Positions 1 to 64,000 of a DNA stretch of 64,000 nt are shown piece by piece. The notes below the pieces were generated by a model. It saw only the letters and a list, made by a program, of their open reading frames with translations, made no database searches and was not told the origin of the DNA. The translations under genes and the position numbers were made by a program. Each line of letters opens with the position of its first letter. Positions within the stretch are counted from its first letter, which is position 1. This stretch comes from Bradyrhizobium sp. CB1650 (GTDB taxonomy: Bacteria > Pseudomonadota > Alphaproteobacteria > Rhizobiales > Xanthobacteraceae), in assembly GCF_029761915.1 (NCBI RefSeq), contig NZ_CP121695.1:4493501-4557500 (forward strand), written 5' to 3'.

Positions 1-234
1 CGGCTCGCCGGTGGCGGGATTGCGGCCGGTGCGCGCGGCGCGTTTGCGGACCTGGAGGATGCCGAGGCCCACGATTCGGACGCGGTCGCCCTTCTTCAGG
101 TGCTTGGTGATCAGGTCGACCATGTCGGTCAGGATCGCCTCGGCATGCTTTTTCGAGAGCTCCTGGCCTTCCGCGATGGCGGCGGCGAGGTGCTTGAGCG
201 TGATGGTGGCTGGAGCGGCTGCCTTCTTCGCCAT
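1..234 (-). CDS. hup: HU family DNA-binding protein (C-terminus outside window)
   Basis: Histone-like nucleoid protein that bends DNA as a dimer. The 78 visible residues start MAKKAAAPATITLKHLAA and continue through the dimerisation helices to GLGILQVRKRAARTGRNPAT, which is the start of the DNA-binding beta arm (the conserved RxGRNPxTG motif). The Lys/Ala-rich leader before the HU fold is common in rhizobial HU proteins. The start is the ATG whose complement is at 232-234. The gene runs off the left edge, so its full length cannot be judged. HU family is secure; which paralogue it is cannot be told. Confidence 0.93.
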   Translation of the reverse strand, partial: MAKKAAAPATITLKHLAAAIAEGQELSKKHAEAILTDMVDLITKHLKKGDRVRIVGLGILQVRKRAARTGRNPATGEP

Positions 235-386
235 GTCTGGCCTCCTCGTGTCTTGCCGGAGTCCCCTAGGAAGACAGTCTGGGAACCCCGCAAGTTCCGC
301 GAGGCGTAGACGATTCGGGACTGGATTGACTACGTCGCCGGCGCGACCGTTAAGCATGGTCTGCATGCGTCGCTCGTAGAAGTGCG

Positions 387-441
387 GACGTTGCAGCTAA
401 AGACGCAACGTCCTTGACTTCACCAAGGCCCGCCTTTAAGT
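387..441 (+). promoter_or_regulatory. Probable promoter of tRNA-Asp with an adjacent inverted repeat
   Basis: A TTGACT box at 414-419 is followed after 16 bases by TTAAGT at 436-441, giving an expected start near 448, about 26 bases before the tRNA. Directly upstream lies an inverted repeat with 8-base arms (GACGTTGC at 387-394, GCAACGTC at 405-412). The promoter is a sequence match only. The repeat could be an upstream regulatory element or belong to the divergent HU gene. Confidence 0.45.
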
Positions 442-473
442 CCCCCCTCGTTCCGCGGACATCTGCGCGTCAC

Positions 474-550
<77 letters not shown>

Positions 551-730
551 TTTTTGGCAACATTTTCATCCTCCTTAGCCTCAAGCCCTCGCTCCGGATG
601 CGTCCGCATTGGACCGTCGGTCGGCTCTTTCCAGTGTTTTGGCCGCGCCATGGCCGATGGGAAGTTCATCTGCGATGGAATCTCCTTTCAAGTCAGGCGC
701 TTGCCCGCAGATCTTGAGCTTCGGCCGAAA

Positions 731-754
731 AGCAAAAGACCGCCCCGGAGGCGG
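731..754 (-). terminator. Rho-independent terminator of the 67-residue gene
   Basis: Read on the minus strand, a CCGCC/GGCGG stem (740-744 with 750-754, five-base loop) is followed by TCTTTTGCTTTT. It lies 35 bases past the stop codon of the small minus-strand gene at 789-992, the only gene it could serve. Confidence 0.7.
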
Positions 755-788
755 CCGTTCGTCTCAAACCGGTCCTTATCTTGCGCCG

Positions 789-992
789 TCAGCGAATCTC
801 CGACGCGCCCGAGCTGGTGACCACCACCGGCTTGCCGGCCTTGATGACATGGGTCGCCTGGGCGGTCTCGCTGTAGTTGGCGTTGGTGCGAGCTGCGATT
901 CCCAAGGCGGCCACCGCGATACCAGCCACCAGCGCCACCACCACGATCTTCCGGTGGGTCGCACGATCAGCAGAGTGAATTGAGTGGTTCAT
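789..992 (-). CDS. Small single-pass membrane or exported protein, function unknown
   Basis: A 67-residue protein. A short polar N-terminus (MNHSIHSADRATHRK) leads into one hydrophobic helix at about residues 16-34 (IVVVALVAGIAVAALGIAA), then a polar tail of about 33 residues. It has its own terminator and a Lys/Arg flank before the helix, so it is probably anchored with the tail outside the cytoplasm. From memory, similar short proteins are frequent in Bradyrhizobium and usually left as hypothetical. No function can be given. Confidence 0.75.
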   Translation of the reverse strand: MNHSIHSADRATHRKIVVVALVAGIAVAALGIAARTNANYSETAQATHVIKAGKPVVVTSSGASEIR

Positions 993-1130
993 CTGAGCCT
1001 CCCGACGGGCTTTGCCGCCGTTGTGTTGGCTCTTGTCTTAAGGACGGTCTGTTTCCGGATGGTTTCGCGGGTTCCGCAAAATGGTTTCATGTGGCTGCCG
1101 GGTTGGTTTCGCCCGGCAGACGATGGGATT

Positions 1131-2426
1131 TTAGGCCGCGGCGCGCGCGATATCGGCCCGGATCGGACGGGCCGCCCAGACGAACAGGAGCGCGCCGACG
1201 GTGGTCGTGATCGCCGCCGAGAGCAGGGAATAGCGCACGGCATCGGCACCGAAGCTGCCCTTCAGCGCGTCGTTGACCATCCCCACGGCGAGCGGGCCGA
1301 CGCCCTGGCCGAAGCAGGTCGCGGTGAGCGCGATGAGGGCCGAGGCCAGCGCCCGCATGCTGGGCTTCGCCACGGTCTGCGCGATCGCGAAGATCGGCCC
1401 GAGATGAAAGCCGACCAGGAACGAGGTCAGTGCCAGCATGGCCACCATCATCGCAAAATCCTGCGTCAGCATGCACAGCGCGAACACCGGGCCGGCTAGC
1501 CCCGAGGTGATCGCGGGCGCCCACAGCTTCCAGCGGTCGTCGCGGCGGCTCACTTGCGCAACCACGAAGCCGCCGAGCAGGGTGCCCGCCATCCCGGCGA
1601 GTCCCTTGAAGGTGCCGGCATAAGTGCCGATCTCCGCGCTCGACAGGTGATGCACACGGGCGAGGAACGGCGGGATCCAGGCCGCGGTCGCGTAATTGGT
1701 GTAGGTGGTGAGGCAGAAGCCGATCAGCACGATGACGAAGCTTCGTTGCGAGGCGAGGAAGCGCAGCGTCGGGCCGAGCGGCTCGGGCACGAAGCTCTCC
1801 TGCATCGCGCCGCGCTTCGGCTCGGAGATCGTCAGCCACAGGATCGTGGCGAGCAGGATGCCGGGCAGGCCCGCGACATAGAACGCCATCCGCCAGCCAT
1901 AGTGCTGATTGACGTAGCCGCCGACGAAATAACCGAGGAAGACGCCGAGATAGGTGCCGATGGCGTAGATGCCGAGCGCGCGCGGACGCTCGTTCTTGGC
2001 AAAGAGATCGGCGACGATCGACTGCGAGGCCGGCGAGCCCGCGGATTCGCCGATGCCGACGCCGATTCTGGCCAGCGCCAGCGAGGTCACGCTCGAAGCC
2101 GCGCCGCACAGCGCCGTCATCGCGCTCCAGAACGCGAACGCCGCCGCGACGATGTTGCGCCGGTTGAGCCGGTCGGCCACGCGCGCGATCGGGATGCCGA
2201 GCAGGGAATAGAACAGCGCGAAGCCGAAGCCTGCGAGCAGGCCCATCATGGTGTCGCTGAGCGCAAACTCCTTCTTGATCGGCTCGATCAGGACATTGAA
2301 GATCGTGCGGTCGAGGAAGTTCAGCGCATAGATGATGGTGAGCAGCCCCAGCACGTAGTAGCGCCGCGCCGAGGGCTTGGCCGCGGCGGCCGTCTGCACC
2401 GACACTTGTGACGTCACATCGACCAT
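1131..2426 (-). CDS. Major facilitator superfamily transporter, probably for an aromatic acid
   Basis: A 431-residue inner-membrane permease with about 12 hydrophobic segments. The N-terminal half carries FLDRTIFNVLIEPIKKEF and the loop 2-3 signature (GIPIARVADRLNRRN) typical of MFS carriers such as spinster-like and aromatic-acid transporters. The chosen ATG (complement at 2424-2426) has GGGGGAA upstream; an in-frame TTG would add four residues. It lies 60 bases downstream of the Rieske oxygenase on the same strand, so it probably imports that enzyme's substrate. The substrate itself is not readable. Confidence 0.88.
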   Translation of the reverse strand: MVDVTSQVSVQTAAAAKPSARRYYVLGLLTIIYALNFLDRTIFNVLIEPIKKEFALSDTMMGLLAGFGFALFYSLLGIPIARVADRLNRRNIVAAAFAFWSAMTALCGAASSVTSLALARIGVGIGESAGSPASQSIVADLFAKNERPRALGIYAIGTYLGVFLGYFVGGYVNQHYGWRMAFYVAGLPGILLATILWLTISEPKRGAMQESFVPEPLGPTLRFLASQRSFVIVLIGFCLTTYTNYATAAWIPPFLARVHHLSSAEIGTYAGTFKGLAGMAGTLLGGFVVAQVSRRDDRWKLWAPAITSGLAGPVFALCMLTQDFAMMVAMLALTSFLVGFHLGPIFAIAQTVAKPSMRALASALIALTATCFGQGVGPLAVGMVNDALKGSFGADAVRYSLLSAAITTTVGALLFVWAARPIRADIARAAA

Positions 2427-2486
2427 CGCTTCCCCCAATCTGTCTTTGTTGTTGTCATCGGTCCAGCTCTCATTGGAGCCGGCCGC

Positions 2487-3677
2487 TCAGCCTTCGCGGA
2501 TGTAATTCCCCGCTTCGAACTCGACCGGCGGCGCGCCTTCCTCGAAGGAGACGCCGATCGGATCGCGGCCTGCCGCAAGCGCTTCGAGCTGGTCGCTCAG
2601 CATGCGCCGGATCATCAGGATGCCGCGGTCGCTTTGCCCGAAATGCTCCTCGGAGTGGACGGTCACCGGACCCTGGCCGACCTGGGCTTCGTAATCGCCC
2701 GGGAATTGCTGGTGCTCGGACTCCGTCATGTCCCACCAGAACTTGCCGTTGAATTTCGAGCGCATGCGGCCGATGTCGCCGGAATTCTTGACGCGGCCGG
2801 CGACATAGATGCGGAACGAGGTGTCGTCGATCGGCAGCGTCCAGCCGATGGACTCGACGCGGGCGAACTGCGCCACGCGCGGGTTCGGCACGACGCGCAA
2901 GGTGGGGAAGGCGGCTTCAGTGACGCGGTAAAACACCTTGCCGTCGTCCTGTTTGCGGATCGAGCGTACGGCAATGCCGCGCGGCGTCTTGTCGAACTTC
3001 ACCTCCGGCATCGAGGCCATCATGTTGGTGAACTGCGGACCCGAGAACGAGCCGTGCAGCACCGGCACATGGTAGGGATCGACCACGTTCTCGAAATGCT
3101 GCAGCCAGTTGCAGGGGATGATCGCGGGCCCGCCGCCGCCGATCGAGGAATCGTCCGCCTCGACGAACTCGCCGTCGTCCATGGTCTCCAGGCACTCGTA
3201 ACGCGGCAGCACTGGGCGTTTCTCGGCCGGGCCCATATAGGCGAAGATCAGCCCGTAGCGTTCCTCGACCGGGTACCAGGGCTGGCGCACCTTGTCCTTG
3301 AACTGGCCGCCGTCGGGTTCGCAGGGTTGCTCGAGGCAGCGGCCTTCCGTGTCGAACTTCCAGCCGTGATAGCAGCAGCGGATGCCGTCTTCCTCGACCT
3401 TACCGTAATAGAGCGTGGTGCCGCGGTGGCAGCAGCGGGCGTGTAGGAGGCCGACGCGTCCATGCTTGTCGCGGAACAGGATGAGATCCTCGCCCAGCGC
3501 GCGCACCTTCTTCGGCGTTTCGGTGGCGTCACCGGCGAGACCGATCGGATGCCAGTAGCGGCGGAGCAGTTCGCCCATGGGCGTATCGCGGACGACAGAG
3601 GTCAGCTCGGTGCGCGTGTGCGCCGGCTTCATCGCATAGGCCGTGCCGAGATCGCGATCCCGCTGGGTGATGGTCAT
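2487..3677 (-). CDS. Rieske non-haem iron ring-hydroxylating oxygenase, phthalate-dioxygenase type
   Basis: A 396-residue oxygenase alpha subunit. The [2Fe-2S] Rieske site is seen as ARCCHRGT followed by RCCYHGWKFD (Cys-x-His plus Cys-x2-His, about residues 80-105). The mononuclear iron site is seen as ENVVDPYHVPVLHGSF (His-x4-His after Asp). This fits the phthalate 4,5-dioxygenase / vanillate demethylase group, which needs a separate reductase; none is nearby. The start (complement of 3675-3677) has a GGAGG ribosome site at 3684-3688. It is divergent from a MarR regulator and followed by an MFS transporter, so an inducible aromatic catabolic unit is likely. The substrate is unknown. Confidence 0.92.
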   Translation of the reverse strand: MTITQRDRDLGTAYAMKPAHTRTELTSVVRDTPMGELLRRYWHPIGLAGDATETPKKVRALGEDLILFRDKHGRVGLLHARCCHRGTTLYYGKVEEDGIRCCYHGWKFDTEGRCLEQPCEPDGGQFKDKVRQPWYPVEERYGLIFAYMGPAEKRPVLPRYECLETMDDGEFVEADDSSIGGGGPAIIPCNWLQHFENVVDPYHVPVLHGSFSGPQFTNMMASMPEVKFDKTPRGIAVRSIRKQDDGKVFYRVTEAAFPTLRVVPNPRVAQFARVESIGWTLPIDDTSFRIYVAGRVKNSGDIGRMRSKFNGKFWWDMTESEHQQFPGDYEAQVGQGPVTVHSEEHFGQSDRGILMIRRMLSDQLEALAAGRDPIGVSFEEGAPPVEFEAGNYIREG

Positions 3678-3720
3678 GATGTTCCTCCCGCCCGGCCTTC
3701 GGGCCGGGTCATCGCCGAAG

Positions 3721-3762
3721 CGTTGACCAACTCAACGGTAGATCGATGACATTGTCAACAAT
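3721..3762. promoter_or_regulatory. Two inverted repeats between the oxygenase and MarR genes, candidate operators
   Basis: CGTTGA-N5-TCAACG (3721-3737) and ATTGT-CA-ACAAT (3751-3762) lie in the 156-base divergent intergenic region and share a TTGA/TCAA half-site. MarR dimers bind palindromes of about this size in such positions. A third palindrome at 3691-3708 (CCCGGCC-TTCG-GGCCGGG) lies in the oxygenase leader next to its ribosome site and is more likely an RNA hairpin. Confidence 0.5.
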
Positions 3763-3833
3763 TTTCCAAACGCCTCTTAGTTGCATTTGGAGCTGGACTT
3801 GGCAGGCCGCGGCTTTCTTGGCAGAGGTGGGCC

Positions 3834-4349
3834 ATGAGCAAGACACCGAGCAAGGGCGGGTCGACGTCTCCCGAAGCCGACGAAAACGAGCCGGCGGCGC
3901 CGATCACCGTGATGCTGTCGTCACGGTTGATGGTGCTCGCCAACCTGCTCAAGCGCGGCGCCATGCTGCGCTACAAGCGCCTCGCCGGATTGTCCTCGGT
4001 CGAGTTCGGCCTGGTGGCTTCGCTCGGCCGGCGGCCGCCGATGAGCGTCGCGCGTCTCGCCAAGGCCGTGGGTCAGGACAAGGGACAGATCAGCCGTGCG
4101 CTCGCAGAGCTCGTGTCGCGCAAGCTGATCGCGAAGTCGGCCAATCCTAAAGACAGTCGCGAGGTGCTGGTCTCGCTGACCAAGGCTGGGCTCGCCGCGC
4201 ATGACGTGATCGTCGCCGGCGCGCAGGAGCGCAATCGACGTCTGCTGGAACATCTGAGCGAAGACGAGTTCCGCACGCTGCTGCGGCAGATCGATGAGCT
4301 CACCGCAATCGCGGCCGAGATGCTCGAGGGCGAGAAGGTTTCGCGCTGA
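3834..4349 (+). CDS. MarR family transcriptional regulator
   Basis: A 171-residue winged-helix regulator. The core is seen in SSVEFGLVASLGRRPPMSVA, then ARLAKAVGQDKGQISRALAE (recognition helix region) and the wing with KSANPKDSREVLVSLT (the conserved D-x-R of the MarR wing). A charged N-terminal extension of about 25 residues precedes the fold. The AGAGGTGGG sequence just before the ATG acts as ribosome site. Its divergent position suggests it represses the Rieske oxygenase and transporter genes and is released by an aromatic ligand. Confidence 0.92.
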   Translation: MSKTPSKGGSTSPEADENEPAAPITVMLSSRLMVLANLLKRGAMLRYKRLAGLSSVEFGLVASLGRRPPMSVARLAKAVGQDKGQISRALAELVSRKLIAKSANPKDSREVLVSLTKAGLAAHDVIVAGAQERNRRLLEHLSEDEFRTLLRQIDELTAIAAEMLEGEKVSR

Positions 4350-4378
4350 TCTCGGAAATCTCCGGAAACGTTGGATCT

Positions 4379-4400
4379 CTTCTAAGAGTCTTTCTAAGAA
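4379..4400. promoter_or_regulatory. Repeated TTCTAAGA motif, candidate iron-control (Irr) box
   Basis: TTCTAAGAGTC followed by TTTCTAAGAA lies about 80 bases before the TonB receptor start. The TTCTAAA/TTTAGAA half-site is what I recall for the rhizobial iron control element bound by Irr. The match is partial (G where the consensus has A), so this is a suggestion from sequence and context only. Confidence 0.35.
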
Positions 4401-4480
4401 CCTTTCAATTGGCGAGATCGCGCTCACTCACATAAAGCGTCATCACAACGCATGCCGTCTTGGGACTGACGGCATGAGGA

Positions 4481-6775
4481 ATGAACTACGCAGTTTGGGG
4501 TGGCGCGTTGAACAGTCTTCGTATGCTGCGGTCGGCCGTGTTGGCGACCGCGTCCGCTTGGATATTGGTACCGCAAGAATCGTTCGCACAATCTTCCACG
4601 CAGACCGGCGCGCAGAATCTGCCGCCGGTGACGGTTGCGGCGCCGGAAGCGCGCCGCCGTGCGGCAACGACCGCGCCGCGCCGCGCACAGCGTTCCGTGC
4701 AAACCGTCAGCAACCAAAGGCCCCAGCCGCCGCGGAGCGTCGGTTTCGTCGAGACTGCGCGCGGTCCGGTGCACGGCTACGTCGCCAACCGCAGCTCGTC
4801 CGGCACCAAGACCAACACGCCGATCATGGAGACGCCGCAGTCGGTGTCGGTCATCGGCGCGGAACAGATCCGCGACCAGAAGCCGAACAAGCTCGACGAG
4901 GTGCTGCGCTACACCGCCGGCGTGCGCGCCGGAACCTTTGGCGCAGACACGCGCAACGACTGGTGGCTGATCCGCGGCTTCAAATCCGATGACGTCGGAC
5001 TGTTCCTCGACGGCATGCAGCTCTTCTACACGTCCTATGCGAGCTGGAAACTGCAGCCCTTCAACATGGAGCGTGTCGAAGTGCTGCGCGGTCCGTCGGC
5101 GGTGCTCTATGGCGGATCGAGCCCGAGCGGCATCGTCAACGTCATCAGCAAGATGCCGCCGGCCGAGCCGATCCGCTACATCGAGACCGGCGTCAACAAT
5201 TTCGGCAATGCCTATGTCGGCTTCGACGTGGGCGGGCCGGTCGCGACAAGCCCCGAGAACGGAAAGCTGTTCTACCGCGTCGTCGGCCAGGTCCAGAACG
5301 GTGACACGCAGGTCAACTTCACGCCCGACAACAACTACTTCATCGCGCCGTCGGTGACCTGGAAGCCGGATGCCGACACGACCTTCACGGTGCTGGCGTC
5401 GGCCTCGAGGCAGGATACCCGCGGCATCAACTTCCTGCCCTACCAGGGCACGGTGACCAACGCGCCGTTCGGTAAGATCCCGACCAGCTTCTTCGTCGGC
5501 GATCCCAACGTCGACAAGTTCACGCGCGAGCAGGAGATGCTCGGCTACCAGTTCGAGCGCAATCTCACCGACGACCTCACGTTCCGGCAGAATGCGCGCT
5601 TTGCCCATGTCGGCGTTACGTATCGCGGTTACGTCGGCAACGGTTGGGCCGACATCAACACGGCCAATCTCGGTCGCTACAATTGGTATGCGAAGGACAC
5701 CGCCAACCAGGCCAATCTCGACAACCAGTTGGAGTACCGTTTCGCCACCGGCCCGGTGAAGCACACGATGCTGTTCGGCGTCGACTTGAGAGGCTACCAG
5801 ATCGACGACTATCAGACCTTCGCGTTCGGCACGGTCCCGTCGATCAACGTCTTCAATCCCGTCTATGGCCTACCCGACATTCCATTCACGGGCCCGCCGT
5901 TCCGCAACTACCTGATCACGCAGAAGCAGGCCGGCACTTATCTTCAGGACCAGATGAAGCTCGGCAACTTCACGCTGGTGCTGAGCGGCCGCAACGATTG
6001 GGTCGAGACGACGCAGGCCGCCCGTGACACCGGCGCGACGCTCGCCAGCCAGGACAACAGCCAGTTCAGCGGGCGCGCCGGGCTGATCTACAATTTCGAC
6101 AACGGCATCGCGCCCTACATCTCGTATGCGACGAGCTACAATCCCGTCATCGGCCTCAACGCGTCGAACCAGCTTTTCCTGCCGGAGACCGGCAAGCAGG
6201 CCGAAATCGGTCTGAAGGTCGCGCCCAAGGGATTTGACGGCTATTTCACGGTCTCGGCCTTCGATCTGACGCGGCAGAACGTGCCGACCACCGATCCGGT
6301 GATCACCACGCTACAGAACCAGACCGGTGAGGTGGTCTCGCGCGGCATCGAGCTCGAAGCGGTGGCAAACGTCACGCAAGAGTTGAAGCTGATCGGCGCC
6401 TTCACGGCCTATCATCTCTTCACCAGCAAGGACCTCAATCCGGCGCTGGTCGGCAAGACCCCGACCAACACGCCCGAGATGCTGGCGTCGGGCTGGGCGG
6501 ACTACACCTTCAGGGACGGGCCTCTGGCGGGATTCGGTTTCGGCGGCGGCGTGCGCTATGTCGGCTCCTCCTGGGCCGATGCTGCCAATACGCTCGAGGT
6601 TCCCGCGGTCGTGCTCGGCGATCTCGCGCTCCACTACGAATGGCAGAACTGGCGCACCGCGCTCAACGTGATCAACCTGACCGACAAGATCTATGTCGCG
6701 AGCTGCGCATCGGTCACGTCCTGCTTCTATGGCGATCGCCGGCGCGTCACCGCCAGCGTCTCCTACAAGTGGTGA
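4481..6775 (+). CDS. TonB-dependent siderophore receptor (FhuA/FoxA type)
   Basis: A 764-residue outer-membrane receptor for ferric siderophores, powered by TonB. A signal peptide ends near residue 37 (ILVPQESFAQ). A low-complexity linker follows, then the plug with TPIMETPQSVSVIGAEQIRD, RGFKSDDVGLFLDGMQ and VEVLRGPSAVLYGGSSPSG (about residues 120-225). The barrel closes with RRVTASVSYKW, ending in the aromatic residue usual for outer-membrane proteins. An internal ATG at 4523 gives a tidier signal peptide and may be the true start. The next gene is a PepSY membrane protein, often paired with such receptors for reductive iron release. The ligand is not readable. Confidence 0.93.
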   Translation: MNYAVWGGALNSLRMLRSAVLATASAWILVPQESFAQSSTQTGAQNLPPVTVAAPEARRRAATTAPRRAQRSVQTVSNQRPQPPRSVGFVETARGPVHGYVANRSSSGTKTNTPIMETPQSVSVIGAEQIRDQKPNKLDEVLRYTAGVRAGTFGADTRNDWWLIRGFKSDDVGLFLDGMQLFYTSYASWKLQPFNMERVEVLRGPSAVLYGGSSPSGIVNVISKMPPAEPIRYIETGVNNFGNAYVGFDVGGPVATSPENGKLFYRVVGQVQNGDTQVNFTPDNNYFIAPSVTWKPDADTTFTVLASASRQDTRGINFLPYQGTVTNAPFGKIPTSFFVGDPNVDKFTREQEMLGYQFERNLTDDLTFRQNARFAHVGVTYRGYVGNGWADINTANLGRYNWYAKDTANQANLDNQLEYRFATGPVKHTMLFGVDLRGYQIDDYQTFAFGTVPSINVFNPVYGLPDIPFTGPPFRNYLITQKQAGTYLQDQMKLGNFTLVLSGRNDWVETTQAARDTGATLASQDNSQFSGRAGLIYNFDNGIAPYISYATSYNPVIGLNASNQLFLPETGKQAEIGLKVAPKGFDGYFTVSAFDLTRQNVPTTDPVITTLQNQTGEVVSRGIELEAVANVTQELKLIGAFTAYHLFTSKDLNPALVGKTPTNTPEMLASGWADYTFRDGPLAGFGFGGGVRYVGSSWADAANTLEVPAVVLGDLALHYEWQNWRTALNVINLTDKIYVASCASVTSCFYGDRRRVTASVSYKW

Positions 6776-6797
6776 CGAGGGGCGAGGGGGTTCCGAC

Positions 6798-7933
6798 GTG
6801 AAAGCGCGCACGATCAGGCTCTGGTCTGTGGTCCACACCTGGACCAGCCTGGTCTCGACCGTGTTCCTGCTGCTGCTCTGCGTGACCGGCCTGCCGCTGG
6901 TGTTCCATCACGAGATTGACGAGCTCCTGGGCTATGCCCCCAGCCCGAAGCTCACGCGAGCGCGGCGCGTGCGACGCCCCAAAGCATCGCCGACGCCGCG
7001 CTCGCCGCCGATCCGGGCCGGGTGCTGCAATATGTCTCCTGGGACAAGGATGAGCCCGGGATCGTGATGGCCTTCACCAACAGTGCCCCCGACGGCGCTC
7101 CCGACAATGCAACCGTGCGCGCCTTCGATGCGGTGTCGACGAAACTGCTGGGGCCGGTCGGCGTCGGCCCGATGCTGATCGTGCTGAAGCTGCACACGGA
7201 CATGTTCGCCGGCCAGGCCGGAAAGCTGTTTCTGGGCGCGATGGGCCTGTTGTTCGCCGTGGCCATCGTCTCCGGCGTGGTGCTGTACTGGCCGTTCACC
7301 CGCCGCTTTCGCTTTGCCACGATCCGCGACAGCGCCTCCCGACGGGTCGTTTGGCTCGACTGGCACAATCTGATCGGGGTGGTGACGGTGGCCTGGGCGC
7401 TGGTGGTGGGGCTGACCGGTGTCGTCAACACCTGGGCCGAATTGATGCTGGGTCAATGGAAGGCCACCGAGCTTGCCAGCATGGTGGCGCCCTATGCCGG
7501 CAAACCGCCGCCTTCGCATCTTGCCTCGCTCGACAGGGTCGTCGCGGACGCGAGGCAGGCTGCCCCGGGCATGGAGATCGCCTTCATCGCCTTTCCGGGC
7601 ACGCCATTCACCTCCACGCACCATTTCGCCGCCTTCATGCGCGGGGATACGCCGCTCACGTCACGGCTCCTGAAGCCGGTCCTGCTCGACGGTGAAACGG
7701 GAGAGGTGGCCGACAGCCGGGCGCTGCCGATGTACCTCCAGGCGCTCCTGATCTCACAGCCGCTTCATTTCGGCGATTACGGCGGCATGCCGCTCAAGGT
7801 GATCTGGGCCGCACTCGACGTGCTGACGATCGTCGTGATCGGCAGCGGTCTCTATCTCTGGCTGGCCGGCCGGCGGAAACGGACGTCGGCGCGCGCCGAC
7901 GCATTCGCCAAACGAACCCCGGTCCCGACGTGA
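6798..7933 (+). pseudogene. PepSY-associated membrane protein, split by a one-base frameshift near 6955
   Basis: Inner-membrane protein of the PepSY-TM family, often found beside siderophore receptors and thought to help reduce ferric siderophores. The GTG at 6798 starts VKARTIRLWSVVHTWTSLVS and the first helix, reading to SPKLT at about 6956. That frame then turns to Arg/Pro-rich nonsense and stops at 7067. The family sequence resumes one frame back (ATPQSIADAALAADPGRVLQ, then the HTDMFAGQAGKLFLGAMG helix and WLDWHNLIGVVTVAWALVVG) and runs to the TGA at 7933. One missing base explains the break. Joined, the product would be about 378 residues, normal for the family. It could be a real mutation or a sequence error; I see no slippery heptamer for programmed shifting. 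Confidence 0.85.
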
Positions 7934-8160
7934 TGCATGGCTCGACGAACCGTTCGCGTCTATGGATACGTGTCTTTGGTGCACCGATCCTGCTGGCCGC
8001 CGCGACCTTCGCCGGCCTCCTGGCGGCACTGCTGTGGGCCGGGTTTGGCCAATATGTCGCCTGGGTGACGGTGGGAGCTCCCGTGTTGGTCACCGCCTGG
8101 GCGTGGCTGCGCCGCCGCACCAGCAATACCGAGCATTTCGGGCAGACGACACGCGGCTGA
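7933..8160 (+). CDS. Small two-helix membrane protein, function unknown
   Basis: A 75-residue protein whose ATG overlaps the stop of the PepSY gene (TGATG), so it is translationally coupled to it. Two hydrophobic helices (about residues 14-34 and 38-56) are followed by a basic tail with WLRRRTS. Tiny membrane proteins of this kind commonly follow receptor-PepSY pairs, so a part in the same iron-uptake route is likely. I do not recognise the family. Confidence 0.75.
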   Translation: MHGSTNRSRLWIRVFGAPILLAAATFAGLLAALLWAGFGQYVAWVTVGAPVLVTAWAWLRRRTSNTEHFGQTTRG

Positions 8161-8399
8161 CTGCCGCCTGGACCTGTACACGGCCGCCGATCTGCTGAAC
8201 CGTCACGACCCTTGCTGGGTTCGCCGATCTGCTCCATACCAGCGCGGGGCGATTCCGGGATTTCCACGGTTCGGGGAGCGGCAAAGGGCCTAAAAACAGC
8301 GTGTCTTGCGCCCATTGGTGCACTGCGCTAAGGCTCAGAATAATTCCAAATCGGACGAATCCGTGGCTGTCCCGAGGCCGCGGGAAAAAGGGCTCGCCA

Positions 8400-8765
8400 A
8401 TGAGCGGCATTCTGCAGAACTATCTTCCACTCGTCGTCTTTATAGGGGTAGCAGGCCTCATTGGCCTTGTGCTGCTGATCGCGCCCTTCATCGTGGCGTT
8501 CCAGCAACCGGACCCGGAAAAACTGTCGGCGTATGAGTGCGGTTTCAACGCCTTCGACGACGCGCGAATGAAGTTCGACGTCCGCTTCTACCTGGTCGCC
8601 ATCCTCTTCATCATCTTCGACCTCGAGGTGGCGTTCCTGTTCCCCTGGGCGGTGGCGTTCGGCAAGCTTGGTGCGACCGGCTTCTGGTCCATGGTGGTGT
8701 TCCTTGCCGTGCTTACGGTGGGGTTTGCCTATGAATGGAAGAAAGGAGCCCTGGAATGGGATTGA
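8400..8765 (+). CDS. nuoA: NADH-quinone oxidoreductase subunit A
   Basis: A 121-residue membrane subunit of complex I with three helices. The conserved loop [20 protein letters not shown], followed by [15 protein letters not shown], contains the Cys and acidic residues near the quinone-channel entry. First gene of the operon. The ribosome site is weak (GGGAAAAAGGG). The 239 bases upstream have a possible promoter (TTGCGC, 17 bases, TAAGGC, at about 8307-8335) but nothing stronger. Confidence 0.97.
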
Positions 8766-9346
8766 ACCAGACCCCCCCGTCCGCGGGTCCGGTCCTCGCG
8801 CCGGCCCCCAAGGGCATTTTGGATCCGTCGACCGGCAAGCCGATCGGCGCCAATGATCCGTTCTTCCTCGAGGTCAATCACGAGCTGTCCGACAAGGGTT
8901 TCTTCGTGGCCGCGGCCGATGACCTGATCACCTGGGCGCGCACCGGCTCGCTGATGTGGATGACCTTCGGTCTCGCCTGCTGCGCGGTCGAGATGATGCA
9001 GGTGTCGATGCCGCGCTACGACGTCGAGCGCTTCGGCTTCGCGCCGCGTGCTTCGCCGCGCCAGTCCGACGTGATGATCGTGGCGGGCACGCTCACCAAC
9101 AAGATGGCGCCGGCGCTGCGCAAGGTCTACGACCAGATGCCCGAGCCGCGCTACGTCATCTCGATGGGCTCCTGCGCCAACGGCGGCGGCTACTACCACT
9201 ATTCCTACTCGGTCGTGCGCGGCTGCGACCGCATCGTGCCGATCGACATTTACGTGCCGGGCTGCCCGCCCACGGCGGAAGCGCTGCTCTACGGCGTGCT
9301 GCTGCTGCAGAAGAAGATCCGGCGCACCGGCACCATCGAACGCTAA
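8756..9346 (+). CDS. nuoB: NADH-quinone oxidoreductase subunit B (cluster N2)
   Basis: A 196-residue peripheral-arm subunit that holds [4Fe-4S] cluster N2, the last electron carrier before quinone. The ligands are visible as the tandem Cys75-Cys76 ([10 protein letters not shown]), Cys140 (MGSCANGGG) and Cys170 (VPGCPPTAE). The start chosen is the ATG at 8756, preceded by AAAGGAGCC and overlapping nuoA by 10 bases; an earlier in-frame ATG at 8735 lacks a ribosome site. The roughly 35-residue N-terminal extension is usual in rhizobia. Confidence 0.97.
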
Positions 9347-9357
9347 GGTTTTACGTC

Positions 9358-9969
9358 ATGGACGACGGCAAGCTCGACGCCCTTGGGCAAACGATCGTTA
9401 GCGCGCTTCCGGGCGCCGCTACCGCTCATTCGGTGGCCTTCAACCAGCTCACGGTGGAGGTCGAGGCCGGCAAGATCGTCGAGGTGGTCGAGTACCTGCG
9501 CGACGATCCGAATTGCCGCTTCGTCAACTTCACCGACGTGACGGCGGTGGACTATCCCGAGCGTGAGAAGCGCTTCGATGTGGTCTATCATCTGATGTCG
9601 CCGACCCTGAACACGCGCATCCGGCTCAAGGCTCAGGCCGACGAGACTACGCAGGTGCCGTCGCTGATCGACGTGTTTCCCGGCGCCGACTGGTTCGAGC
9701 GCGAGACCTACGACCTCTATGGCGTGTTCTTCGTCGGCCATCCCGACATGCGCCGCATCCTGACCGACTACGGTTTCGAGGGTCATCCGCTGCGCAAGGA
9801 CTTTCCGCTCACCGGCTTCGTCGAGGTCCGCTACGACGACCAGGAGAAGCGGGTGGTGTACGAGCCGGTCCGGCTCAACCAGGAATTCCGCAAGTTCGAT
9901 TTCCTCTCGCCGTGGGAAGGGGCCGACTATCCGCTGCCCGGCGATGAGAAAGCGGGGCCGAAGGTCTGA
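9358..9969 (+). CDS. nuoC: NADH-quinone oxidoreductase subunit C
   Basis: A 203-residue peripheral subunit (30 kDa type), separate from NuoD as usual in alphaproteobacteria. The signature region [20 protein letters not shown] and the following [19 protein letters not shown] are intact. It contacts NuoB and NuoD at the quinone site and binds no cofactor. It lies 11 bases after nuoB and ends 2 bases before nuoD. Confidence 0.96.
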
Positions 9970-9971
9970 TC

Positions 9972-11168
9972 ATGAACGAGCAACCTGAAAACCTCCGAAA
10001 TTTCACCATCAACTTCGGACCGCAGCATCCGGCCGCGCACGGTGTGTTGCGCCTGGTGCTGGAGCTCGACGGTGAAATCGTCGCGCGCGTCGATCCGCAT
10101 ATCGGCTTGCTTCATCGCGGCACCGAGAAGCTGATCGAGCAGAAGACCTATCTCCAGGCGATTCCCTATTTCGACCGGCTCGACTACGTCGCGCCGATGA
10201 ACCAGGAGCACGCCTTCTGCCTCGCCGCCGAGAAGCTGCTCGGCATCGAAGTGCCGCGCCGTGGCCAGTTGATCCGCGTGCTCTATTGCGAGATCGGCCG
10301 CATCCTGTCGCATCTGCTCAACGTCACCACGCAGGCCATGGACGTCGGCGCGCTCACCCCGCCGCTGTGGGGCTTCGAGGAGCGCGAGAAGCTGATGGTG
10401 TTCTACGAGCGTGCCTCGGGCAGCCGTATGCACGCGGCCTTCTTCCGCGTCGGCGGCGTGCATCAGGACCTGCCGCCGAAGCTGATCGACGACATCGAGG
10501 CTTGGTGCGATCCGTTCCTCAAAGTGGTCGACGACCTCGACCGCCTGCTCACCGCCAACCGCATCTTCAAGCAGCGCAACGTCGACATCGGCGTGGTGCC
10601 GCTGAAGGAGGCCTGGGAATGGGGTTTCTCGGGCGTGATGGTGCGCGGCTCGGGCGCGGCCTGGGACCTGCGCAAGTCGCAGCCCTATGAATGCTACGCC
10701 GAGATGGAGTTCGACATCCCGATCGGCAAGAACGGCGACTGCTACGACCGCTACCTGATCCGCATGGAAGAGATGCGCCAGTCCATTCGCATCATGAAGC
10801 AGTGCATCGAGAAGCTGAAGGCGGCCGACGGGCAGGGGCCGGTTGTCGTCGAGGACAACAAGATCGCTCCGCCGCGTCGCGGCGAGATGAAGCGCTCGAT
10901 GGAAGCGCTGATCCACCACTTCAAGCTCTATACCGAGGGCGTCCACGTTCCGGCCGGCGAGGTCTATGCCGCGGTCGAGGCGCCGAAGGGCGAGTTCGGC
11001 GTCTATCTCGTCTCCGACGGCAGCAACAAGCCGTACAAGTGCAAGATCCGTGCGCCGGGTTTTGCCCATCTCCAGGCGATGGATCACATCTGCAGGGGCC
11101 ATCTGCTCGCCGACGTCTCGGCGATCCTCGGCTCGCTCGATATCGTGTTCGGAGAGGTCGATCGGTGA
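9972..11168 (+). CDS. nuoD: NADH-quinone oxidoreductase subunit D
   Basis: A 398-residue 49-kDa subunit forming the quinone pocket with NuoB. It opens with [19 protein letters not shown], whose HPAAHG histidines line the quinone head group. [20 protein letters not shown] and the C-terminal DIVFGEVDR are also conserved. It has the usual length. Its TGA overlaps the ATG of an FkbM methyltransferase (TGATG), coupling translation of an unrelated enzyme to complex I. Confidence 0.97.
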
Positions 11169-12130
11169 TGGCGCAGGCGCCAATCCAGTTTGACCGCGCC
11201 TCGGGGGCCCTTGAAGGGGCCAACCTGTGGGAGCGGACGGCTGCGCTGGCGCTGGTGACGGGATCGAAGATCTCGTCGCACTTCTCGCATATGGGCTACA
11301 TCGCCTGCGCCAATCTGCTGCGCAAGGCGCTGCCTGAGCGCAACATCGCGATCAAGCTCAACCCGGACGCGGTGTTCGAATTCCCTTATGGCGACGGCTA
11401 CTGGAGCAAGCTGCTCAACCGCTCGTACAACTACGAGGACGAGCTGGAGCTGCTGTTCGCCGATTCCGCCGGCGTCGACTACACGCTGATCGATTGCGGT
11501 GCCAACTACGGCTACTGGTCGGTGCTAGTATCGAGCGCGCCGTTCGGCGCGCACAAGGCGGTGGCGATCGAGCCATCCTCGGACAATTTCGCCAAACTCT
11601 CCAACAACGCGGCCGTGAACGGCTATCGCTTCGAATGCATGCGCGTGGCGATCGGCGCCTCGCGCGGCACCGCGCGCCTCTCGGGCACGAAGCACGAGAA
11701 ATTCAGCATCGCGGGCGAGCTCGCGGGAGGCGGCGAGGAGGTGCCGGTCATCGCCCTCGACGACCTCGTCGACGAAGGCAAGGTCGCAGCCAGCGGCAAA
11801 TATCTGATCAAGCTCGACGTCGAGGGCGTCGAGATCGAGGCGATCAAGGGCGGCGAGAGACTGCTCCAGGCCGACAGCGTCATCATGTGCGAGGAGCACG
11901 GCAGCGATCGCTCCCATGCGGTGTCGCGCTACATCCTCGAAGAGACCCCACTGAAGCTGATCGTGTTCGATCCGCGCAGCAACCGGCTGGAGACCGTGAC
12001 CGAACTGTCGATCCTCGACCGCATCAAGGTCTCCACCCACGTCGGCTACAACGTTTTCGGCACCGCAAGCGCATTCTGGCAGGACAGGATCGATGCCCTG
12101 AATGCGAAGACCGCGCGCCGCATCCAGTGA
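11168..12130 (+). CDS. FkbM-type SAM-dependent methyltransferase inside the nuo operon
   Basis: A 320-residue protein of the Methyltransf_21 (FkbM) family. SAM-binding motif I is TLIDCGANYGYWSVLVSS at about residues 105-122, followed by AVAIEPSSDNFAKLSNNAAV (motif II acidic residue) and KYLIKLDVEGVEIEAIKGGE, the family's characteristic IKxDVEGxE strand. Members usually O-methylate sugars or other small molecules. It is inserted between nuoD and nuoE with a 1-base overlap upstream and 12 bases downstream, so it is co-transcribed with complex I. The target is unknown; modification of a complex I subunit or an unrelated substrate are both possible. Confidence 0.88.
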   Translation: MAQAPIQFDRASGALEGANLWERTAALALVTGSKISSHFSHMGYIACANLLRKALPERNIAIKLNPDAVFEFPYGDGYWSKLLNRSYNYEDELELLFADSAGVDYTLIDCGANYGYWSVLVSSAPFGAHKAVAIEPSSDNFAKLSNNAAVNGYRFECMRVAIGASRGTARLSGTKHEKFSIAGELAGGGEEVPVIALDDLVDEGKVAASGKYLIKLDVEGVEIEAIKGGERLLQADSVIMCEEHGSDRSHAVSRYILEETPLKLIVFDPRSNRLETVTELSILDRIKVSTHVGYNVFGTASAFWQDRIDALNAKTARRIQ

Positions 12131-12142
12131 GAGATTGAAGAG

Positions 12143-12754
12143 ATGTCCGTCCGCCGATTAGCGCCCAAGGAAGTCCAGCCCGCGAGCTTTGCGTTCACGG
12201 AGGAGAACCTTGCGTTCGCCAAGCAGCAGATCGCGAAATATCCGGCCGGCCGCCAAGCCTCCGCCGTCATCGCGATCCTTTGGCGCGCGCAGGAGCAGAA
12301 CGACGGCTGGGTGTCGGAAGCCGCCATCCGCGTCATCGCCGACATGCTCGACATGCCCTACATCCGCGTGTTGGAGGTCGCCACCTTCTACACGATGTTC
12401 CAGCTCGCCCCGGTCGGCAAGAAGGCCCACGTCCAGGTCTGCGGCACGACGCCGTGCCGCTTGCGCGGCGCCGAGGATCTCATCCACGTCTGCGAGAGCC
12501 GCATCCATCACGAGCCCTTCCATCTCTCCAAGGACGGCAATTTTAGCTGGGAAGAGGTGGAGTGCCTGGGGGCATGCGTGAACGCGCCGATGGTGCTGAT
12601 CGGCAAGGACACCTATGAGGACCTGACCAAGGACAGCTTCGGCAAGGTGCTCGACGGCTTCGCCTCGGGCAATCCACCCAAGCCCGGCCCGCAGAACGGC
12701 CGCCAGTTCTCCGCGCCCAGCACCGGGCCGACCACGCTGAAGGAGACCACCTGA
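12143..12754 (+). CDS. nuoE: NADH-quinone oxidoreductase subunit E
   Basis: A 203-residue 24-kDa subunit with [2Fe-2S] cluster N1a. The ligands Cys100 and Cys105 ([13 protein letters not shown]) and Cys141 and Cys145 ([11 protein letters not shown]) are present. A proline-rich tail of about 40 residues extends past the fold, as in other rhizobia. Its TGA overlaps the start of a small membrane ORF. Confidence 0.97.
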
Positions 12755-12960
12755 TGCGTGATCTCATGACGCAAGCGATCGGGAGGAGCGGCGCCGTGAA
12801 GAAGTGGGGCTTCGTCGCCATGCATGCCGCGGTCGCGGCTGCATTCATCTTCCTGCTCCAGCGATTTGCGCTGAACGCGACGCTGGACTCCAGTCTGCTC
12901 TGGGCGCTGACCTTCGGTGTCTGCGCCGCCGGGCTTGCCTACAAGCAGGCCAACCGTTGA
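12754..12960 (+). CDS. Small membrane protein between nuoE and nuoF
   Basis: A 68-residue protein coupled to nuoE by the ATGA-type overlap. A basic N-terminus (ending GAVKKWG) leads into two hydrophobic helices, at about residues 20-39 (FVAMHAAVAAAFIFLLQRFA) and 46-62. nuoF starts 15 bases later. The position within a tightly packed operon makes it a real gene and a candidate accessory or assembly factor of complex I, but no family is recognised. Confidence 0.78.
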   Translation: MRDLMTQAIGRSGAVKKWGFVAMHAAVAAAFIFLLQRFALNATLDSSLLWALTFGVCAAGLAYKQANR

Positions 12961-12975
12961 TCGGAAAGCACTGAA

Positions 12976-14301
<1,326 letters not shown>

Positions 14302-14306
14302 GAAGA

Positions 14307-16382
14307 ATGACCAAGCTCATCATCGACGGCAAAGAGATCGATGTCCCGCCGGAGTACACGCTGCTCCAGGCGTGCGAGGCCGCCGGCGCCGAGATTCCGC
14401 GCTTCTGCTATCACGAGCGTCTGTCGATCGCCGGCAACTGCCGGATGTGCCTCGTCGAAGTGAAGGGCGGCCCGAAGCCGGTCGCAAGCTGCGCCTGGGG
14501 CGTGCGTGACTGCCGTCCGGGTCCCAAGGGCGAGCCGCCGGAGATCTCCACCCGTTCGCCGATGGTGAAGAAAGCGCGCGAAGGCGTGATGGAGTTCCTG
14601 CTGATCAACCATCCGCTGGACTGCCCGATCTGCGACCAGGGCGGCGAGTGCGACCTGCAGGACCAGGCGATGGGCTATGGTGTCGACACCAGCCGCTTCG
14701 CCGAGAACAAGCGCGCGGTCGAGGACAAGTATCTCGGCGCGCTGGTCAAGACCTCGATGAACCGCTGCATCCAGTGCACGCGCTGCGTTCGCTTTTCGGC
14801 GGAAGTCGCCGGCGCCCCCGAGATGGGCGCGACCGGCCGCGGCGAGGACATGGAGATCACGACCTATCTCGAGCACGCGCTGACCTCGGAATTGCAAGGC
14901 AATCTCGTCGACATCTGCCCGGTCGGTGCGCTGACCTCGAAGCCTTATGCCTTCGCGGCGCGGCCCTGGGAGCTTGGCAAGACCCAGTCGATCGACGTGA
15001 TGGATGGTCTCGGCTCGGCGATCCGCGTCGACACCCGAGGCCGCGAGGTGATGCGCGTGCTGCCGCGCATCAATGAGGCCGTCAACGAGGAGTGGATTTC
15101 CGACAAGACCCGCCACGTCGTCGACGGCCTGCGCACCCAGCGGCTCGACCGGCCCTATATCCGTGAAGCCGGCAAGTTGCGCGCGGCGAGCTGGCCGGAA
15201 GCCTTTGCCGCGATCGCGGCCAAGGCGGCCCGCACCGACGGCAAGCGCATCGGTGCGATCGCGGGCGATCTTGCCGGCGTCGAGGAGATGTTCGCGCTGA
15301 AGGATCTGCTCGCCAAATACGGCTCGGGCAATCTCGCGGTGCAGGGCGGCGACGCCTTCGATCCAGCGCTCGGCCGCGGCGCCTACATTTTCAATCCGAC
15401 GCTCGCGGGCGTCGAGCAGGCCGATGCGCTGCTGATCATCGGCGCCAATCCGCGCAAGGAAGCGGCGGTGTTCAATGCGCGGATCCGCAAGCGCTGGCGC
15501 GCCGGCGGCTTCAAGATCGGCGTGATCGGCGCCAAGGCCGACCTGACCTACGACTACGACCATCTCGGCGCGGGCACCGAGACGCTCGGTGAGCTGGCGG
15601 CCGGCAAGCACTCCTTCATGGACGTGCTGAAGAACGCCAAGAACCCGATCATCCTGGTCGGCGCTGGCGCTGCCGCGCGCCACGATGGTGCGGCCATCCT
15701 TGCCGCCACTGCAAAGCTGGCGCTCGACGTCGGCGCGGTGAAGGACGGCTGGAACGGCTTTGGCGTGCTGCATGAGTCGGCCTCGCGCGTCGGCGCGCTC
15801 GACATCGGTTTTGCGGCCGCCAGTGGCGGGCTGAACGCGGCGCAGATGACGACCTTCGGCACGCTGGATCTGTTGTTCCTGCTCGGCGCCGACGAGATCA
15901 AGGCACCGGACGGCACCTTCGTGGTCTATATCGGCACCCATGGCGACCGCGGCGCGCATCGCGCCGACGTGATCTTGCCGGCAGCCGCCTATACCGAGAA
16001 GTCCGCGATCTACGTCAACACCGAAGGGCGCGTGCAGATGACCGGCCGCGCCGCGTTCCCGCCGGGAGAGGCCCGCGAGGACTGGGCGATCATCCGTGCG
16101 CTGTCGGAAGCGCTCGGCAAGAAGCTCGGCTATGACTCGCTCGCAGGCCTGCGCCAGGCGATCTTCAAGGCCGTGCCGCATCTGATCCGTCTCGATCAGA
16201 TCGAGGCGGGCTCGGCCGACCAGGTCAAGAAGCTCGCTGGCAAGGGCGGCACGCCGGAGAAGGCGCCGTTCAAGCCCCTGATCGAGGACTTCTACCTGAC
16301 CAACCCAATCGCGCGTGCATCGGCCGTGATGGCGGAGTGCTCGCGGCTTGCCTCCGGGCAGATGCTGACCGCAGCGGAGTGA
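14307..16382 (+). CDS. nuoG: NADH-quinone oxidoreductase subunit G
   Basis: A 691-residue 75-kDa subunit. An N-terminal ferredoxin-like domain holds [2Fe-2S] N1b ([19 protein letters not shown] with a later Cys in VASCAWG). The NuoG His-Cys motif follows ([19 protein letters not shown]), then a [4Fe-4S] motif ([12 protein letters not shown] with a later Cys in [10 protein letters not shown]). The remaining roughly 450 residues are a molybdopterin-oxidoreductase-like domain without cofactor function. Electrons pass from NuoE/F to NuoI. Five bases separate it from nuoF. Confidence 0.97.
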
Positions 16383-16392
16383 GCGTGACCTG

Positions 16393-17460
16393 ATGGAATT
16401 CTTCGAAAGCGCATTCTGGACCGGGTTCCTCTGGCCGCTGATCATCATGGTCGCGCAGAGCGTGTTGCTGCTCGTCGTGCTCCTGATCGCAATCGCCTAC
16501 ATCCTGCTCGCCGACCGCAAGATCTGGGCGGCAGTGCAGATCCGGCGCGGTCCCAACGTGGTCGGGCCCTGGGGTCTGTTCCAGTCCTTCGCCGACCTTC
16601 TGAAGTTCGTGCTGAAGGAGCCGATCATCCCGGCCGGCGCCAACAAGGGCGTGTTCCTGCTGGCGCCGCTGGTGTCCTGCGTGCTCGCGCTCGCGGCCTG
16701 GGCGGTGATCCCGACCAATCTCGGCTGGGTGATCTCCGACATCAATGTCGGCGTCCTCTTCATCTTCGCGATCTCGTCGCTGTCGATCTACGGCATCATC
16801 ATGGCCGGCTGGTCGTCGAACTCGAAGTATCCGTTCCTGGCGGCGCTGCGCTCGGCGGCGCAGATGGTGTCCTACGAAGTCTCGATCGGCTTCGTCATCA
16901 TCACGGTGCTGCTCTGCGCCGGCACGCTGAACCTATCGGCCGTGGTCGAGGCGCAGCATGCGCGCGGCCTTGCCAGCCTGATCGGTCTGCCGCAACTCAC
17001 CATCCTGAACTGGTATGTGTGGCCGCTGTTCCCGATGTTCGTGGTGTTCTACGTCTCGGCGCTGGCGGAAACCAACCGTCCGCCGTTCGACCTCGTCGAA
17101 GCCGAGTCCGAGCTCGTGGCCGGCTTCATGGTCGAATACGGCTCGACGCCGTATCTGCTGTTCATGCTCGGCGAGTATGTCGCCATCGTCACCATGTGCG
17201 CGTTGGCGACCATCCTGTTCCTGGGAGGCTGGCTGCCGCCGGTCGACCTGCCGCCCTTCAACTGGGTGCCGGGGATCATCTGGTTCTCGCTGAAACTGTT
17301 CTTCATGTTCTTCCTGTTCGCGATGGCGAAGGCGATCGTGCCGCGCTACCGCTACGACCAACTGATGCGTCTCGGCTGGAAGGTGTTCCTGCCGCTGTCG
17401 CTCGTGATGGTGGTCGTGGTGGCCGGCGTGCTGCATTTCGCCGGCATCGCGCCGAAGTGA
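16393..17460 (+). CDS. nuoH: NADH-quinone oxidoreductase subunit H
   Basis: A 355-residue membrane subunit with eight or more helices that links the quinone site to the proton pumps. Conserved loops are visible: [40 protein letters not shown] and [20 protein letters not shown]. Normal length and operon position. Confidence 0.97.
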
Positions 17461-17468
17461 GGGCCGTC

Positions 17469-17963
17469 ATGGGTATCAACGTCAACGCCACTGCACGCTC
17501 GCTTCTGCTGTCGGAATTCGTCTCGGCGTTCTTCCTCGCCATGCGCTACTTCTTCCAGCCGAAGCCGACCATCAACTATCCGTTCGAGAAGAACCCGATC
17601 TCGCCGCGCTTCCGCGGCGAGCACGCGCTGCGCCGCTATCCCAACGGCGAAGAGCGCTGCATCGCCTGCAAGCTGTGCGAGGCCATTTGCCCCGCGCAGG
17701 CCATCACCATCGAGGCCGGCCCGCGCCGCAACGACGGCACCCGCCGCACCGTGCGCTACGACATCGACATGGTAAAGTGCATCTATTGCGGCCTCTGCCA
17801 GGAGGCCTGCCCGGTCGACGCCATCGTCGAAGGCCCGAACTTCGAGTTCGCGACCGAGACCCGCGAGGAGCTCTATTATGACAAGGCCAAGCTGCTCGCC
17901 AATGGCGACCGCTGGGAGCGCGAGATCGCCAAGGCGATCGAGCTCGACGCGCCGTACCGGTGA
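17469..17963 (+). CDS. nuoI: NADH-quinone oxidoreductase subunit I (clusters N6a and N6b)
   Basis: A 164-residue ferredoxin-like subunit with two [4Fe-4S] clusters. The motifs are Cys64-67-70 with Cys74 ([13 protein letters not shown]) and Cys104-107-110 with Cys114 ([13 protein letters not shown]). The ATG at 17469 is chosen because the family N-terminus starts there; the frame stays open far upstream, inside nuoH. It relays electrons from NuoG to NuoB. Confidence 0.97.
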
Positions 17964-17972
17964 GGTGAGGGC

Positions 17973-18611
17973 ATGATCCTTCCCGCGCTGTTCTTCTATC
18001 TCTTCGCCGGCGTCTGCGTCGCCTCGGCGGTGATGGTGATTGTCTCGCGCAATCCCGTGCACTCCGTGCTCTACCTGATCCTGGCGTTCGTCAACGCCTC
18101 CGGCCTGTTCGTGCTGATGGGCGCCGAGTTCCTGGCCATGATCCTGATCGTGGTCTATGTCGGCGCGGTCGCGGTGCTGTTCCTGTTCGTGATCATGATG
18201 CTCGACGTCGATTTCCTCGAGCTGCGCGAGGGCTTCATCGAGTATTTGCCGGTCGGCCTCGTGATCGGCGGCATCTTCCTGTTCGAGCTGCTGCTCACCG
18301 TCGGCTTCTGGGTCATCAATCCCGGCGTCGCCAAGACGATCACGGCAGCGATCCCGGCGAACGTCTCGAACACCGAGGCGCTCGGCCTGGTGCTCTATAC
18401 GAAGTACATCCATTACTTCCAGCTTGCCGGCATGGTGCTGCTGGTCGCGATGATCGGCGCCATCGTGCTGACGCTGCGCCACAAGGCCTCCGTCAAGCGG
18501 CAGGACATCAACGTTCAGAACGCGCGCACGCCCGAGATGGCGATGGCGCTGCGCAAGGTGGCGTCGGGGCAGGGACTGTCCGACGCCGACGCGGCGGAGT
18601 GGGTGAAATGA
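17973..18611 (+). CDS. nuoJ: NADH-quinone oxidoreductase subunit J
   Basis: A 212-residue membrane subunit with five hydrophobic segments. The conserved helix [20 protein letters not shown] contains the pi-bulge region involved in gating. A polar C-terminal tail follows. The stop overlaps the nuoK start by four bases (ATGA). Confidence 0.96.
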
Positions 18612-18916
18612 CGATCGGCCTCGGACACTATCTCGCGGTCGGCGCGATCCTGTTCACGCTCGGGATCCTCGGCATCTTCCTGAACCGCAAGAACATCATC
18701 GTCATCCTGATGTCGATCGAGCTGATCCTGCTCTCGGTCAACATCAACCTTGTGGCGTTCTCGACCTTCCTCGGCGACATCGTCGGCCAGGTCTTCGCGC
18801 TTCTGGTGCTGACGGTAGCGGCTGCGGAAGCCGCGATCGGTCTCGCCATCCTGGTGGTCTATTTCCGCAACCGTGGCTCGATCGCGGTTGAGGACGTCAA
18901 TCTGATGAAGGGCTGA
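18608..18916 (+). CDS. nuoK: NADH-quinone oxidoreductase subunit K
   Basis: A 102-residue, three-helix membrane subunit. The acidic residues needed for proton transfer lie in [18 protein letters not shown] and in [15 protein letters not shown]. The start at 18608 overlaps nuoJ (ATGA), and an upstream in-frame start at 18599 is not needed. Confidence 0.97.
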
Positions 18917-18924
18917 GCTCAGTC

Positions 18925-21033
18925 ATGGTTCAGGCAATTGTCTTTCTGCCTCTGCTGGGCGCCATTCTGGCCGGCCTGATCTCGCTCGTCGGCGCGCATG
19001 GACGCAACCCCTCGGGCGACACGGTCGAGCATCACGGCGACGATCACGGTCATGGCGCGCACGCGCATGCGTCAGATGCGATCAACGAGGATGCGTCGGT
19101 CATCCAGGAGACCCATCACGAGCCCGGCGACGGTCATGACGATCACGGCCACGGTCCGGCCGAGCCGCCGGCGGCCGGCTCGCGCGCGGCCGAGCTGATC
19201 ACTACGGCACTCCTGTTCGTCTCGGCGGCGCTGTCCTGGTTCACGCTGGTCGACGTCGGCTTCATGCACCACGACGCACGGATCCAGATCCTGCCGTGGA
19301 TCTTCTCCGGCGATCTCCAAGTCTACTGGAGCCTGCGGGTCGACACGCTGACCGCCGTGATGCTGGTCGTGGTCACCACCGTGTCCTCGCTCGTGCACCT
19401 CTATTCCATCGGCTACATGGACGAGGATCCGTACCGGCCGCGCTTCTTCGGCTATCTCTCGCTGTTTACCTTCGCGATGCTGATGCTGGTGACGGCCGAC
19501 AATCTCGTGCAGCTCTTCTTCGGCTGGGAAGGCGTGGGCCTCGCAAGCTACCTGCTGATCGGCTTTTGGTACCAGAAGCCGTCGGCGAATGCGGCGGCGA
19601 TCAAGGCCTTCGTGGTCAACCGCGTCGGCGATTTCGGCTTCGCGCTCGGCATCTTCGCGATCTTCGCACTGGTCGGCTCGACCGATTTCGAGACGATCTT
19701 CCATGCCGCGCCCGGGCTCACCGGCAAGACCATCGACTTCCTCGGCTGGCATGCGGACGCGCTGACCCTGACCTGCCTGCTGCTGTTCATGGGCGCGATG
19801 GGCAAGTCGGCGCAGTTCCTGCTGCACACCTGGTTGCCCGATGCGATGGAAGGCCCGACCCCGGTCTCGGCGCTGATCCATGCCGCGACCATGGTCACCG
19901 CCGGAGTGTTCATGGTGGCGCGCTTGTCGCCGCTGTTCGAGCTCGCGCCGAACGCGCAGGCCGTCGTGATGTTCTTCGGCGCGACCACGGCGTTCTTCGC
20001 CGCGACCATCGGCCTCGTCCAGAACGACATCAAGCGTATCGTCGCCTATTCGACCTGTTCCCAGCTCGGCTACATGTTCGTGGCGATGGGGGCGGGGGCC
20101 TATTCGGTCGGCATGTTCCACCTGTTCACCCACGCCTTCTTCAAGGCGCTCCTGTTCTTGGGCTCCGGCTCGGTGATCTACGCGATGCATCACGAGCAGG
20201 ACATCCGCAACATGGGCGGCCTGTGGAAGAAGATACCCTACACCTATGCGGTGATGGTGGTCGGCACACTGGCGCTGACCGGCTTCCCGCTCACTGCCGG
20301 CTACTTCTCCAAGGATGCCATCATCGAGTCCGCCTACGCCGCGCATAATCCGTTTGCGGTGTACGGTTTCCTGATGACGGTCGTCGCGGCAGCCCTGACC
20401 TCGTTCTACTCCTGGCGCCTGATCTTCAAGACCTTCCACGGCGAGCCGCATGACGAGCATCACTACGAGGCCGCGCATGAGAGCCCGATCTGGATGCTGA
20501 TTCCGATCGGCGTGCTAGCGGTCGGTTCGATCGTCGCAGGCTTCCCGTTCAAGGAGCTGTTCGCCGGCCATGGCATCGAGGAGTTCTTCCGCGAGTCCGT
20601 GAAGATGAACCCGCACATCATCGAGGAGATGCACCACATCCCCGAGACCATCGCCTTCCTGCCGACGGTGATGATGGTGCTGGGCTTCCTGGTGTCGTAC
20701 CTGTTCTACATCCGCCGGCCATATCTGCCGGTCGAGCTCGCGAACACCCAGCCGATGCTGTACCAGTTCCTGCTCAACAAATGGTACTTCGACGAGCTCT
20801 ACGACGTCATCTTCGTTCGTCCGGCGAAGTGGATCGGCTATCAGCTCTGGAAGAAGGGCGACGGCTTCATCATCGACGGGCTCGGGCCCGACGGCGTCTC
20901 GGCGCGTGTGCTGGACGTCACCCGCAACGTCGTGAAGATCCAGACCGGCTATCTCTACCACTACGCATTCGCCATGCTGATCGGCGTCGCCGGCCTGATC
21001 ACCTGGTTCATGTTCGGCTTTGGAGGCCAGTAA
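18925..21033 (+). CDS. nuoL: NADH-quinone oxidoreductase subunit L with a histidine-rich N-terminal insertion
   Basis: A 702-residue antiporter-like proton pump subunit (Proton_antipo_M). Core motifs include [40 protein letters not shown] and the C-terminal lateral helix region. Between the first and second helices is an insertion of about 60 residues (about 25-87) with 12 histidines and many Asp/Glu, with runs such as [11 protein letters not shown] and DGHDDHGHG (bases 18997-19152). Typical NuoL loops there are short. The insertion should face the periplasm and resembles metal-binding His/Asp tracts. The rest of the pump looks intact. Confidence 0.96.
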
Positions 21034-22542
21034 ATGACAACCTGGCCCATCCTTTCCGTCACCACCTTCCTGCCGCTGGTCGGCGCGCTGATCGTCTATC
21101 TTAGCCGCGGCGACGACGAGGCGGCGCAGCGCAACGCGCGCTGGATCGCGCTGTGGACCACGCTGATCACCTTCGCGGTGTCGGTGCTCCTGGTCGTGCG
21201 CTTCGACCCGTCGAGTGCCGACTTCCAGTTCGTCGAGAAGGCGAACTGGCTCGCCACCGGCATCACCTACCACATGGGCGTGGACGGCATTTCGCTGCCC
21301 TTCGTGATCCTGACCACCGCCTTGATGCCGTTCTGCATCATCGCGAGCTGGAAGTCGGTCACGAGCCGGGTCCGCGAATACATGATGGCGTTCCTGATCC
21401 TGGAAACGCTCATGGTCGGCACCTTCTCCGCGCTCGACCTCGTGCTGTTCTATTTGTTCTTCGAGGGCGGCCTGATCCCGATGTTCCTGATCATCGGCGT
21501 CTGGGGTGGCCCGCGCCGGGTCTACGCCTCCTTCAAGTTCTTCCTCTATACGCTGCTCGGCTCGGTCCTGATGCTGCTCGCCATCATGGCGCTGTACTGG
21601 AACGGCAACACCACCGACATCCCGACCCTGATGCACACCGCCGTGCCGCGGTCTTTGCAGACCTGGGCGTGGCTGGCTTTCTTCGCCTCGTTCGCGGTGA
21701 AGATGCCGATGTGGCCGGTGCACACCTGGCTCCCCGACGCGCATGTCGAAGCGCCGACGGCGGGCTCGGTGATCCTGGCCGCGATCCTCCTGAAGATGGG
21801 CGGCTACGGCTTCCTGCGCTTCTCGCTGCCGATGTTCCCGCTCGCCTCGCATGACTTCGCGCCGCTGATCTTCACGCTCTCGACCATCGCCATCATCTAC
21901 ACCTCGCTGGTGGCGATGATGCAGGAGGACATGAAGAAGCTGATCGCGTACTCCTCCGTGGCGCATATGGGCTTCGTCACCATGGGCATCTTCGCCGGCA
22001 CCATGCAGGGCGTTGCCGGCGGCGTGTTCCAGATGATCTCCCACGGCATCGTCTCCGGCGCACTGTTCCTCTGCGTCGGCATCGTCTACGACCGCATGCA
22101 CACCCGCGAGATCGCGGCCTATGGCGGCATCGTCAACCGGATGCCGCTCTACGCCATGACATTCATGGTCTTCACCATGGCCAATGTCGGTCTGCCGGGT
22201 ACCTCGGGCTTCGTCGGCGAGTTCATGACGCTGCTCGGCACCTTCAAGACCTCGATCCCGACCGCGTTCTTCGCCACCACCGGCGTCATCCTGTCGGCGT
22301 GCTATGCGCTCTGGCTCTATCGCAAGGTCGTGTTCGGGTCGCTGGTGAAGCCGTCGCTGATGACCATCAAGGACCTCACCTTCCGGGAGTGCCTGACGCT
22401 GTTTCCGCTGATCGCGCTGACGATCCTGTTCGGCATCTATCCGAAGCCGGTGCTCGACATGTCGGCCGCCTCGGTCCAGCAACTCGTCAACAATTACAAC
22501 ACCGCGGTGACGGCCGTGAAGGCCGCCGCACTGCTCCAGTGA
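21034..22542 (+). CDS. nuoM: NADH-quinone oxidoreductase subunit M
   Basis: A 502-residue antiporter-like pump subunit with about 14 helices. [20 protein letters not shown] contains the conserved Glu of helix 5, and [20 protein letters not shown] and [16 protein letters not shown] are the characteristic MrpA/D-type motifs. It starts right after the nuoL stop. Confidence 0.97.
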
Positions 22543-22564
22543 GCGGGCAGGTCAGGATATCGCC

Positions 22565-24001
22565 ATGAGCTTTGAGACTGCAGGATATCAACTGGCGCCG
22601 GTCGTGCCCGAGCTCGTACTCGCGGTCGGCAGCATGGCGCTCTTGATGCTGGGCGCCTATCGCGGACAGGGGACGACCAGGGCGGTGACCTCGCTCGCGG
22701 TTCTGCTCCTGATCGTGGTCGGCGTGCTCGAATACCTGCAGCCTGCGGGCAAGCACGTCACCTTCGGCGGCAGCTTCATCGTCGACGATTTCGCGCGCTT
22801 CATGAAGATCCTGGCTTTGATCGGCTCGGCCGTGACGCTGGTGCTGTCGACCGAATTCCTGTCCGATCCCTCCCGGCGCATCTTCGAATATTCGATCCTG
22901 GTGCTGCTCTCGACGCTCGGCATGATGGTGCTGATCTCGGCCGGCGACCTGATCTCGCTCTATCTCGGCCTCGAGCTGATGTCGCTCGCGCTCTACGTCG
23001 TGGCGGCCTCGAACCGGGACGATGCCAAGTCGAACGAGGCTGGCCTGAAGTATTTCGTGCTCGGCGCGCTGTCCTCGGGCATGCTGCTGTACGGCGCCTC
23101 GCTGATTTACGGCTTCACCGGCACGGTTAGCTTCACCGGCATCGCTACCGCCGCGACGACCGCGAATGTCGGCCTGGTGTTCGGCCTCGTCTTCCTGCTT
23201 GCCGGCCTCTGCTTCAAGATCTCGGTGGTGCCGTTCCACATGTGGACGCCCGACGTCTACGAGGGTGCTCCGACCCCCGTGACCGCGTTCTTCGCCTCGG
23301 CGCCGAAGGTGGCCGCGCTCGCCGTCTTCACCCGCGTCACGCTGACCGCATTCCCCGGCATCGTGCCGCAATGGCAGCAGATCCTGGTGTTCGTGGCGAT
23401 CGCCTCGATGGCGCTCGGCTCCTTCGCCGCGATCGGCCAGAGCAACATCAAGCGCCTGATGGCCTATTCCTCGATCGGCCATATGGGCTTTGCCCTGGTC
23501 GGCCTCGCCTCCGGCACGGTCGAGGGCGCGCAGGGCGTGCTGATGTACATCGTGATCTACGTCGCGATGACGCTCGGCTCGTTCTCCGTCATCCTCGCCA
23601 TGAAGCGCAACGGCCAGGCGATGGAGCAGATCAGCGATTTCGCCGGCCTATCGCGGACCAATCCGCTGCTCGCCTTCCTGTTCGCGATGCTGCTGTTCTC
23701 GCTCGCCGGCGTCCCGCCGCTCGCCGGCTTCTTCGCCAAATGGTACGTCTTCGTCGCCGCGATCAAGGCCAACCTGTTCACGCTTGCCGTCATTGGCGTG
23801 CTGACCAGCGTGGTGGGCGCCTACTACTATCTCGCCATCGTCAAAACGATGTATTTCGACGAACCGGCCGGCCAGGTCGACCCGGTGCGCGTCGAGGTGC
23901 GGACGGTTCTGGCGGTCGCAGGCCTGTTCAACATCCTGTTCGCGCTGTTTGCGGGCCCGGTGGTGAGTGTGGCCTCCGCCGCGGCAAAGTCGCTGTTCTA
24001 G
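22565..24001 (+). CDS. nuoN: NADH-quinone oxidoreductase subunit N
   Basis: A 478-residue antiporter-like pump subunit and the last complex I gene. GDLISLYLGLELMSLALYVV, FKISVVPFHMWTPDVYEGAP and LMAYSSIGHMGFALVGLASG are diagnostic. birA starts one base after its stop, so transcription probably continues. Confidence 0.97.
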   Translation: MSFETAGYQLAPVVPELVLAVGSMALLMLGAYRGQGTTRAVTSLAVLLLIVVGVLEYLQPAGKHVTFGGSFIVDDFARFMKILALIGSAVTLVLSTEFLSDPSRRIFEYSILVLLSTLGMMVLISAGDLISLYLGLELMSLALYVVAASNRDDAKSNEAGLKYFVLGALSSGMLLYGASLIYGFTGTVSFTGIATAATTANVGLVFGLVFLLAGLCFKISVVPFHMWTPDVYEGAPTPVTAFFASAPKVAALAVFTRVTLTAFPGIVPQWQQILVFVAIASMALGSFAAIGQSNIKRLMAYSSIGHMGFALVGLASGTVEGAQGVLMYIVIYVAMTLGSFSVILAMKRNGQAMEQISDFAGLSRTNPLLAFLFAMLLFSLAGVPPLAGFFAKWYVFVAAIKANLFTLAVIGVLTSVVGAYYYLAIVKTMYFDEPAGQVDPVRVEVRTVLAVAGLFNILFALFAGPVVSVASAAAKSLF

Positions 24002-24002
24002 G

Positions 24003-24809
24003 ATGGGTTTCACGCTCGGTCCTCGCGCATCGTCCGCGGGCTACCGGCTCGCAGCCTTCGATCAGATCGGCTCGACCAATACCGAGGCGCTGGAACGCGC
24101 CCGCGCAGGTGAGCGCGGCCCGATCTGGTTCGTGACCTCCGAGCAGACCGCGGGACGCGGCCGGCGCCAGCGCGCCTGGATCGCGCCGCGCGGCAATCTG
24201 GCGGCGAGCATCCTCGAAGTCATGGACGTCGCGCCCGCCGTGGCCGCGACGCTGGGCTTTGCGGCCGGGCTGGCCGAGGAGGCGGCGCTGGAGAAGGTCA
24301 GCCTCGAGGCCGCGCTGCGCCTCGGCCCCGACCGGCCCCGCTACGCGCTGAAATGGCCGAACGACGTCTTGGCCGGCGGCAGGAAGCTCGTCGGCATCGG
24401 CCTCGAGGCCGAAGCCGTCGGCGACCGCCTCGCCGTGGTCGTCGGCATCGGCACCAACGTCGTGGCGGCGCCCGAGGGTACGCCGACACCGGCGGTGTCG
24501 CTGGCCGCCCTTGGCGTGCAGATCGGCGCCGAGGAGCTGTTCGCCGCGCTGTCGGACGCCTGGGTGGAGTTCCGTGGCATCTGGGACAATGGCCGCGGCT
24601 TTGCCGAGATCCGCCGCCTCTGGCTTGAGCGGGCCGCCGGCCTCGGCGACAAGGTCGCGATCCAGACGGGAACGATGACGCTCGAAGGCATTTTTGACAC
24701 GATCGATGACACCGGCTGCCTGATCGTCCGCACCGCGGAGGGCCGGCGCGTGCCCGTGGCCGCGGGCGAGGTGTTCTTTGGCGCGGCCGCCTCCGTGGGA
24801 GCTGCCTGA
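24003..24809 (+). CDS. birA: Biotin--[acetyl-CoA-carboxylase] ligase
   Basis: A 268-residue biotin protein ligase without the N-terminal DNA-binding domain (class I). The biotinyl-AMP loop is seen as SEQTAGRGRRQRAWIAPRGN; ALKWPNDVLAGGRKLVGIGL is the conserved KWPNDV motif. A C-terminal SH3-like domain ends near VAAGEVFFG. It attaches biotin to carboxylases, which fits the nearby methylmalonyl-CoA epimerase. The nuoN-birA-rnj order is common in alphaproteobacteria. Confidence 0.94.
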   Translation: MGFTLGPRASSAGYRLAAFDQIGSTNTEALERARAGERGPIWFVTSEQTAGRGRRQRAWIAPRGNLAASILEVMDVAPAVAATLGFAAGLAEEAALEKVSLEAALRLGPDRPRYALKWPNDVLAGGRKLVGIGLEAEAVGDRLAVVVGIGTNVVAAPEGTPTPAVSLAALGVQIGAEELFAALSDAWVEFRGIWDNGRGFAEIRRLWLERAAGLGDKVAIQTGTMTLEGIFDTIDDTGCLIVRTAEGRRVPVAAGEVFFGAAASVGAA

Positions 24810-26479
24810 TGGCGAGGCCGGACGAACTCGTATTTGCGCCGCTCGGCGGCGTCGGCGAGATCGGCATGAACCTGTCGATCTACGGCCTCGGCAACCGCCA
24901 CCAGCGCGCCTGGCTCGCGGTCGATCTCGGCGTGTCCTTCGGCGACGAGGAGCATCTGCCGGGCATAGATTTGATCATGCCCGACGTCAGCTTCCTGGAG
25001 AAGGAGCGCAAGAACCTGATGGGGCTGGTCCTGACCCATGCCCATGAGGACCATTTCGGCGCCATCATCGATCTCTGGCCGAAGCTGCAATGCCCGATCT
25101 ACGCGACGCAGTTCAGCGCGGCGCTGTTCGAGGCCAAATGCGCCGCCGAGCGCAATCAGCCAAAAATCCCGGTGACGGTGATTCCGTCCGGCGGACGCGT
25201 CGACATCGGTCCGTTCAACGTCGAGTTCATCCCGGTCGCGCATTCGATTCCGGAATCGCATGCGCTGGCGATCCACACCGAGGCCGGCACGGTGCTCCAC
25301 ACCGGCGACTGGAAGATCGATCCGACCCCGACCATCGGCCGCCCGACGGACGAGCGGCGGCTGCGCCAGCTCGGCGAAGAGGGCGTGCTCGCCTTGATCG
25401 GCGATTCCACCAACGCGGTGCGCGACGGCCGCTCGCCTTCGGAAGCCGAGGTCGCCGAGACCATCATCAAGCTCGTCAAGGCCGCCAAGGGCCGCGTCGC
25501 CGTGACGACCTTTGCCTCCAACGTCGCGCGCATCAAGGCCGTGGCTGATGCGGCGAAGGCCGCCGACCGCGAGGTCGTCGTGGTCGGGCGCGCAATGGAC
25601 CGCGTGGTGCAGGTCGCGCGCGAGACCGGCTATCTCGACGGCGTGCAGAATTTTCGCTCGCCGGAGGTCTACGGCCATCTTCCGCAGGACAAGGTGCTGG
25701 CGCTGTGCACCGGCAGCCAGGGCGAGCCGCGCGCGGCGCTGGCGCGCATCGCCAATGACGACCATCCTGAGATCACGCTCAACCGCGGCGACAGCGTGAT
25801 CTTCTCCTCGCGCACCATTCCCGGCAACGAGAAGGCCGTCGGCTCCATCGTCAACAATCTGGTCCTGCAGGGCGTCGAGATCATCACCGACCGTGACCAT
25901 CTGGTGCATGTCTCCGGCCATCCCCGCCGCGACGAACTGCGCGACCTGATCGCCTGGACCAAGCCGCAGCTCCTAATCCCCGTCCATGGCGAGGCCCTGC
26001 ACCTGCACGAGCATGCCAAGCTCGCCCGCGCCGCCGGCGTGCCCCGCGTCCTGGTCTGCCGCAACGGCGATCTGGTGAAGCTCGGCCCCGGCGATCCCGG
26101 CATCGTCGGCGAGGTGCCGTCGGGCCGGCTCTACAAGGACGGAGCGATCCTCGAAGACTCCAAGTCGCGCGCGGTGGTCGAGCGGCGGCGAATGGCATTT
26201 TCCGGCTGCGCCTTTGTCGCCATCGCCATGACCGAGCAGGGCGAGCTTGCCGACGATCCCGAGGTTGATCTCGTCGGCATCCCCGAGAAGAATAGAGCGG
26301 GTGAGGCCTTCGACGACCTCGTCTTCGACGCCGTGGTCTCCACCATCGAGGGCTTGCCCAGGCCGCGCCGCCGCGATCCGGACGCTTTGGCTGAGTCGGT
26401 GCGGCGCGCGGTACGGGCGCTGATCAACGAACATTGGGGCAAAAAGCCCCCCTGTCTGGTACATGTGCTGACAGTCTAA
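24809..26479 (+). CDS. rnj: Ribonuclease J
   Basis: A 556-residue metallo-beta-lactamase/beta-CASP RNase with both endo- and 5'-3' exonuclease activity in the family. The zinc motif is LTHAHEDHFG (His77, His79, Asp81, His82). Further conserved stretches are LHTGDWKIDPTP, IGDSTNAVRDGRSPSEAEV and, in the beta-CASP part, SGHPRRDEL and VHGEALHLHEHA. The start overlaps the birA stop (TGATG). Involved in RNA turnover and ribosomal RNA maturation in rhizobia. Confidence 0.95.
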   Translation: MARPDELVFAPLGGVGEIGMNLSIYGLGNRHQRAWLAVDLGVSFGDEEHLPGIDLIMPDVSFLEKERKNLMGLVLTHAHEDHFGAIIDLWPKLQCPIYATQFSAALFEAKCAAERNQPKIPVTVIPSGGRVDIGPFNVEFIPVAHSIPESHALAIHTEAGTVLHTGDWKIDPTPTIGRPTDERRLRQLGEEGVLALIGDSTNAVRDGRSPSEAEVAETIIKLVKAAKGRVAVTTFASNVARIKAVADAAKAADREVVVVGRAMDRVVQVARETGYLDGVQNFRSPEVYGHLPQDKVLALCTGSQGEPRAALARIANDDHPEITLNRGDSVIFSSRTIPGNEKAVGSIVNNLVLQGVEIITDRDHLVHVSGHPRRDELRDLIAWTKPQLLIPVHGEALHLHEHAKLARAAGVPRVLVCRNGDLVKLGPGDPGIVGEVPSGRLYKDGAILEDSKSRAVVERRRMAFSGCAFVAIAMTEQGELADDPEVDLVGIPEKNRAGEAFDDLVFDAVVSTIEGLPRPRRRDPDALAESVRRAVRALINEHWGKKPPCLVHVLTV

Positions 26480-26546
26480 TTAAGCATGGTCTGTTCGGAA
26501 AACCGCTTCACGCCTTTCCGGATCATGCTTCTAGGGGAGAGAAACC

Positions 26547-26951
26547 ATGCTGGGTCGGCTCAACCATGTCGCGATCGCGACCAAGGATGCCGTCAAGGCC
26601 GCCAAGATCTACGGCGCCGCCTTCGGGGCGCAGATCTCGGAGGCCGTCGCATTGCCCGAGCATGGCGTCACCACCGTGTTCGTCACCCTGCCCAACACCA
26701 AGATCGAGTTCATCGAGCCCTATGGCGAGGCCTCGCCGATCGCAAAGTTCCTTGAACGCAATGCCGACGGCGGCATCCACCATGTCTGCTACGAGGTCGT
26801 CGATATCATCGCCTCGCGCGATACGCTGGTGAAGGAGGGTGCGCGGGTGCTCGGCGACGGCGTGCCGAAGATCGGCGCGCACGGCAAACCGGTGCTGTTC
26901 CTGCACCCGAAGGACTTTTCCGGGGCGCTCGTCGAGATCGAGCAGGCATAG
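26547..26951 (+). CDS. mce: Methylmalonyl-CoA epimerase
   Basis: A 134-residue vicinal-oxygen-chelate enzyme that interconverts the 2R and 2S isomers of methylmalonyl-CoA in propionate metabolism. Paired beta-alpha-beta modules begin with LGRLNHVAIATKDAV and ADGGIHHVCYEV; the metal-binding His residues lie in NHVAIA and HHVCYE and the Glu in GALVEIEQA. RBS AGGGGAGAG precedes the ATG. It is followed by a DUF1467 gene. Confidence 0.93.
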   Translation: MLGRLNHVAIATKDAVKAAKIYGAAFGAQISEAVALPEHGVTTVFVTLPNTKIEFIEPYGEASPIAKFLERNADGGIHHVCYEVVDIIASRDTLVKEGARVLGDGVPKIGAHGKPVLFLHPKDFSGALVEIEQA

Positions 26952-26959
26952 ACCGGCCG

Positions 26960-27235
26960 ATGGCCTACCAGATCTCAACCGCGCTCGCGATCTACTTCGT
27001 CATCTGGTGGATTGCCCTGTTCTTGACGCTGCCCTTCGGCGTGCGCAGCCAGCACGAGGACGGCGTCGGCGCGCCAGGCACCGATCCCGGCGCACCGATC
27101 CTGACCGGCATGGGACGCAAGCTGATCTGGACCACGATCATCTCGGCGATCATCTTTGCGCTCGGCATGGCCGCCTACCACGCCGGATATTTGTCGATCG
27201 AACGTTTGTCGAAATTGATGGGAATGCCGTTCTAG
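26960..27235 (+). CDS. DUF1467 family membrane protein
   Basis: A 91-residue protein with two helices (about residues 8-28 and 55-75). The motif VIWWIALFLTLPFGVRSQHE is characteristic of the DUF1467 family, found next to mce and proS in Rhizobiales. Function is unknown. It starts 8 bases after mce and is probably the last gene of the nuo-to-mce transcription run. Confidence 0.9.
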   Translation: MAYQISTALAIYFVIWWIALFLTLPFGVRSQHEDGVGAPGTDPGAPILTGMGRKLIWTTIISAIIFALGMAAYHAGYLSIERLSKLMGMPF

Positions 27236-27271
27236 AATTGTCTTCGAAGCGGCGCTGATTGGGGGACAGAC

Positions 27272-27619
27272 ATGACTTTTCAGCGGATCGTCATTGCGCT
27301 TCTCGTGCTGATCGTCGCAGGGATCGGTGCCATCGGCTATGTCGAGTGGAAGATGGCCGTGCAAACCCGGACCCTGAAGGCGTTCGTCGAGGGCTACGTC
27401 TTCAACGAGGCGGTTATGGCCTGCGAGCGGGCGCAGAGCTCGACGCCGTTCAAGTGGAACGGGGGAAAAAGCACCTCGGTCATCGGGCTGAACTCGGTCA
27501 AGACAGACAAATACAACGTCAGCGCCAGCTACACGCTGGTGGCGGACAGCGTTTATTGCGATTACGATCCGATCAAAAGAAAGGCCGAGATCGGCTCGAG
27601 CTTCCTGGAGCGGGAGTAA
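27272..27619 (+). CDS. Exported or membrane-anchored protein of unknown function
   Basis: A 115-residue protein. One N-terminal hydrophobic segment (residues 6-24, ending GAIGYVEW) is followed by a soluble domain of about 90 residues with two Cys (VMACERAQ and VYCDYDPIK) that could form a disulfide if periplasmic. GGGG is the only purine run upstream of the ATG. I do not recognise the family. It is 35 bases before mtnK. Confidence 0.68.
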   Translation: MTFQRIVIALLVLIVAGIGAIGYVEWKMAVQTRTLKAFVEGYVFNEAVMACERAQSSTPFKWNGGKSTSVIGLNSVKTDKYNVSASYTLVADSVYCDYDPIKRKAEIGSSFLERE

Positions 27620-27654
27620 CGATCCGGCCATGACAAGCATGGGATGGGATCGTC

Positions 27655-28947
27655 ATGACGCGGGAGCGGGCGGGGGACTATCGGATTCTGCATGAGGCGG
27701 CCTTGCGGGACTATCTCGCGGGACTGCCGGACCTCGCGGCAACGCTCGGCGGGCAGCCGGCGTCCTGGTCGATCACCGAGGTCGGCGACGGCAACCTCAA
27801 CCTTGTCTTCATCGTAAAGGGCGCCCGCGGCGGCATCGCCGTGAAGCAGGCGCTGCCTTACGTCCGCCTCGTCGGCGAAAGCTGGCCCCTGCCGCTTTCG
27901 CGGGCCCATTACGAATATCTGGCCCTGTCGCGGCAGGCCCAGCTCGCGCCCGGCCTCGTGCCGGCGCTGCTGCATCACAAGGAGGCGCTGGCGCTGACCG
28001 TGATGGAGCTGCTGGAGCCCCACATCATCATGCGCAAGGGATTGATCGCGTCGACGCAATACCCGCGCTTCGCCAGTGACATCACCACCTTCATGGCCCG
28101 GACGCTGTTCTTCACGTCCGACCTCGCGCTCTCGGCGGCGGACAAAAAGGAGGGCATCGCGGCCTTCGCCGGCAATCACGCGCTCTGCAAGATCACCGAG
28201 GATTTGATCTTCACCGATCCCTACCGCGTCGCCGAGCAGAACCGATGGACCGCTCCTTACCTCGATGCGCTGGCCGCGAGCCTCCGCGACGACTTGGACC
28301 TGCATGTCGCGATCTCCCGGCTCAAGCTGAAGTTCATGGCGAGCCCGGAAGCTCTGATCCATGGCGATCTGCACACCGGCTCGATCATGGTGACGGAGCG
28401 CGAGACGCGGGTGATCGATCCCGAATTCGCATTCTATGGTCCGATGGGGTTCGACGTCGGTGCGGTGCTGGCCAATCTCCTGATGGCCTATTTTGCCTCC
28501 GCCGGCCACGAGCGCTCGCCGGGCGACCGGCGCGCCTTCGAGGGCTGGGTTCTGGAGACGGTCGAGAAGGTATGGAGCGAGTTCGAACGAAAATTCCTCG
28601 ACCTGTGGCGGACAGAGGCGGCGGGCGACGCCTATCCGGCCTCGCTCTTTGCCGGGGAGCAGGGGGCGGCACGGCTGGAGGCCGAGCGGCAAGCCTACAT
28701 GCAGCGGCTGTTCGCCGACACAGTCGGCTTCGCCGCGGCAAAGACCATCCGGCGCATCTTCGGCCTGGCCCACAACATCGATTTCGAGCTGATCGAAGAC
28801 CCGCGCAAGCGCGCGATCAGCGAGGCGCGGGGCGTGCGGCTGGCGCGCGCGATGATGGTGGAGACGGGGGCATTCCCGACCATCGCGGACGTCACCGGAG
28901 CCGCGCGAAAACTGCGCGACTGGCAGCCCGAGTTCACGAATAGCTAG
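27655..28947 (+). CDS. mtnK: S-methyl-5-thioribose kinase
   Basis: A 430-residue kinase of the methionine salvage pathway that phosphorylates methylthioribose. It has the APH-like kinase fold with GDGNLNLVFIVKGARGGIAV (ATP loop and lysine), the catalytic HGDLHTGSIMV and the metal-binding VIDPEFAFYGPMGFDVG. Usual length for MtnK. The expected partner mtnA (isomerase) is not in the window, which is unusual because the two are often adjacent. Confidence 0.93.
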   Translation: MTRERAGDYRILHEAALRDYLAGLPDLAATLGGQPASWSITEVGDGNLNLVFIVKGARGGIAVKQALPYVRLVGESWPLPLSRAHYEYLALSRQAQLAPGLVPALLHHKEALALTVMELLEPHIIMRKGLIASTQYPRFASDITTFMARTLFFTSDLALSAADKKEGIAAFAGNHALCKITEDLIFTDPYRVAEQNRWTAPYLDALAASLRDDLDLHVAISRLKLKFMASPEALIHGDLHTGSIMVTERETRVIDPEFAFYGPMGFDVGAVLANLLMAYFASAGHERSPGDRRAFEGWVLETVEKVWSEFERKFLDLWRTEAAGDAYPASLFAGEQGAARLEAERQAYMQRLFADTVGFAAAKTIRRIFGLAHNIDFELIEDPRKRAISEARGVRLARAMMVETGAFPTIADVTGAARKLRDWQPEFTNS

Positions 28948-28978
28948 TGTTGTGTCTCTGACGCCTGATTCACTCAAT

Positions 28979-29106
28979 GTCATTCCGGGGCGCGACGAAG
29001 TCGCGAGCTATGATGCGCAATTGCGCATCTGAGAATCCATTCATCCACGCACTCTGCGGCCCGATGGATTCCGGGCTCCCTCGCTCCGCTCGGGCCCCGG
29101 AATGAC
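28979..29106. repeat. Palindromic extragenic repeat element
   Basis: GTCATTCCGGGG at 28979-28990 is inverted as CCCCGGAATGAC at 29095-29106. Between them is a smaller perfect hairpin, GATGCGCAATTGCGCATC (29012-29029). The region between mtnK and the ABC operon (28948-29223) holds nothing else. Elements of this layout, with CATTCCGGG ends, are widespread in Bradyrhizobium intergenic regions from memory. It may also act as a transcription barrier between the two convergent operons. Confidence 0.8.
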
Positions 29107-29223
29107 GGAATGGACTGTCGGAGTCACAAGACTAGGCCGTGCTCGTAAACCGGGGGCTTGGGTCAGGCACGTCGTATGTCCGCTGATCCACCAATAGCGG
29201 CCAGTGGAATTGGCCGGCTCGCG

Positions 29224-30315
29224 TTAGATGGCCGCCTCCGTCTGCAGGTCGAAAACGTGAAGCCTGGAAGGCCGCATGGCAACGCGCAGCTTGTCGCCCA
29301 CCCTCACCCTCGCGGTCGGCTCGACGCTCGCCACCATGATACTCTCGCCGACCTTCATATCGAGCAGGATTTCCGAGCCGAGTTGCTCGACCACCTCGAT
29401 CACGGCATCGAAACAAGGGTGGCCGAGATCAGCGCTACCCGCCACGGCGAGGTCCTCCGGCCGCACGCCGAGCAAGACCTTTCGTCCGCTATGGCCGCGC
29501 AGCCGCTGCGCGGTCTCGTCCGGCAGCTTGATGCGCAGGCCGGAGTTCTCGGCGATCAGCGATCCGTTCGCCTCGGTGACAGTGACGGCGGCGAAATTCA
29601 TGGCCGGGGAGCCGATGAAGCCGGCGACGAACTTGTTGGCGGGCCGATTGTACAGCTCGAGCGGCTCGCCAACCTGCTGCACCACGCCGTCTTTCATGAC
29701 GACGACCCGGTCACCCAGCGTCATGGCTTCGACCTGATCGTGGGTCACGTAAATGGCCGTAGTGCCGAGACGCAGATGCAATTTCTTCAGCTCAACGCGC
29801 ATCTGCACCCGCAGCTTCGCATCGAGATTCGACAGCGGCTCGTCGAACAGGAACACGCGGGGGTGCCGCACGATGGCACGGCCCAACGCCACGCGCTGGC
29901 GCTGGCCGCCCGAGAGCTGGCGTGGCCTGCGCTTGAGCAATTCGGCGATGCCGAGGATGTCGGCCGCCTCCAGCACGCGCTTGTCGATCTCCGGCCGTTC
30001 GAATTTGCGCATCTTCAGGCCGAACGCCATATTGTCGTACACGCTCATGTGCGGGTACAGCGCATAGTTCTGGAACACCATGGCGATGTCGCGGTCCATG
30101 GGGGCCAATTGATTGACAACGTTGCCGTCGATGGAGATGTCGCCCGAACTGATCGCTTCGAGCCCGGCGATCATCCTGAGCGTCGTCGTCTTGCCACAGC
30201 CGGAGGGGCCGACGAACACCATGAACTCCTTGTCGCGGATCTGCAGGTTGACGTCTTTGACGGCGTGCACGCTGTCAAAGAATTTGTTGATCCCCTTGAG
30301 GACGACTTGGCCCAT
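29224..30315 (-). CDS. Sugar ABC transporter ATP-binding protein (UgpC/MalK type)
   Basis: A 363-residue ATPase. Walker A GPSGCGKT (36-43), signature LSGGQRQRVALGRA, Walker B VFLFDEPLSNLDAKLR and a C-terminal TOBE domain (KVLLGVRPEDLAV) identify the CUT1 carbohydrate subfamily. The start (complement of 30313-30315) gives MGQVVLKGINKFF; the open frame extends further but has no homologous sequence. Last gene of a four-gene operon (binding protein, two permeases, ATPase). The substrate is probably a sugar, polyol or glycerol phosphate. Confidence 0.95.
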   Translation of the reverse strand: MGQVVLKGINKFFDSVHAVKDVNLQIRDKEFMVFVGPSGCGKTTTLRMIAGLEAISSGDISIDGNVVNQLAPMDRDIAMVFQNYALYPHMSVYDNMAFGLKMRKFERPEIDKRVLEAADILGIAELLKRRPRQLSGGQRQRVALGRAIVRHPRVFLFDEPLSNLDAKLRVQMRVELKKLHLRLGTTAIYVTHDQVEAMTLGDRVVVMKDGVVQQVGEPLELYNRPANKFVAGFIGSPAMNFAAVTVTEANGSLIAENSGLRIKLPDETAQRLRGHSGRKVLLGVRPEDLAVAGSADLGHPCFDAVIEVVEQLGSEILLDMKVGESIMVASVEPTARVRVGDKLRVAMRPSRLHVFDLQTEAAI

Positions 30316-30389
30316 TCGCTTCCACCTGCATCCCAACGGCTTATGCGCAGTCTGCATGCGCTTTTCGAAATCCCTTGATCGCGGTGCTG

Positions 30390-31241
30390 TCAGCCCTTCA
30401 CAGATCCGGTCAATCCTGCGACGTAATGCTCGACGAAGAACGAATAGGCGATAGCAACCGGTATCGATCCAAGCAGGGCTCCAGCCATCAGCGGTCCCCA
30501 GTAAAATACGTCTCCGCGGATCAGCTCCGATGTGACGCCGACCGGCACAGTCTTCTGCTCGGGCGAAGACAGGAAGACAAGCGCGTAGATGAATTCGTTC
30601 CACGACAGCGTGAAAGCGAAGATGCCGGCCGACAGGATGCCCGGGATCGCCACCGGGATGACGATGTAGAGCATAGCCTGCCAGCGCGAGGCGCCGTCAA
30701 TGCGCGCGCATTCCTCGAGCTCCTTGGGTACCGCCTTGAAGTAGCCCATCATGATCCAGGTGCAGAACGGAATGAGAAAGGTCGGATAGGTCAGGATCAA
30801 TGACCAAGGCGTGTCGCCAAGCCGATAGTTGCGGATGATCTCTGCCAGCGGAATGAACAGCAGCGTCTGAGGCACCAGATAGGTAATGAAGATGGCGGTG
30901 CCCAAGCTGCCCGCAAATGGAAAGTTCAGCCGCGATAGGGCATAGCCGGCGAAGACGCCGCACACGAGCGAGATCGCGGTTGACGCGAGCGCGATGAACG
31001 TCGTGTTCCAGAGCCACGATGCGAACAGCGTCTCCTCGAACAGGTACCTGACGTGGTCCCAAGTCGGCTTCCAAGTCCAGAACGGATTGTAGTTGCTCGA
31101 ATTCCAGGGCCGGTAAAGCTCGCCGTCCGGCCGCATCGAAGTGATCACCATCCAGTAGAACGGGAACAGCAGGAAAAGCAGAAACAGCGCCATGGGGGCG
31201 TAGAAGAACACCCATTTTCGCCACCTTGCGCCTTCGATCAT
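30390..31241 (-). CDS. Sugar ABC transporter permease (MalG type)
   Basis: A 283-residue inner-membrane permease with six helices. The EAA loop, which contacts the ATPase, is KELEECARIDGASRWQAMLY. It ends HYVAGLTGSVKG, the usual MalG C-terminus. It starts three bases after the stop of the partner permease. Confidence 0.94.
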   Translation of the reverse strand: MIEGARWRKWVFFYAPMALFLLFLLFPFYWMVITSMRPDGELYRPWNSSNYNPFWTWKPTWDHVRYLFEETLFASWLWNTTFIALASTAISLVCGVFAGYALSRLNFPFAGSLGTAIFITYLVPQTLLFIPLAEIIRNYRLGDTPWSLILTYPTFLIPFCTWIMMGYFKAVPKELEECARIDGASRWQAMLYIVIPVAIPGILSAGIFAFTLSWNEFIYALVFLSSPEQKTVPVGVTSELIRGDVFYWGPLMAGALLGSIPVAIAYSFFVEHYVAGLTGSVKG

Positions 31242-31244
31242 GGC

Positions 31245-32180
31245 TCAGCGAACCTCCACGCGGCGGATGTAGAGAAGCTGGACGATGACGACCAGAAACA
31301 GGACCGGAAACATTGCGAGCGAGATGGCGGCGCCTTCGCTCAAGAGGCCGGTGCCGATGCCGATCTGATAGGCGTAGGTGGCGAACAGGTGCGTTGCGTT
31401 GGCCGGTCCGCCGCCCGTCATCACATAGACGATCTGAAAGTCCGCGAATGTCTGAATCACCGAGAACAGCATCACGACCATGGTCACGGGCAGCAGCAGC
31501 GGCCAGGTGATGTGCCAGAACCGCTGCCACGGCTTGGCGCCATCGATGGCGGCGGCCTCGTTGAGCTCGGGACTGATGGTCTGCAGGCCAGCGAGCAGGC
31601 TGATGGCGAAGAACGGCACACCGCGCCAGATGTTGACGATTATGATCGAGATCATGGCGAGGTCCGGATCGCCGAGCCAATTGATCCGACCGGTGATCAA
31701 ACCGACATGGTAGAGGAGCCAATTGAGAACGCTGAACGTCGGATCGAACATCCACTTCCAGGCGAAAGTCGAGAGCACGGTCGGGATAATGAACGGCAAC
31801 AGGATGAAAGCACGGGTAAAAGCCTTGCCGCGGAAATTACGGTTGAGCAGCATGGCCAGCCACAGGCCGAGCGCCAGCTTGAAGACGGTGGTCACGCCCG
31901 TATAAAGGAAGGTGTTGTAAACGGCGGTGCGAAAGATCCCGTCATTGAAGATCTTGTAGAAGTTGGCGAGACCGACGAAGTCGCCGGGAATACCAACGCG
32001 CGAACTGGTGACCGACAGCAATATCCCTCGAATGAAGGGATAGGCAATGAACATGCCGAGCAGCACGATGGTCGGTACCAGCAGCACGAACGCCAGCCAG
32101 CGCTCGTCCTCGAGCAAGCGCTGTCGCCGGGGAGGGGGCGCCTCGCGGAGCGTGGTGTCGGAAACCGCGCTTATCGTCAT
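31245..32180 (-). CDS. Sugar ABC transporter permease (MalF type)
   Basis: A 311-residue permease with six helices after a polar, Arg/Pro-rich leader of about 30 residues. The EAA loop is ISPELNEAAAIDGAKPWQRF. Pairs with the MalG-type permease directly downstream. Confidence 0.94.
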   Translation of the reverse strand: MTISAVSDTTLREAPPPRRQRLLEDERWLAFVLLVPTIVLLGMFIAYPFIRGILLSVTSSRVGIPGDFVGLANFYKIFNDGIFRTAVYNTFLYTGVTTVFKLALGLWLAMLLNRNFRGKAFTRAFILLPFIIPTVLSTFAWKWMFDPTFSVLNWLLYHVGLITGRINWLGDPDLAMISIIIVNIWRGVPFFAISLLAGLQTISPELNEAAAIDGAKPWQRFWHITWPLLLPVTMVVMLFSVIQTFADFQIVYVMTGGGPANATHLFATYAYQIGIGTGLLSEGAAISLAMFPVLFLVVIVQLLYIRRVEVR

Positions 32181-32245
32181 GTTCGTCCTCGTCGGCCGGA
32201 AGAGTCCACCGCTTCACGAAAAGTGGGGAGGGGGACGGCTTAACC

Positions 32246-33562
32246 TCAGACGTAGACCTTCTTGAGCTCAGCCTCTGCCCACTTAACGGCATCCTCGGCG
32301 GGCATGCCTTGGACGGCCTTTGCGTACATATCAATGATGACGTACTTGGTTACGACCTCGGCTGCCTTGCGCGTAGAGGGCCCTTGGTAGCCGGCGAAGC
32401 GCCCTGTGCGCGCCGCTTGCTTGTAGGGCAGCATGATCGGGTCGTCGCCCCACAGCTTGTGCTTTTCCCAATCCGTGGTTGGGCCGACCGAGAAGCCCTT
32501 CTGGGAGACGAACCACTTGTCGTAGACCTCTTTGGAGTGAATCCAGCCGAGGAATTTCTTCGCCGCATCCTGGTTCTTCGAATAGCCCATCAGGAGGTTC
32601 GAGAACGGGACGTGATAGCTGAACTGCCCGCCGGGGCCCTTGGGCAGCGCGGCGTGCAGGATGTCGTCCTTCAGTGGGCCGCCTGTCTCCGTCTTGTAGG
32701 TATCCGGCTTGCGTAGAGTCTCGATGTAGATCGAGGCGCCATTGAGCGTGGCGCTGCACGTCCCGGACAAGAAAGCGCGGTTGTTGTTGGAATCGTCCCA
32801 GGCAAGCCCGCCTTCATCGTGGGCATCCTTCCAGAAGCCTACCATGAACTTCACCGACTCGATCGTCGCCGGGCTGTTCAGCACGATTGTCTTGCCGTCT
32901 GCTTCGACCTCCTTACCGCCCCAGGACCACAGGTAGGGGTAAGCGAAAGCGGGCGCGTCGCCGAAGGTGTGACCTAGCGTTTGGCCGATTGGCCGTCCCT
33001 TTGCCTTCAGCTTCTTGCCGGCCTCGCGATACTCCTCCCACGTCTCGGGAAATTTTCCATCCGTGTAGCCGATCTCGGCAAACCAGGACTTTCTGTATGC
33101 GATCTGCAGGCCGACGATGCACCACGGCACTGCAATCCATTTCTTGCCGTCATTGGCGACGGCGCGGGATGTTTCGTAGAAGCCTCCCTGGCTCTTGCCG
33201 AGCGCCTCAGCGAGATCGCTGACGTCTATGACGCTCTCGCCGTAAAGTTGCCCCCAATTGTTGAGGACGCAGACGATGTCGGGGCCTGATCCCGACTGGA
33301 TCGCCGAGGTGACGCGGGCCTGGATATCGTTGGCGTTGATCGTCTCGATATTGAGCTTTATGCCGAGCGCCTTCTCGCCCTCCTTGGCGATTTCGTTGCG
33401 CAGAAGCTGATCTGACGCCGGAACGAAGTCGGTCCAGCGCAGCCAGTGCACCGTGCTGGTTTGCGCATAAGCGGGCGCCCTGCCGGTCGCCAGGATACCG
33501 GCCATGCCGCCCACAAGTGCGGTACCGCCCTTGAGGACGTTGCGTCGGGTTACGGTCGTCAT
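32246..33562 (-). CDS. Sugar ABC transporter substrate-binding protein with a Tat-type signal
   Basis: A 438-residue periplasmic extracellular solute-binding protein (family 1). The N-terminus MTTVTRRNVLKGGTALVGG has a twin-arginine motif and a signal peptide ending near APAYAQ. The chosen ATG (complement of 33560-33562) has GGGAGGG upstream; the open frame continues further without homology. VNFxS-type domain features such as SGSGPDIVCVLNNWGQLY fit the cluster D binding proteins. It is the first gene of the operon. Confidence 0.93.
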   Translation of the reverse strand: MTTVTRRNVLKGGTALVGGMAGILATGRAPAYAQTSTVHWLRWTDFVPASDQLLRNEIAKEGEKALGIKLNIETINANDIQARVTSAIQSGSGPDIVCVLNNWGQLYGESVIDVSDLAEALGKSQGGFYETSRAVANDGKKWIAVPWCIVGLQIAYRKSWFAEIGYTDGKFPETWEEYREAGKKLKAKGRPIGQTLGHTFGDAPAFAYPYLWSWGGKEVEADGKTIVLNSPATIESVKFMVGFWKDAHDEGGLAWDDSNNNRAFLSGTCSATLNGASIYIETLRKPDTYKTETGGPLKDDILHAALPKGPGGQFSYHVPFSNLLMGYSKNQDAAKKFLGWIHSKEVYDKWFVSQKGFSVGPTTDWEKHKLWGDDPIMLPYKQAARTGRFAGYQGPSTRKAAEVVTKYVIIDMYAKAVQGMPAEDAVKWAEAELKKVYV

Positions 33563-34257
33563 GCATCCCTCCCTCGGTGTGTCTGAGTTGATGCTTCTGG
33601 CCAGTCTTGCGCCGGCTGGGAGCCCTCTTTCAGTCGATCGCGCCTCCGCAGTTCGAGGCATGCGCGCGCTGTCGCCGGCACAACACATTGGCTCGAGGAT
33701 CGTTTGTTGATGGTCCGCTTGTAGCGCCGTGGTGGCGAGTGCGCCGCGAAGCCGGGTGAAGTCTTCGCAGGGCGGCGCCGCGACGACATCGTCGCCCATC
33801 GCAACTGCGATATGACCGGCGGCCTGGATCGTGTCGGCGCCGGAGCAAGCGCTTGAACCCTACCGTCATAACGGTCCTCCCGCGCAGCGACGGTATCGCC
33901 GTGGCCAGGCGGGTTTTCCCCGTCTTGTATCAAGTTCGGTACCGGAAGCTGGCGCGACGTCATTGTCGCCCGTCGCAGCAGGAAATCAAGTGCCAGCTTT
34001 GACGCGGCGGCCATGGCCTCACTTCTTGAACTGGCCGGCCGCCGAGGCTACTTGCGTTTTGTCAGGGGTCGTAGAGCGTCGTGCCCCGTGTCGATGATCG
34101 GCGCCTCCAGGCCGCGGCGGAAAAGGGGGGCAGATCCTTGTCTCGGTCGATCACGCGGCGGGAGGGGGGAGTGCGGCTCGAACGACGGAGCTGGGGTCTC
34201 CAGCTCGGGCGCTGCGTTCCCCAGACACGCGATCGGCGCGATGATGGAGTTGTGCTC
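33563..34257. other. Intergenic region with no recognisable gene
   Basis: About 700 bases between the two sugar ABC operons, both on the minus strand. Several open frames of 75-160 codons exist on both strands, but none has a family motif, a fitting ribosome site or a natural amino-acid composition (they are Arg/Pro/Ser-rich, as shadow frames are at high GC). The promoter of the downstream binding-protein gene must lie here. Possibly a decayed regulator gene, but I cannot show it. Confidence 0.5.
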
Positions 34258-34361
34258 CTGTTTTGCCCGACGTGTCAAACGTGCCCTGGCACAGCTCAAC
34301 CCAGCCCGCGCCAAATTCGCCAGCAATTTCTACTTTGCATGGGGTTGTTTTCGAGATTTTT
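34258..34361 (+). repeat. Dispersed repeat, copy A
   Basis: Starts CTGTTTTGCCCGACGTGTCA and ends with CTACTTTGCATGGGGTTG plus TTTTCG (34330-34353), separated by about 50 variable bases. The same two ends occur inverted at 51062-51145. From memory, this arrangement recurs in many Bradyrhizobium intergenic regions. No ORF in it is credible. Confidence 0.72.
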
Positions 34362-34370
34362 GCTGGAGGT

Positions 34371-34457
34371 CGTCATGCCCGGGCTTGTCCCGGGCATCCA
34401 CGTTCTTTTATGCCGCGGGGCAAGTCGTGGATGGCCGGGACAAGCCCGGCCATGACG
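34371..34457. repeat. Palindromic extragenic repeat element (CATGCCCGGGC type)
   Basis: CGTCATGCCCGGGCTTGTCC at the left is matched by the inverted GGACAAGCCCGGCCATGACG at the right, around a CGGG-rich centre. It sits 11 bases beyond the stop codon of the RbsC-type permease gene and so could also stop its transcription. This is a different sequence class from the element at 28979-29106. Confidence 0.78.
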
Positions 34458-34467
34458 GCGCCTCCAT

Positions 34468-35496
34468 CTACTCCGCCGCCTTCTCCCGCAGCCGCTGGGC
34501 GTAGACGTTGATGATCAGCGCTGCCAGCAGGATCAGGCCGCGGATCAGGATCTTCAGGAAGCTGTCGATGTTGACGTGGTCGAGGCCGTTGTTGAGGACG
34601 CCGAGCACGAACAGGCCGACGATAGTGTTGCCGATGCCGCCGCGGCCGCCGAACAGGCTGGTGCCGCCGACCACGACGGCGGCGATGGAATCGAGCAGAT
34701 AGGTATCGAACTCGTTTTGCTGCGCGCTGCCGAAATGGGCGACTCCAAGCATGCCGCCGATGCCGGAGCAGACCGCCGAGATCACCATCACCGCGCCAAG
34801 GATGAGCTTGACGTTGAGGCCGGAATATTCAGCCGCCTCGCGATTTCCCCCGACCATGTAGACGTAGCGGCCAAAGCGCGTGTAGGTCAGCACCAGATGG
34901 CCGCCGAGCAGCATCACCGCGGCGACGATGACGATCCAGGGAATGCCGCCGATCGAGCCGGAGCCCAGGGTGGCGATCAGGTCGGGCACCTTGTAGGCGA
35001 TCTGGCCGCGCACCAGCAGCGCGGAGATGCCGGCCGCGATCTGCATCATCGCCAGCGTCATGATGAAGGAGGGGATGCCGATCACGGTCAGCCCCAGCGC
35101 ATTGACGAGCCCCAGCAGCGCGCAAAGCAGGATGGACAGCAGGATCGCAGCAAGGCCGGGGAGGGGCACGTTGGCGATGTTGACGTACGACTCCTGCAGC
35201 GTGAAGTAGGCGACGGCAATGCCGGTGACGTTGGCGATGCTGGCGATCGACAGGTCGATCTCGGCGCACAGGATCACGAAGGTGAGACCGACCGCGATGA
35301 TGCCCGTCACCGACACCTGCGTCAGGATGTTGCCGAGATTGTCCAGCGTGGCGAAGGAGGGGCTGGCAAAGGCGAAGAAGGCGGACAGGAAAATCAGCGT
35401 CAGGAACGGCGCGATGTTGCGCATCTGCGAGCGCAGGAAGGGCGCAAGGCCCCGCGCTCGCTGACCGGCAGCCGGAACCGTTTCACTACTCGCCAT
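34468..35496 (-). CDS. Ribose-type sugar ABC transporter permease
   Basis: A 342-residue permease of the CUT2 (RbsC/XylH) family with about ten hydrophobic segments. Conserved stretches are FVILCAEIDLSIASIANVTG (the family has G-G-IDLS) and LLDSIAAVVVGGTSLFGGRG. Last gene of a three-gene operon with the ATPase 12 bases upstream. The sugar is unknown. Confidence 0.94.
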   Translation of the reverse strand: MASSETVPAAGQRARGLAPFLRSQMRNIAPFLTLIFLSAFFAFASPSFATLDNLGNILTQVSVTGIIAVGLTFVILCAEIDLSIASIANVTGIAVAYFTLQESYVNIANVPLPGLAAILLSILLCALLGLVNALGLTVIGIPSFIMTLAMMQIAAGISALLVRGQIAYKVPDLIATLGSGSIGGIPWIVIVAAVMLLGGHLVLTYTRFGRYVYMVGGNREAAEYSGLNVKLILGAVMVISAVCSGIGGMLGVAHFGSAQQNEFDTYLLDSIAAVVVGGTSLFGGRGGIGNTIVGLFVLGVLNNGLDHVNIDSFLKILIRGLILLAALIINVYAQRLREKAAE

Positions 35497-35508
35497 CGTG
35501 CTTCTCCG

Positions 35509-37011
35509 TCACGCCGCCTCCAGCAGGCGGTCCTTGCTGACCGGTTCGTTCGCAAATTCCCGCACCACCGCGCCGCGCTTGAGCACCAGGATGCGGTCGG
35601 CCAGCGACAGCACCGTCTCCGGCTCGGTCGACAGCACGATGATGGCAAGCCCCTCGGCGCGGAGGTCGCGGACGATGTTGATGACGTCGTTCTTGGCGCC
35701 GACGTCCATGCCGCGGGTCGGCTCGCACAGCACCAGGAGTTTTGGCGGATAGGTCAGCCATTTTGCCAGCGCGACCTTCTGCTGGTTGCCGCCGGAGAGC
35801 ATGCCGAGGTCGAGACCGACCACCGGTGGCCTGATCTGCAACTGCTCGACCTGACGCTTCGCGATATCGCGCTCCTGCGCCGGCTTGAGCAGCAGTGCGG
35901 AGATGCGATCGAGGATGCTGATCGAGATGTTCTTGTAGACCGGCTCCTGGTGGAACAGCATGGCGCGCCGGCTCTCCGGGACGAGCGCTACGCCCGCGCG
36001 CCGCGCCGCGGCCGTGCTGGCGAACGCCTTTGGCCTGCCGTCGACGGCCAGCCGGCCGCTGTCCGGTTTCAGCTTGCCGAACAGAATGCGCGACAATTCC
36101 TGCTGGCCGCAGCCCATGAAGCCGTAGATGCCGAGCACCTCGCCGGCGCGCGCCTCGAAGGTGACGTCCTGCAGGCTGCGAGCGAGCGATAGCTGGTCGA
36201 CCTTCAGGACCACCGAGCTGTCGCTGCGGCGGGGCAACATCAGATCGTCGGTATAGCTGTGCTCGAGCGCTTCGCCGCCGCGGCCGATCATGGCCTCGAT
36301 CAGCGCGCCCTTGCTGGTGGCTGACGCCGCGGTCTCGGCAACTTTCCTCCCGTTGCGGAATACCGTCACGGTGTCGGACACGCGCAAGATGTCCTCGATG
36401 AAATGCGAGATGAAGACGATGCTGGTGCCTTGCTCGCGCAATCGTCTGAGTGTGGAGAAGAGCCGCTCGACCTCGGGCGGGGAGAGGGCGGAGGTCGGCT
36501 CGTCCAAAATGACGATTCGCGCGCCGGAGAACAGCACGCGCGCGATCTCGATGAGCTGCTGAAGCCCGATCGGGAGATCGCCTAGCCGCGACATCGGATC
36601 GACGTCGATGCCGAAACGGGCGAGCTGCTCGCCGGCCTCGCGCGCCATGCGCCGCCATTGTACGAGGCCGAAGCGGTTGGTGGGCTGGTTGCCGAGGAAC
36701 ACGTTTTCCGCAACCGTGAGGTCGGGCGCGACGCTCAGCTCCTGGTGCACCATGGCGATGCCGGCTGCGTGCGCATCGCGGGCCGAGCGGAAATGCGTCT
36801 CGTGCCCGTCGATCAGGAAGCGGCCGGAGAATTCGGTGTGCACGCCGGCGATGATCTTCATCAGCGTGCTCTTGCCGGCGCCGTTCTCGCCGACGAGACC
36901 GTGGATCTCGCCGGGACAGAGCGCGAAGTCGACACCACGAAGCGCTTCGACGCCGCCGAAGCTCTTCGTGATGCCCTGTAGTTCCAGGATGGGCGAACGA
37001 CCCTCGGACAT
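35509..37011 (-). CDS. Ribose-type sugar ABC transporter ATP-binding protein
   Basis: A 500-residue protein with two fused ABC domains, as in RbsA/XylG. Domain 1 has Walker A GENGAGKST and Walker B RIVILDEPTSAL. Domain 2 has the usual degenerate Walker A (YGFMGCGQQELS) and a normal signature LSGGNQQKVALAKWL with VLCEPTRGMDVGAK. This pattern, with one catalytic and one altered site, is normal for the family. It starts just inside the short gap after the binding-protein gene. Confidence 0.95.
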   Translation of the reverse strand: MSEGRSPILELQGITKSFGGVEALRGVDFALCPGEIHGLVGENGAGKSTLMKIIAGVHTEFSGRFLIDGHETHFRSARDAHAAGIAMVHQELSVAPDLTVAENVFLGNQPTNRFGLVQWRRMAREAGEQLARFGIDVDPMSRLGDLPIGLQQLIEIARVLFSGARIVILDEPTSALSPPEVERLFSTLRRLREQGTSIVFISHFIEDILRVSDTVTVFRNGRKVAETAASATSKGALIEAMIGRGGEALEHSYTDDLMLPRRSDSSVVLKVDQLSLARSLQDVTFEARAGEVLGIYGFMGCGQQELSRILFGKLKPDSGRLAVDGRPKAFASTAAARRAGVALVPESRRAMLFHQEPVYKNISISILDRISALLLKPAQERDIAKRQVEQLQIRPPVVGLDLGMLSGGNQQKVALAKWLTYPPKLLVLCEPTRGMDVGAKNDVINIVRDLRAEGLAIIVLSTEPETVLSLADRILVLKRGAVVREFANEPVSKDRLLEAA

Positions 37012-37017
37012 GGAGGC

Positions 37018-38040
37018 TCAGATCAGGAAATGATCCTGCATCCACTGCATGCCGGCGGCATTGGCCTTGGTCACGACCGGACCGTCGGTGACGACGTTCT
37101 TGGGAATGCCCTGGCCGCTCTTCTCGCCGCCGACGACCGCGGCAACGCCCGCGATGATGGCGCCGCCATGGATGCGACAGGATGGATTGCGCACGGTTGC
37201 GAACATGCGGCCCTCGCTCACCGCCTGGATCGCCGGCGGCATGGCATCGACACCGCCGATCAGGATGTTGGTGCGGTTGCGTGCCTTCATGATGTTATAG
37301 GCGGCGAGCGCCATGTCGTCGTTGTGGAAGAACGCCGCGTCGATCTGCGGATATTTCGTCAGATAAGTCTCCCACAGGCGCGCGGTCTTGGAGACGTCCC
37401 AGTCGGCCGGCTGGGTGTCGAGCACCTCGATGTTCGGGAACTGCTTGACGACCGCATTGAAGCCTTTCGCGCGGCCCTGCGCGCCGGTATGGCCGAGGGC
37501 TCCCTGAGTCATGATGATCTTGCCCTTGCCGCCCATGGCGTTGCACAGAGCCTGCGTCACCGAGGCGCCCATGAACTCGTTGTCGGGAGCGAGGAAGGAA
37601 TGGACGTTGATCTGATCGAGAGGGGCAATCAGCGTGTCCATGTCGATGACCGGGGTGCCGGCATCGATCATCTTCTGCACGGGCTGGGTGAGGGTGCCGA
37701 TGCCGAAGGCCTGGATCGCGACGAAGTCCCACTTCTGCGAAGCCATGTTGTCGATCGCCGCGCGCTGCTTCACGGCATCGAGCTGGCCGTCGAACCAGGT
37801 CACCTCGACATTGAACAGCTTGCCCCAGAATTCCGCGGCCTGCTTGCCTTGCGCGCACCACGTCGCCTGCAGGCCTGCGTTGGAGAACGCCGCCTTCAGC
37901 GGCTTCTCGGATCGTCCGACTTCGGCTGCAAGTGCGGGGTTTATACCCATGCTGCCGAGGATGGCAGTTGCGGCGCCGGCGGTCGCTGCCGCCTGAAGAA
38001 GATCGCGCCTCGTCGTCGAGAAGTCTTTCGTCCCGGACAT
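37018..38040 (-). CDS. Ribose-type sugar ABC transporter substrate-binding protein
   Basis: A 340-residue periplasmic binding protein (Peripla_BP_4). MSGTKDFSTTRRDLLQAAAT shows a twin-arginine motif and a signal ending near NPALAA. The ATG at complement 38038-38040 has GGGAGCGAGCG upstream. The family feature AFFHNDDMALAAYNIMKA (two-lobe hinge region) is present. First gene of the operon; the 128 bases between it and the globin gene upstream may hold the promoter. Confidence 0.93.
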   Translation of the reverse strand: MSGTKDFSTTRRDLLQAAATAGAATAILGSMGINPALAAEVGRSEKPLKAAFSNAGLQATWCAQGKQAAEFWGKLFNVEVTWFDGQLDAVKQRAAIDNMASQKWDFVAIQAFGIGTLTQPVQKMIDAGTPVIDMDTLIAPLDQINVHSFLAPDNEFMGASVTQALCNAMGGKGKIIMTQGALGHTGAQGRAKGFNAVVKQFPNIEVLDTQPADWDVSKTARLWETYLTKYPQIDAAFFHNDDMALAAYNIMKARNRTNILIGGVDAMPPAIQAVSEGRMFATVRNPSCRIHGGAIIAGVAAVVGGEKSGQGIPKNVVTDGPVVTKANAAGMQWMQDHFLI

Positions 38041-38168
38041 CGCTCGCTCCCATAAATTTTGTCGGCGCGTCATTGATTGCGCGGCCGAGCGGAAAGTCTC
38101 TCACAATCGATGAGTTCACGCTACCCAATCTGCAATTGCGCGGGAAATCGTTGGTGCAGCGCAAAGCG

Positions 38169-38573
38169 CTATGCCGGACCGCCGACGAACGCATCGATCT
38201 CGACGAGCAAATTGTCCCAGGCTTGCGCAATGTCAGGCGACCATTCGCCGCCGAGCAGGTCGCGCAGCGTATCCCTGATGACGGCAAAAAAGGCGATGAA
38301 GAGCTCGCGCGACGTGCCATAGGCGTCGTGCGAGGCGGCTTCGCAGGCGATGAGCCGGAAATGTCCGCTGCGTGTCCCGGCGAAGTCGACAATCGCATCG
38401 ATCGTCAGCGCGAGCATCGATCCCTTCACGGGCTCGCTTCCCTGCGAGCGAAACATGGCCTGCGCTTCGGGATGCTCGCGAAACAGCCGCTGATAGACCA
38501 ACGGCGTGAGGTCCGCGCAGCGCATTGCCGCGAGGTCAAAGCTCTGCTCGATCGGATTGAGGGAAGCATTCAT
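38169..38573 (-). CDS. Bacterial globin-like haem protein
   Basis: A 134-residue single-domain globin. The pattern DLTPLVYQRLFREHPEAQAM (helices A-C), MLALTIDAIVDF (helix E) and CEAASHDAYGTSRELFIAFF (F-G region, with the His in SHDAYG as likely haem ligand) is typical of the short bacterial globins annotated in Bradyrhizobium. Role could be oxygen or NO sensing or detoxification. It reads towards the ribose-type ABC operon, with 128 bases between, so they may be co-expressed. Confidence 0.82.
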   Translation of the reverse strand: MNASLNPIEQSFDLAAMRCADLTPLVYQRLFREHPEAQAMFRSQGSEPVKGSMLALTIDAIVDFAGTRSGHFRLIACEAASHDAYGTSRELFIAFFAVIRDTLRDLLGGEWSPDIAQAWDNLLVEIDAFVGGPA

Positions 38574-38594
38574 CGGCGTAGAGGCGGTGCGGGC

Positions 38595-38623
38595 AAAAAA
38601 AGAGCGGGGCCCTGGCCCCGCTC
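38595..38623 (-). terminator. Strong Rho-independent terminator
   Basis: A perfect 9-10 bp stem (GAGCGGGGCC at 38602-38611 with GGCCCCGCTC at 38614-38623) is followed on the minus strand by seven T (complement of 38595-38601). It works only for minus-strand transcripts. It lies 22 bases upstream of the globin start, so it isolates that gene from anything read above it. Confidence 0.85.
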
Positions 38624-38758
38624 AAAAATTGTGTCGACCCTATTATCCCCGATTCTAAGATTTGATCTTGATTGACGGGGCGACGCTGCGTTTTGCGCGT
38701 CAGGGGCTCCTCCCGAGACTTGGACCACCAGACTTCGACCTCGCGGCCAGCCTGAGCG
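38595..38758 (-). ncRNA. Candidate small RNA ending in an orphan terminator
   Basis: A strong minus-strand terminator (38595-38623) has no gene before it on that strand for over 400 bases. Upstream of it, minus-strand boxes ATGACA (38788-38793) and TAGCAT (38765-38770), 17 bases apart, predict a start near 38758 and an RNA of about 160 bases. A hairpin (GACGC-GC with GCGCGTC, about 38682-38701) and a CCCTCCCGC stretch near the 5' end, able to pair with ribosome sites, lie inside. No ORF of note is in it. Expression is not shown. Confidence 0.45.
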
Positions 38759-38793
38759 GGAGGGATGCTAGATCAACTTTTCTCACTTGTCAT

Positions 38794-39030
38794 CATTTTC
38801 GGCAACGATTGTTCAAAATTCGAGCAGTTGACGAAATGATCGGGCTGCGCCCGCCGTAAGCTTATGACAAATATAAGAAATCTGTGGATATGCCGGGGCG
38901 GGACGCTGCCTGAAAGGCCGCACTTTGACAGGGGTCGGGATCCTTCGGACACAGTTTTACGGAATTTTGCCCTAGGACAAAAAGCCGGTCGAAGCGACCT
39001 CGACTCGTGCCCCCTGCGGTGTTTAGTTGA
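38794..39030. other. Intergenic region upstream of the copper block
   Basis: About 240 bases with no credible ORF; the open frames here are low-quality. An AT-richer stretch (AGCTTATGACAAATATAAGAAATC, roughly 38858-38882) is the most promoter-like part. It must contain whatever controls the first DUF2946 gene and perhaps copCD. I cannot point to a known copper-regulator box. Confidence 0.4.
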
Positions 39031-39421
39031 CAGGCGAATGAATGGTTCGGCGGATGCGCGCGCGGCTGCAAAAATTCCTACCCATCGTCCTGATCGCGCT
39101 GGTGATGCAGGTGCTGGCGCCGATCGCGGCGTGCTGGGCGGCGGGGCAGGCCGTTGCCGATCCGCTCCAGAGCGCCGTCATCTGCCACAGCACGAGCGAG
39201 CAGGGCGCCGGCCTCGATGACCAGAGCGGAGCGCCGGCGGCGCATGCCGGTGCGTGCGCGCTGTGTTGCCTCGCGCAGGCCAACGCGTCGCTCGATTCGC
39301 CGCTGCAAGCGACGTTGTCGATTCCCTTCCGCTACGCCGAAAGCGTGGCGTGGCACGCGGCGGCGGATCACGCCGCCACACCTCATCGCGGCTCCAGCGC
39401 CCAGGCGCGCGCGCCTCCGCA
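39031..39421 (+). repeat. 391-bp direct repeat, copy 1 (contains the first DUF2946 gene)
   Basis: Bases 39031-39421 match 41839-42229 at an offset of 2808. I compared both copies by eye and found one difference (T at 39039, C at 41847). Identity ends sharply after GCGCCTCCGCA on the right and at CAGGCGAA on the left. No insertion-sequence ends or target repeats are visible. Confidence 0.93.
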
Positions 39422-39431
39422 ATTGGCGTGA
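39042..39431 (+). CDS. DUF2946-type small cysteine-rich protein, copy 1
   Basis: A 129-residue protein: signal-like hydrophobic segment (residues 13-34, LPIVLIALVMQVLAPIAACW), then a polar domain with Cys48-His49 and a Cys72-x2-Cys75-Cys76 group (GACALCCLAQ), and a His-rich tail. The pattern fits DUF2946 proteins, which are repeatedly next to copper genes and may bind metal; the family has no fixed function. It is identical to the protein at 41850 except for the last two residues (LA here). It comes before a barrel-like protein and copC/copD. A later ATG at 39054 is possible. Confidence 0.8.
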   Translation: MVRRMRARLQKFLPIVLIALVMQVLAPIAACWAAGQAVADPLQSAVICHSTSEQGAGLDDQSGAPAAHAGACALCCLAQANASLDSPLQATLSIPFRYAESVAWHAAADHAATPHRGSSAQARAPPQLA

Positions 39432-39484
39432 GCGTGGCGGCCGATCGGCTGCCAAACTTGAGCGTCAATTTGCGGAGACCTTTC

Positions 39485-40486
39485 ATGTCTATTTCTCATC
39501 CGCGTGCGAGCCTCCTGGCGGCCGTGATCACGATTCTTCCTCTTTCCGGAGGCGTGGCCCACGAAATCGTCGGCAACCGCTTCTTCCCGGCAACGCTCGG
39601 GATCGACGATCCCGGCGTCAACGACGAACTGTCACTTCCCACCGTCGATAGCTTCAAGACCGGCGACGTCCCGCCCGTTCGCCAGCGCGACGTATCCAGC
39701 GAGTTCTCCAAGCGCATCACCGAGGATTTTGCGGTGTCGTTTGGCTCGACCTATACGTTTCTCCGCCCGATGGATCCGACCGTGCCCGGCGCCAACGGAT
39801 TTCAGAACCTAGAGACCACGTTCAAGTACCGGGTCTTCAGAGATCCCGCGCATGAGTTCGTAATGTCGGTCGGCCTCAACATCGAATGGGGCGGCAGCGG
39901 CACGCAGAACGTCGGGGCCGATCCCTTCAATACCTACACACCGATGCTCTGGTTCGGCAAAGGTTTTGGCGACCTGCCGGACACGTTCTCCTGGCTTCGC
40001 CCCATCGCCGTCACCGGCCAAGTCGGCTACGCGATTCCCGCCAGGAATTTCACGACCACTTTCGGAATCGATCCCGATACCGGCGATTTGACTGCCGATA
40101 CCGAATTCCATCCACGCGTGCTGAATTGGGGCGGAACCATCCAGTATAGCATGCCGTACCTAAAATCCGCTGTCGTGGACCTAGGCCTGCCGGACTTCGT
40201 CAATCACCTGATTCCGCTCGTCGAAGCCAATCTGCAAACACCTGTCGCGAACACGCTCACCTCGGGCACGACGACAACAGGCACCATCAATCCAGGCGTC
40301 CTCTGGGTTGGCAACAAGTACCAGGTGGGTATCGAGGCACTGATTCCGATCAACCGGCAAAGCGGGACGCATGTCGGCGTGATCGGCCAGTTGCACTTCT
40401 ATCTCGACGACATTGATCCCCACGGCATCGGCAAGCCGATTTTCGGCGGGGCGGTCCAGCCCGCCAGCCCCTTTGCAAGGAATTGA
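39485..40486 (+). CDS. Predicted outer-membrane or periplasmic protein of the copper block
   Basis: A 333-residue exported protein. Signal peptide ends near SGGVAHEIVG. The rest is beta-rich with alternating patterns (SFGSTYTFLRP, TTFKYRVF, LNIEWGGSG, IPARNFTTTFGIDPDTGDL) like a transporter-type beta-barrel (the MetA-pathway-like group). It opens with GGAGAC at a good distance and is four bases before copC. Function in copper handling is inferred only from position. Confidence 0.75.
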   Translation: MSISHPRASLLAAVITILPLSGGVAHEIVGNRFFPATLGIDDPGVNDELSLPTVDSFKTGDVPPVRQRDVSSEFSKRITEDFAVSFGSTYTFLRPMDPTVPGANGFQNLETTFKYRVFRDPAHEFVMSVGLNIEWGGSGTQNVGADPFNTYTPMLWFGKGFGDLPDTFSWLRPIAVTGQVGYAIPARNFTTTFGIDPDTGDLTADTEFHPRVLNWGGTIQYSMPYLKSAVVDLGLPDFVNHLIPLVEANLQTPVANTLTSGTTTTGTINPGVLWVGNKYQVGIEALIPINRQSGTHVGVIGQLHFYLDDIDPHGIGKPIFGGAVQPASPFARN

Positions 40487-40489
40487 CCG

Positions 40490-40858
40490 ATGCGCCGCCC
40501 ACCTCTGAGTTCGATGATACCGTTCATGGTCCTGTTCTTGGCTTCGGTGATGTCCGGCCAGGCGTGCGCCCACGCCTTTCTCGACCATGCGGAGCCGCGG
40601 GTCGGCAACAAGGTCGCGAGCCCTCCGCGTGATGTGACGCTCTGGTTCACCCAGAAACTGGAGGCTGCATTCAGTTCGCTAACCGTCACGGGTCCCTCCG
40701 GGCAGCGCGTGGACGCCGGCAAGGCGCGCGTCAGCGGCAACCAGATGTCAATCCCGCTGAAGCCGGCAGGGGCGGGCACATACCACGTGAACTGGCGCGT
40801 GCTGTCTGTGGATACCCACACGACCGATGGGAGCTTCACGTTCCAGGTCGGTCAATAA
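40490..40858 (+). CDS. copC: Periplasmic copper-binding protein CopC
   Basis: A 122-residue small cupredoxin-like protein. The signal peptide probably ends just before His28, so the mature chain would begin HAFLDHAEP, giving the amino-terminal histidine that binds Cu(II) in CopC. The second ligand pair is in VDTHTTDGSF (Asp108, His110). No Met-rich Cu(I) loop is seen, so this is the Cu(II)-only short form. It delivers copper to the membrane protein CopD, next in the operon. Confidence 0.92.
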   Translation: MRRPPLSSMIPFMVLFLASVMSGQACAHAFLDHAEPRVGNKVASPPRDVTLWFTQKLEAAFSSLTVTGPSGQRVDAGKARVSGNQMSIPLKPAGAGTYHVNWRVLSVDTHTTDGSFTFQVGQ

Positions 40859-40871
40859 AGGCTGGCTGCCG

Positions 40872-41804
40872 ATGGACTGGTCAGCAGCCGGTGCGCCGTT
40901 GCTCGCGACACGTGCCGTGCATTTTGCGGCGACAGCGATCACGGTCGGAGATGTCATGTTTCGGACCGTCATCGCTGCCTCGGCCTTCCGCCCTGATGCG
41001 GCCGCGCCTGGTGCATTCGAGGCGCCGACCTTACGGGTTTCGTGGCTTGGCCTTGGCGTTGCCCTGATCTCCGGCGCGATCTGGTTGTTGCTTCAAGCCG
41101 CCTCGATGAGTGGGATGCCGCTCGATCAAGCAATGTCGGCGGACGTGTTGCCGACGGTGATCAACGAAACGCAGTTCGGCCAGGTGACGACGCTTCGAGC
41201 CGGCCTTGCCGTCTGTCTGGCCGCCTGCCTCACCTATCATCGCGTGACGATCGCGCGATGGCTTGGATTTGCGGCGGCGATCGCATTTGCCGCAAGCCTT
41301 GCCTGGACTGGCCATGCCGCCTCGACGGCTGGCGAAGCTGGGTATCTGCATCTTGCCGCAGACGCGTTGCATCTGACGGCCACCGCGGCCTGGATTGGTG
41401 GCTTAGCGTCATTGATCCTATTCCTGGGGGCGACTTACCAAGGCAAGGCAGTCCCGCTCATCCGCGACGTCGTTGGGCGGTTTTCGATCATGGGGATGGT
41501 CAGCGTGCTCACGCTCCTCGTCACAGGCTTTATCAACGCCGCCATTCTTGTCGGCTCAATGCATGCGCTGATCGTCACGGAATATGGGCGGCTGTTGCTG
41601 CTCAAGCTTGTCCTCGTCGCGCTCATGCTGATACTCGCCCTGATTAACCGGTTGGTGTTGACGCCGCGGCTTACACCGTTCGGCAACGGCGCCTTGCGCC
41701 GGCTCACCCGCAACAGCACCATCGAGCTTGCTCTCGGCCTTGCCATTCTCGCCATTGTCGGAGTGCTGGGTACGATGCATCCCGCGATACATCTCGTGAA
41801 CTGA
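40872..41804 (+). CDS. copD: Copper import membrane protein CopD
   Basis: A 310-residue membrane protein with about eight helices. It shows LATRAVHFAATAITVGDVMF and the C-terminal half LHLTATAAWIGGLASLILFL typical of the CopD/YcnJ domain. The start at ATG 40872 sits 13 bases after copC; an earlier start at 40827 would overlap copC by 32 bases and is less likely. CopC and CopD together import copper into the cytoplasm in the family. Confidence 0.92.
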   Translation: MDWSAAGAPLLATRAVHFAATAITVGDVMFRTVIAASAFRPDAAAPGAFEAPTLRVSWLGLGVALISGAIWLLLQAASMSGMPLDQAMSADVLPTVINETQFGQVTTLRAGLAVCLAACLTYHRVTIARWLGFAAAIAFAASLAWTGHAASTAGEAGYLHLAADALHLTATAAWIGGLASLILFLGATYQGKAVPLIRDVVGRFSIMGMVSVLTLLVTGFINAAILVGSMHALIVTEYGRLLLLKLVLVALMLILALINRLVLTPRLTPFGNGALRRLTRNSTIELALGLAILAIVGVLGTMHPAIHLVN

Positions 41805-41838
41805 ATGATTGTTCTGCATCAATCTGGGTGCTAGTTAG

Positions 41839-42229
41839 CAGGCGAACGAATGGTTCGGCGGATGCGCGCGCGGCTGCAAAAATTCCTACCCATCGTCCTG
41901 ATCGCGCTGGTGATGCAGGTGCTGGCGCCGATCGCGGCGTGCTGGGCGGCGGGGCAGGCCGTTGCCGATCCGCTCCAGAGCGCCGTCATCTGCCACAGCA
42001 CGAGCGAGCAGGGCGCCGGCCTCGATGACCAGAGCGGAGCGCCGGCGGCGCATGCCGGTGCGTGCGCGCTGTGTTGCCTCGCGCAGGCCAACGCGTCGCT
42101 CGATTCGCCGCTGCAAGCGACGTTGTCGATTCCCTTCCGCTACGCCGAAAGCGTGGCGTGGCACGCGGCGGCGGATCACGCCGCCACACCTCATCGCGGC
42201 TCCAGCGCCCAGGCGCGCGCGCCTCCGCA
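41839..42229 (+). repeat. 391-bp direct repeat, copy 2 (contains the second DUF2946 gene)
   Basis: Near-identical to 39031-39421 (one difference seen, at 41847). It brings its own start codon and nearly the whole gene to a position just before the TonB receptor. Two direct repeats 2.8 kb apart that flank the copCD unit allow loss of the unit by recombination. Confidence 0.93.
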
Positions 42230-42239
42230 GTTTTCCTGA
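41850..42239 (+). CDS. DUF2946-type small cysteine-rich protein, copy 2
   Basis: A 129-residue protein identical to the copy at 39042 up to residue 127; the last two residues are FS instead of LA because the repeat ends there. It lies 94 bases before the likely start of the TonB-dependent receptor, the usual position for DUF2946 genes next to copper or haem receptors. This may be the ancestral position, with the copy before copCD the newer one, but sequence alone does not decide it. Confidence 0.8.
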   Translation: MVRRMRARLQKFLPIVLIALVMQVLAPIAACWAAGQAVADPLQSAVICHSTSEQGAGLDDQSGAPAAHAGACALCCLAQANASLDSPLQATLSIPFRYAESVAWHAAADHAATPHRGSSAQARAPPQFS

Positions 42240-42332
42240 CCCAGCGACAAATCGAACCATTGGCCCGGCGCTGCCGTGCCGGTGGCGCGCTCAACGAACC
42301 GGCCGCAGCGCCGGATGTCAGGAATTCAAGAG

Positions 42333-44732
42333 ATGCTACGCATTCGTGCGCTCGGCGGCGCGAGCTTGCCCATGCTTTGCGGCGTGCTGTCCTCGATCAA
42401 CTCCGACGCGCATGCCCAAGCGGCGCAGCAGACGCTTCCGCCGGTCACGGTTGAGGCGCCGCAGGCGGCCCGTCCCAAACCTCCGGCCCGGCAATCGAAG
42501 CCGCGCTCGACTTCGGCAGGCCGCTCGGCCAAGCCGCTTGCGGCGAACCCGACCGTCAGGGTTCCGACCCAGACCAAGACGGTGACTGCCAGCGCAGCTC
42601 GCGACGGCCTCAATCAGGCGCCCCCGGGGCAAACCGCCACGACCATCGAGCGGTGGCAGTTCGAAAATCGACCTGCCTTTTCGGTGAGCGACGTCCTGCG
42701 CGAGAGTCCCGGCATATCGGTCAAGCAGGGCAACGGGCCCCGCGACTTTGGAATTTCCATCCGGGGTTCCAACGCGCGAAATGGCTTCGGCATTCGAAAT
42801 TTGGTCATCTTCGAGGACGGCTTTCCGGTAACCCAGCCGGATGGCCTGGCGCGCAGCGACTTGATCGACCCACATGCCTACGGCGCTATTGACGTGATCA
42901 GGGCGCCTTCTTCCGCACTCTACGGCAACTACGCGACCGGCGGTGCGCTCAACTTCCGCAGCCGGCCAGGGGGGACCATCGACGGCGCGGAGTACGGAGT
43001 CGATGGCGGGAGCTACGGCTATCTCAACAACTATCTGGCGGCCGGCAAGAAGGTCGGCAATTTCGAGGGCTCACTGTTCGCGAGCGACGTGCGCGGCGAC
43101 GGCTATATCGGCAATAGCTGGTTCAACACCCAAACTGTCAATTTCCTCGGGACGCTGAAGGCTACATCCGACGATCGCTTTACGGTCAAGATCATCAACA
43201 ACGACCTCAGCACCCGGCTCCCGATCCGATTGTCGTTGAATCAATACTATCAAAACCCCTTTCAGCAGGGATGCGCGACCGGTGCCACGGCGGCTCTCGG
43301 CTGCGGCACGGTGACATTGTTCAACAATGGCTTCAACACGGCAGCAGGGACGGACAAGGAGACCGCCGTGCAGGCCGGGCTTGGTCGCAACGATCGCCGC
43401 ACGATCGCCGGCGGCCGATGGGAGCATGATTTCGACAACACGACGACCTGGCGAAACCAGTTCGTTTTCGACGACAGAAACATTAACCAGCCGACGGGGT
43501 CGACCAGCGCTATCGGAGATTTTCCCTCGTACAACTACATGAGCGATCTGACCAAGCGTGGCGAAATTCTCGGGATGGATTCGACCACCTTCTTCGGCGC
43601 GTTCTACAATACCCTGACGGCCTCGAGCGACACTCGCAATGTGATGCCGGGCGGAAATGCCACGCTCGGCAGGCTGTCGAGCAATCTCTATAGCGAAACG
43701 ACCAATTACGGAGTTCGCGCGCGGGAAGAGCTCAAGCTGACGTCCTCCTTGCTGGCCGTCGCGGGCGTCGGCTGGGAAACCACCACGTTGAAAGGAATCA
43801 ACACGGCGTACGCGTACGCCGGGCCCACGGGCATCACGACCACGACGCTCACGACTGCCGACCGCCAGTTCCAGAACACAGCACCGGAGTTGGCGCTCCT
43901 TTACAGTCTCAACAATGAATGGCTGTTCCGAAGTCGAATTGCGACGGGGTACGGTACGCCGCAGGTCTCGAACCTCTTCGTTCTCCCGACCGGCCTGTCG
44001 GGAAACAACACGCAACTCCAGGCGCAAAAGAATCTTGGCTACGACATCGGGTTCGACTGGACGCCGAACAATGCACTCAAACTGAGCGCGACCGGCTTTT
44101 ACGAGTTCTTCCGCAATGAGATCGTGAGCCAGGCGACTCCGATAGCGGGTGTCAGCTATTCGTTCAACGCGCCAAGATCGGAGCATCGGGGCGTTGAAAT
44201 CGCCGCTGACTGGAAGTTCTATTCGGGCTGGCGCTTCACGGCCGCGTACACCTACCTGGACGAGGTCTACACCGAGTACGTCGAGAGCATCACCAACGGT
44301 GCGGTGTTCAGCTTCAATCGTGCGGGCAACAAGATCCCTGGCATTTCACCCAACGAATTGACGGCCCGGATCGGCTACGACGAGTTTGCCGGACCACTGG
44401 CGGGCCTTGGCGGCTTCGTCGAATTTCAGTGGAAGGATGCTTTCTACATGGACAACGCGAATCTGCTGAAGGCGCCGGGCTACGAGTTGGTCAATCTGAA
44501 CGTGCATTATAAGACGGACCTTGCTTCCGATTATTTCAGATCCTTGAGCCTGTTTGCCGAGGTCAGGAACGCGTTCGACCGGACCTATGTCGCCTCTGCC
44601 AACAACATCGCGAACTCAGTCACCGCTGCCGGCCTTCAAAATCCCGCGAGCGTGCTCGCAAATACGACGGGATCGATCTACGCAGGCTCGCCGCGAACCT
44701 TCGTTGCCGGTATGAAGGTGGCGTTCAGGTGA
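42333..44732 (+). CDS. TonB-dependent copper receptor (OprC/NosA type)
   Basis: A 799-residue outer-membrane receptor. Signal peptide ends near SSINSDAHAQ. A long Ala/Pro linker is followed by the plug (FSVSDVLRESPGISVKQGNG, FGISIRGSNARNGFGIRNLV, SSALYGNYATGGALNFRSRP) and the barrel, ending SPRTFVAGMKVAFR. An earlier ATG at 42315 is possible. With CopC/CopD, PCuAC and a thioredoxin alongside, copper is the best guess for the ligand. The next gene starts within the final codons (GTG overlap) or after a short gap. Confidence 0.88.
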   Translation: MLRIRALGGASLPMLCGVLSSINSDAHAQAAQQTLPPVTVEAPQAARPKPPARQSKPRSTSAGRSAKPLAANPTVRVPTQTKTVTASAARDGLNQAPPGQTATTIERWQFENRPAFSVSDVLRESPGISVKQGNGPRDFGISIRGSNARNGFGIRNLVIFEDGFPVTQPDGLARSDLIDPHAYGAIDVIRAPSSALYGNYATGGALNFRSRPGGTIDGAEYGVDGGSYGYLNNYLAAGKKVGNFEGSLFASDVRGDGYIGNSWFNTQTVNFLGTLKATSDDRFTVKIINNDLSTRLPIRLSLNQYYQNPFQQGCATGATAALGCGTVTLFNNGFNTAAGTDKETAVQAGLGRNDRRTIAGGRWEHDFDNTTTWRNQFVFDDRNINQPTGSTSAIGDFPSYNYMSDLTKRGEILGMDSTTFFGAFYNTLTASSDTRNVMPGGNATLGRLSSNLYSETTNYGVRAREELKLTSSLLAVAGVGWETTTLKGINTAYAYAGPTGITTTTLTTADRQFQNTAPELALLYSLNNEWLFRSRIATGYGTPQVSNLFVLPTGLSGNNTQLQAQKNLGYDIGFDWTPNNALKLSATGFYEFFRNEIVSQATPIAGVSYSFNAPRSEHRGVEIAADWKFYSGWRFTAAYTYLDEVYTEYVESITNGAVFSFNRAGNKIPGISPNELTARIGYDEFAGPLAGLGGFVEFQWKDAFYMDNANLLKAPGYELVNLNVHYKTDLASDYFRSLSLFAEVRNAFDRTYVASANNIANSVTAAGLQNPASVLANTTGSIYAGSPRTFVAGMKVAFR

Positions 44733-44758
44733 TCCGGTCGCTTGAAAGGAAGAAGGCC

Positions 44759-45970
44759 ATGATTCGAAATGGCTTGCTGGTGGCCGTGATCGTTGCGCTC
44801 TGGCCGAGTGCGGCGTTCGCCCAGATGAAGCATCAGCACGGCTCGGAAACGGCTTGTGAAGAGACTGCGCTGCGCTGCGCCGCGAAGGCGACTCCAGCCT
44901 TCGGACCGGATGGGACGCTGTGGCTGGCGTGGATGGCGGGAGGCGAGGTATCAGTCGCGCGTTCCGTTGACGGCGGACACAGTTTCTCGGAGCCGGTTCA
45001 GGTGACCAAGGAGCGTCTGAACCTCGATTGGGGTCCGGACGCGCGACCGAAGATCGTGGTCGACCGCAACGGCGGCATCGTCCTGGCGTTCTCGATTTTC
45101 CGTGACGAGGCCTTCAACGGCCAGGTGCTCTACACGCGCTCGGTCGACGGAGGAAAGAGCTTCGCGACGCCGCGGCCGATCACTGCAAATAATGAGAGCC
45201 AGCGCTTTGAGGCGCTCGCGCTCGATCAGGACGGGACGGTCTTCGCGGCCTGGCTCGACAAGCGCAATCGCGTTCCGGCAAAACAGGCAGGTCAGAACTA
45301 CGAGGGCGCGGGCCTGTTCTTCGCATCGTCACGCGATGGCGGCGAGACCTATTCGGAAGCGGGTCTGGCTCACGACAATACCTGCGAGTGCTGTCGGCTC
45401 GGTTTGGCCTTTGCCAGTCCGGGACGGCCTGTCGTCATTTTCAGGAACATCTTCGAAGGCGGCGTGCGGGATCATGCGGTGATGACGTTCAGTGACGCCA
45501 ACACCCCCGGCGAGATCTTTCGGGTCAGCGACGACGACTGGCAGATCAATGCGTGCCCGCATCACGGGCCGAGCCTGACGGTTGCGCCGAGCGGGACCTA
45601 TCACGTTGCCTGGTACACGAATGGCCGGATACGGAAGGGATTGTTTTACGCACACTCGCGCGATGGCGGACGGACATTTTCGCGTCCGATGCCGCTGGGA
45701 CAGGCGAACCGCAATCCCACGCGCCCCTTTGTCTTCGCCGACACAGACAAGATGGTGATGGTGTGGAAGGAGTTCGACGGTGAGAGGACTACGGTTCAGG
45801 CGATGACGTCACGTGACGATGGCGAGACGTGGTCGGCGCCGAAGGCGACGTTGAGCACAAGCGATACGTCCGACCATCCGTTGCTGATCTCCGACCGTCG
45901 GAAGATCTACCTGTCTTGGATGACAAAGAGGGATGGCTATCGCCTGACCCCCATCGAGGATCAACCATGA
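44759..45970 (+). CDS. Exported Asp-box (BNR) beta-propeller protein
   Basis: A 403-residue protein with signal peptide to AAFAQ. Five Asp-boxes of the type S-x-D-G-G-x-x-F are visible (SVDGGHSF, SVDGGKSF, SRDGGETY, SRDGGRTF, SRDDGETW), so it is a sialidase-like propeller. It lacks evidence for enzyme activity. Two clusters could bind metal: Cys209-x-Cys211-Cys212 (NTCECCRLG) and Cys266/His268/His269 (NACPHHGPS), and the mature N-terminus has KHQHG. The ATG at 44759 has AAGGA upstream; an in-frame GTG at 44729 overlaps the receptor stop. Role in copper handling is inferred from the operon. Confidence 0.85.
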   Translation: MIRNGLLVAVIVALWPSAAFAQMKHQHGSETACEETALRCAAKATPAFGPDGTLWLAWMAGGEVSVARSVDGGHSFSEPVQVTKERLNLDWGPDARPKIVVDRNGGIVLAFSIFRDEAFNGQVLYTRSVDGGKSFATPRPITANNESQRFEALALDQDGTVFAAWLDKRNRVPAKQAGQNYEGAGLFFASSRDGGETYSEAGLAHDNTCECCRLGLAFASPGRPVVIFRNIFEGGVRDHAVMTFSDANTPGEIFRVSDDDWQINACPHHGPSLTVAPSGTYHVAWYTNGRIRKGLFYAHSRDGGRTFSRPMPLGQANRNPTRPFVFADTDKMVMVWKEFDGERTTVQAMTSRDDGETWSAPKATLSTSDTSDHPLLISDRRKIYLSWMTKRDGYRLTPIEDQP

Positions 45971-46464
45971 AGCGTCAGTTCGCCGGTCTTCTTGCCATTT
46001 GTATCCTGATTGCGTCGGCTACGGCGTCGGGGGCGGCTCCGGTCCTCAAGCCCTTCGAGCGCGGAACATGGCAACACCTAGTTCATGCCCATGCCGGACG
46101 CCCTACGCTTGTGCATTTTTGGGGCGTCACGTGCGGGCCGTGCAAGGTTGAATTGCCGCTCCTTGGACAGTTTGCAAAGGACCACCCGGAAATCGACGTC
46201 GTGACGATCAGCGCCGATCTCGTCCCGAATTTGCCGGCGGCCGCTCAGGCCATGCTGGACAAGGCCGGGCTGTCGTCCACGGAGAATTTCATATTCAGCG
46301 ACGGCTTCGTCGAGCGGCTGAGATTTGAGATCGACCCCGCGTGGCAAGGGGACATCCCCCGGACCATGCTGCTCTCGCGGGACGGAAACATCACGACAAT
46401 CGAAGGCTCGGCTGAAATCGCCGATCTGGAGAAGTGGACTGCCCAACAACTCTCGACTCACTGA
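45967..46464 (+). CDS. Periplasmic thioredoxin-like protein (TlpA/ResA type)
   Basis: A 165-residue protein with a signal peptide (to about residue 23) and a thioredoxin fold. The active site is GVTCGPCKVELP (Cys56 and Cys59). A later IPRTMLLSRDGN holds the cis-Pro. It overlaps the propeller gene by four bases (ATGA). TlpA and Sco-type proteins reduce copper-binding Cys or Cu-site cysteines before copper insertion into cytochrome oxidase, so that is its likely role. Confidence 0.9.
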   Translation: MKRQFAGLLAICILIASATASGAAPVLKPFERGTWQHLVHAHAGRPTLVHFWGVTCGPCKVELPLLGQFAKDHPEIDVVTISADLVPNLPAAAQAMLDKAGLSSTENFIFSDGFVERLRFEIDPAWQGDIPRTMLLSRDGNITTIEGSAEIADLEKWTAQQLSTH

Positions 46465-46495
46465 GAGAGCTCAGGTGCAAGCTAGGAACCTCATC

Positions 46496-47029
46496 ATGAA
46501 GACCATCCTAAGATATGTGTTGCCTTCCGCTTTCATAGTTGCGCTTGCCGTATCGGCAGCGCGTGCCGACGACGTCAAGGCCGGTGACCTCGTGATCTCG
46601 CAGGCCTGGAGCCGGGCCACGCCCGGCGGCGCGAAGGTTGCGGGCGGCTATCTCACCATCGAGAACAAGGGGACGGCGCCGGACAAGCTGGTCGCCGTTT
46701 CGGCTGATATTGCCGGCAAGGCCGAGGTCCACGAGATGGCGATGGACAACGGGGTGATGAAGATGCGTCACCTCGACAAGGGCCTCGTGATCGAGCCGGG
46801 TAAGACGGTGAAGCTTGCGCCCGGTGGCAATCACCTGATGCTGCAGGAGCTCAAGGGCCCATTCAAGCAGGGCGACAAGGTCCCGGTCACGCTCGAATTC
46901 GAGAAGGCCGGCAAGGTCGCGGTCTCCCTCGACGTCCAGGCCGTCGGCGCGCAGGCGCCCGGGGATGCCGGGCATTCCGGCCACATGGACATGAAGAAAA
47001 TGCCGGATCATTCGGGAATGAAGATGTGA
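46496..47029 (+). CDS. Periplasmic copper chaperone PCuAC with a Met/His-rich tail
   Basis: A 177-residue protein with a signal peptide and the PCuAC (DUF461) domain, which binds Cu(I) and passes it to the CuA site of cytochrome oxidase. Ligands are His79, Met90, His113 and Met115 (VHEMAMDNGVMKM and GGNHLMLQEL), matching the H(M)x10M...HxM motif. The last 24 residues are rich in His and Met (GHSGHMDMKKM, then DHSGMKM) and form a second likely copper site, as in Thermus-type extensions. Confidence 0.95.
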   Translation: MKTILRYVLPSAFIVALAVSAARADDVKAGDLVISQAWSRATPGGAKVAGGYLTIENKGTAPDKLVAVSADIAGKAEVHEMAMDNGVMKMRHLDKGLVIEPGKTVKLAPGGNHLMLQELKGPFKQGDKVPVTLEFEKAGKVAVSLDVQAVGAQAPGDAGHSGHMDMKKMPDHSGMKM

Positions 47030-47463
47030 TGAAACGGATCTGGACTCCCATGGCGTTGCATCGAACCATCAGAATTGTTGCGCTCGGGGCGGCCGCTCTG
47101 CTCGTCGTCGCAGCCACGCCGCTCGCGGCGGCGACGGATGACGACAGCTTCTTCACGCATCTGCACACCGAGAAGGCGATGGCCAATGTCACGGTCTCGC
47201 CAGGCCGCGCCGGTCCCGTCGAGATCACCATCCAGCTCGAGACGACCGATGAGACGCCGCTCGCGGCGAAGGCCGTGTCGGTGACGCTCGCAGACATGCA
47301 GACCGGACGAAAGCTGGCGCCGGTCGAGGCCGCGCGTGACGGCGACGATGGATGGCGTGTGAAGGTGGCGCAGTTGACGCCCGGACGCTGGATGCTGGGT
47401 CTCGGGATTTCGATTTCCGAGGCCGCTCATGTCAGCGTGGAATCGCCGATCCTGATCAAGTGA
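47029..47463 (+). CDS. YtkA-like exported Ig-fold protein
   Basis: A 144-residue protein coupled to PCuAC (TGATG). Signal peptide to about ATPLAA, then a beta-sandwich domain (GPVEITIQLETTDETPLAAK, PGRWMLGLGISISEAAHVS) that fits the YtkA/FixH-type fold. Members of this group occur next to PCuAC and copper oxidase genes; the FFTHLHTEK stretch near its start has two His that could touch metal. Last gene of the copper block. Confidence 0.8.
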   Translation: MKRIWTPMALHRTIRIVALGAAALLVVAATPLAAATDDDSFFTHLHTEKAMANVTVSPGRAGPVEITIQLETTDETPLAAKAVSVTLADMQTGRKLAPVEAARDGDDGWRVKVAQLTPGRWMLGLGISISEAAHVSVESPILIK

Positions 47464-47675
47464 CCATGTGGAAGAGGTATGCCGACGGCAACGAAGCCGC
47501 CGGCCAATGCCGCCTCGCCGTGAGCCCCAGCCAAGGCGGTTCAAGCTGAACCTGAAGTCGACGGAAAAATGGCAGGAATCCCGTTGCGTTAGCGGCTTTT
47601 CCTCATTCCCGGTCTTGTGTTTTCGCTCGCAATCCGGTTTCACTGCAACCCCTCACTGATTCTTCGAGTGTCTCC

Positions 47676-48995
47676 ATGCGGTTGTCGCGGTTCTTTCTGC
47701 CCATCCTGAAGGAAAATCCGAAAGAGGCGGAGATCGTCTCGCATCGCCTGATGCTGCGCGCCGGCATGATCCGGCAGGAAGCGGCGGGCATCTATGCCTG
47801 GCTGCCGCTCGGTTTTCGCGTGCTGAAGAAGATCGAGCAGATCGTGCGCGAGGAGCAGGACCGGTCGGGCGCGCTGGAACTGTTGATGCCGACGCTCCAG
47901 CTCGCCGACCTCTGGCGCGAGAGCGGCCGTTACGACGCCTACGGCCCGGAGATGCTGCGCATCGCCGACCGCCACAAGCGCGAGCTCCTGTACGGGCCGA
48001 CCAACGAGGAAATGATCACCGAGATCTTCCGGGCCTACGTGAAGTCGTACAGGAACCTTCCGCTCAATCTCTATCATATCCAATGGAAGTTCCGCGACGA
48101 GCAGCGTCCGCGCTTCGGGGTGATGCGCGGCCGCGAGTTCCTGATGAAGGACGCCTATTCCTTCGATCTCAGCGAGGCGGGCGCGCGCGTCGCCTACAAC
48201 AAGATGTTCGTCGCCTACCTGCGCACCTTCGCGCGGATGGGGCTGAAGGCGATTCCGATGCGCGCCGAGACCGGCCCGATCGGCGGCGATCTCAGCCACG
48301 AGTTCATCGTGCTCGCTGAGACCGGCGAATCCGGCGTCTTCATCAATCGTGACGTGCTGGACCTGCCGGTGCCGGGCGAGGACGTCGATTATGACGGCGA
48401 TCTGACGCCGATCATCAAGCAATGGACCTCGCTCTATGCCGCGACCGAGGACGTCCATGACGCTGCGCGTTTCGAAAAGGAAGTGCCCGAGGACAAGCGG
48501 CTCGATACCCGCGGTATCGAGGTCGGCCAGATCTTCTATTTCGGCACGAAATATTCCGAGCCGATGAAGGCACTGGTGGCGGGACCGGACGGCGCCGAGG
48601 TGCCGATCCATGGCGGCTCCTATGGCGTCGGCGTCTCGCGCCTGCTCGGCGCCATCATCGAGGCCTGCCATGACGATGCCGGCATCAAATGGCCGGAGGC
48701 GGTGGCGCCGTTCCGCGTCGTGGTGCTCAATCTCAAGCAGGGCGACACCGCCGTCGATGCCGCCTGCGAGAAGCTCTATGCCGAGCTCAGCGCCAAGGGC
48801 GTCGATGTGCTCTACGACGACACCGACCAGCGCGCCGGCGCCAAATTCGCCGCCGCCGATCTGATCGGCATTCCCTGGCAGATCATGATCGGGCCGAAGG
48901 GGCTCGCCGACGGCAAGGTCGAGATCAAGCGGCGCAGCGACGGCGCGCGGGAGACCATGTCGCCGGCCGACGTGGTCGCTCGCCTGGTCGGCTGA
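47676..48995 (+). CDS. proS: Prolyl-tRNA synthetase, short bacterial form
   Basis: A 439-residue class II synthetase lacking the editing insertion, as usual in alphaproteobacteria. Class II motifs are visible: motif 2 [20 protein letters not shown] and motif 3 [15 protein letters not shown], with a C-terminal anticodon-binding domain ([11 protein letters not shown]). The 212-base gap upstream holds no ORF of note. Confidence 0.97.
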
Positions 48996-49068
48996 ATATT
49001 GTTCATCGCGCGATATCGAGGCCGCCAATCCGGCCACAATTGACCCCGAATCATGGGATTATCGAGCG

Positions 49069-50349
49069 ATGGATGAAACCATGACCGAACACGTGCAAAC
49101 CGCGCCTTTCGCGCCATTCGAGTGGATGCTGTCGGCGCGTTACCTGCGGGCGCGCCGCAAGGAGGGATTCATCTCGGTCATCGCCGGGTTCTCCTTTCTC
49201 GGCATCATGCTCGGCGTCGCCACGCTGATCATCGTCATGGCCGTGATGAACGGCTTCCGCAAGGAGCTGCTCGACAAGATCCTGGGCCTGAATGGCCATA
49301 TCCTGGTGCAGCCGCTGGAATCGCCGCTGACCGACTGGAAGGACGTGGCAGAGCGCATCAGCCAGGTGCAGGGCATAAGGCTCGCCGCGCCCGTCGTCGA
49401 CGGCCAGGCGCTGGCGTCCTCGCCCTGGAACGCGTCGGGCGTGCTGGTCCGCGGCATCCGCGCCGACGACCTCAACAACCTCACCTCGATCGCCAAGAAC
49501 ATCAAGCAGGGCTCGATCGAAGGCTTTGACGACGGGCAGGGCGTCGCGATCGGCCGGCGCCTCGCCGACCAGCTCTCGCTGCATGCCGGCGACAGCATCA
49601 CGCTGGTTGCGCCGAAGGGCGCCGTGACGCCAATGGGTACCACGCCGCGCATAAAGCCGTACAAGATCGTCGCCGTGTTCGAGATCGGCATGTCCGAATA
49701 CGATCTCGGCTTCGTGTTCATGCCGCTCGCCGAAGCGCAGGCCTATTTCAACCGCAGCAACGACGTCACCTCGATCGAGGTGTTCACCACCAATCCCGAC
49801 CGGATCGATGCGTTTCGCAAGTCGGTGAGCGAGGCGGCCGGCCGTCCGGTGTTCCTGGTCGACTGGCGGCAGCGCAACTCGACCTTCTTCAACGCGCTCC
49901 AGGTCGAGCGCAACGTGATGTTCCTGATCCTCACCATGATCGTGCTGGTCGCAGCGCTGAACATCGTCTCCGGCCTGATCATGCTTGTGAAGGACAAGGG
50001 CAGCGACATCGCGATCCTGCGCACGATGGGCGCCTCGCAAGGCTCGATCATGCGGATTTTCCTGATCACGGGGGCCTCGATCGGCGTGGTCGGCACGCTG
50101 GTCGGCTTCATCGTCGGGCTGGTGATCTGCCTCAACATCGAGTCGATCCGGCAGTTCCTGTCCTGGCTGACCAGCACCGAGCTGTTCTCGCCGGAACTCT
50201 ATTTCCTCTCGAAGCTACCCGCCGAGATCGACATCGGCGAGACCACGGCGGTGGTCATCATGGCGCTGACGCTATCGTTCCTGGCGACGCTCTATCCGTC
50301 CTGGCGCGCGGCACGCCTCGATCCCGTCGAAGCGCTCCGGTACGAGTGA
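49069..50349 (+). CDS. lolC: Lipoprotein-releasing ABC transporter permease LolC/LolE
   Basis: A 426-residue FtsX-like permease with four helices: one near residue 35-60, a large periplasmic domain, then three near the C-terminus. [20 protein letters not shown] and the closing [18 protein letters not shown] are diagnostic. It moves lipoproteins from the inner membrane to LolA. Only one permease is present, so it likely works as a homodimer. The true start may be the ATG at 49081. Confidence 0.93.
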
Positions 50350-50356
50350 GGGGCTG

Positions 50357-51061
50357 ATGGAGCAGCAGCAGGGGGCTGAAGATGTCCCGGTCATTTATCT
50401 CCACGAGATAAAGCGGCAGTACTTGCAGGGCGAGGTGCCGCTGACCATCCTGGACGGCGCCAAGCTCGCGCTGTGGGCCGGGCAGTCGGTCGCGCTGGTG
50501 GCGCCGTCGGGCTCGGGCAAGTCGACGCTATTGCACATCGCCGGCCTGCTGGAGGCGCCCGATTCCGGCGAGGTCTATGTCGGGGGCGCGCCGACCTCGC
50601 AGCTACCCGACATCGAGCGGACCCAGCTTCGCCGCACCGACATCGGCTTCGTCTACCAGTCGCACCGGCTCCTGCCGGAATTCACGGCGCTCGAGAACGT
50701 GATGCTGCCGCAGATGATCCGCGGCCTGAAGCGCTCCGAGAGCATCAAGCGCGCCAAGGACATCCTGTCCTATCTCGGCCTCGGCGACCGCATCACCCAC
50801 CGCCCGGCGGAGCTGTCGGGCGGCGAGCAGCAGCGCGTCGCCATCGCGCGCGCGGTCGCCAACGCACCGCGCGTGCTGCTCGCGGACGAGCCGACCGGCA
50901 ATCTCGATCCGCACACGGCCGATCACGTGTTCCAGGCCCTGATGCAGCTCGTCAAGGCGACCCGGGTCGCGATGCTGATCGCGACCCATAACATGGAGCT
51001 CGCCGGCCGCATGGACCGGCGCGTCTCGCTCTCCGACGGCCAAGTGGTCGAGCTGGAGTAA
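50357..51061 (+). CDS. lolD: Lipoprotein-releasing ABC transporter ATPase LolD
   Basis: A 234-residue ATPase. Walker [10 protein letters not shown], signature [14 protein letters not shown] and Walker [14 protein letters not shown] are intact. The family-typical [20 protein letters not shown] follows the Q-loop. It starts seven bases after lolC. Confidence 0.96.
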
Positions 51062-51145
51062 AAAACGCGAAAACAACCCCATGCACAGTAGCCGGCCGCT
51101 GCCGGCCTGACGTCCCTCAGCCATTTGACGCGTCAGGCAAAACAG
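51062..51145 (-). repeat. Dispersed repeat, copy B (inverted relative to copy A)
   Basis: On the minus strand it begins CTGTTTTGCCTGACGCGTCA and ends CTACTGTGCATGGGGTTG plus TTTTCG (51068-51091). It begins directly after the lolD stop codon. The outer parts match copy A at 34258 with a few changes while the middle differs. Confidence 0.72.
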
Positions 51146-51178
51146 CGGCGACGGCGCATCGCAGCGGTCTGCGGCGGA

Positions 51179-52258
51179 TTACGGCCGCAGCACCGTCATC
51201 TTGAACGGCCCGGCATTGGCCGCAGCAAAGGCCACCGCCTCGTTGGCGTGGTCGAGGTCGAACTCTTTCACCTCGTATTCCTCCAGCCGCAGCAGGCCCG
51301 CGCGCACCAGCGCGGTCAGGCGCATCGCCGCGTCCGGCGGGTACATCCAGACGCCGTGGATGGTGACGCAATTGCGCATGATCCAGGGGTAGGGCAGCTC
51401 CAACCCCGGGCCACCCGCCATGCCGACCCCGCCCATCAGCACGACGCGTCCGTAGGCGCGCACCGTCATGATCGCGGCGCGCACCACATTCGTGCTCACC
51501 GAGGGCGGCATGATGTCGAAGACGACGTCGATCGGCCCGGGTGCTGCGCGCACCATCTGCTCGCGATCATCGCTCTCGTTGCCGGACAGCTTGACCGGCC
51601 GCACCCGGTTGCCGAACCGGCGGACGAGATCAGTGAGGACCTTGTCGTTGCGGCCGGGCGTCACCACGCAGGCTGCGCCCATCGCCACCGCGACCGCTAC
51701 CGCGGCGCTGCCGAAATTGCCGGTGGCGCCGCTCATTAGCACGGTCTCGCCCGGCTGCAGATCGGCGGCGAGGAGGCCGCCATAGGGCACCAGCAGCGTT
51801 CCGAGCGCGCACCATTGCGTCGCCTCTGCCGCCGTGATCGCGCCGAGCCGCTTCACGTTCTCCGTCGGCACCATCATCTGCTCCGCGAAGGAGCCGTGGC
51901 GGAAGTGCTTTTGCAGGCGCATGCCGCCCTCGTCGCGCGCGCTCCAGCCCTGCAGCGTGATGTCTGGCGCCGTCGCGTCGTCGCGGGAGCGCACGGTCGG
52001 ATCGCAGAACACCCAGTCGCCGACCTTAAGCTTGGTCGCGTCCGGTCCGATCGCGCGGACGCGGCCGATGCCGCCGGGGCCGGGGATCACGGGCAGGTCG
52101 AGCGCGTAGTTGCGTATCCCGCTGAAGACCTCGTTGGCATAGGACAAGACGCGGGTCGCGACGACGTCGACGATCACCTCGCCGGTGCCGGGCACCGGGT
52201 CGGTGACGTCCTCGATCGCAAGCGGCGATCCGAAGGATTTGAGCACGGCAGCTTTCAT
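51179..52258 (-). CDS. Zinc-independent quinone oxidoreductase / alcohol dehydrogenase family protein
   Basis: A 359-residue medium-chain dehydrogenase/reductase. The Rossmann motif is VLMSGATGNFGSAAVAVAVA; the entry GSPLAIEDVTDPVPGTGEV and PGPGGIGRVRAIGPDATKLK are typical. The four structural-zinc cysteines and the catalytic Cys/His set are not seen, so a zinc-free quinone reductase-type activity is likely. Start at complement 52256-52258 with AGAGAGG upstream. Divergent from an XRE-type regulator that probably controls it. Confidence 0.87.
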   Translation of the reverse strand: MKAAVLKSFGSPLAIEDVTDPVPGTGEVIVDVVATRVLSYANEVFSGIRNYALDLPVIPGPGGIGRVRAIGPDATKLKVGDWVFCDPTVRSRDDATAPDITLQGWSARDEGGMRLQKHFRHGSFAEQMMVPTENVKRLGAITAAEATQWCALGTLLVPYGGLLAADLQPGETVLMSGATGNFGSAAVAVAVAMGAACVVTPGRNDKVLTDLVRRFGNRVRPVKLSGNESDDREQMVRAAPGPIDVVFDIMPPSVSTNVVRAAIMTVRAYGRVVLMGGVGMAGGPGLELPYPWIMRNCVTIHGVWMYPPDAAMRLTALVRAGLLRLEEYEVKEFDLDHANEAVAFAAANAGPFKMTVLRP

Positions 52259-52295
52259 GGCCTCTCTTTGCACCTCATATTCGGGTGAAATGCAT

Positions 52296-52318
52296 ATGCG
52301 CCCGCCTTGAAGGCGCAT
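52296..52318. promoter_or_regulatory. Inverted repeat between oxidoreductase and regulator genes, candidate operator
   Basis: ATGCGCC (52296-52302) is inverted as GGCGCAT (52312-52318), with a second nested palindrome, CGCCTT-G-AAGGCG (52303-52315), offset by two bases. It lies in the 114-base divergent region, just upstream of the AT-rich TATTATCCTAGTATTC, which could serve as the regulator's -10 region. A site for the neighbouring regulator is the simplest reading. Confidence 0.45.
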
Positions 52319-52372
52319 GAAGGCCTGGTATTATCCTAGTATTCTTTGGACCCTCCATCGCGAGAGCAAACC

Positions 52373-53107
52373 ATGGCCGATCCCCGGCGCGTCGAATTCG
52401 GCGACTTCCTGAGGTCGCGTCGCGAAAAACTGTCGCCGAAGGCGGTCGGGCTTCCCGCAGGCAATAGGCGCCGCACGGCGGGCCTGCGCCGCGAGGAGGT
52501 CGCGCAGCTCGCCGGCATCGGCGTCGACTGGTACATCCGCCTCGAGCAGGGGCGCACCGTCAGCCCGTCGGTCACCACCGTCGATGCGCTGGCGCGCGCG
52601 CTGCGCCTCAGCAAGACCGAGCATGCGCATCTGAAGGCGCTGGCGCGCGACGGCGACAGGCGCGCATTCGTACCCGAGATCGTGCCGCCGCCCATTCGGC
52701 GGATGATCGAGAGCCTGAAACAGCCGGCCTACATCACCGGGCGGCGCTGGGACGTGCTGGCCTGGAACGAGGCCGCCGAGGAGGTTTTTGCGTTCGGGCA
52801 GTTGCGAGAGGAGGATCGCAACACGCTGCTCCTGATGATGACCAACAAGCAGACGCGAAAAACTTACGGCGCGGGCTGGGCGGACGTGGCCAAGGGCATG
52901 GTCGCGATGTTTCGCGCGACCCACGACGTCTGGGCCGGCGATCCCGCCTTCACGGAATTACTGGCGCGGCTGCGGCAGGGCAGCCCGGAATTCGTCAAAT
53001 GGTGGGAGGCACACGAGATCCGCAGCACGTCGTCGGGCCTCAAGACCATGAACCATCCGACCAAGGGCGTGCCTCCGGTTCGAGCACACGAGCTTTCAGG
53101 CCAATGA
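52373..53107 (+). CDS. Helix-turn-helix regulator with MmyB-like ligand domain, C-terminus frameshifted
   Basis: A 244-residue product. An N-terminal Xre-type helix-turn-helix (GLRREEVAQLAGIGVDWYIR, then LEQGRTVSPSVTTVDALARAL) is followed by an MmyB-like ligand-binding domain (RRWDVLAWNEAAEEVFAF). At about 53071 the frame leaves the family sequence: HPTKGV is followed by PPVRAHELSGQ and a stop. One extra C in GCCTCCGG explains it; one frame over reads LRFEHTSFQANDDPALKLVI and then YTPVSA up to TAG at 53151-53153, the normal family ending. About 25 residues are therefore replaced by 11. The protein may still work, or be mutated, or the base may be a sequencing error. Confidence 0.88.
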   Translation: MADPRRVEFGDFLRSRREKLSPKAVGLPAGNRRRTAGLRREEVAQLAGIGVDWYIRLEQGRTVSPSVTTVDALARALRLSKTEHAHLKALARDGDRRAFVPEIVPPPIRRMIESLKQPAYITGRRWDVLAWNEAAEEVFAFGQLREEDRNTLLLMMTNKQTRKTYGAGWADVAKGMVAMFRATHDVWAGDPAFTELLARLRQGSPEFVKWWEAHEIRSTSSGLKTMNHPTKGVPPVRAHELSGQ

Positions 53108-53153
53108 CGATCCCGCGCTGAAGCTCGTGATCTACACGCCGGTCTCGGCATAG

Positions 53154-53490
53154 AAGCACTGCGATCAGTCGAAGCAATACCGCTCGTGGTCCAAGACACA
53201 AGCATTGAATCAAGAAAAGCTTAGGCGCCGGCGTTTTACAACTCGCACGGCTTAAGCCGAGATCCGGGGGAACTGTTGCGTTTTCTGCTCATACGGAACA
53301 GTGCCATGTCCGTCGACACAGGGGGGCGGCAAGGACGGGTGTTATGGCTTGCCGCGACAAGCGGCGCTATGATTTCTAGAAAGCGAGAAAAAGTCCCCGT
53401 TGTGCTTGCGGGGATATTCTTGGGAGCTGCGGCATCGAAGGCGCCTATTGTTGGCACCCATCTCCAGGATTCGCGCCGGTCGCGTTGTCC
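53154..53490. other. Intergenic region without a clear gene
   Basis: About 340 bases. Open frames on the plus strand are Arg/Ser-rich with no motif. Only the last part, before 53491, can serve as leader of the small ORF that follows. Confidence 0.4.
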
Positions 53491-53661
53491 ATGAGTTCAC
53501 CCGGAGTGGCAGCCATGGTGCAGAACCTAGTAGTCGGATTGGTCGTGGTGGCTTTGATCATCATGGGCGTGCTCGCCTATGCCCAAAAACACGAGGGGTG
53601 CTTGCGCGGGCGCTCGCTCCAAACCTTCAAGCCCTGCGGATCAGTTAGCGTTGACATGTAG
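53491..53661 (+). CDS. Small single-helix membrane protein, 56 residues
   Basis: ATG at 53491 gives MSSPGVAAMVQNLVVGLVVV, a hydrophobic helix at about residues 10-33, then a basic tail with two Cys (HEGCLRGRSLQ and FKPCGSVSV) and TAG at 53659-53661. ATG at 53515 is another start. Composition fits a real membrane peptide better than chance, but no ribosome site stands out and the family is unknown. Confidence 0.5.
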   Translation: MSSPGVAAMVQNLVVGLVVVALIIMGVLAYAQKHEGCLRGRSLQTFKPCGSVSVDM

Positions 53662-53831
53662 CGCTGGTCGCGACGCTGCGGCCAAGGTTGGCGGCATGGG
53701 GTCTGATCAACGGGCGGCTCGCATTGGCATTCCCGGAGTTGTCGCCAGTGTCGAAGACCTATTGGATCGTTTGCCCCAAGACGAATGCGTCGCTGCCCAA
53801 GATCGCGACTTTTCGTGACTGGCTGCTCGCG
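53661..53831 (+). pseudogene. Remnant of a LysR-family regulator (C-terminal fragment)
   Basis: One reading frame gives LINGRLALAFPELSPVSKTY, then WIVCPKTNASLPKIATFRDW and LLAGR, which resembles the end of the LysR substrate domain as in GcvA-like regulators (the GRLVxPF, YYLVCPE, PKIxAFRDWLL pattern). No DNA-binding domain or start precedes it, so it is a decayed gene end. The frame runs on to 53981 without further likeness. Confidence 0.6.
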
Positions 53832-53912
53832 GGCCGAATCGTTGGCGCGGAGCCGGGACATCGGCCCACAATTTCCGTCGCCGCGCTGCGCTTGGCGTTG
53901 CAACAATATGCG

Positions 53913-54683
53913 CTAGGGAATTCGAAGTGGCCCAGGTTGAGTGTTTTGTTCAGACGAAAATACTCGCCGAATCGCCTCTGAACGCTCGTGCTCGACCCAC
54001 TCTCCGATCCCACACTCCTCGGGATTTATCCTCGAGGGGCTTAGGGCGATATAGATGATTTCCCCATACTTTAGAGCCAAGCCTCCGTAGCCCTTGGCCA
54101 GTTCGCCGACATCGTTGATGATCTTCAGGAAATGTTGTCGGCTTCGCTTGGACTTGGATTGCAGGAATCTCAGAAGCGCTTCTTTGAACCGTTCGGCCGT
54201 GTTCCCTTTCCCAACGATCTTCCCGACTTTTTCCAGCGCGGCGTCCCTCACTTCGTCTGTCGCCAACTTTTCTAGGTCTTTGGCTACCTCTTTCAGGTCC
54301 TCGGCCGCTTCGTCTTGTTCTGCCCCCGCAACGGCCAGGACAAGTTTGGCCGTGTCTATCATCAAGCCGATGGGTTTATTGAGGACTTGCTCCGCCAAGT
54401 CATTTGCGATCTCACGATCATGGGCTGCGCCATAGTTGCTACAGTTTAGCGATCCCTCAAATTCGGTAAGTGAAGGCCGCACCTGGCTCCAAAGTTTTTC
54501 CGCCTCTTCGAACTGCTCGGCTGTCCTGGCATGTCTGAACCGTTCAGCCACCATAGTTGCCTGGTGAAGAGGCGAAAGCCTGCTGATCGGAGGCGACCTA
54601 ACCGGGCTTGCGCGAGAGGCGAACCTCGGCGCTGCTAGCCCAACCGCCGCAACGGCGCCTATCGCTACGATGTGCTTTCTCAT
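53913..54683 (-). CDS. Exported helical protein of unknown function
   Basis: A 256-residue protein. MRKHIVAIGAVAAVGLAAPR is a plausible signal peptide. The rest is rich in charged helices (AEQDEAAEDLKEVAKDLEKL, HFLKIINDVGELAKGYGGLA), with one Cys pair. The start at complement 54681-54683 is preferred; an upstream in-frame ATG (54702-54704) would add seven residues. It stands apart from the next gene (DUF4399) by about 80 bases on the same strand. No family recognised. Confidence 0.6.
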   Translation of the reverse strand: MRKHIVAIGAVAAVGLAAPRFASRASPVRSPPISRLSPLHQATMVAERFRHARTAEQFEEAEKLWSQVRPSLTEFEGSLNCSNYGAAHDREIANDLAEQVLNKPIGLMIDTAKLVLAVAGAEQDEAAEDLKEVAKDLEKLATDEVRDAALEKVGKIVGKGNTAERFKEALLRFLQSKSKRSRQHFLKIINDVGELAKGYGGLALKYGEIIYIALSPSRINPEECGIGEWVEHERSEAIRRVFSSEQNTQPGPLRIP

Positions 54684-54765
54684 ACGAAAACTCAAAGCTA
54701 GCATTGTCAACGGTAGAGAAGCGTGCCAGCAGGCGGCTGACGAACACTCGAGTGCTTTGCCGCTC

Positions 54766-55659
54766 CTACTGGCGCGCGATTCGGTGATTTTTTCGAACCG
54801 GCTTGCGTCCGTTGGCGGTGACCACGACGTGGATCGGCTTTGAATAGACCGGAGGATCGTGCGGCACGTGGTTTTCGTCGGCCAGGACGAGCTGTAACGT
54901 GTGGCGACCCAAGGGCAGGGTGACTTTGGCTTCGGTTTGACCGGCACCGAAATGGAGATGGTTGAAGTCATTCGGTACCGGCTGGTCGAACGACGGCAGG
55001 CTGGTATCGATCAGCAAATGATGGTGACCGGTATTTTGTTTTTCGAAGCCGGCGGGGGCGACGCCCATTCCGACGAGTCCGAAACGGACGATGGTCGTCG
55101 GCGTTATGTACGAACCATTCTCGGGGTAAACGAAATAGACTTTGGCTCCCGCTGGCGACGGGTGGCGTCCCGCACGCGGTGCTGCTTGAGCCGACGGCGC
55201 AGCAGCCGAGTCCACGACGTGAACATGGATACGGTCCGAGAACAGCGGTGCTGTATTCGGAACGTGGTTCTTGTCGCCCAACAGCAACTGCAGAGTGTGA
55301 TCTCCCGGCGGCAGGGTCACTTCTGCTTCGGTCTGACCTGCACCAAAATGCAGATGATTGAAGTCGTTTGGAATGGGACGGTCCAGCGGCGGAAGCTCGG
55401 CATCGATCAACAGATGATGATGACCGGAGTTTTCCTTGTCGGAGCCGGCCGGGGCGACCCCCATTCCCTTCAGGCCAAAATGGACGGTGAACTTGGTCGG
55501 GACGGTCTGCCCATCCTTGATATCCACGAAGTAGACCGCAGCGCCGGCGGGAGCGGGTGAGGGACCGCCGGCGGGTTTTGATTGCGCATGTGCTGAGCCG
55601 AACGCCCCCGCGACAATCAGGAGGGACATCGTCATTGCGGCCAAGGCGTTTGATACCAC
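54766..55659 (-). CDS. Exported protein with two tandem DUF4399 domains
   Basis: A 297-residue protein with a signal peptide to SAHAQ. Two copies of the same domain lie in tandem (about residues 38-150 and 170-282). Each has AxVYFVxxxxG, FGLxGMGVAPAG, TGHHHLLIDxxLP or SGHHHLLIDAELP, PNDFNHLHFGAGQTEA and HTLQLxLxDxNHVPH. The His-rich HHHLLID and HLHFGAGQTE segments could bind metal. DUF4399 proteins are normally single-domain. Function unknown; presumably periplasmic. Confidence 0.85.
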   Translation of the reverse strand: MVSNALAAMTMSLLIVAGAFGSAHAQSKPAGGPSPAPAGAAVYFVDIKDGQTVPTKFTVHFGLKGMGVAPAGSDKENSGHHHLLIDAELPPLDRPIPNDFNHLHFGAGQTEAEVTLPPGDHTLQLLLGDKNHVPNTAPLFSDRIHVHVVDSAAAPSAQAAPRAGRHPSPAGAKVYFVYPENGSYITPTTIVRFGLVGMGVAPAGFEKQNTGHHHLLIDTSLPSFDQPVPNDFNHLHFGAGQTEAKVTLPLGRHTLQLVLADENHVPHDPPVYSKPIHVVVTANGRKPVRKNHRIARQ

Positions 55660-55684
55660 GAGTCACCTCCTGGGCAGATGATGT

Positions 55685-56911
55685 TCAACAACGGCGTACG
55701 TTGAAATCTACACGACGGTCGATCGCATCGCTGGCATCATCGCGGCCGGTCCCGACAATGGATTCCCGGGATCCGACGCCGATGGCCTTCAACCTGTCAG
55801 CCAGACTGGGAGAGGCACTTTGGAGGAGATCCTTGATAAACTGGGCCCGCAGCACCGACAGGCGTTCATTGACCTGTGCCGGTCCGGTATTGGATGTGTG
55901 GCCGACGACATCGATGCAGGAATTGTTCTGCATTGCCTGTGTCGCGATTTGGCTTAGCCACATCGGATATGGCCCGGTGATATTCGGGTCATCAAGAAAC
56001 TGCGTGGTGCCCGGCTTGAACAGAAGCCGCACGGACAACCTGTTGGCCGCCAGGCTGTATTTCACGAGACTGCCAAATGCCTCGGTGGCATCGGTCCGGC
56101 GGTTGAGCTTCCAGCTCGAAAGATAGATTCCGGAATGAACGCGAAGCTGGTCGCCGCCCGACATGTGCAGCGCCGTGCGGTAGAATGCCAGAGCCTCCCG
56201 ATAACGCTTGTCGTCATATTCGAGAATGGCATCGCTCACAAAGGCGGAGGTGGCGATCCTCTCGACATAGAACGGATCAATCGGGTCACCCGGCTTCGAG
56301 CCCTGACAGGTTTTGATGTAGGCAGTGATCGCCGGATCATTGGTCCAGATCGGAGCGTCGGCGAAGGTCGGCGTTGGATCGGCCTTGACGCCTTCGGGCT
56401 TTGCCCGTGCGACGCCCTTCGACACGATGCTCTTGCTGCGAAGGTCTGCCAATGCAAGGCAGATCCGGTAGGCATCGCGAACGCCGTCAGCCGCGCCGGC
56501 ATTGTTGACCGCGGTAAAAGTGCCGATCAGGACAACGGGAGCCCGGCTCAGGGCCTCGCTGGAAAATGGCCGCACCACGAAGCGGGGATAGGACTTGGTT
56601 ACGAGGTCCTTGATCCGCTCCTGCATCAAGCGGGTTGCTGCTGATTGTGCGCCGGTCGCCGCATCGATCAAGGGATCGATGACAAGTTCGATCTTGTCCG
56701 AACCCGCGGGCACCGTGGCCTTGGAGAAGAGATCGTTGGCCGCCCGCAACAGAGCGTCGTCGAAAGGGATCGGCGTGGGCGGTGGGGCCGGCGCGCTTTG
56801 CGGCGCCGGGGGCGCCTGCGGGACTGGAGGCGCCTGCGCAAAGCCCGGCTGGATGGTCGTCAGCAGGAAGCCGATCGCGCACCATGTGACGATTGGACCG
56901 CGATCCATCAT
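55685..56911 (-). CDS. OmpA-family C-terminal domain lipoprotein-like protein with CsgG-like N-terminal part
   Basis: A 408-residue exported protein. After a signal peptide and an Ala/Pro linker comes a domain (residues about 50-200) with IELVIDPLIDAATGAQSAAT and APVVLIGTFTAVNN, reminiscent of CsgG/LpoB-like folds. The C-terminus has an OmpA-type peptidoglycan-binding domain, CIDVVGHTSNTGPAQVNERL and further on SDAIDRRVDF. It probably sits in the periplasm and binds the cell wall. It is 26 bases after the caspase-like gene on the same strand, so both are likely co-transcribed. Confidence 0.8.
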   Translation of the reverse strand: MMDRGPIVTWCAIGFLLTTIQPGFAQAPPVPQAPPAPQSAPAPPPTPIPFDDALLRAANDLFSKATVPAGSDKIELVIDPLIDAATGAQSAATRLMQERIKDLVTKSYPRFVVRPFSSEALSRAPVVLIGTFTAVNNAGAADGVRDAYRICLALADLRSKSIVSKGVARAKPEGVKADPTPTFADAPIWTNDPAITAYIKTCQGSKPGDPIDPFYVERIATSAFVSDAILEYDDKRYREALAFYRTALHMSGGDQLRVHSGIYLSSWKLNRRTDATEAFGSLVKYSLAANRLSVRLLFKPGTTQFLDDPNITGPYPMWLSQIATQAMQNNSCIDVVGHTSNTGPAQVNERLSVLRAQFIKDLLQSASPSLADRLKAIGVGSRESIVGTGRDDASDAIDRRVDFNVRRC

Positions 56912-56937
56912 GTCTCCTCAGCCCCGATTGAAATCAG

Positions 56938-58377
56938 CTAACGACATTGTCGAAGGGCAGTACGGTCGGATTCCGATATGTCACCCAGTTGCGCACGCGC
57001 ATTGATTTCCTGGCAGCTGGACGTCGATTTCTGGCGAGTTGGCGTCGTGGTTCCTCTTGCGTCGAGCGCAACGGCCGGCAGCCGGGCAGTTTCGACCGCA
57101 AGGCGCTGCTCGGCTCGTTCGCGGTCCGATTGCGTCTTCGCAAGTCTCTCTGCCATCGCACGCTCCAGCGACGCGCGCTGCTCGGCCAATCTGGCTTTGT
57201 TGGCTTCAAGTGCCGCAACTTCATTTGCCAGCCGGTTACGCTCCCCGGCATCAGGCTCGGGAGGCGGGGCCGCGGGCGATTGCGCTGGCGCAATTGAGCT
57301 CAATCGCTTTTCCTCGTCGGCTCGCCTGAGTTCGTCGCGTCGGCGCAATTGAGCCAATTCCTCGCTGGCTTTTCGAAAGCCGGCTTCGGCCTGTTCCAGG
57401 TCGAGCCGAAGCTGCCGTTCCTTCTCGGTGTATTCGTTGACCAATCGCTCACGTTCGTTGGCATTCTCGATGGTATCGATTTGAGCGCGGGCGGCATCGA
57501 CCAGGCTGCTCGATGGAAACTTCGCGATGAACGCCTTCAAGGTGACCACGCTCGCAGAAGACAATGGCCCCATCTTCTTCCAGGCGATGAGGTCGCTCTC
57601 CTGAGGATTCAGATAAAAATCGCCGAGCAGGGAGACCGAGAGCTCCGGGGTCTGTTGTCCGCGTGTGTCACGATTGACGCTCACGGCGACACGTCGAAAC
57701 AGCGCGCCGACTTCTATGCCCGGCTCCTGCATCTCGCGAACCAGTGCGGTCGTAAACGGACTGTTGCGGCCGGTGCCATCGGCCGCCACCGCATTTGGTT
57801 GCGTCGCGTAGGCGATCAACATGCCCTGGGTTCGCTCGATCCGGGCAAGGCCTCGGGTCATTTCGCCGCCGCGCGTACCACTGCGTTGGGCAACAGCCTT
57901 GGCGAACGGATTGGTCCGGCAGGCATCCAGGACCAGAAGCCGAGTCCCCGCGGTATATCCAAGCGCGTCGATGACATCTTCGAGCTTGAGCAACTCGAAT
58001 GTCACGATCGAGTCGGGGTCGACCTGGGCATCGACGGGGACGAGATAGTTCTGACCATCAATCTGAAGCCCATGGCCTGAATAATAGAACAGCGCGGCTT
58101 CGGTGCCCTTCAGCTTCTGTGCGAAGCGTGCCAGCACGCTGCGCATGCCGCGGCTATCGAGATCGCGTCCGTCGACGACCTCGAACCCGAGGCGTCGCAA
58201 TTGATCGGAGATGTCGTCGGCGTCATTGCGGCTGTTGCGAAGCAGCGGAGCGTTGGCATACGCCGCGTTGCCTATGACCAGCGCGACGCGTCCCTGGGCG
58301 CGTGCCTCTGACACAGGCAACAGAGACAGGCAAATCGAACAAGCAATAAAAAAGCAAAGCGTGCAAACGACCTTCAC
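56938..58377 (-). CDS. Caspase-family (C14) peptidase with coiled-coil tail, exported
   Basis: A 479-residue protein. Signal peptide ends near VSEARAQ. The caspase domain (about residues 30-265) has the catalytic pair intact: His102 in YYSGHGLQ and Cys153 in LVLDACRTNP. A linker and a long coiled coil follow (NERERLVNEYTEKERQLRLD; EANKARLAEQRASLERAMAE), ending with a Cys-containing tail. Metacaspase-like proteins of this type cleave after basic residues. Its gene is divergent from the caspase-FGE fusion. Confidence 0.9.
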   Translation of the reverse strand: MKVVCTLCFFIACSICLSLLPVSEARAQGRVALVIGNAAYANAPLLRNSRNDADDISDQLRRLGFEVVDGRDLDSRGMRSVLARFAQKLKGTEAALFYYSGHGLQIDGQNYLVPVDAQVDPDSIVTFELLKLEDVIDALGYTAGTRLLVLDACRTNPFAKAVAQRSGTRGGEMTRGLARIERTQGMLIAYATQPNAVAADGTGRNSPFTTALVREMQEPGIEVGALFRRVAVSVNRDTRGQQTPELSVSLLGDFYLNPQESDLIAWKKMGPLSSASVVTLKAFIAKFPSSSLVDAARAQIDTIENANERERLVNEYTEKERQLRLDLEQAEAGFRKASEELAQLRRRDELRRADEEKRLSSIAPAQSPAAPPPEPDAGERNRLANEVAALEANKARLAEQRASLERAMAERLAKTQSDRERAEQRLAVETARLPAVALDARGTTTPTRQKSTSSCQEINARAQLGDISESDRTALRQCR

Positions 58378-58565
58378 GGACGAAATTCCGCCAAATAGAT
58401 GCTAGGTCACGCCGATGACTTGACCTTAGGGGGAATCGGCGCAGCCCGCAACTTCTTGTTTCCATGCAGCCAACGTGTTAGCCTCATTAGCATATTCGTA
58501 CATTGCGCCCGGTTGTTTGCTTCAGCCTAAGTAAACCGCTCCGATCAAGGAGCCGGTGCAGGGAG

Positions 58566-58625
58566 ATTTGCGCCAGAATTTTATGCTGATCCAAGTCTGG
58601 GCATTTGCGCCAATCCAAGTCTGGG
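58566..58625. repeat. Short tandem-like repeats before the caspase-FGE fusion
   Basis: ATCCAAGTCTGGG occurs at 58589-58601 and 58613-58625, and ATTTGCGCCA at 58566-58575 and 58603-58612. The repeats lie in the 260-base divergent region between two caspase-type genes, immediately upstream of the second. They may be regulator-binding sites, but no regulator is nearby to assign. Confidence 0.4.
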
Positions 58626-58637
58626 GCAGATGAAATT

Positions 58638-60380
58638 ATGAAATTGTCAGGCATAGGCCGCATCCTGGTTTTGTGCGCCACAGTAACTGCAACATCCTTC
58701 TCTCAGCCCTTTTTCCTGTCGGCCGCGCAGGGCCAGAACGTGAGCGCTCCCGACGCCGGCAAGAGAGTCGCTCTCGTCGTCGGAAATGGATCTTATCCGC
58801 TGTCGCCTGTCCGAACGGCAGTTGCAGATGCGAAGGCGATCGCCGAGCTTTTGAAGGCTGGTGGGTTTGACGTGATTTACGCGCAGGATGCGGGGCATGC
58901 CGATCTGGATTCTGCCATCAAGCAGTTCAGTCAGAAGCTTGAACGCGGCAGCACCGCGGTCGTCTATTTCGCCGGTCATGCCATCCAGTATGAAGATCGC
59001 AATTTGCTTGTACCGGTTGACGGCGCCATTGCATCGGATGCCGACATTCGTTCCAACACGGTGGACGTCGATCTCATTCTCGATCCGTTGATCGTTTCCC
59101 GCCCCAGAGGTTCGGTCGTCATTCTTGATGCCGCGAGGAAAAATCCGTGGCAGCAAAAGACGTCGGTCAGGACAACCGGGCTCGCCAGTGTAGGTCCGAT
59201 CCAGGGCATTACCCAGGCTTACCCTGCATCACCCGGGCAGGTCGTGGAGGACCAAAAGGGACCTGTCGGGCTGTTTGCCGGCGAGTTCGCAAAGGCCGCC
59301 AAGGTCCCTGATCGAACCTTGAAGGAAGCATTTCGTCAAACTCGAGCAGCGGTCGCAAAGGAAACCCGCAATAAGCAGGTCCCATGGGAAACGTCGCTCG
59401 ACACCGTGGATTTCGTCGTTATGCAGCGCGCCGAACCGACTGACATGGCGTCGCGCGCGGTCTCGCGCTTGGGCCCGTCGGATGCGGTCGAGCAGGGTTT
59501 TTGGGATACGATCAAGGGTGGTGATAGCGCAGCCGATTTTCAGGCTTATCTGGATGCCTATCCGAACGGTCCGTATGCATCGCAGGCGCGGTCGCACCTT
59601 CAACGCCTGGGCGCGTTGAGCAGCCCGGCAAAGCCGCAGACTGCGCCCAACACACCGCCGCCGACGATACGCGACTGTCCACAATGCCCAGAGCTTGTCT
59701 TGATACCTTCGGGCAGCTTCAACATGGGTTCAACCGAGGTCTTTCCTTTTGAAGGTCCCGTGCATCAGGTGTCTATCCGCAAGCCCTTTTACATGGGGCG
59801 ATACGAAGTCACCTACGAAGAGTGGGACGCATGTGTCATGGATAGGGGCTGCACCTACAGGCCGGACGACGCCGGAGCGGGACGCGGCCGTCGTCCCGTC
59901 TCGGATGTGGACTGGAACGACGCAAAGACCTACGTTGTGTGGCTATCGCAGAAGACAGGCAAGATGTATCGGCTGCCAACCGAAAGCGAATGGGAGTATT
60001 CCGCCCGAGCCGCGACCAGCTCAGCCTATCCCTGGGGGCGGTCGGTGGACAAGGACCGGGCGAATTGCTCGGGCTGCACCAGCGAACCACGCAACAACAC
60101 CGTCGAGGTCGGATCGTTCAAGCCGAATGCATTCGGTCTTTTTGACATGGCCGGCAATGCCGCAGAGTGGGTCGAGGATTGTTGGAACGAGGGCTATCGT
60201 GGGGCGCCCACGGATGGGTCCGCGTCTGTCAAACCCGGTTGTCGCGAGCGGGTGCTTCGCGGCGGCTCATTCAACAATGACCCGAAATATCTGCGTTCAG
60301 CGGCGCGCTTCAAATACGACTTCAACGTGCGGTACCTCGCAAATGGATTTCGCGTCGTTCGCGAGAAGGACGGCGATTAA
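58638..60380 (+). CDS. Exported pseudo-caspase fused to an FGE-sulfatase (SUMF1-type) domain
   Basis: A 580-residue protein. Signal peptide is followed by a caspase-like domain (about residues 40-270) with RVALVVGNGSYPL and VVYFAGHAIQYEDRN. His114 is kept, but the catalytic Cys is replaced: LDAARKNP has Ala166 (GCG at 59133-59135) where active relatives have LDACR. A linker (about 280-345) leads to a formylglycine-generating-enzyme fold (IPSGSFNMGS, YRLPTESEWEYSARAA, NAFGLFDMAGNAAEWVED, RVLRGGSFNNDPKYLRSA). The FGE catalytic Cys expected after RGGSW is Asn/Asp here. Both domains thus look non-catalytic, so a sensing, binding or regulatory role is likely. Start at 58638; ribosome site weak. 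Confidence 0.88.
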   Translation: MKLSGIGRILVLCATVTATSFSQPFFLSAAQGQNVSAPDAGKRVALVVGNGSYPLSPVRTAVADAKAIAELLKAGGFDVIYAQDAGHADLDSAIKQFSQKLERGSTAVVYFAGHAIQYEDRNLLVPVDGAIASDADIRSNTVDVDLILDPLIVSRPRGSVVILDAARKNPWQQKTSVRTTGLASVGPIQGITQAYPASPGQVVEDQKGPVGLFAGEFAKAAKVPDRTLKEAFRQTRAAVAKETRNKQVPWETSLDTVDFVVMQRAEPTDMASRAVSRLGPSDAVEQGFWDTIKGGDSAADFQAYLDAYPNGPYASQARSHLQRLGALSSPAKPQTAPNTPPPTIRDCPQCPELVLIPSGSFNMGSTEVFPFEGPVHQVSIRKPFYMGRYEVTYEEWDACVMDRGCTYRPDDAGAGRGRRPVSDVDWNDAKTYVVWLSQKTGKMYRLPTESEWEYSARAATSSAYPWGRSVDKDRANCSGCTSEPRNNTVEVGSFKPNAFGLFDMAGNAAEWVEDCWNEGYRGAPTDGSASVKPGCRERVLRGGSFNNDPKYLRSAARFKYDFNVRYLANGFRVVREKDGD

Positions 60381-60430
60381 GTCGACGCCGCGATCGAAGC
60401 GTTGCGATCAGTCGGAGCAAGATCGACGGG

Positions 60431-60637
60431 TTATTTTCCGATCATGACGTCGGACGCCTTGACCACGGCGTGGACGCTGTCGCCGACCTTGAGACCGAGA
60501 TCGTCCACCGCCTCATTGGTGATCGACGATGTCATGGCGAGGCCCGAGGCAAGCTCGATCTTGACGTGCGCGGTCGTCGCCCCCTTGTTGATCGAAACGA
60601 CCTTGCCGGGGAGCTGATTGCGGGCACTCAACTTCAT
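60431..60637 (-). CDS. mop: Molbindin (Mop domain), molybdate-binding protein
   Basis: A 68-residue single TOBE/Mop domain: MKLSARNQLPGKVVSINKGA and DLGLKVGDSVHAVVKASDVM are typical. Such proteins assemble into hexamers that store molybdate or tungstate. Start at complement 60635-60637 with an AGGAGGAG ribosome site. No molybdate transporter is nearby. Confidence 0.92.
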   Translation of the reverse strand: MKLSARNQLPGKVVSINKGATTAHVKIELASGLAMTSSITNEAVDDLGLKVGDSVHAVVKASDVMIGK

Positions 60638-60857
60638 GTCGATCTCCTCCTACCGGAATCGTCCGCGCGTCCCGACGCCGGGCTGCTCGCCAGACTCATC
60701 TCGGCCGCGCCGAGATGCGCAGCGCTTCGATCGCGCAACCTACCGCACCCGGATGGCAGTGCTTCCCATCTGCTAGCCGGTCACCAAGTCTCATTGCTGG
60801 AAGTTGCCATTCGATTTTGTGTGACGCAAGCCGGCCATCGCGGAGCTTCGAACGCAT

Positions 60858-62387
60858 TCAATCGATCGGGGCCTTGATGATGCGGATGAACTCTGGCCTG
60901 ACCCATCGCATCGGTCCTATCCCTTGACCGGACAGCAGGCCCAGATTGTCCTGGGTCGCGGCGACGGTCTGGAACAAATTGGCCGTGCTGTTGTCGGCGG
61001 GCCAAACCATCGCCGCCGTGGCGTTGTACGGGTTGATCGATGAATCGAGTTTTACCACGGGCACGCCGAGGAAAAAGGCATCAGTATCCCCGTGGGACGC
61101 ATCAGCCTCATTTGACATCTCCCAATCCACCTCGTTTGTCTGCCACGATCCAAACTGGAAATAGTTTATCTTGTCCGGCGGCCAGAGATAGTAAAAGCGT
61201 GGCGTCATACCGGCCGGAACGTCCAGCACTTCCTTGCTGAACATCTTGTCGTCGAATCCCGCCCGTCCGCTAAACTTGACGCGCACCACCTTTTCTTTTC
61301 CGGGACGGAACGTGGCCAATCCAGCGATGGTCGTGCCGAACGGAAGCTTCAGTCTCTTGATGTCCGCCGGCGCCCTGGGTTTCAACCATATTCTGTCGCC
61401 GACGTCGGATCTGCCCGCAGCGATACGTGGCCGCGATTGCGCGTCGCGCAAGGCATCGTCGACGTTGAGGCCATAGCCGACCTGGATGCTCTGGAAGATC
61501 GTCACCGTATCAATCGCACTCTCGTCATCGCCTTGGTTCTTCGCATAGGAAATCAACACCAGGGCGCCGAGTTGCGGGTCCGCACTGAGCCGCCGCGTCA
61601 CTTCGGGGAGCCAGTGTGACGTCCACTCGGCTTCGAAGCGACGGGCCTGGATGCCGTTGTTGATCTTTTGCAAGACGAAATTGGCGCCCTGAAACGCCAG
61701 AGTGGCCCCCTGGAATTTGGCGTCCCCGCGTGCATTGGGACCGAACTCCTGCACGGGCGCGATTGGTGTGCCGACCTCGCTTGTCGTTTTCTCCTTCGTT
61801 TGTGCGCCGCCGGACGGCGGGCTGGAAGGGCCGCCCTTGTTGGGGCTGGTCTTGACCGGGCTACTCTGCATCATGCTCAACGGTTTCAATCCCATGAGCT
61901 TCCTGGCCTGCGCGATACTTTCGGTGCCGCCCTTTCCCTTGATCTGGGACTCCCGAGCCAGCGGGACCCCCAGGTTCGCGGCTTGTTTGGCGAGCCGCTC
62001 ATCGAGTGTCCACAAGCGTGCGTTCATGCTCTTCGCTTCTGCCGCGATGAACGCGTCGCCGGGCCTTGTCTTGCCTTTGCCCCCGTATTCCCTGACGGAA
62101 CCTGGCTCTCCTACCTTGGGCTCGTGAGTAATGTTGTCGGCGTAGAAATCGCCCCGATCCTTGATGCTGGAGGCAGTCGCCGGCGGGGTCGTGATCTTCA
62201 GATCCTGAAGCAACTTCTCGTAGCCTATGCGCGTCTCGATCGGAGAATCCAGCACCAATTCGTTGTATGCCGCGTGCGCGATATAGACCGGCTCTCCCGA
62301 CCCAAGAACGCGCTGCAATGCCTGAGCCACGGCTACGTTGCCGCGCGCAACATCCTTGATGACGTTCTTGTCCAGAAGAATGGTCAT
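60858..62387 (-). CDS. PIN-like domain fused to an uncharacterised C-terminal region
   Basis: A 509-residue protein. The first 150 residues look like a PIN nuclease: MTILLDKNVIKDVARG (Asp6), GDAFIAAEAKSM (acidic) and LWTLDERLAKQAANLGVPL (acidic), then an Ala/Pro/Ser-rich linker. The C-terminal roughly 300 residues (ALAFQGANFVLQKINNGIQA; SADPQLGALVLISYAKNQGD) match no family I recognise. Full-length PIN toxins are about 130 residues, so this is a fusion, perhaps of a polymorphic-toxin or effector type. There is no antitoxin-like gene beside it. The role is unknown. Confidence 0.6.
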   Translation of the reverse strand: MTILLDKNVIKDVARGNVAVAQALQRVLGSGEPVYIAHAAYNELVLDSPIETRIGYEKLLQDLKITTPPATASSIKDRGDFYADNITHEPKVGEPGSVREYGGKGKTRPGDAFIAAEAKSMNARLWTLDERLAKQAANLGVPLARESQIKGKGGTESIAQARKLMGLKPLSMMQSSPVKTSPNKGGPSSPPSGGAQTKEKTTSEVGTPIAPVQEFGPNARGDAKFQGATLAFQGANFVLQKINNGIQARRFEAEWTSHWLPEVTRRLSADPQLGALVLISYAKNQGDDESAIDTVTIFQSIQVGYGLNVDDALRDAQSRPRIAAGRSDVGDRIWLKPRAPADIKRLKLPFGTTIAGLATFRPGKEKVVRVKFSGRAGFDDKMFSKEVLDVPAGMTPRFYYLWPPDKINYFQFGSWQTNEVDWEMSNEADASHGDTDAFFLGVPVVKLDSSINPYNATAAMVWPADNSTANLFQTVAATQDNLGLLSGQGIGPMRWVRPEFIRIIKAPID

Positions 62388-62546
62388 GCTCGATGCCCCC
62401 GCGCGAAGACGTCGGGTTCCGGTCGACCGAATACAGACGCGGCCCGAGAATGAGTTGCTCCAACTCTCGGAGCGGTTCGATTACCAAGCTGTGATCACGA
62501 GGCAGACCTCGCGCGAGTGTTATGAGCTCGCGCTCACTGCCGCGCC

Positions 62547-62783
62547 TCACCGGCGGTCGGTCGATTTCCTCTGCGCAAGATACGGATTCTCGACGCATGT
62601 CGCGGAGCGGCCGACGGCGAGATATCTGCACTGCTGCAGCGAGGTGTAGCGGCAGTCGAGTTGGCGAGCGGGGTCGTAGATCTGCATGCAGACCGGATAG
62701 TTCGGATCATAGGTCTGGCCGCGCGAAGGCGCGCTCACGAGCAGCATGCCGGTCGCGACGAGCACGAGGCAAGCGCTGCACAT
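62547..62783 (-). CDS. DUF3551 family small exported protein
   Basis: A 78-residue protein: signal peptide (MCSACLVLVATGMLLVSAPS) followed by YDPNYPVCMQIYDPARQLDC and RYTSLQQCRYLAVGRSATCV, whose Cys pattern is that of the DUF3551 family abundant in Bradyrhizobium. Two alternative starts upstream (about 62888 and 62915) add a second hydrophobic stretch and lack ribosome sites, so the shorter form is given. Function unknown. Confidence 0.75.
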   Translation of the reverse strand: MCSACLVLVATGMLLVSAPSRGQTYDPNYPVCMQIYDPARQLDCRYTSLQQCRYLAVGRSATCVENPYLAQRKSTDRR

Positions 62784-63121
62784 CTCGGCACGGCCAAGCC
62801 ATAGGCGCGCGGGTGCGCTTGCGAGCGCAAATGTGGCAACAATGGGGAGAGCAATGAGTCCGCGTATCACGAATCTTCGATCACGCATGTGCATGCGTCG
62901 ATGTTCCACACGCATGCGCAGCTATGTCGTCTCGTCGACATTGGAACTCCTGAGAACCCTTGTTTCAAAGGGTTTCCAGCGCGCTCTGCTAAATATTCAT
63001 TAATGCACAGACGGCCCTTTGGGCCTGACTGTTGCGTCAGGGTTACAGCAATTCCGTCGATCGCTGTTATGAGGTGCGCACGGCCGGGGGGCCTACTGAA
63101 GAAACTGGAACGGGAATCGAA
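62784..63121. other. Leader region between DUF3551 and the Omp25-like gene
   Basis: About 340 bases without a gene. Just before the barrel gene are two adjacent hairpins, GGCCC-TTT-GGGCC (63013-63025) and TGAC-TGTTGC-GTCA (63026-63039), in what would be a long untranslated leader. They could regulate translation or RNA stability; no known riboswitch class is recognised. Confidence 0.4.
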
Positions 63122-63844
63122 ATGAAGAAGAATTTGTTGCTTGCCGCTGTGAGCCTCGTCGCGCTCAGCGCGGCTGCACCGGCGGTGGCTGCTGATCTCG
63201 CGGCGCGTCCGTACACCAAGGCGCCGCCGGCCATGGTCGCTGCGATCTACGACTGGAGCGGCTTCTACATCGGCATCAACGGTGGCGGCGGTTCGGCTCA
63301 CAGCTCTTGGGACCAGCGCGCTCCGTTCGTTGCGGGCGAAGGTTCGCACAATGCGACCGGCGGCACCGTCGGTGGCCAGATCGGCTATCGCTGGCAGTCG
63401 GGCCAGTGGGTGTTCGGCGTGGAAGGCCAGGGCAACTGGGCCGACTTCTCCGGCGACAACCTCAGCGCAGTCACCGGCTTCACCAATCGCTCCAAGATCG
63501 ACTCGTTCGGTCTGATCACCGGTCAGGTCGGTTACGCCTGGAACAACGTCCTGCTCTACGTCAAGGGCGGTGCGGCTGTTGTTGGCACCAAGAACGAGCT
63601 GCGTTTCGCCGGGGTGACCTTCGCCTCGAACAGCGACACCCGTTGGGGCGGCACGGTTGGTGCGGGCCTCGAGTTCGGCTTCGCTCCGAACTGGTCGGTT
63701 GGCGTCGAGTACAACCACATCTTCCTGTCGGACAAGGACATCACCTTCGCCGGTGTCCAGACCGACCGGATCAAGCAGGACGTCGACATGGGCCTCGTCC
63801 GCCTGAACTACAAGTTCGGCGGCCCGATCATCGCCAAGTACTAA
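63122..63844 (+). CDS. Omp25/Omp31-like outer-membrane beta-barrel protein
   Basis: A 240-residue protein with signal peptide to APAVAADL. The mature part begins with the ADLAARPYTKAPP leader and YDWSGFYIGINGGGGSAHSS, typical of the eight-stranded rhizobial Omp25/RopB surface barrels, and ends LVRLNYKFGGPIIAKY. Such proteins support envelope integrity. A strong terminator follows, so it is transcribed alone. Confidence 0.93.
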   Translation: MKKNLLLAAVSLVALSAAAPAVAADLAARPYTKAPPAMVAAIYDWSGFYIGINGGGGSAHSSWDQRAPFVAGEGSHNATGGTVGGQIGYRWQSGQWVFGVEGQGNWADFSGDNLSAVTGFTNRSKIDSFGLITGQVGYAWNNVLLYVKGGAAVVGTKNELRFAGVTFASNSDTRWGGTVGAGLEFGFAPNWSVGVEYNHIFLSDKDITFAGVQTDRIKQDVDMGLVRLNYKFGGPIIAKY

Positions 63845-63885
63845 GACGTACCAAGACAAACCGCTTCGCAGGACGCGATTGTCGA

Positions 63886-63914
63886 AAGCCCCGGCCTTGC
63901 GCCGGGGCTTTTTT
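63886..63914 (+). terminator. Rho-independent terminator of the Omp25-like gene
   Basis: AAGCCCCGGC (63886-63895) pairs perfectly with GCCGGGGCTT (63901-63910) around a five-base loop, followed by a T-run to 63914. Confidence 0.92.
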
Positions 63915-63977
63915 ATTGTGTGAATTCAGCGAGTTAACCATCCCCTTTCGAGAGGGCGGAGATCGCTTGACTCCTGA

Positions 63978-63992
63978 GAACGAAATGAGAAC
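63978..63992. promoter_or_regulatory. LexA-type SOS box (GAAC-N7-GAAC) at the right edge
   Basis: GAAC (63978-63981), seven bases, GAAC (63989-63992). On the other strand this reads GTTC-N7-GTTC, the consensus for LexA in alphaproteobacteria. It lies in a region with no gene up to the window end, so it should control an SOS gene just beyond 64000. Confidence 0.6.
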
Positions 63993-64000
63993 AATGTTCT

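What the first reader, a model, noticed from the sequence alone, without database searches (positions are those of the whole stretch)
58638..60380. Caspase-like domain with its catalytic Cys replaced, fused to an FGE fold also lacking its Cys
His114 is kept but the LDACR motif reads LDAAR (Ala166). In the FGE part the stretch after RGGS is FNNDPKY, without the Cys of true formylglycine-generating enzymes. The protein is exported and divergent from a caspase with an intact His-Cys pair (56938-58377). The two could form a sensor-effector pair in which the dead partner binds a ligand and controls the active one, similar in logic to caspase pseudoenzymes elsewhere.
Basis: partly seen in the sequence, partly recalled or inferred. 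Interest (0 to 1): 0.75.

Follow-up and report, generated by a model that had tools for sequence, protein, structure and literature searches.

The report
Paired dead and live bacterial caspases
A caspase-like protein that has lost its cutting residue sits beside an intact caspase in all thirty related gene clusters that were read, which suggests that these bacteria keep a dead and a live copy as a working pair outside the inner membrane.

Summary
In detail: 58638-60380 encodes an exported Peptidase_C14 domain (His114 kept, Ala166 at the Cys position) fused to an FGE-fold domain without FGE's Cys pair. Cys is missing in 347 of 348 caspase-FGE rows from three capped searches. In 30 of 30 distinct loci read, window included, the dead domain lies beside a separate His-Cys caspase and DUF4399. 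Among 265 genomes of the genus the fusion and the orthologue of the window's active caspase occur in the same six. The missing FGE cysteines are ordinary in this branch. The dead domain is not a copy of its neighbour; it groups with other dead caspases. Its FGE groups with free-standing FGE proteins, 25 of 26 of which also sit beside DUF4399 and an active caspase. Dead bacterial caspases and caspase-FGE fusions are in print; our ten searches showed no account of this pairing. Most likely FGE plus DUF4399 senses, and the dead domain is an adaptor to the live caspase. Binding and activity are untested.

The parts
58638..60380 (+). pseudo-orthocaspase-FGE fusion, 580 aa, signal-like N-terminus
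58761..59396 (+). Peptidase_C14 domain, residues 42-253; His114 codon 58977-58979, Ala166 (Cys position) codon 59133-59135
   Evidence: likely pocket residues Asp64 and Asp205 mostly kept
59490..59603 (+). conserved 'GFWDTIK..DFQAYL..YPNG' repeat between the domains, residues 285-322
59682..60362 (+). FGE-fold domain, residues 349-575; nearest solved structure PvdO (5hha)
60258..60290 (+). RGGSFNNDPKY, where true FGE carries its Cys pair
58378..58637 (.). 260-bp divergent intergenic region
   Evidence: aligned with three relatives
56938..58377 (-). orthocaspase with intact His-Cys dyad, signal-like N-terminus
   Evidence: orthologues
55685..56911 (-). protein with C-terminal OmpA domain and signal-like N-terminus; also found in the relatives except the three Methylobacterium-type loci and one short contig
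54766..55659 (-). protein with two DUF4399 domains and signal-like N-terminus; neighbour of this FGE branch

Best explanation
The gene encodes a periplasmic sensor-adaptor of a conserved four-gene cluster. The FGE-fold domain, working with the DUF4399 protein, recognises a ligand or state in the periplasm. The pseudocaspase domain keeps the caspase fold but cannot cut, and it docks on the separate active orthocaspase and sets its activity, in logic like FLIP(L) and caspase-8. The OmpA-domain protein, where present, ties the assembly to the cell wall. Shown by sequence: signal-like N-termini, fold assignments, conserved loss of Cys, conserved linkage, shared presence. Inferred: ligand sensing, caspase-caspase contact, direction of control, the OmpA anchor.
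For: Cys absent in 347 of 348 caspase-FGE rows while the domain is still recognised. Separate His-Cys caspase plus DUF4399 in 30 of 30 distinct loci (29, and the window), with gene order varying. Fusion and orthologous caspase present in the same 6 of 265 genus genomes, one of them on broken contigs. dN/dS against the nearest relative about 0.19 for the dead domain, so it is under purifying selection, versus 0.07 for the FGE domain and 0.07 for the active caspase domain. Free-standing FGE relatives sit beside DUF4399 and an active caspase in 25 of 26 loci. FGE proteins with a cyclase-type N-terminus have DUF4399 next to them in 21 of 21 loci, so FGE + DUF4399 looks like one unit with exchangeable outputs. 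Eight of eight loci of the order whose FGE carries its own intact caspase have no DUF4399. Likely S1-pocket Asp kept in 102 of 115 and 98 of 114 sequences.
Against: No binding, structure or activity result. The loci are related by descent, so the counts are not independent events. Free-standing FGE loci lack the dead domain, so the cluster exists without it, and one free-standing FGE (L286) has neither partner. SH3-FGE loci have DUF4399 but no caspase within about 6-8 kb (3 of 3), one further FGE locus (L282) has DUF4399 without caspase and one (L281) neither. The dead domain evolves faster than its live neighbour (mean pairwise distance 0.50 versus 0.31). In one locus the live caspase lies in two frames (L351). 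PMC6426788 argues that prokaryotic pseudo-orthocaspases most likely do not regulate true ones.
Confidence: 0.5

Rival explanations
1. The pseudocaspase is only a structural adaptor that holds the FGE domain to DUF4399, OmpA or the envelope; it serves the same pathway as the active caspase but never touches it.
For: Its place N-terminal to the FGE is taken by other modules or by nothing elsewhere (SH3, cyclase, none). It is the less conserved of the two domains (49 of 212 against 112 of 232 columns at 95% or more).
Against: It is a caspase fold next to an active caspase in 30 of 30 distinct loci (and the window), and the SH3 version has no caspase nearby.
Confidence: 0.25
2. The fusion is a substrate of the active caspase: cutting in the variable linkers frees the FGE domain.
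For: Linkers 254-284 and 323-344 are among the most variable parts. PMC6426788 reports a trypanosome pseudo-metacaspase that is processed by a true one.
Against: Only 1 of 31 and 1 of 22 linker columns are at least 95% one residue; no cleavage-site search was made. Free-standing FGE proteins with no domain to remove occur beside an active caspase.
Confidence: 0.12
3. The FGE domain is an enzyme of PvdO type and the caspases are accessory to it.
For: PvdO is the closest solved relative (5hha, E 2.8e-50) and the FGE domain is the most conserved part.
Against: It scores 193 bits against a PvdO cut-off of 500. The Cys pair of FGE is absent. The same hit list holds PorK and a Treponema variable protein, which I recall as non-enzymatic.
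Confidence: 0.1
4. The protein has a role of its own unrelated to the neighbour, as proposed for cyanobacterial pseudo-orthocaspases.
For: PMC6426788 makes that argument; deletion of one in Synechocystis raises tolerance of oxidative stress (PMC7889975, abstract).
Against: The linkage and shared presence reported here.
Confidence: 0.03

Closest known systems
Bacterial pseudo-orthocaspases (PMC6426788)
   Same: Peptidase_C14 fold with the His-Cys dyad replaced; common in Rhizobiales; the His-Ala combination is named there
   Different: Its main text mentions FGE once, for archaeal proteins (figures not seen), and the sections read (12, 13, 18) give no gene-cluster analysis; here the fusion is tied to an active caspase and DUF4399
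Metacaspase-FGE-sulfatase fusions (PMC3501461)
   Same: Same two domains in one protein; FGE in 33 of 671 sequences, one FGE fusion listed with the dyad lost
   Different: No clade or neighbour of such fusions in the passages seen
FLIP(L)-caspase-8 (PMC7586951, abstract)
   Same: A dead caspase that tunes a live one
   Different: Human, a paralogue of the caspase it tunes; here the dead domain is not close kin of its neighbour, and only the logic is alike
FGE-fold domains of DGR and conflict systems (PMC7159879, PMC10907252, passages)
   Same: FGE/C-type-lectin fold proposed as ligand sensor or effector alongside caspase- or trypsin-type peptidases
   Different: Here the FGE is strongly conserved rather than diversified, and the proteins have signal-like N-termini
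PvdO (PDB 5hha)
   Same: Closest solved FGE-fold relative; also no FGE Cys pair in the aligned stretch
   Different: Window protein is far below the PvdO equivalogue cut-off

Membership tests
pseudo-orthocaspase | Peptidase_C14/p20 domain | tested here: met
   PF00656 E 6.5e-27, 95 bits, cut-off 21.4
pseudo-orthocaspase | one or both dyad residues replaced | tested here: met
   His114-Ala166
pseudo-orthocaspase | no p10 domain | not tested
   no separate p10 model was run
pseudo-orthocaspase | no proteolytic activity | not testable with these tools
   needs purified protein
formylglycine-generating enzyme | two active-site Cys after the RGGS motif (position recalled; pair seen in other FGE genes of the genome) | tested here: not met
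   RGGSFNNDPKY; no row printed carries the pair
PvdO | NCBIfam equivalogue cut-off of 500 bits | tested here: not met
   193.4 bits
EACC1-associated caspase | NCBIfam cut-off of 140 bits | tested here: not met
   35.2 and 52.8 bits for the two caspases
FLIP-like pseudocaspase | close paralogue of the caspase it regulates | tested here: not met
   dead domain groups with dead caspases, not with the neighbour (quick tree)
FLIP-like pseudocaspase | contact with the active caspase that alters its activity | not testable with these tools
   structure jobs were not accepted; no assay possible
DGR-diversified FGE/CLec sensor | hypervariable positions in the C-terminal FGE region | tested here: not met
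   112 of 232 FGE columns at least 95% one residue among 120 sequences; RGGS region nearly constant
DGR-diversified FGE/CLec sensor | reverse transcriptase gene nearby | not tested
   no search made

The most novel reading that the evidence does not exclude
Rhizobiales carry a periplasmic signalling cassette in which an FGE-fold + DUF4399 sensor unit is plugged into different outputs: across the membrane into an adenylate cyclase, or, through a purpose-kept dead caspase, into a live caspase. That would be a bacterial dead/live caspase switch outside the cytoplasm.
Probability: 0.3. Interest if true: 0.82.

Novelty: new variant of a known kind. Interest (0 to 1): 0.62.

Why it matters
What prokaryotic pseudo-orthocaspases do is an open question, and one survey argues that they most likely do not regulate true orthocaspases (PMC6426788). 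A dead and a live caspase held together in a small conserved cluster makes the opposite idea directly testable with two or three proteins. The FGE + DUF4399 pair with changing outputs also gives a handle on DUF4399, a term that our library search found in three papers, once each (listing only), and on why FGE-fold proteins of this branch lack FGE's cysteines.

Tried and rejected
Rejected: that the dead domain is a decayed tandem copy of 56938-58377; the caspase tree puts it in a pseudo-only group (quick search, SH-aLRT support only, several long branches; two further dead rows, L006 and L171_m3, fall among the His-Cys rows). Rejected: that the missing FGE cysteines are a second, linked loss; they are the norm in this branch. 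Rejected: one long DUF4399-caspase-FGE protein in the Bosea-type loci; in the 999- and 864-aa open frames the stretch before the fusion's own Met does not read as DUF4399, which lies in other frames. Rejected as general: that DUF4399 always accompanies FGE. In other orders of the class 0 of 19 DUF4399 loci have FGE or caspase nearby (19 of 34 other matching genomes fetched), and 14 of 14 FGE loci from outside the order checked had no DUF4399. PADLOC gave only weak caspase and MotB-like hits. Ten literature searches showed no description of the cluster in their listings; the library lacks most subscription papers. The FGE tree leaves open whether the dead domain was gained twice or lost once.

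Counts need care. Rows come from searches seeded by this protein family, with listings capped at 120 rows and 8000 candidates scored per search. Of 43 matching genomes of the second genus 21 were examined, and of 5 in the third 3, L047 being taken as G1027 by its 100% match. Only 30 of the match rows were given loci, several of them the same genes as. L048 and L359 lie on contigs of one length (106406) and were counted once. L207's His was not read by the pattern. The cyclase label is a loose pattern (20 loci; only 7 of 30, where loci cut the N-terminus); Pfam confirmed one, and the own-genome one was read by eye. SH3 was confirmed by Pfam for L276 only.

Full report
What is there. The frame 58638-60380 (+) encodes 580 residues: a signal-like N-terminus, a Peptidase_C14 domain (42-253), a short conserved repeat (285-322) and an FGE-fold domain (349-575). 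His114 is kept; the Cys position is Ala166. The FGE end reads RGGSFNNDPKY, without the Cys pair of true FGE. Divergent from it, across 260 bp, lies 56938-58377 (-), an orthocaspase with SGHG and LDACR intact, followed on the same strand by an OmpA-domain protein (55685-56911) and a protein with two DUF4399 domains (54766-55659). All four begin with a hydrophobic stretch and show no later one, and the FGE part has eight invariant Cys in 29 aligned sequences, in keeping with the periplasm. The genome has 16 Peptidase_C14 matches; names of homologues point to Bradyrhizobium.

Is the loss real and old? Among the 119 homologues listed besides the window protein none has Cys: Ala 95, Ser 16, Gly 5, Thr 3; five have Tyr for His. 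Two more searches seeded with distant relatives bring the set to 348 caspase-FGE rows, the window's own included: 120, 115 and 113 by search, with Cys in 0, 0 and 1 (P0346); seven further rows without a caspase domain were set aside. In the third set the His is lost too in 112 of 113 (Tyr-Ala in 72). The fold is nevertheless kept: against the nearest relative dN/dS is about 0.19 for the dead domain, 0.07 for the FGE domain and 0.07 for the active caspase domain. Two acidic positions are Asp in 102 of 115 and 98 of 114; that they line the pocket rests on my alignment to P0002 and on the description in PMC6426788 (passages).

Is the active caspase linked? Yes. In 265 genomes of the genus, full-length fusions close to this one occur in five, and a sixth has it in pieces on two contigs. 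Orthologues of 56938-58377, at 62% identity or more, occur in the same six; the next match by score has 40% identity (280 bits against 374 for the weakest of the six). Gene neighbourhoods were read in 30 loci (29 distinct, since L048 and L359 appear to be one genome) plus the window. Each has a caspase domain without Cys, a separate caspase with His-Cys, and DUF4399. Blemishes: in L360 the dead caspase and the FGE lie in separate frames, in L351 the live caspase lies in two frames, and L204's contig ends before the FGE. OmpA is present except in the three Methylobacterium-type loci (L047, L279, L361) and L204. Gene order changes: DUF4399 lies behind OmpA in the window type and upstream of the fusion in others. 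Distances of dead and live caspases among 26 loci correlate (Spearman 0.90), which common descent alone could give. A random gene would have one of 16 caspase genes within 5 kb in about 1.7% of cases.

Where did it come from? In the caspase tree the dead domain falls in a group of dead caspases only (26 rows, SH-aLRT 93; its own 22-row clade 100), away from the neighbour. In the FGE tree its FGE clade (22 rows, 98) joins free-standing FGE proteins of the same genus plus a Methylobacterium fusion (47 rows together, 98), away from FGE domains fused to intact caspases. The free-standing FGE genes lie divergent from DUF4399 and an active caspase in 25 of 26 loci (exception L286). The active partners belong to at least two branches. 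So the constant core is FGE + DUF4399 + an active caspase; the dead domain is an added or lost extra.

FGE + DUF4399 as a unit. FGE proteins with a cyclase-type N-terminus have DUF4399 next to them in 21 of 21 loci, the own genome included (labels by pattern, one confirmed by Pfam). From the other side, 30 of 30 DUF4399 loci given for the genus have an FGE gene adjacent (these overlap), while 0 of 19 in other orders of the class do. SH3-FGE genes have DUF4399 but no caspase nearby (3 of 3), and 8 of 8 loci of the order whose FGE carries its own intact caspase have no DUF4399. Two loci fit no class: L282 has DUF4399 without caspase, L281 neither. The pattern suggests a sensor unit with exchangeable outputs, and a caspase supplied either in the same chain or by a neighbour.

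The FGE cysteines. Three other FGE genes of this genome carry the Cys pair, but 0 of 83 anchored FGE frames in the 80 loci do (11 frames without anchor left out). The closest solved structure is PvdO, followed by the kinase ToxD and FGE itself; a Treponema variable protein, PorK and SUMF2 are also hit. Lack of the pair is therefore ordinary here, and argues for binding or another chemistry, not for a second 'dead enzyme' event.

Mechanism. I favour a periplasmic sensor-adaptor: FGE with DUF4399 senses, the dead caspase contacts and sets the live one. Signal-like N-termini, fold, linkage and conservation are shown by sequence; contact, ligand and direction of control are inferred. Rivals are a passive adaptor, a substrate of the live caspase, a PvdO-like enzyme, and an unrelated role.

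Known work. PMC3501461 (passages) reports FGE as the fifth commonest partner domain (33 of 671) and one FGE fusion with the dyad lost. PMC6426788 (abstract, sections 12, 13 and 18, passages) names pseudo-orthocaspases, finds 561 of 582 alphaproteobacterial ones in Rhizobiales, lists His-Ala among the common variants, and argues against regulation of true orthocaspases. PMC7889975 (abstract) gives a stress phenotype for one. PMC7586951 (abstract) covers FLIP(L). PMC7159879 and PMC10907252 (passages) treat FGE/C-type-lectin domains as effectors or sensors in conflict systems. None of the ten search listings showed the cluster described here.

Limits. No structure could be predicted. Trees are quick ones. 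All counts come from related genomes and capped lists.

Noticed in passing
58589-58601 and 58613-58625: Direct repeat ATCCAAGTCTGGG in the divergent intergenic region; two of three relatives keep one exact copy and a degenerate second. Stretches CGCAACTT.TTGTT and CGTGTTAGC are shared by all four regions compared.
   Followed up: partly
L274 (own genome, second DUF4399 locus): A cyclase-like domain, a membrane-like stretch and an FGE domain in one protein, with DUF4399 beside it; many relatives in the genus.
   Followed up: partly
own genome, L006, L008, L010, L014: Four further Peptidase_C14 loci lack the dyad (Tyr-Ala, Tyr-Ser, Phe-Ser, Tyr-Ser); L006 lies about 5 kb beyond the window end.
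   Followed up: no
L132, L133 (own genome): An FGE gene with the Cys pair appears split between two frames.
   Followed up: no
L360 and L351: In L360 the dead caspase and the FGE lie in two overlapping frames; in L351 the live caspase does.
   Followed up: no
60858-62387 (-): 509-aa frame without a Pfam or NCBIfam match; its start looks PIN-like by eye.
   Followed up: no
L201: Three caspase-FGE genes with intact Cys and a further FGE gene in a row, in another family of the order.
   Followed up: no
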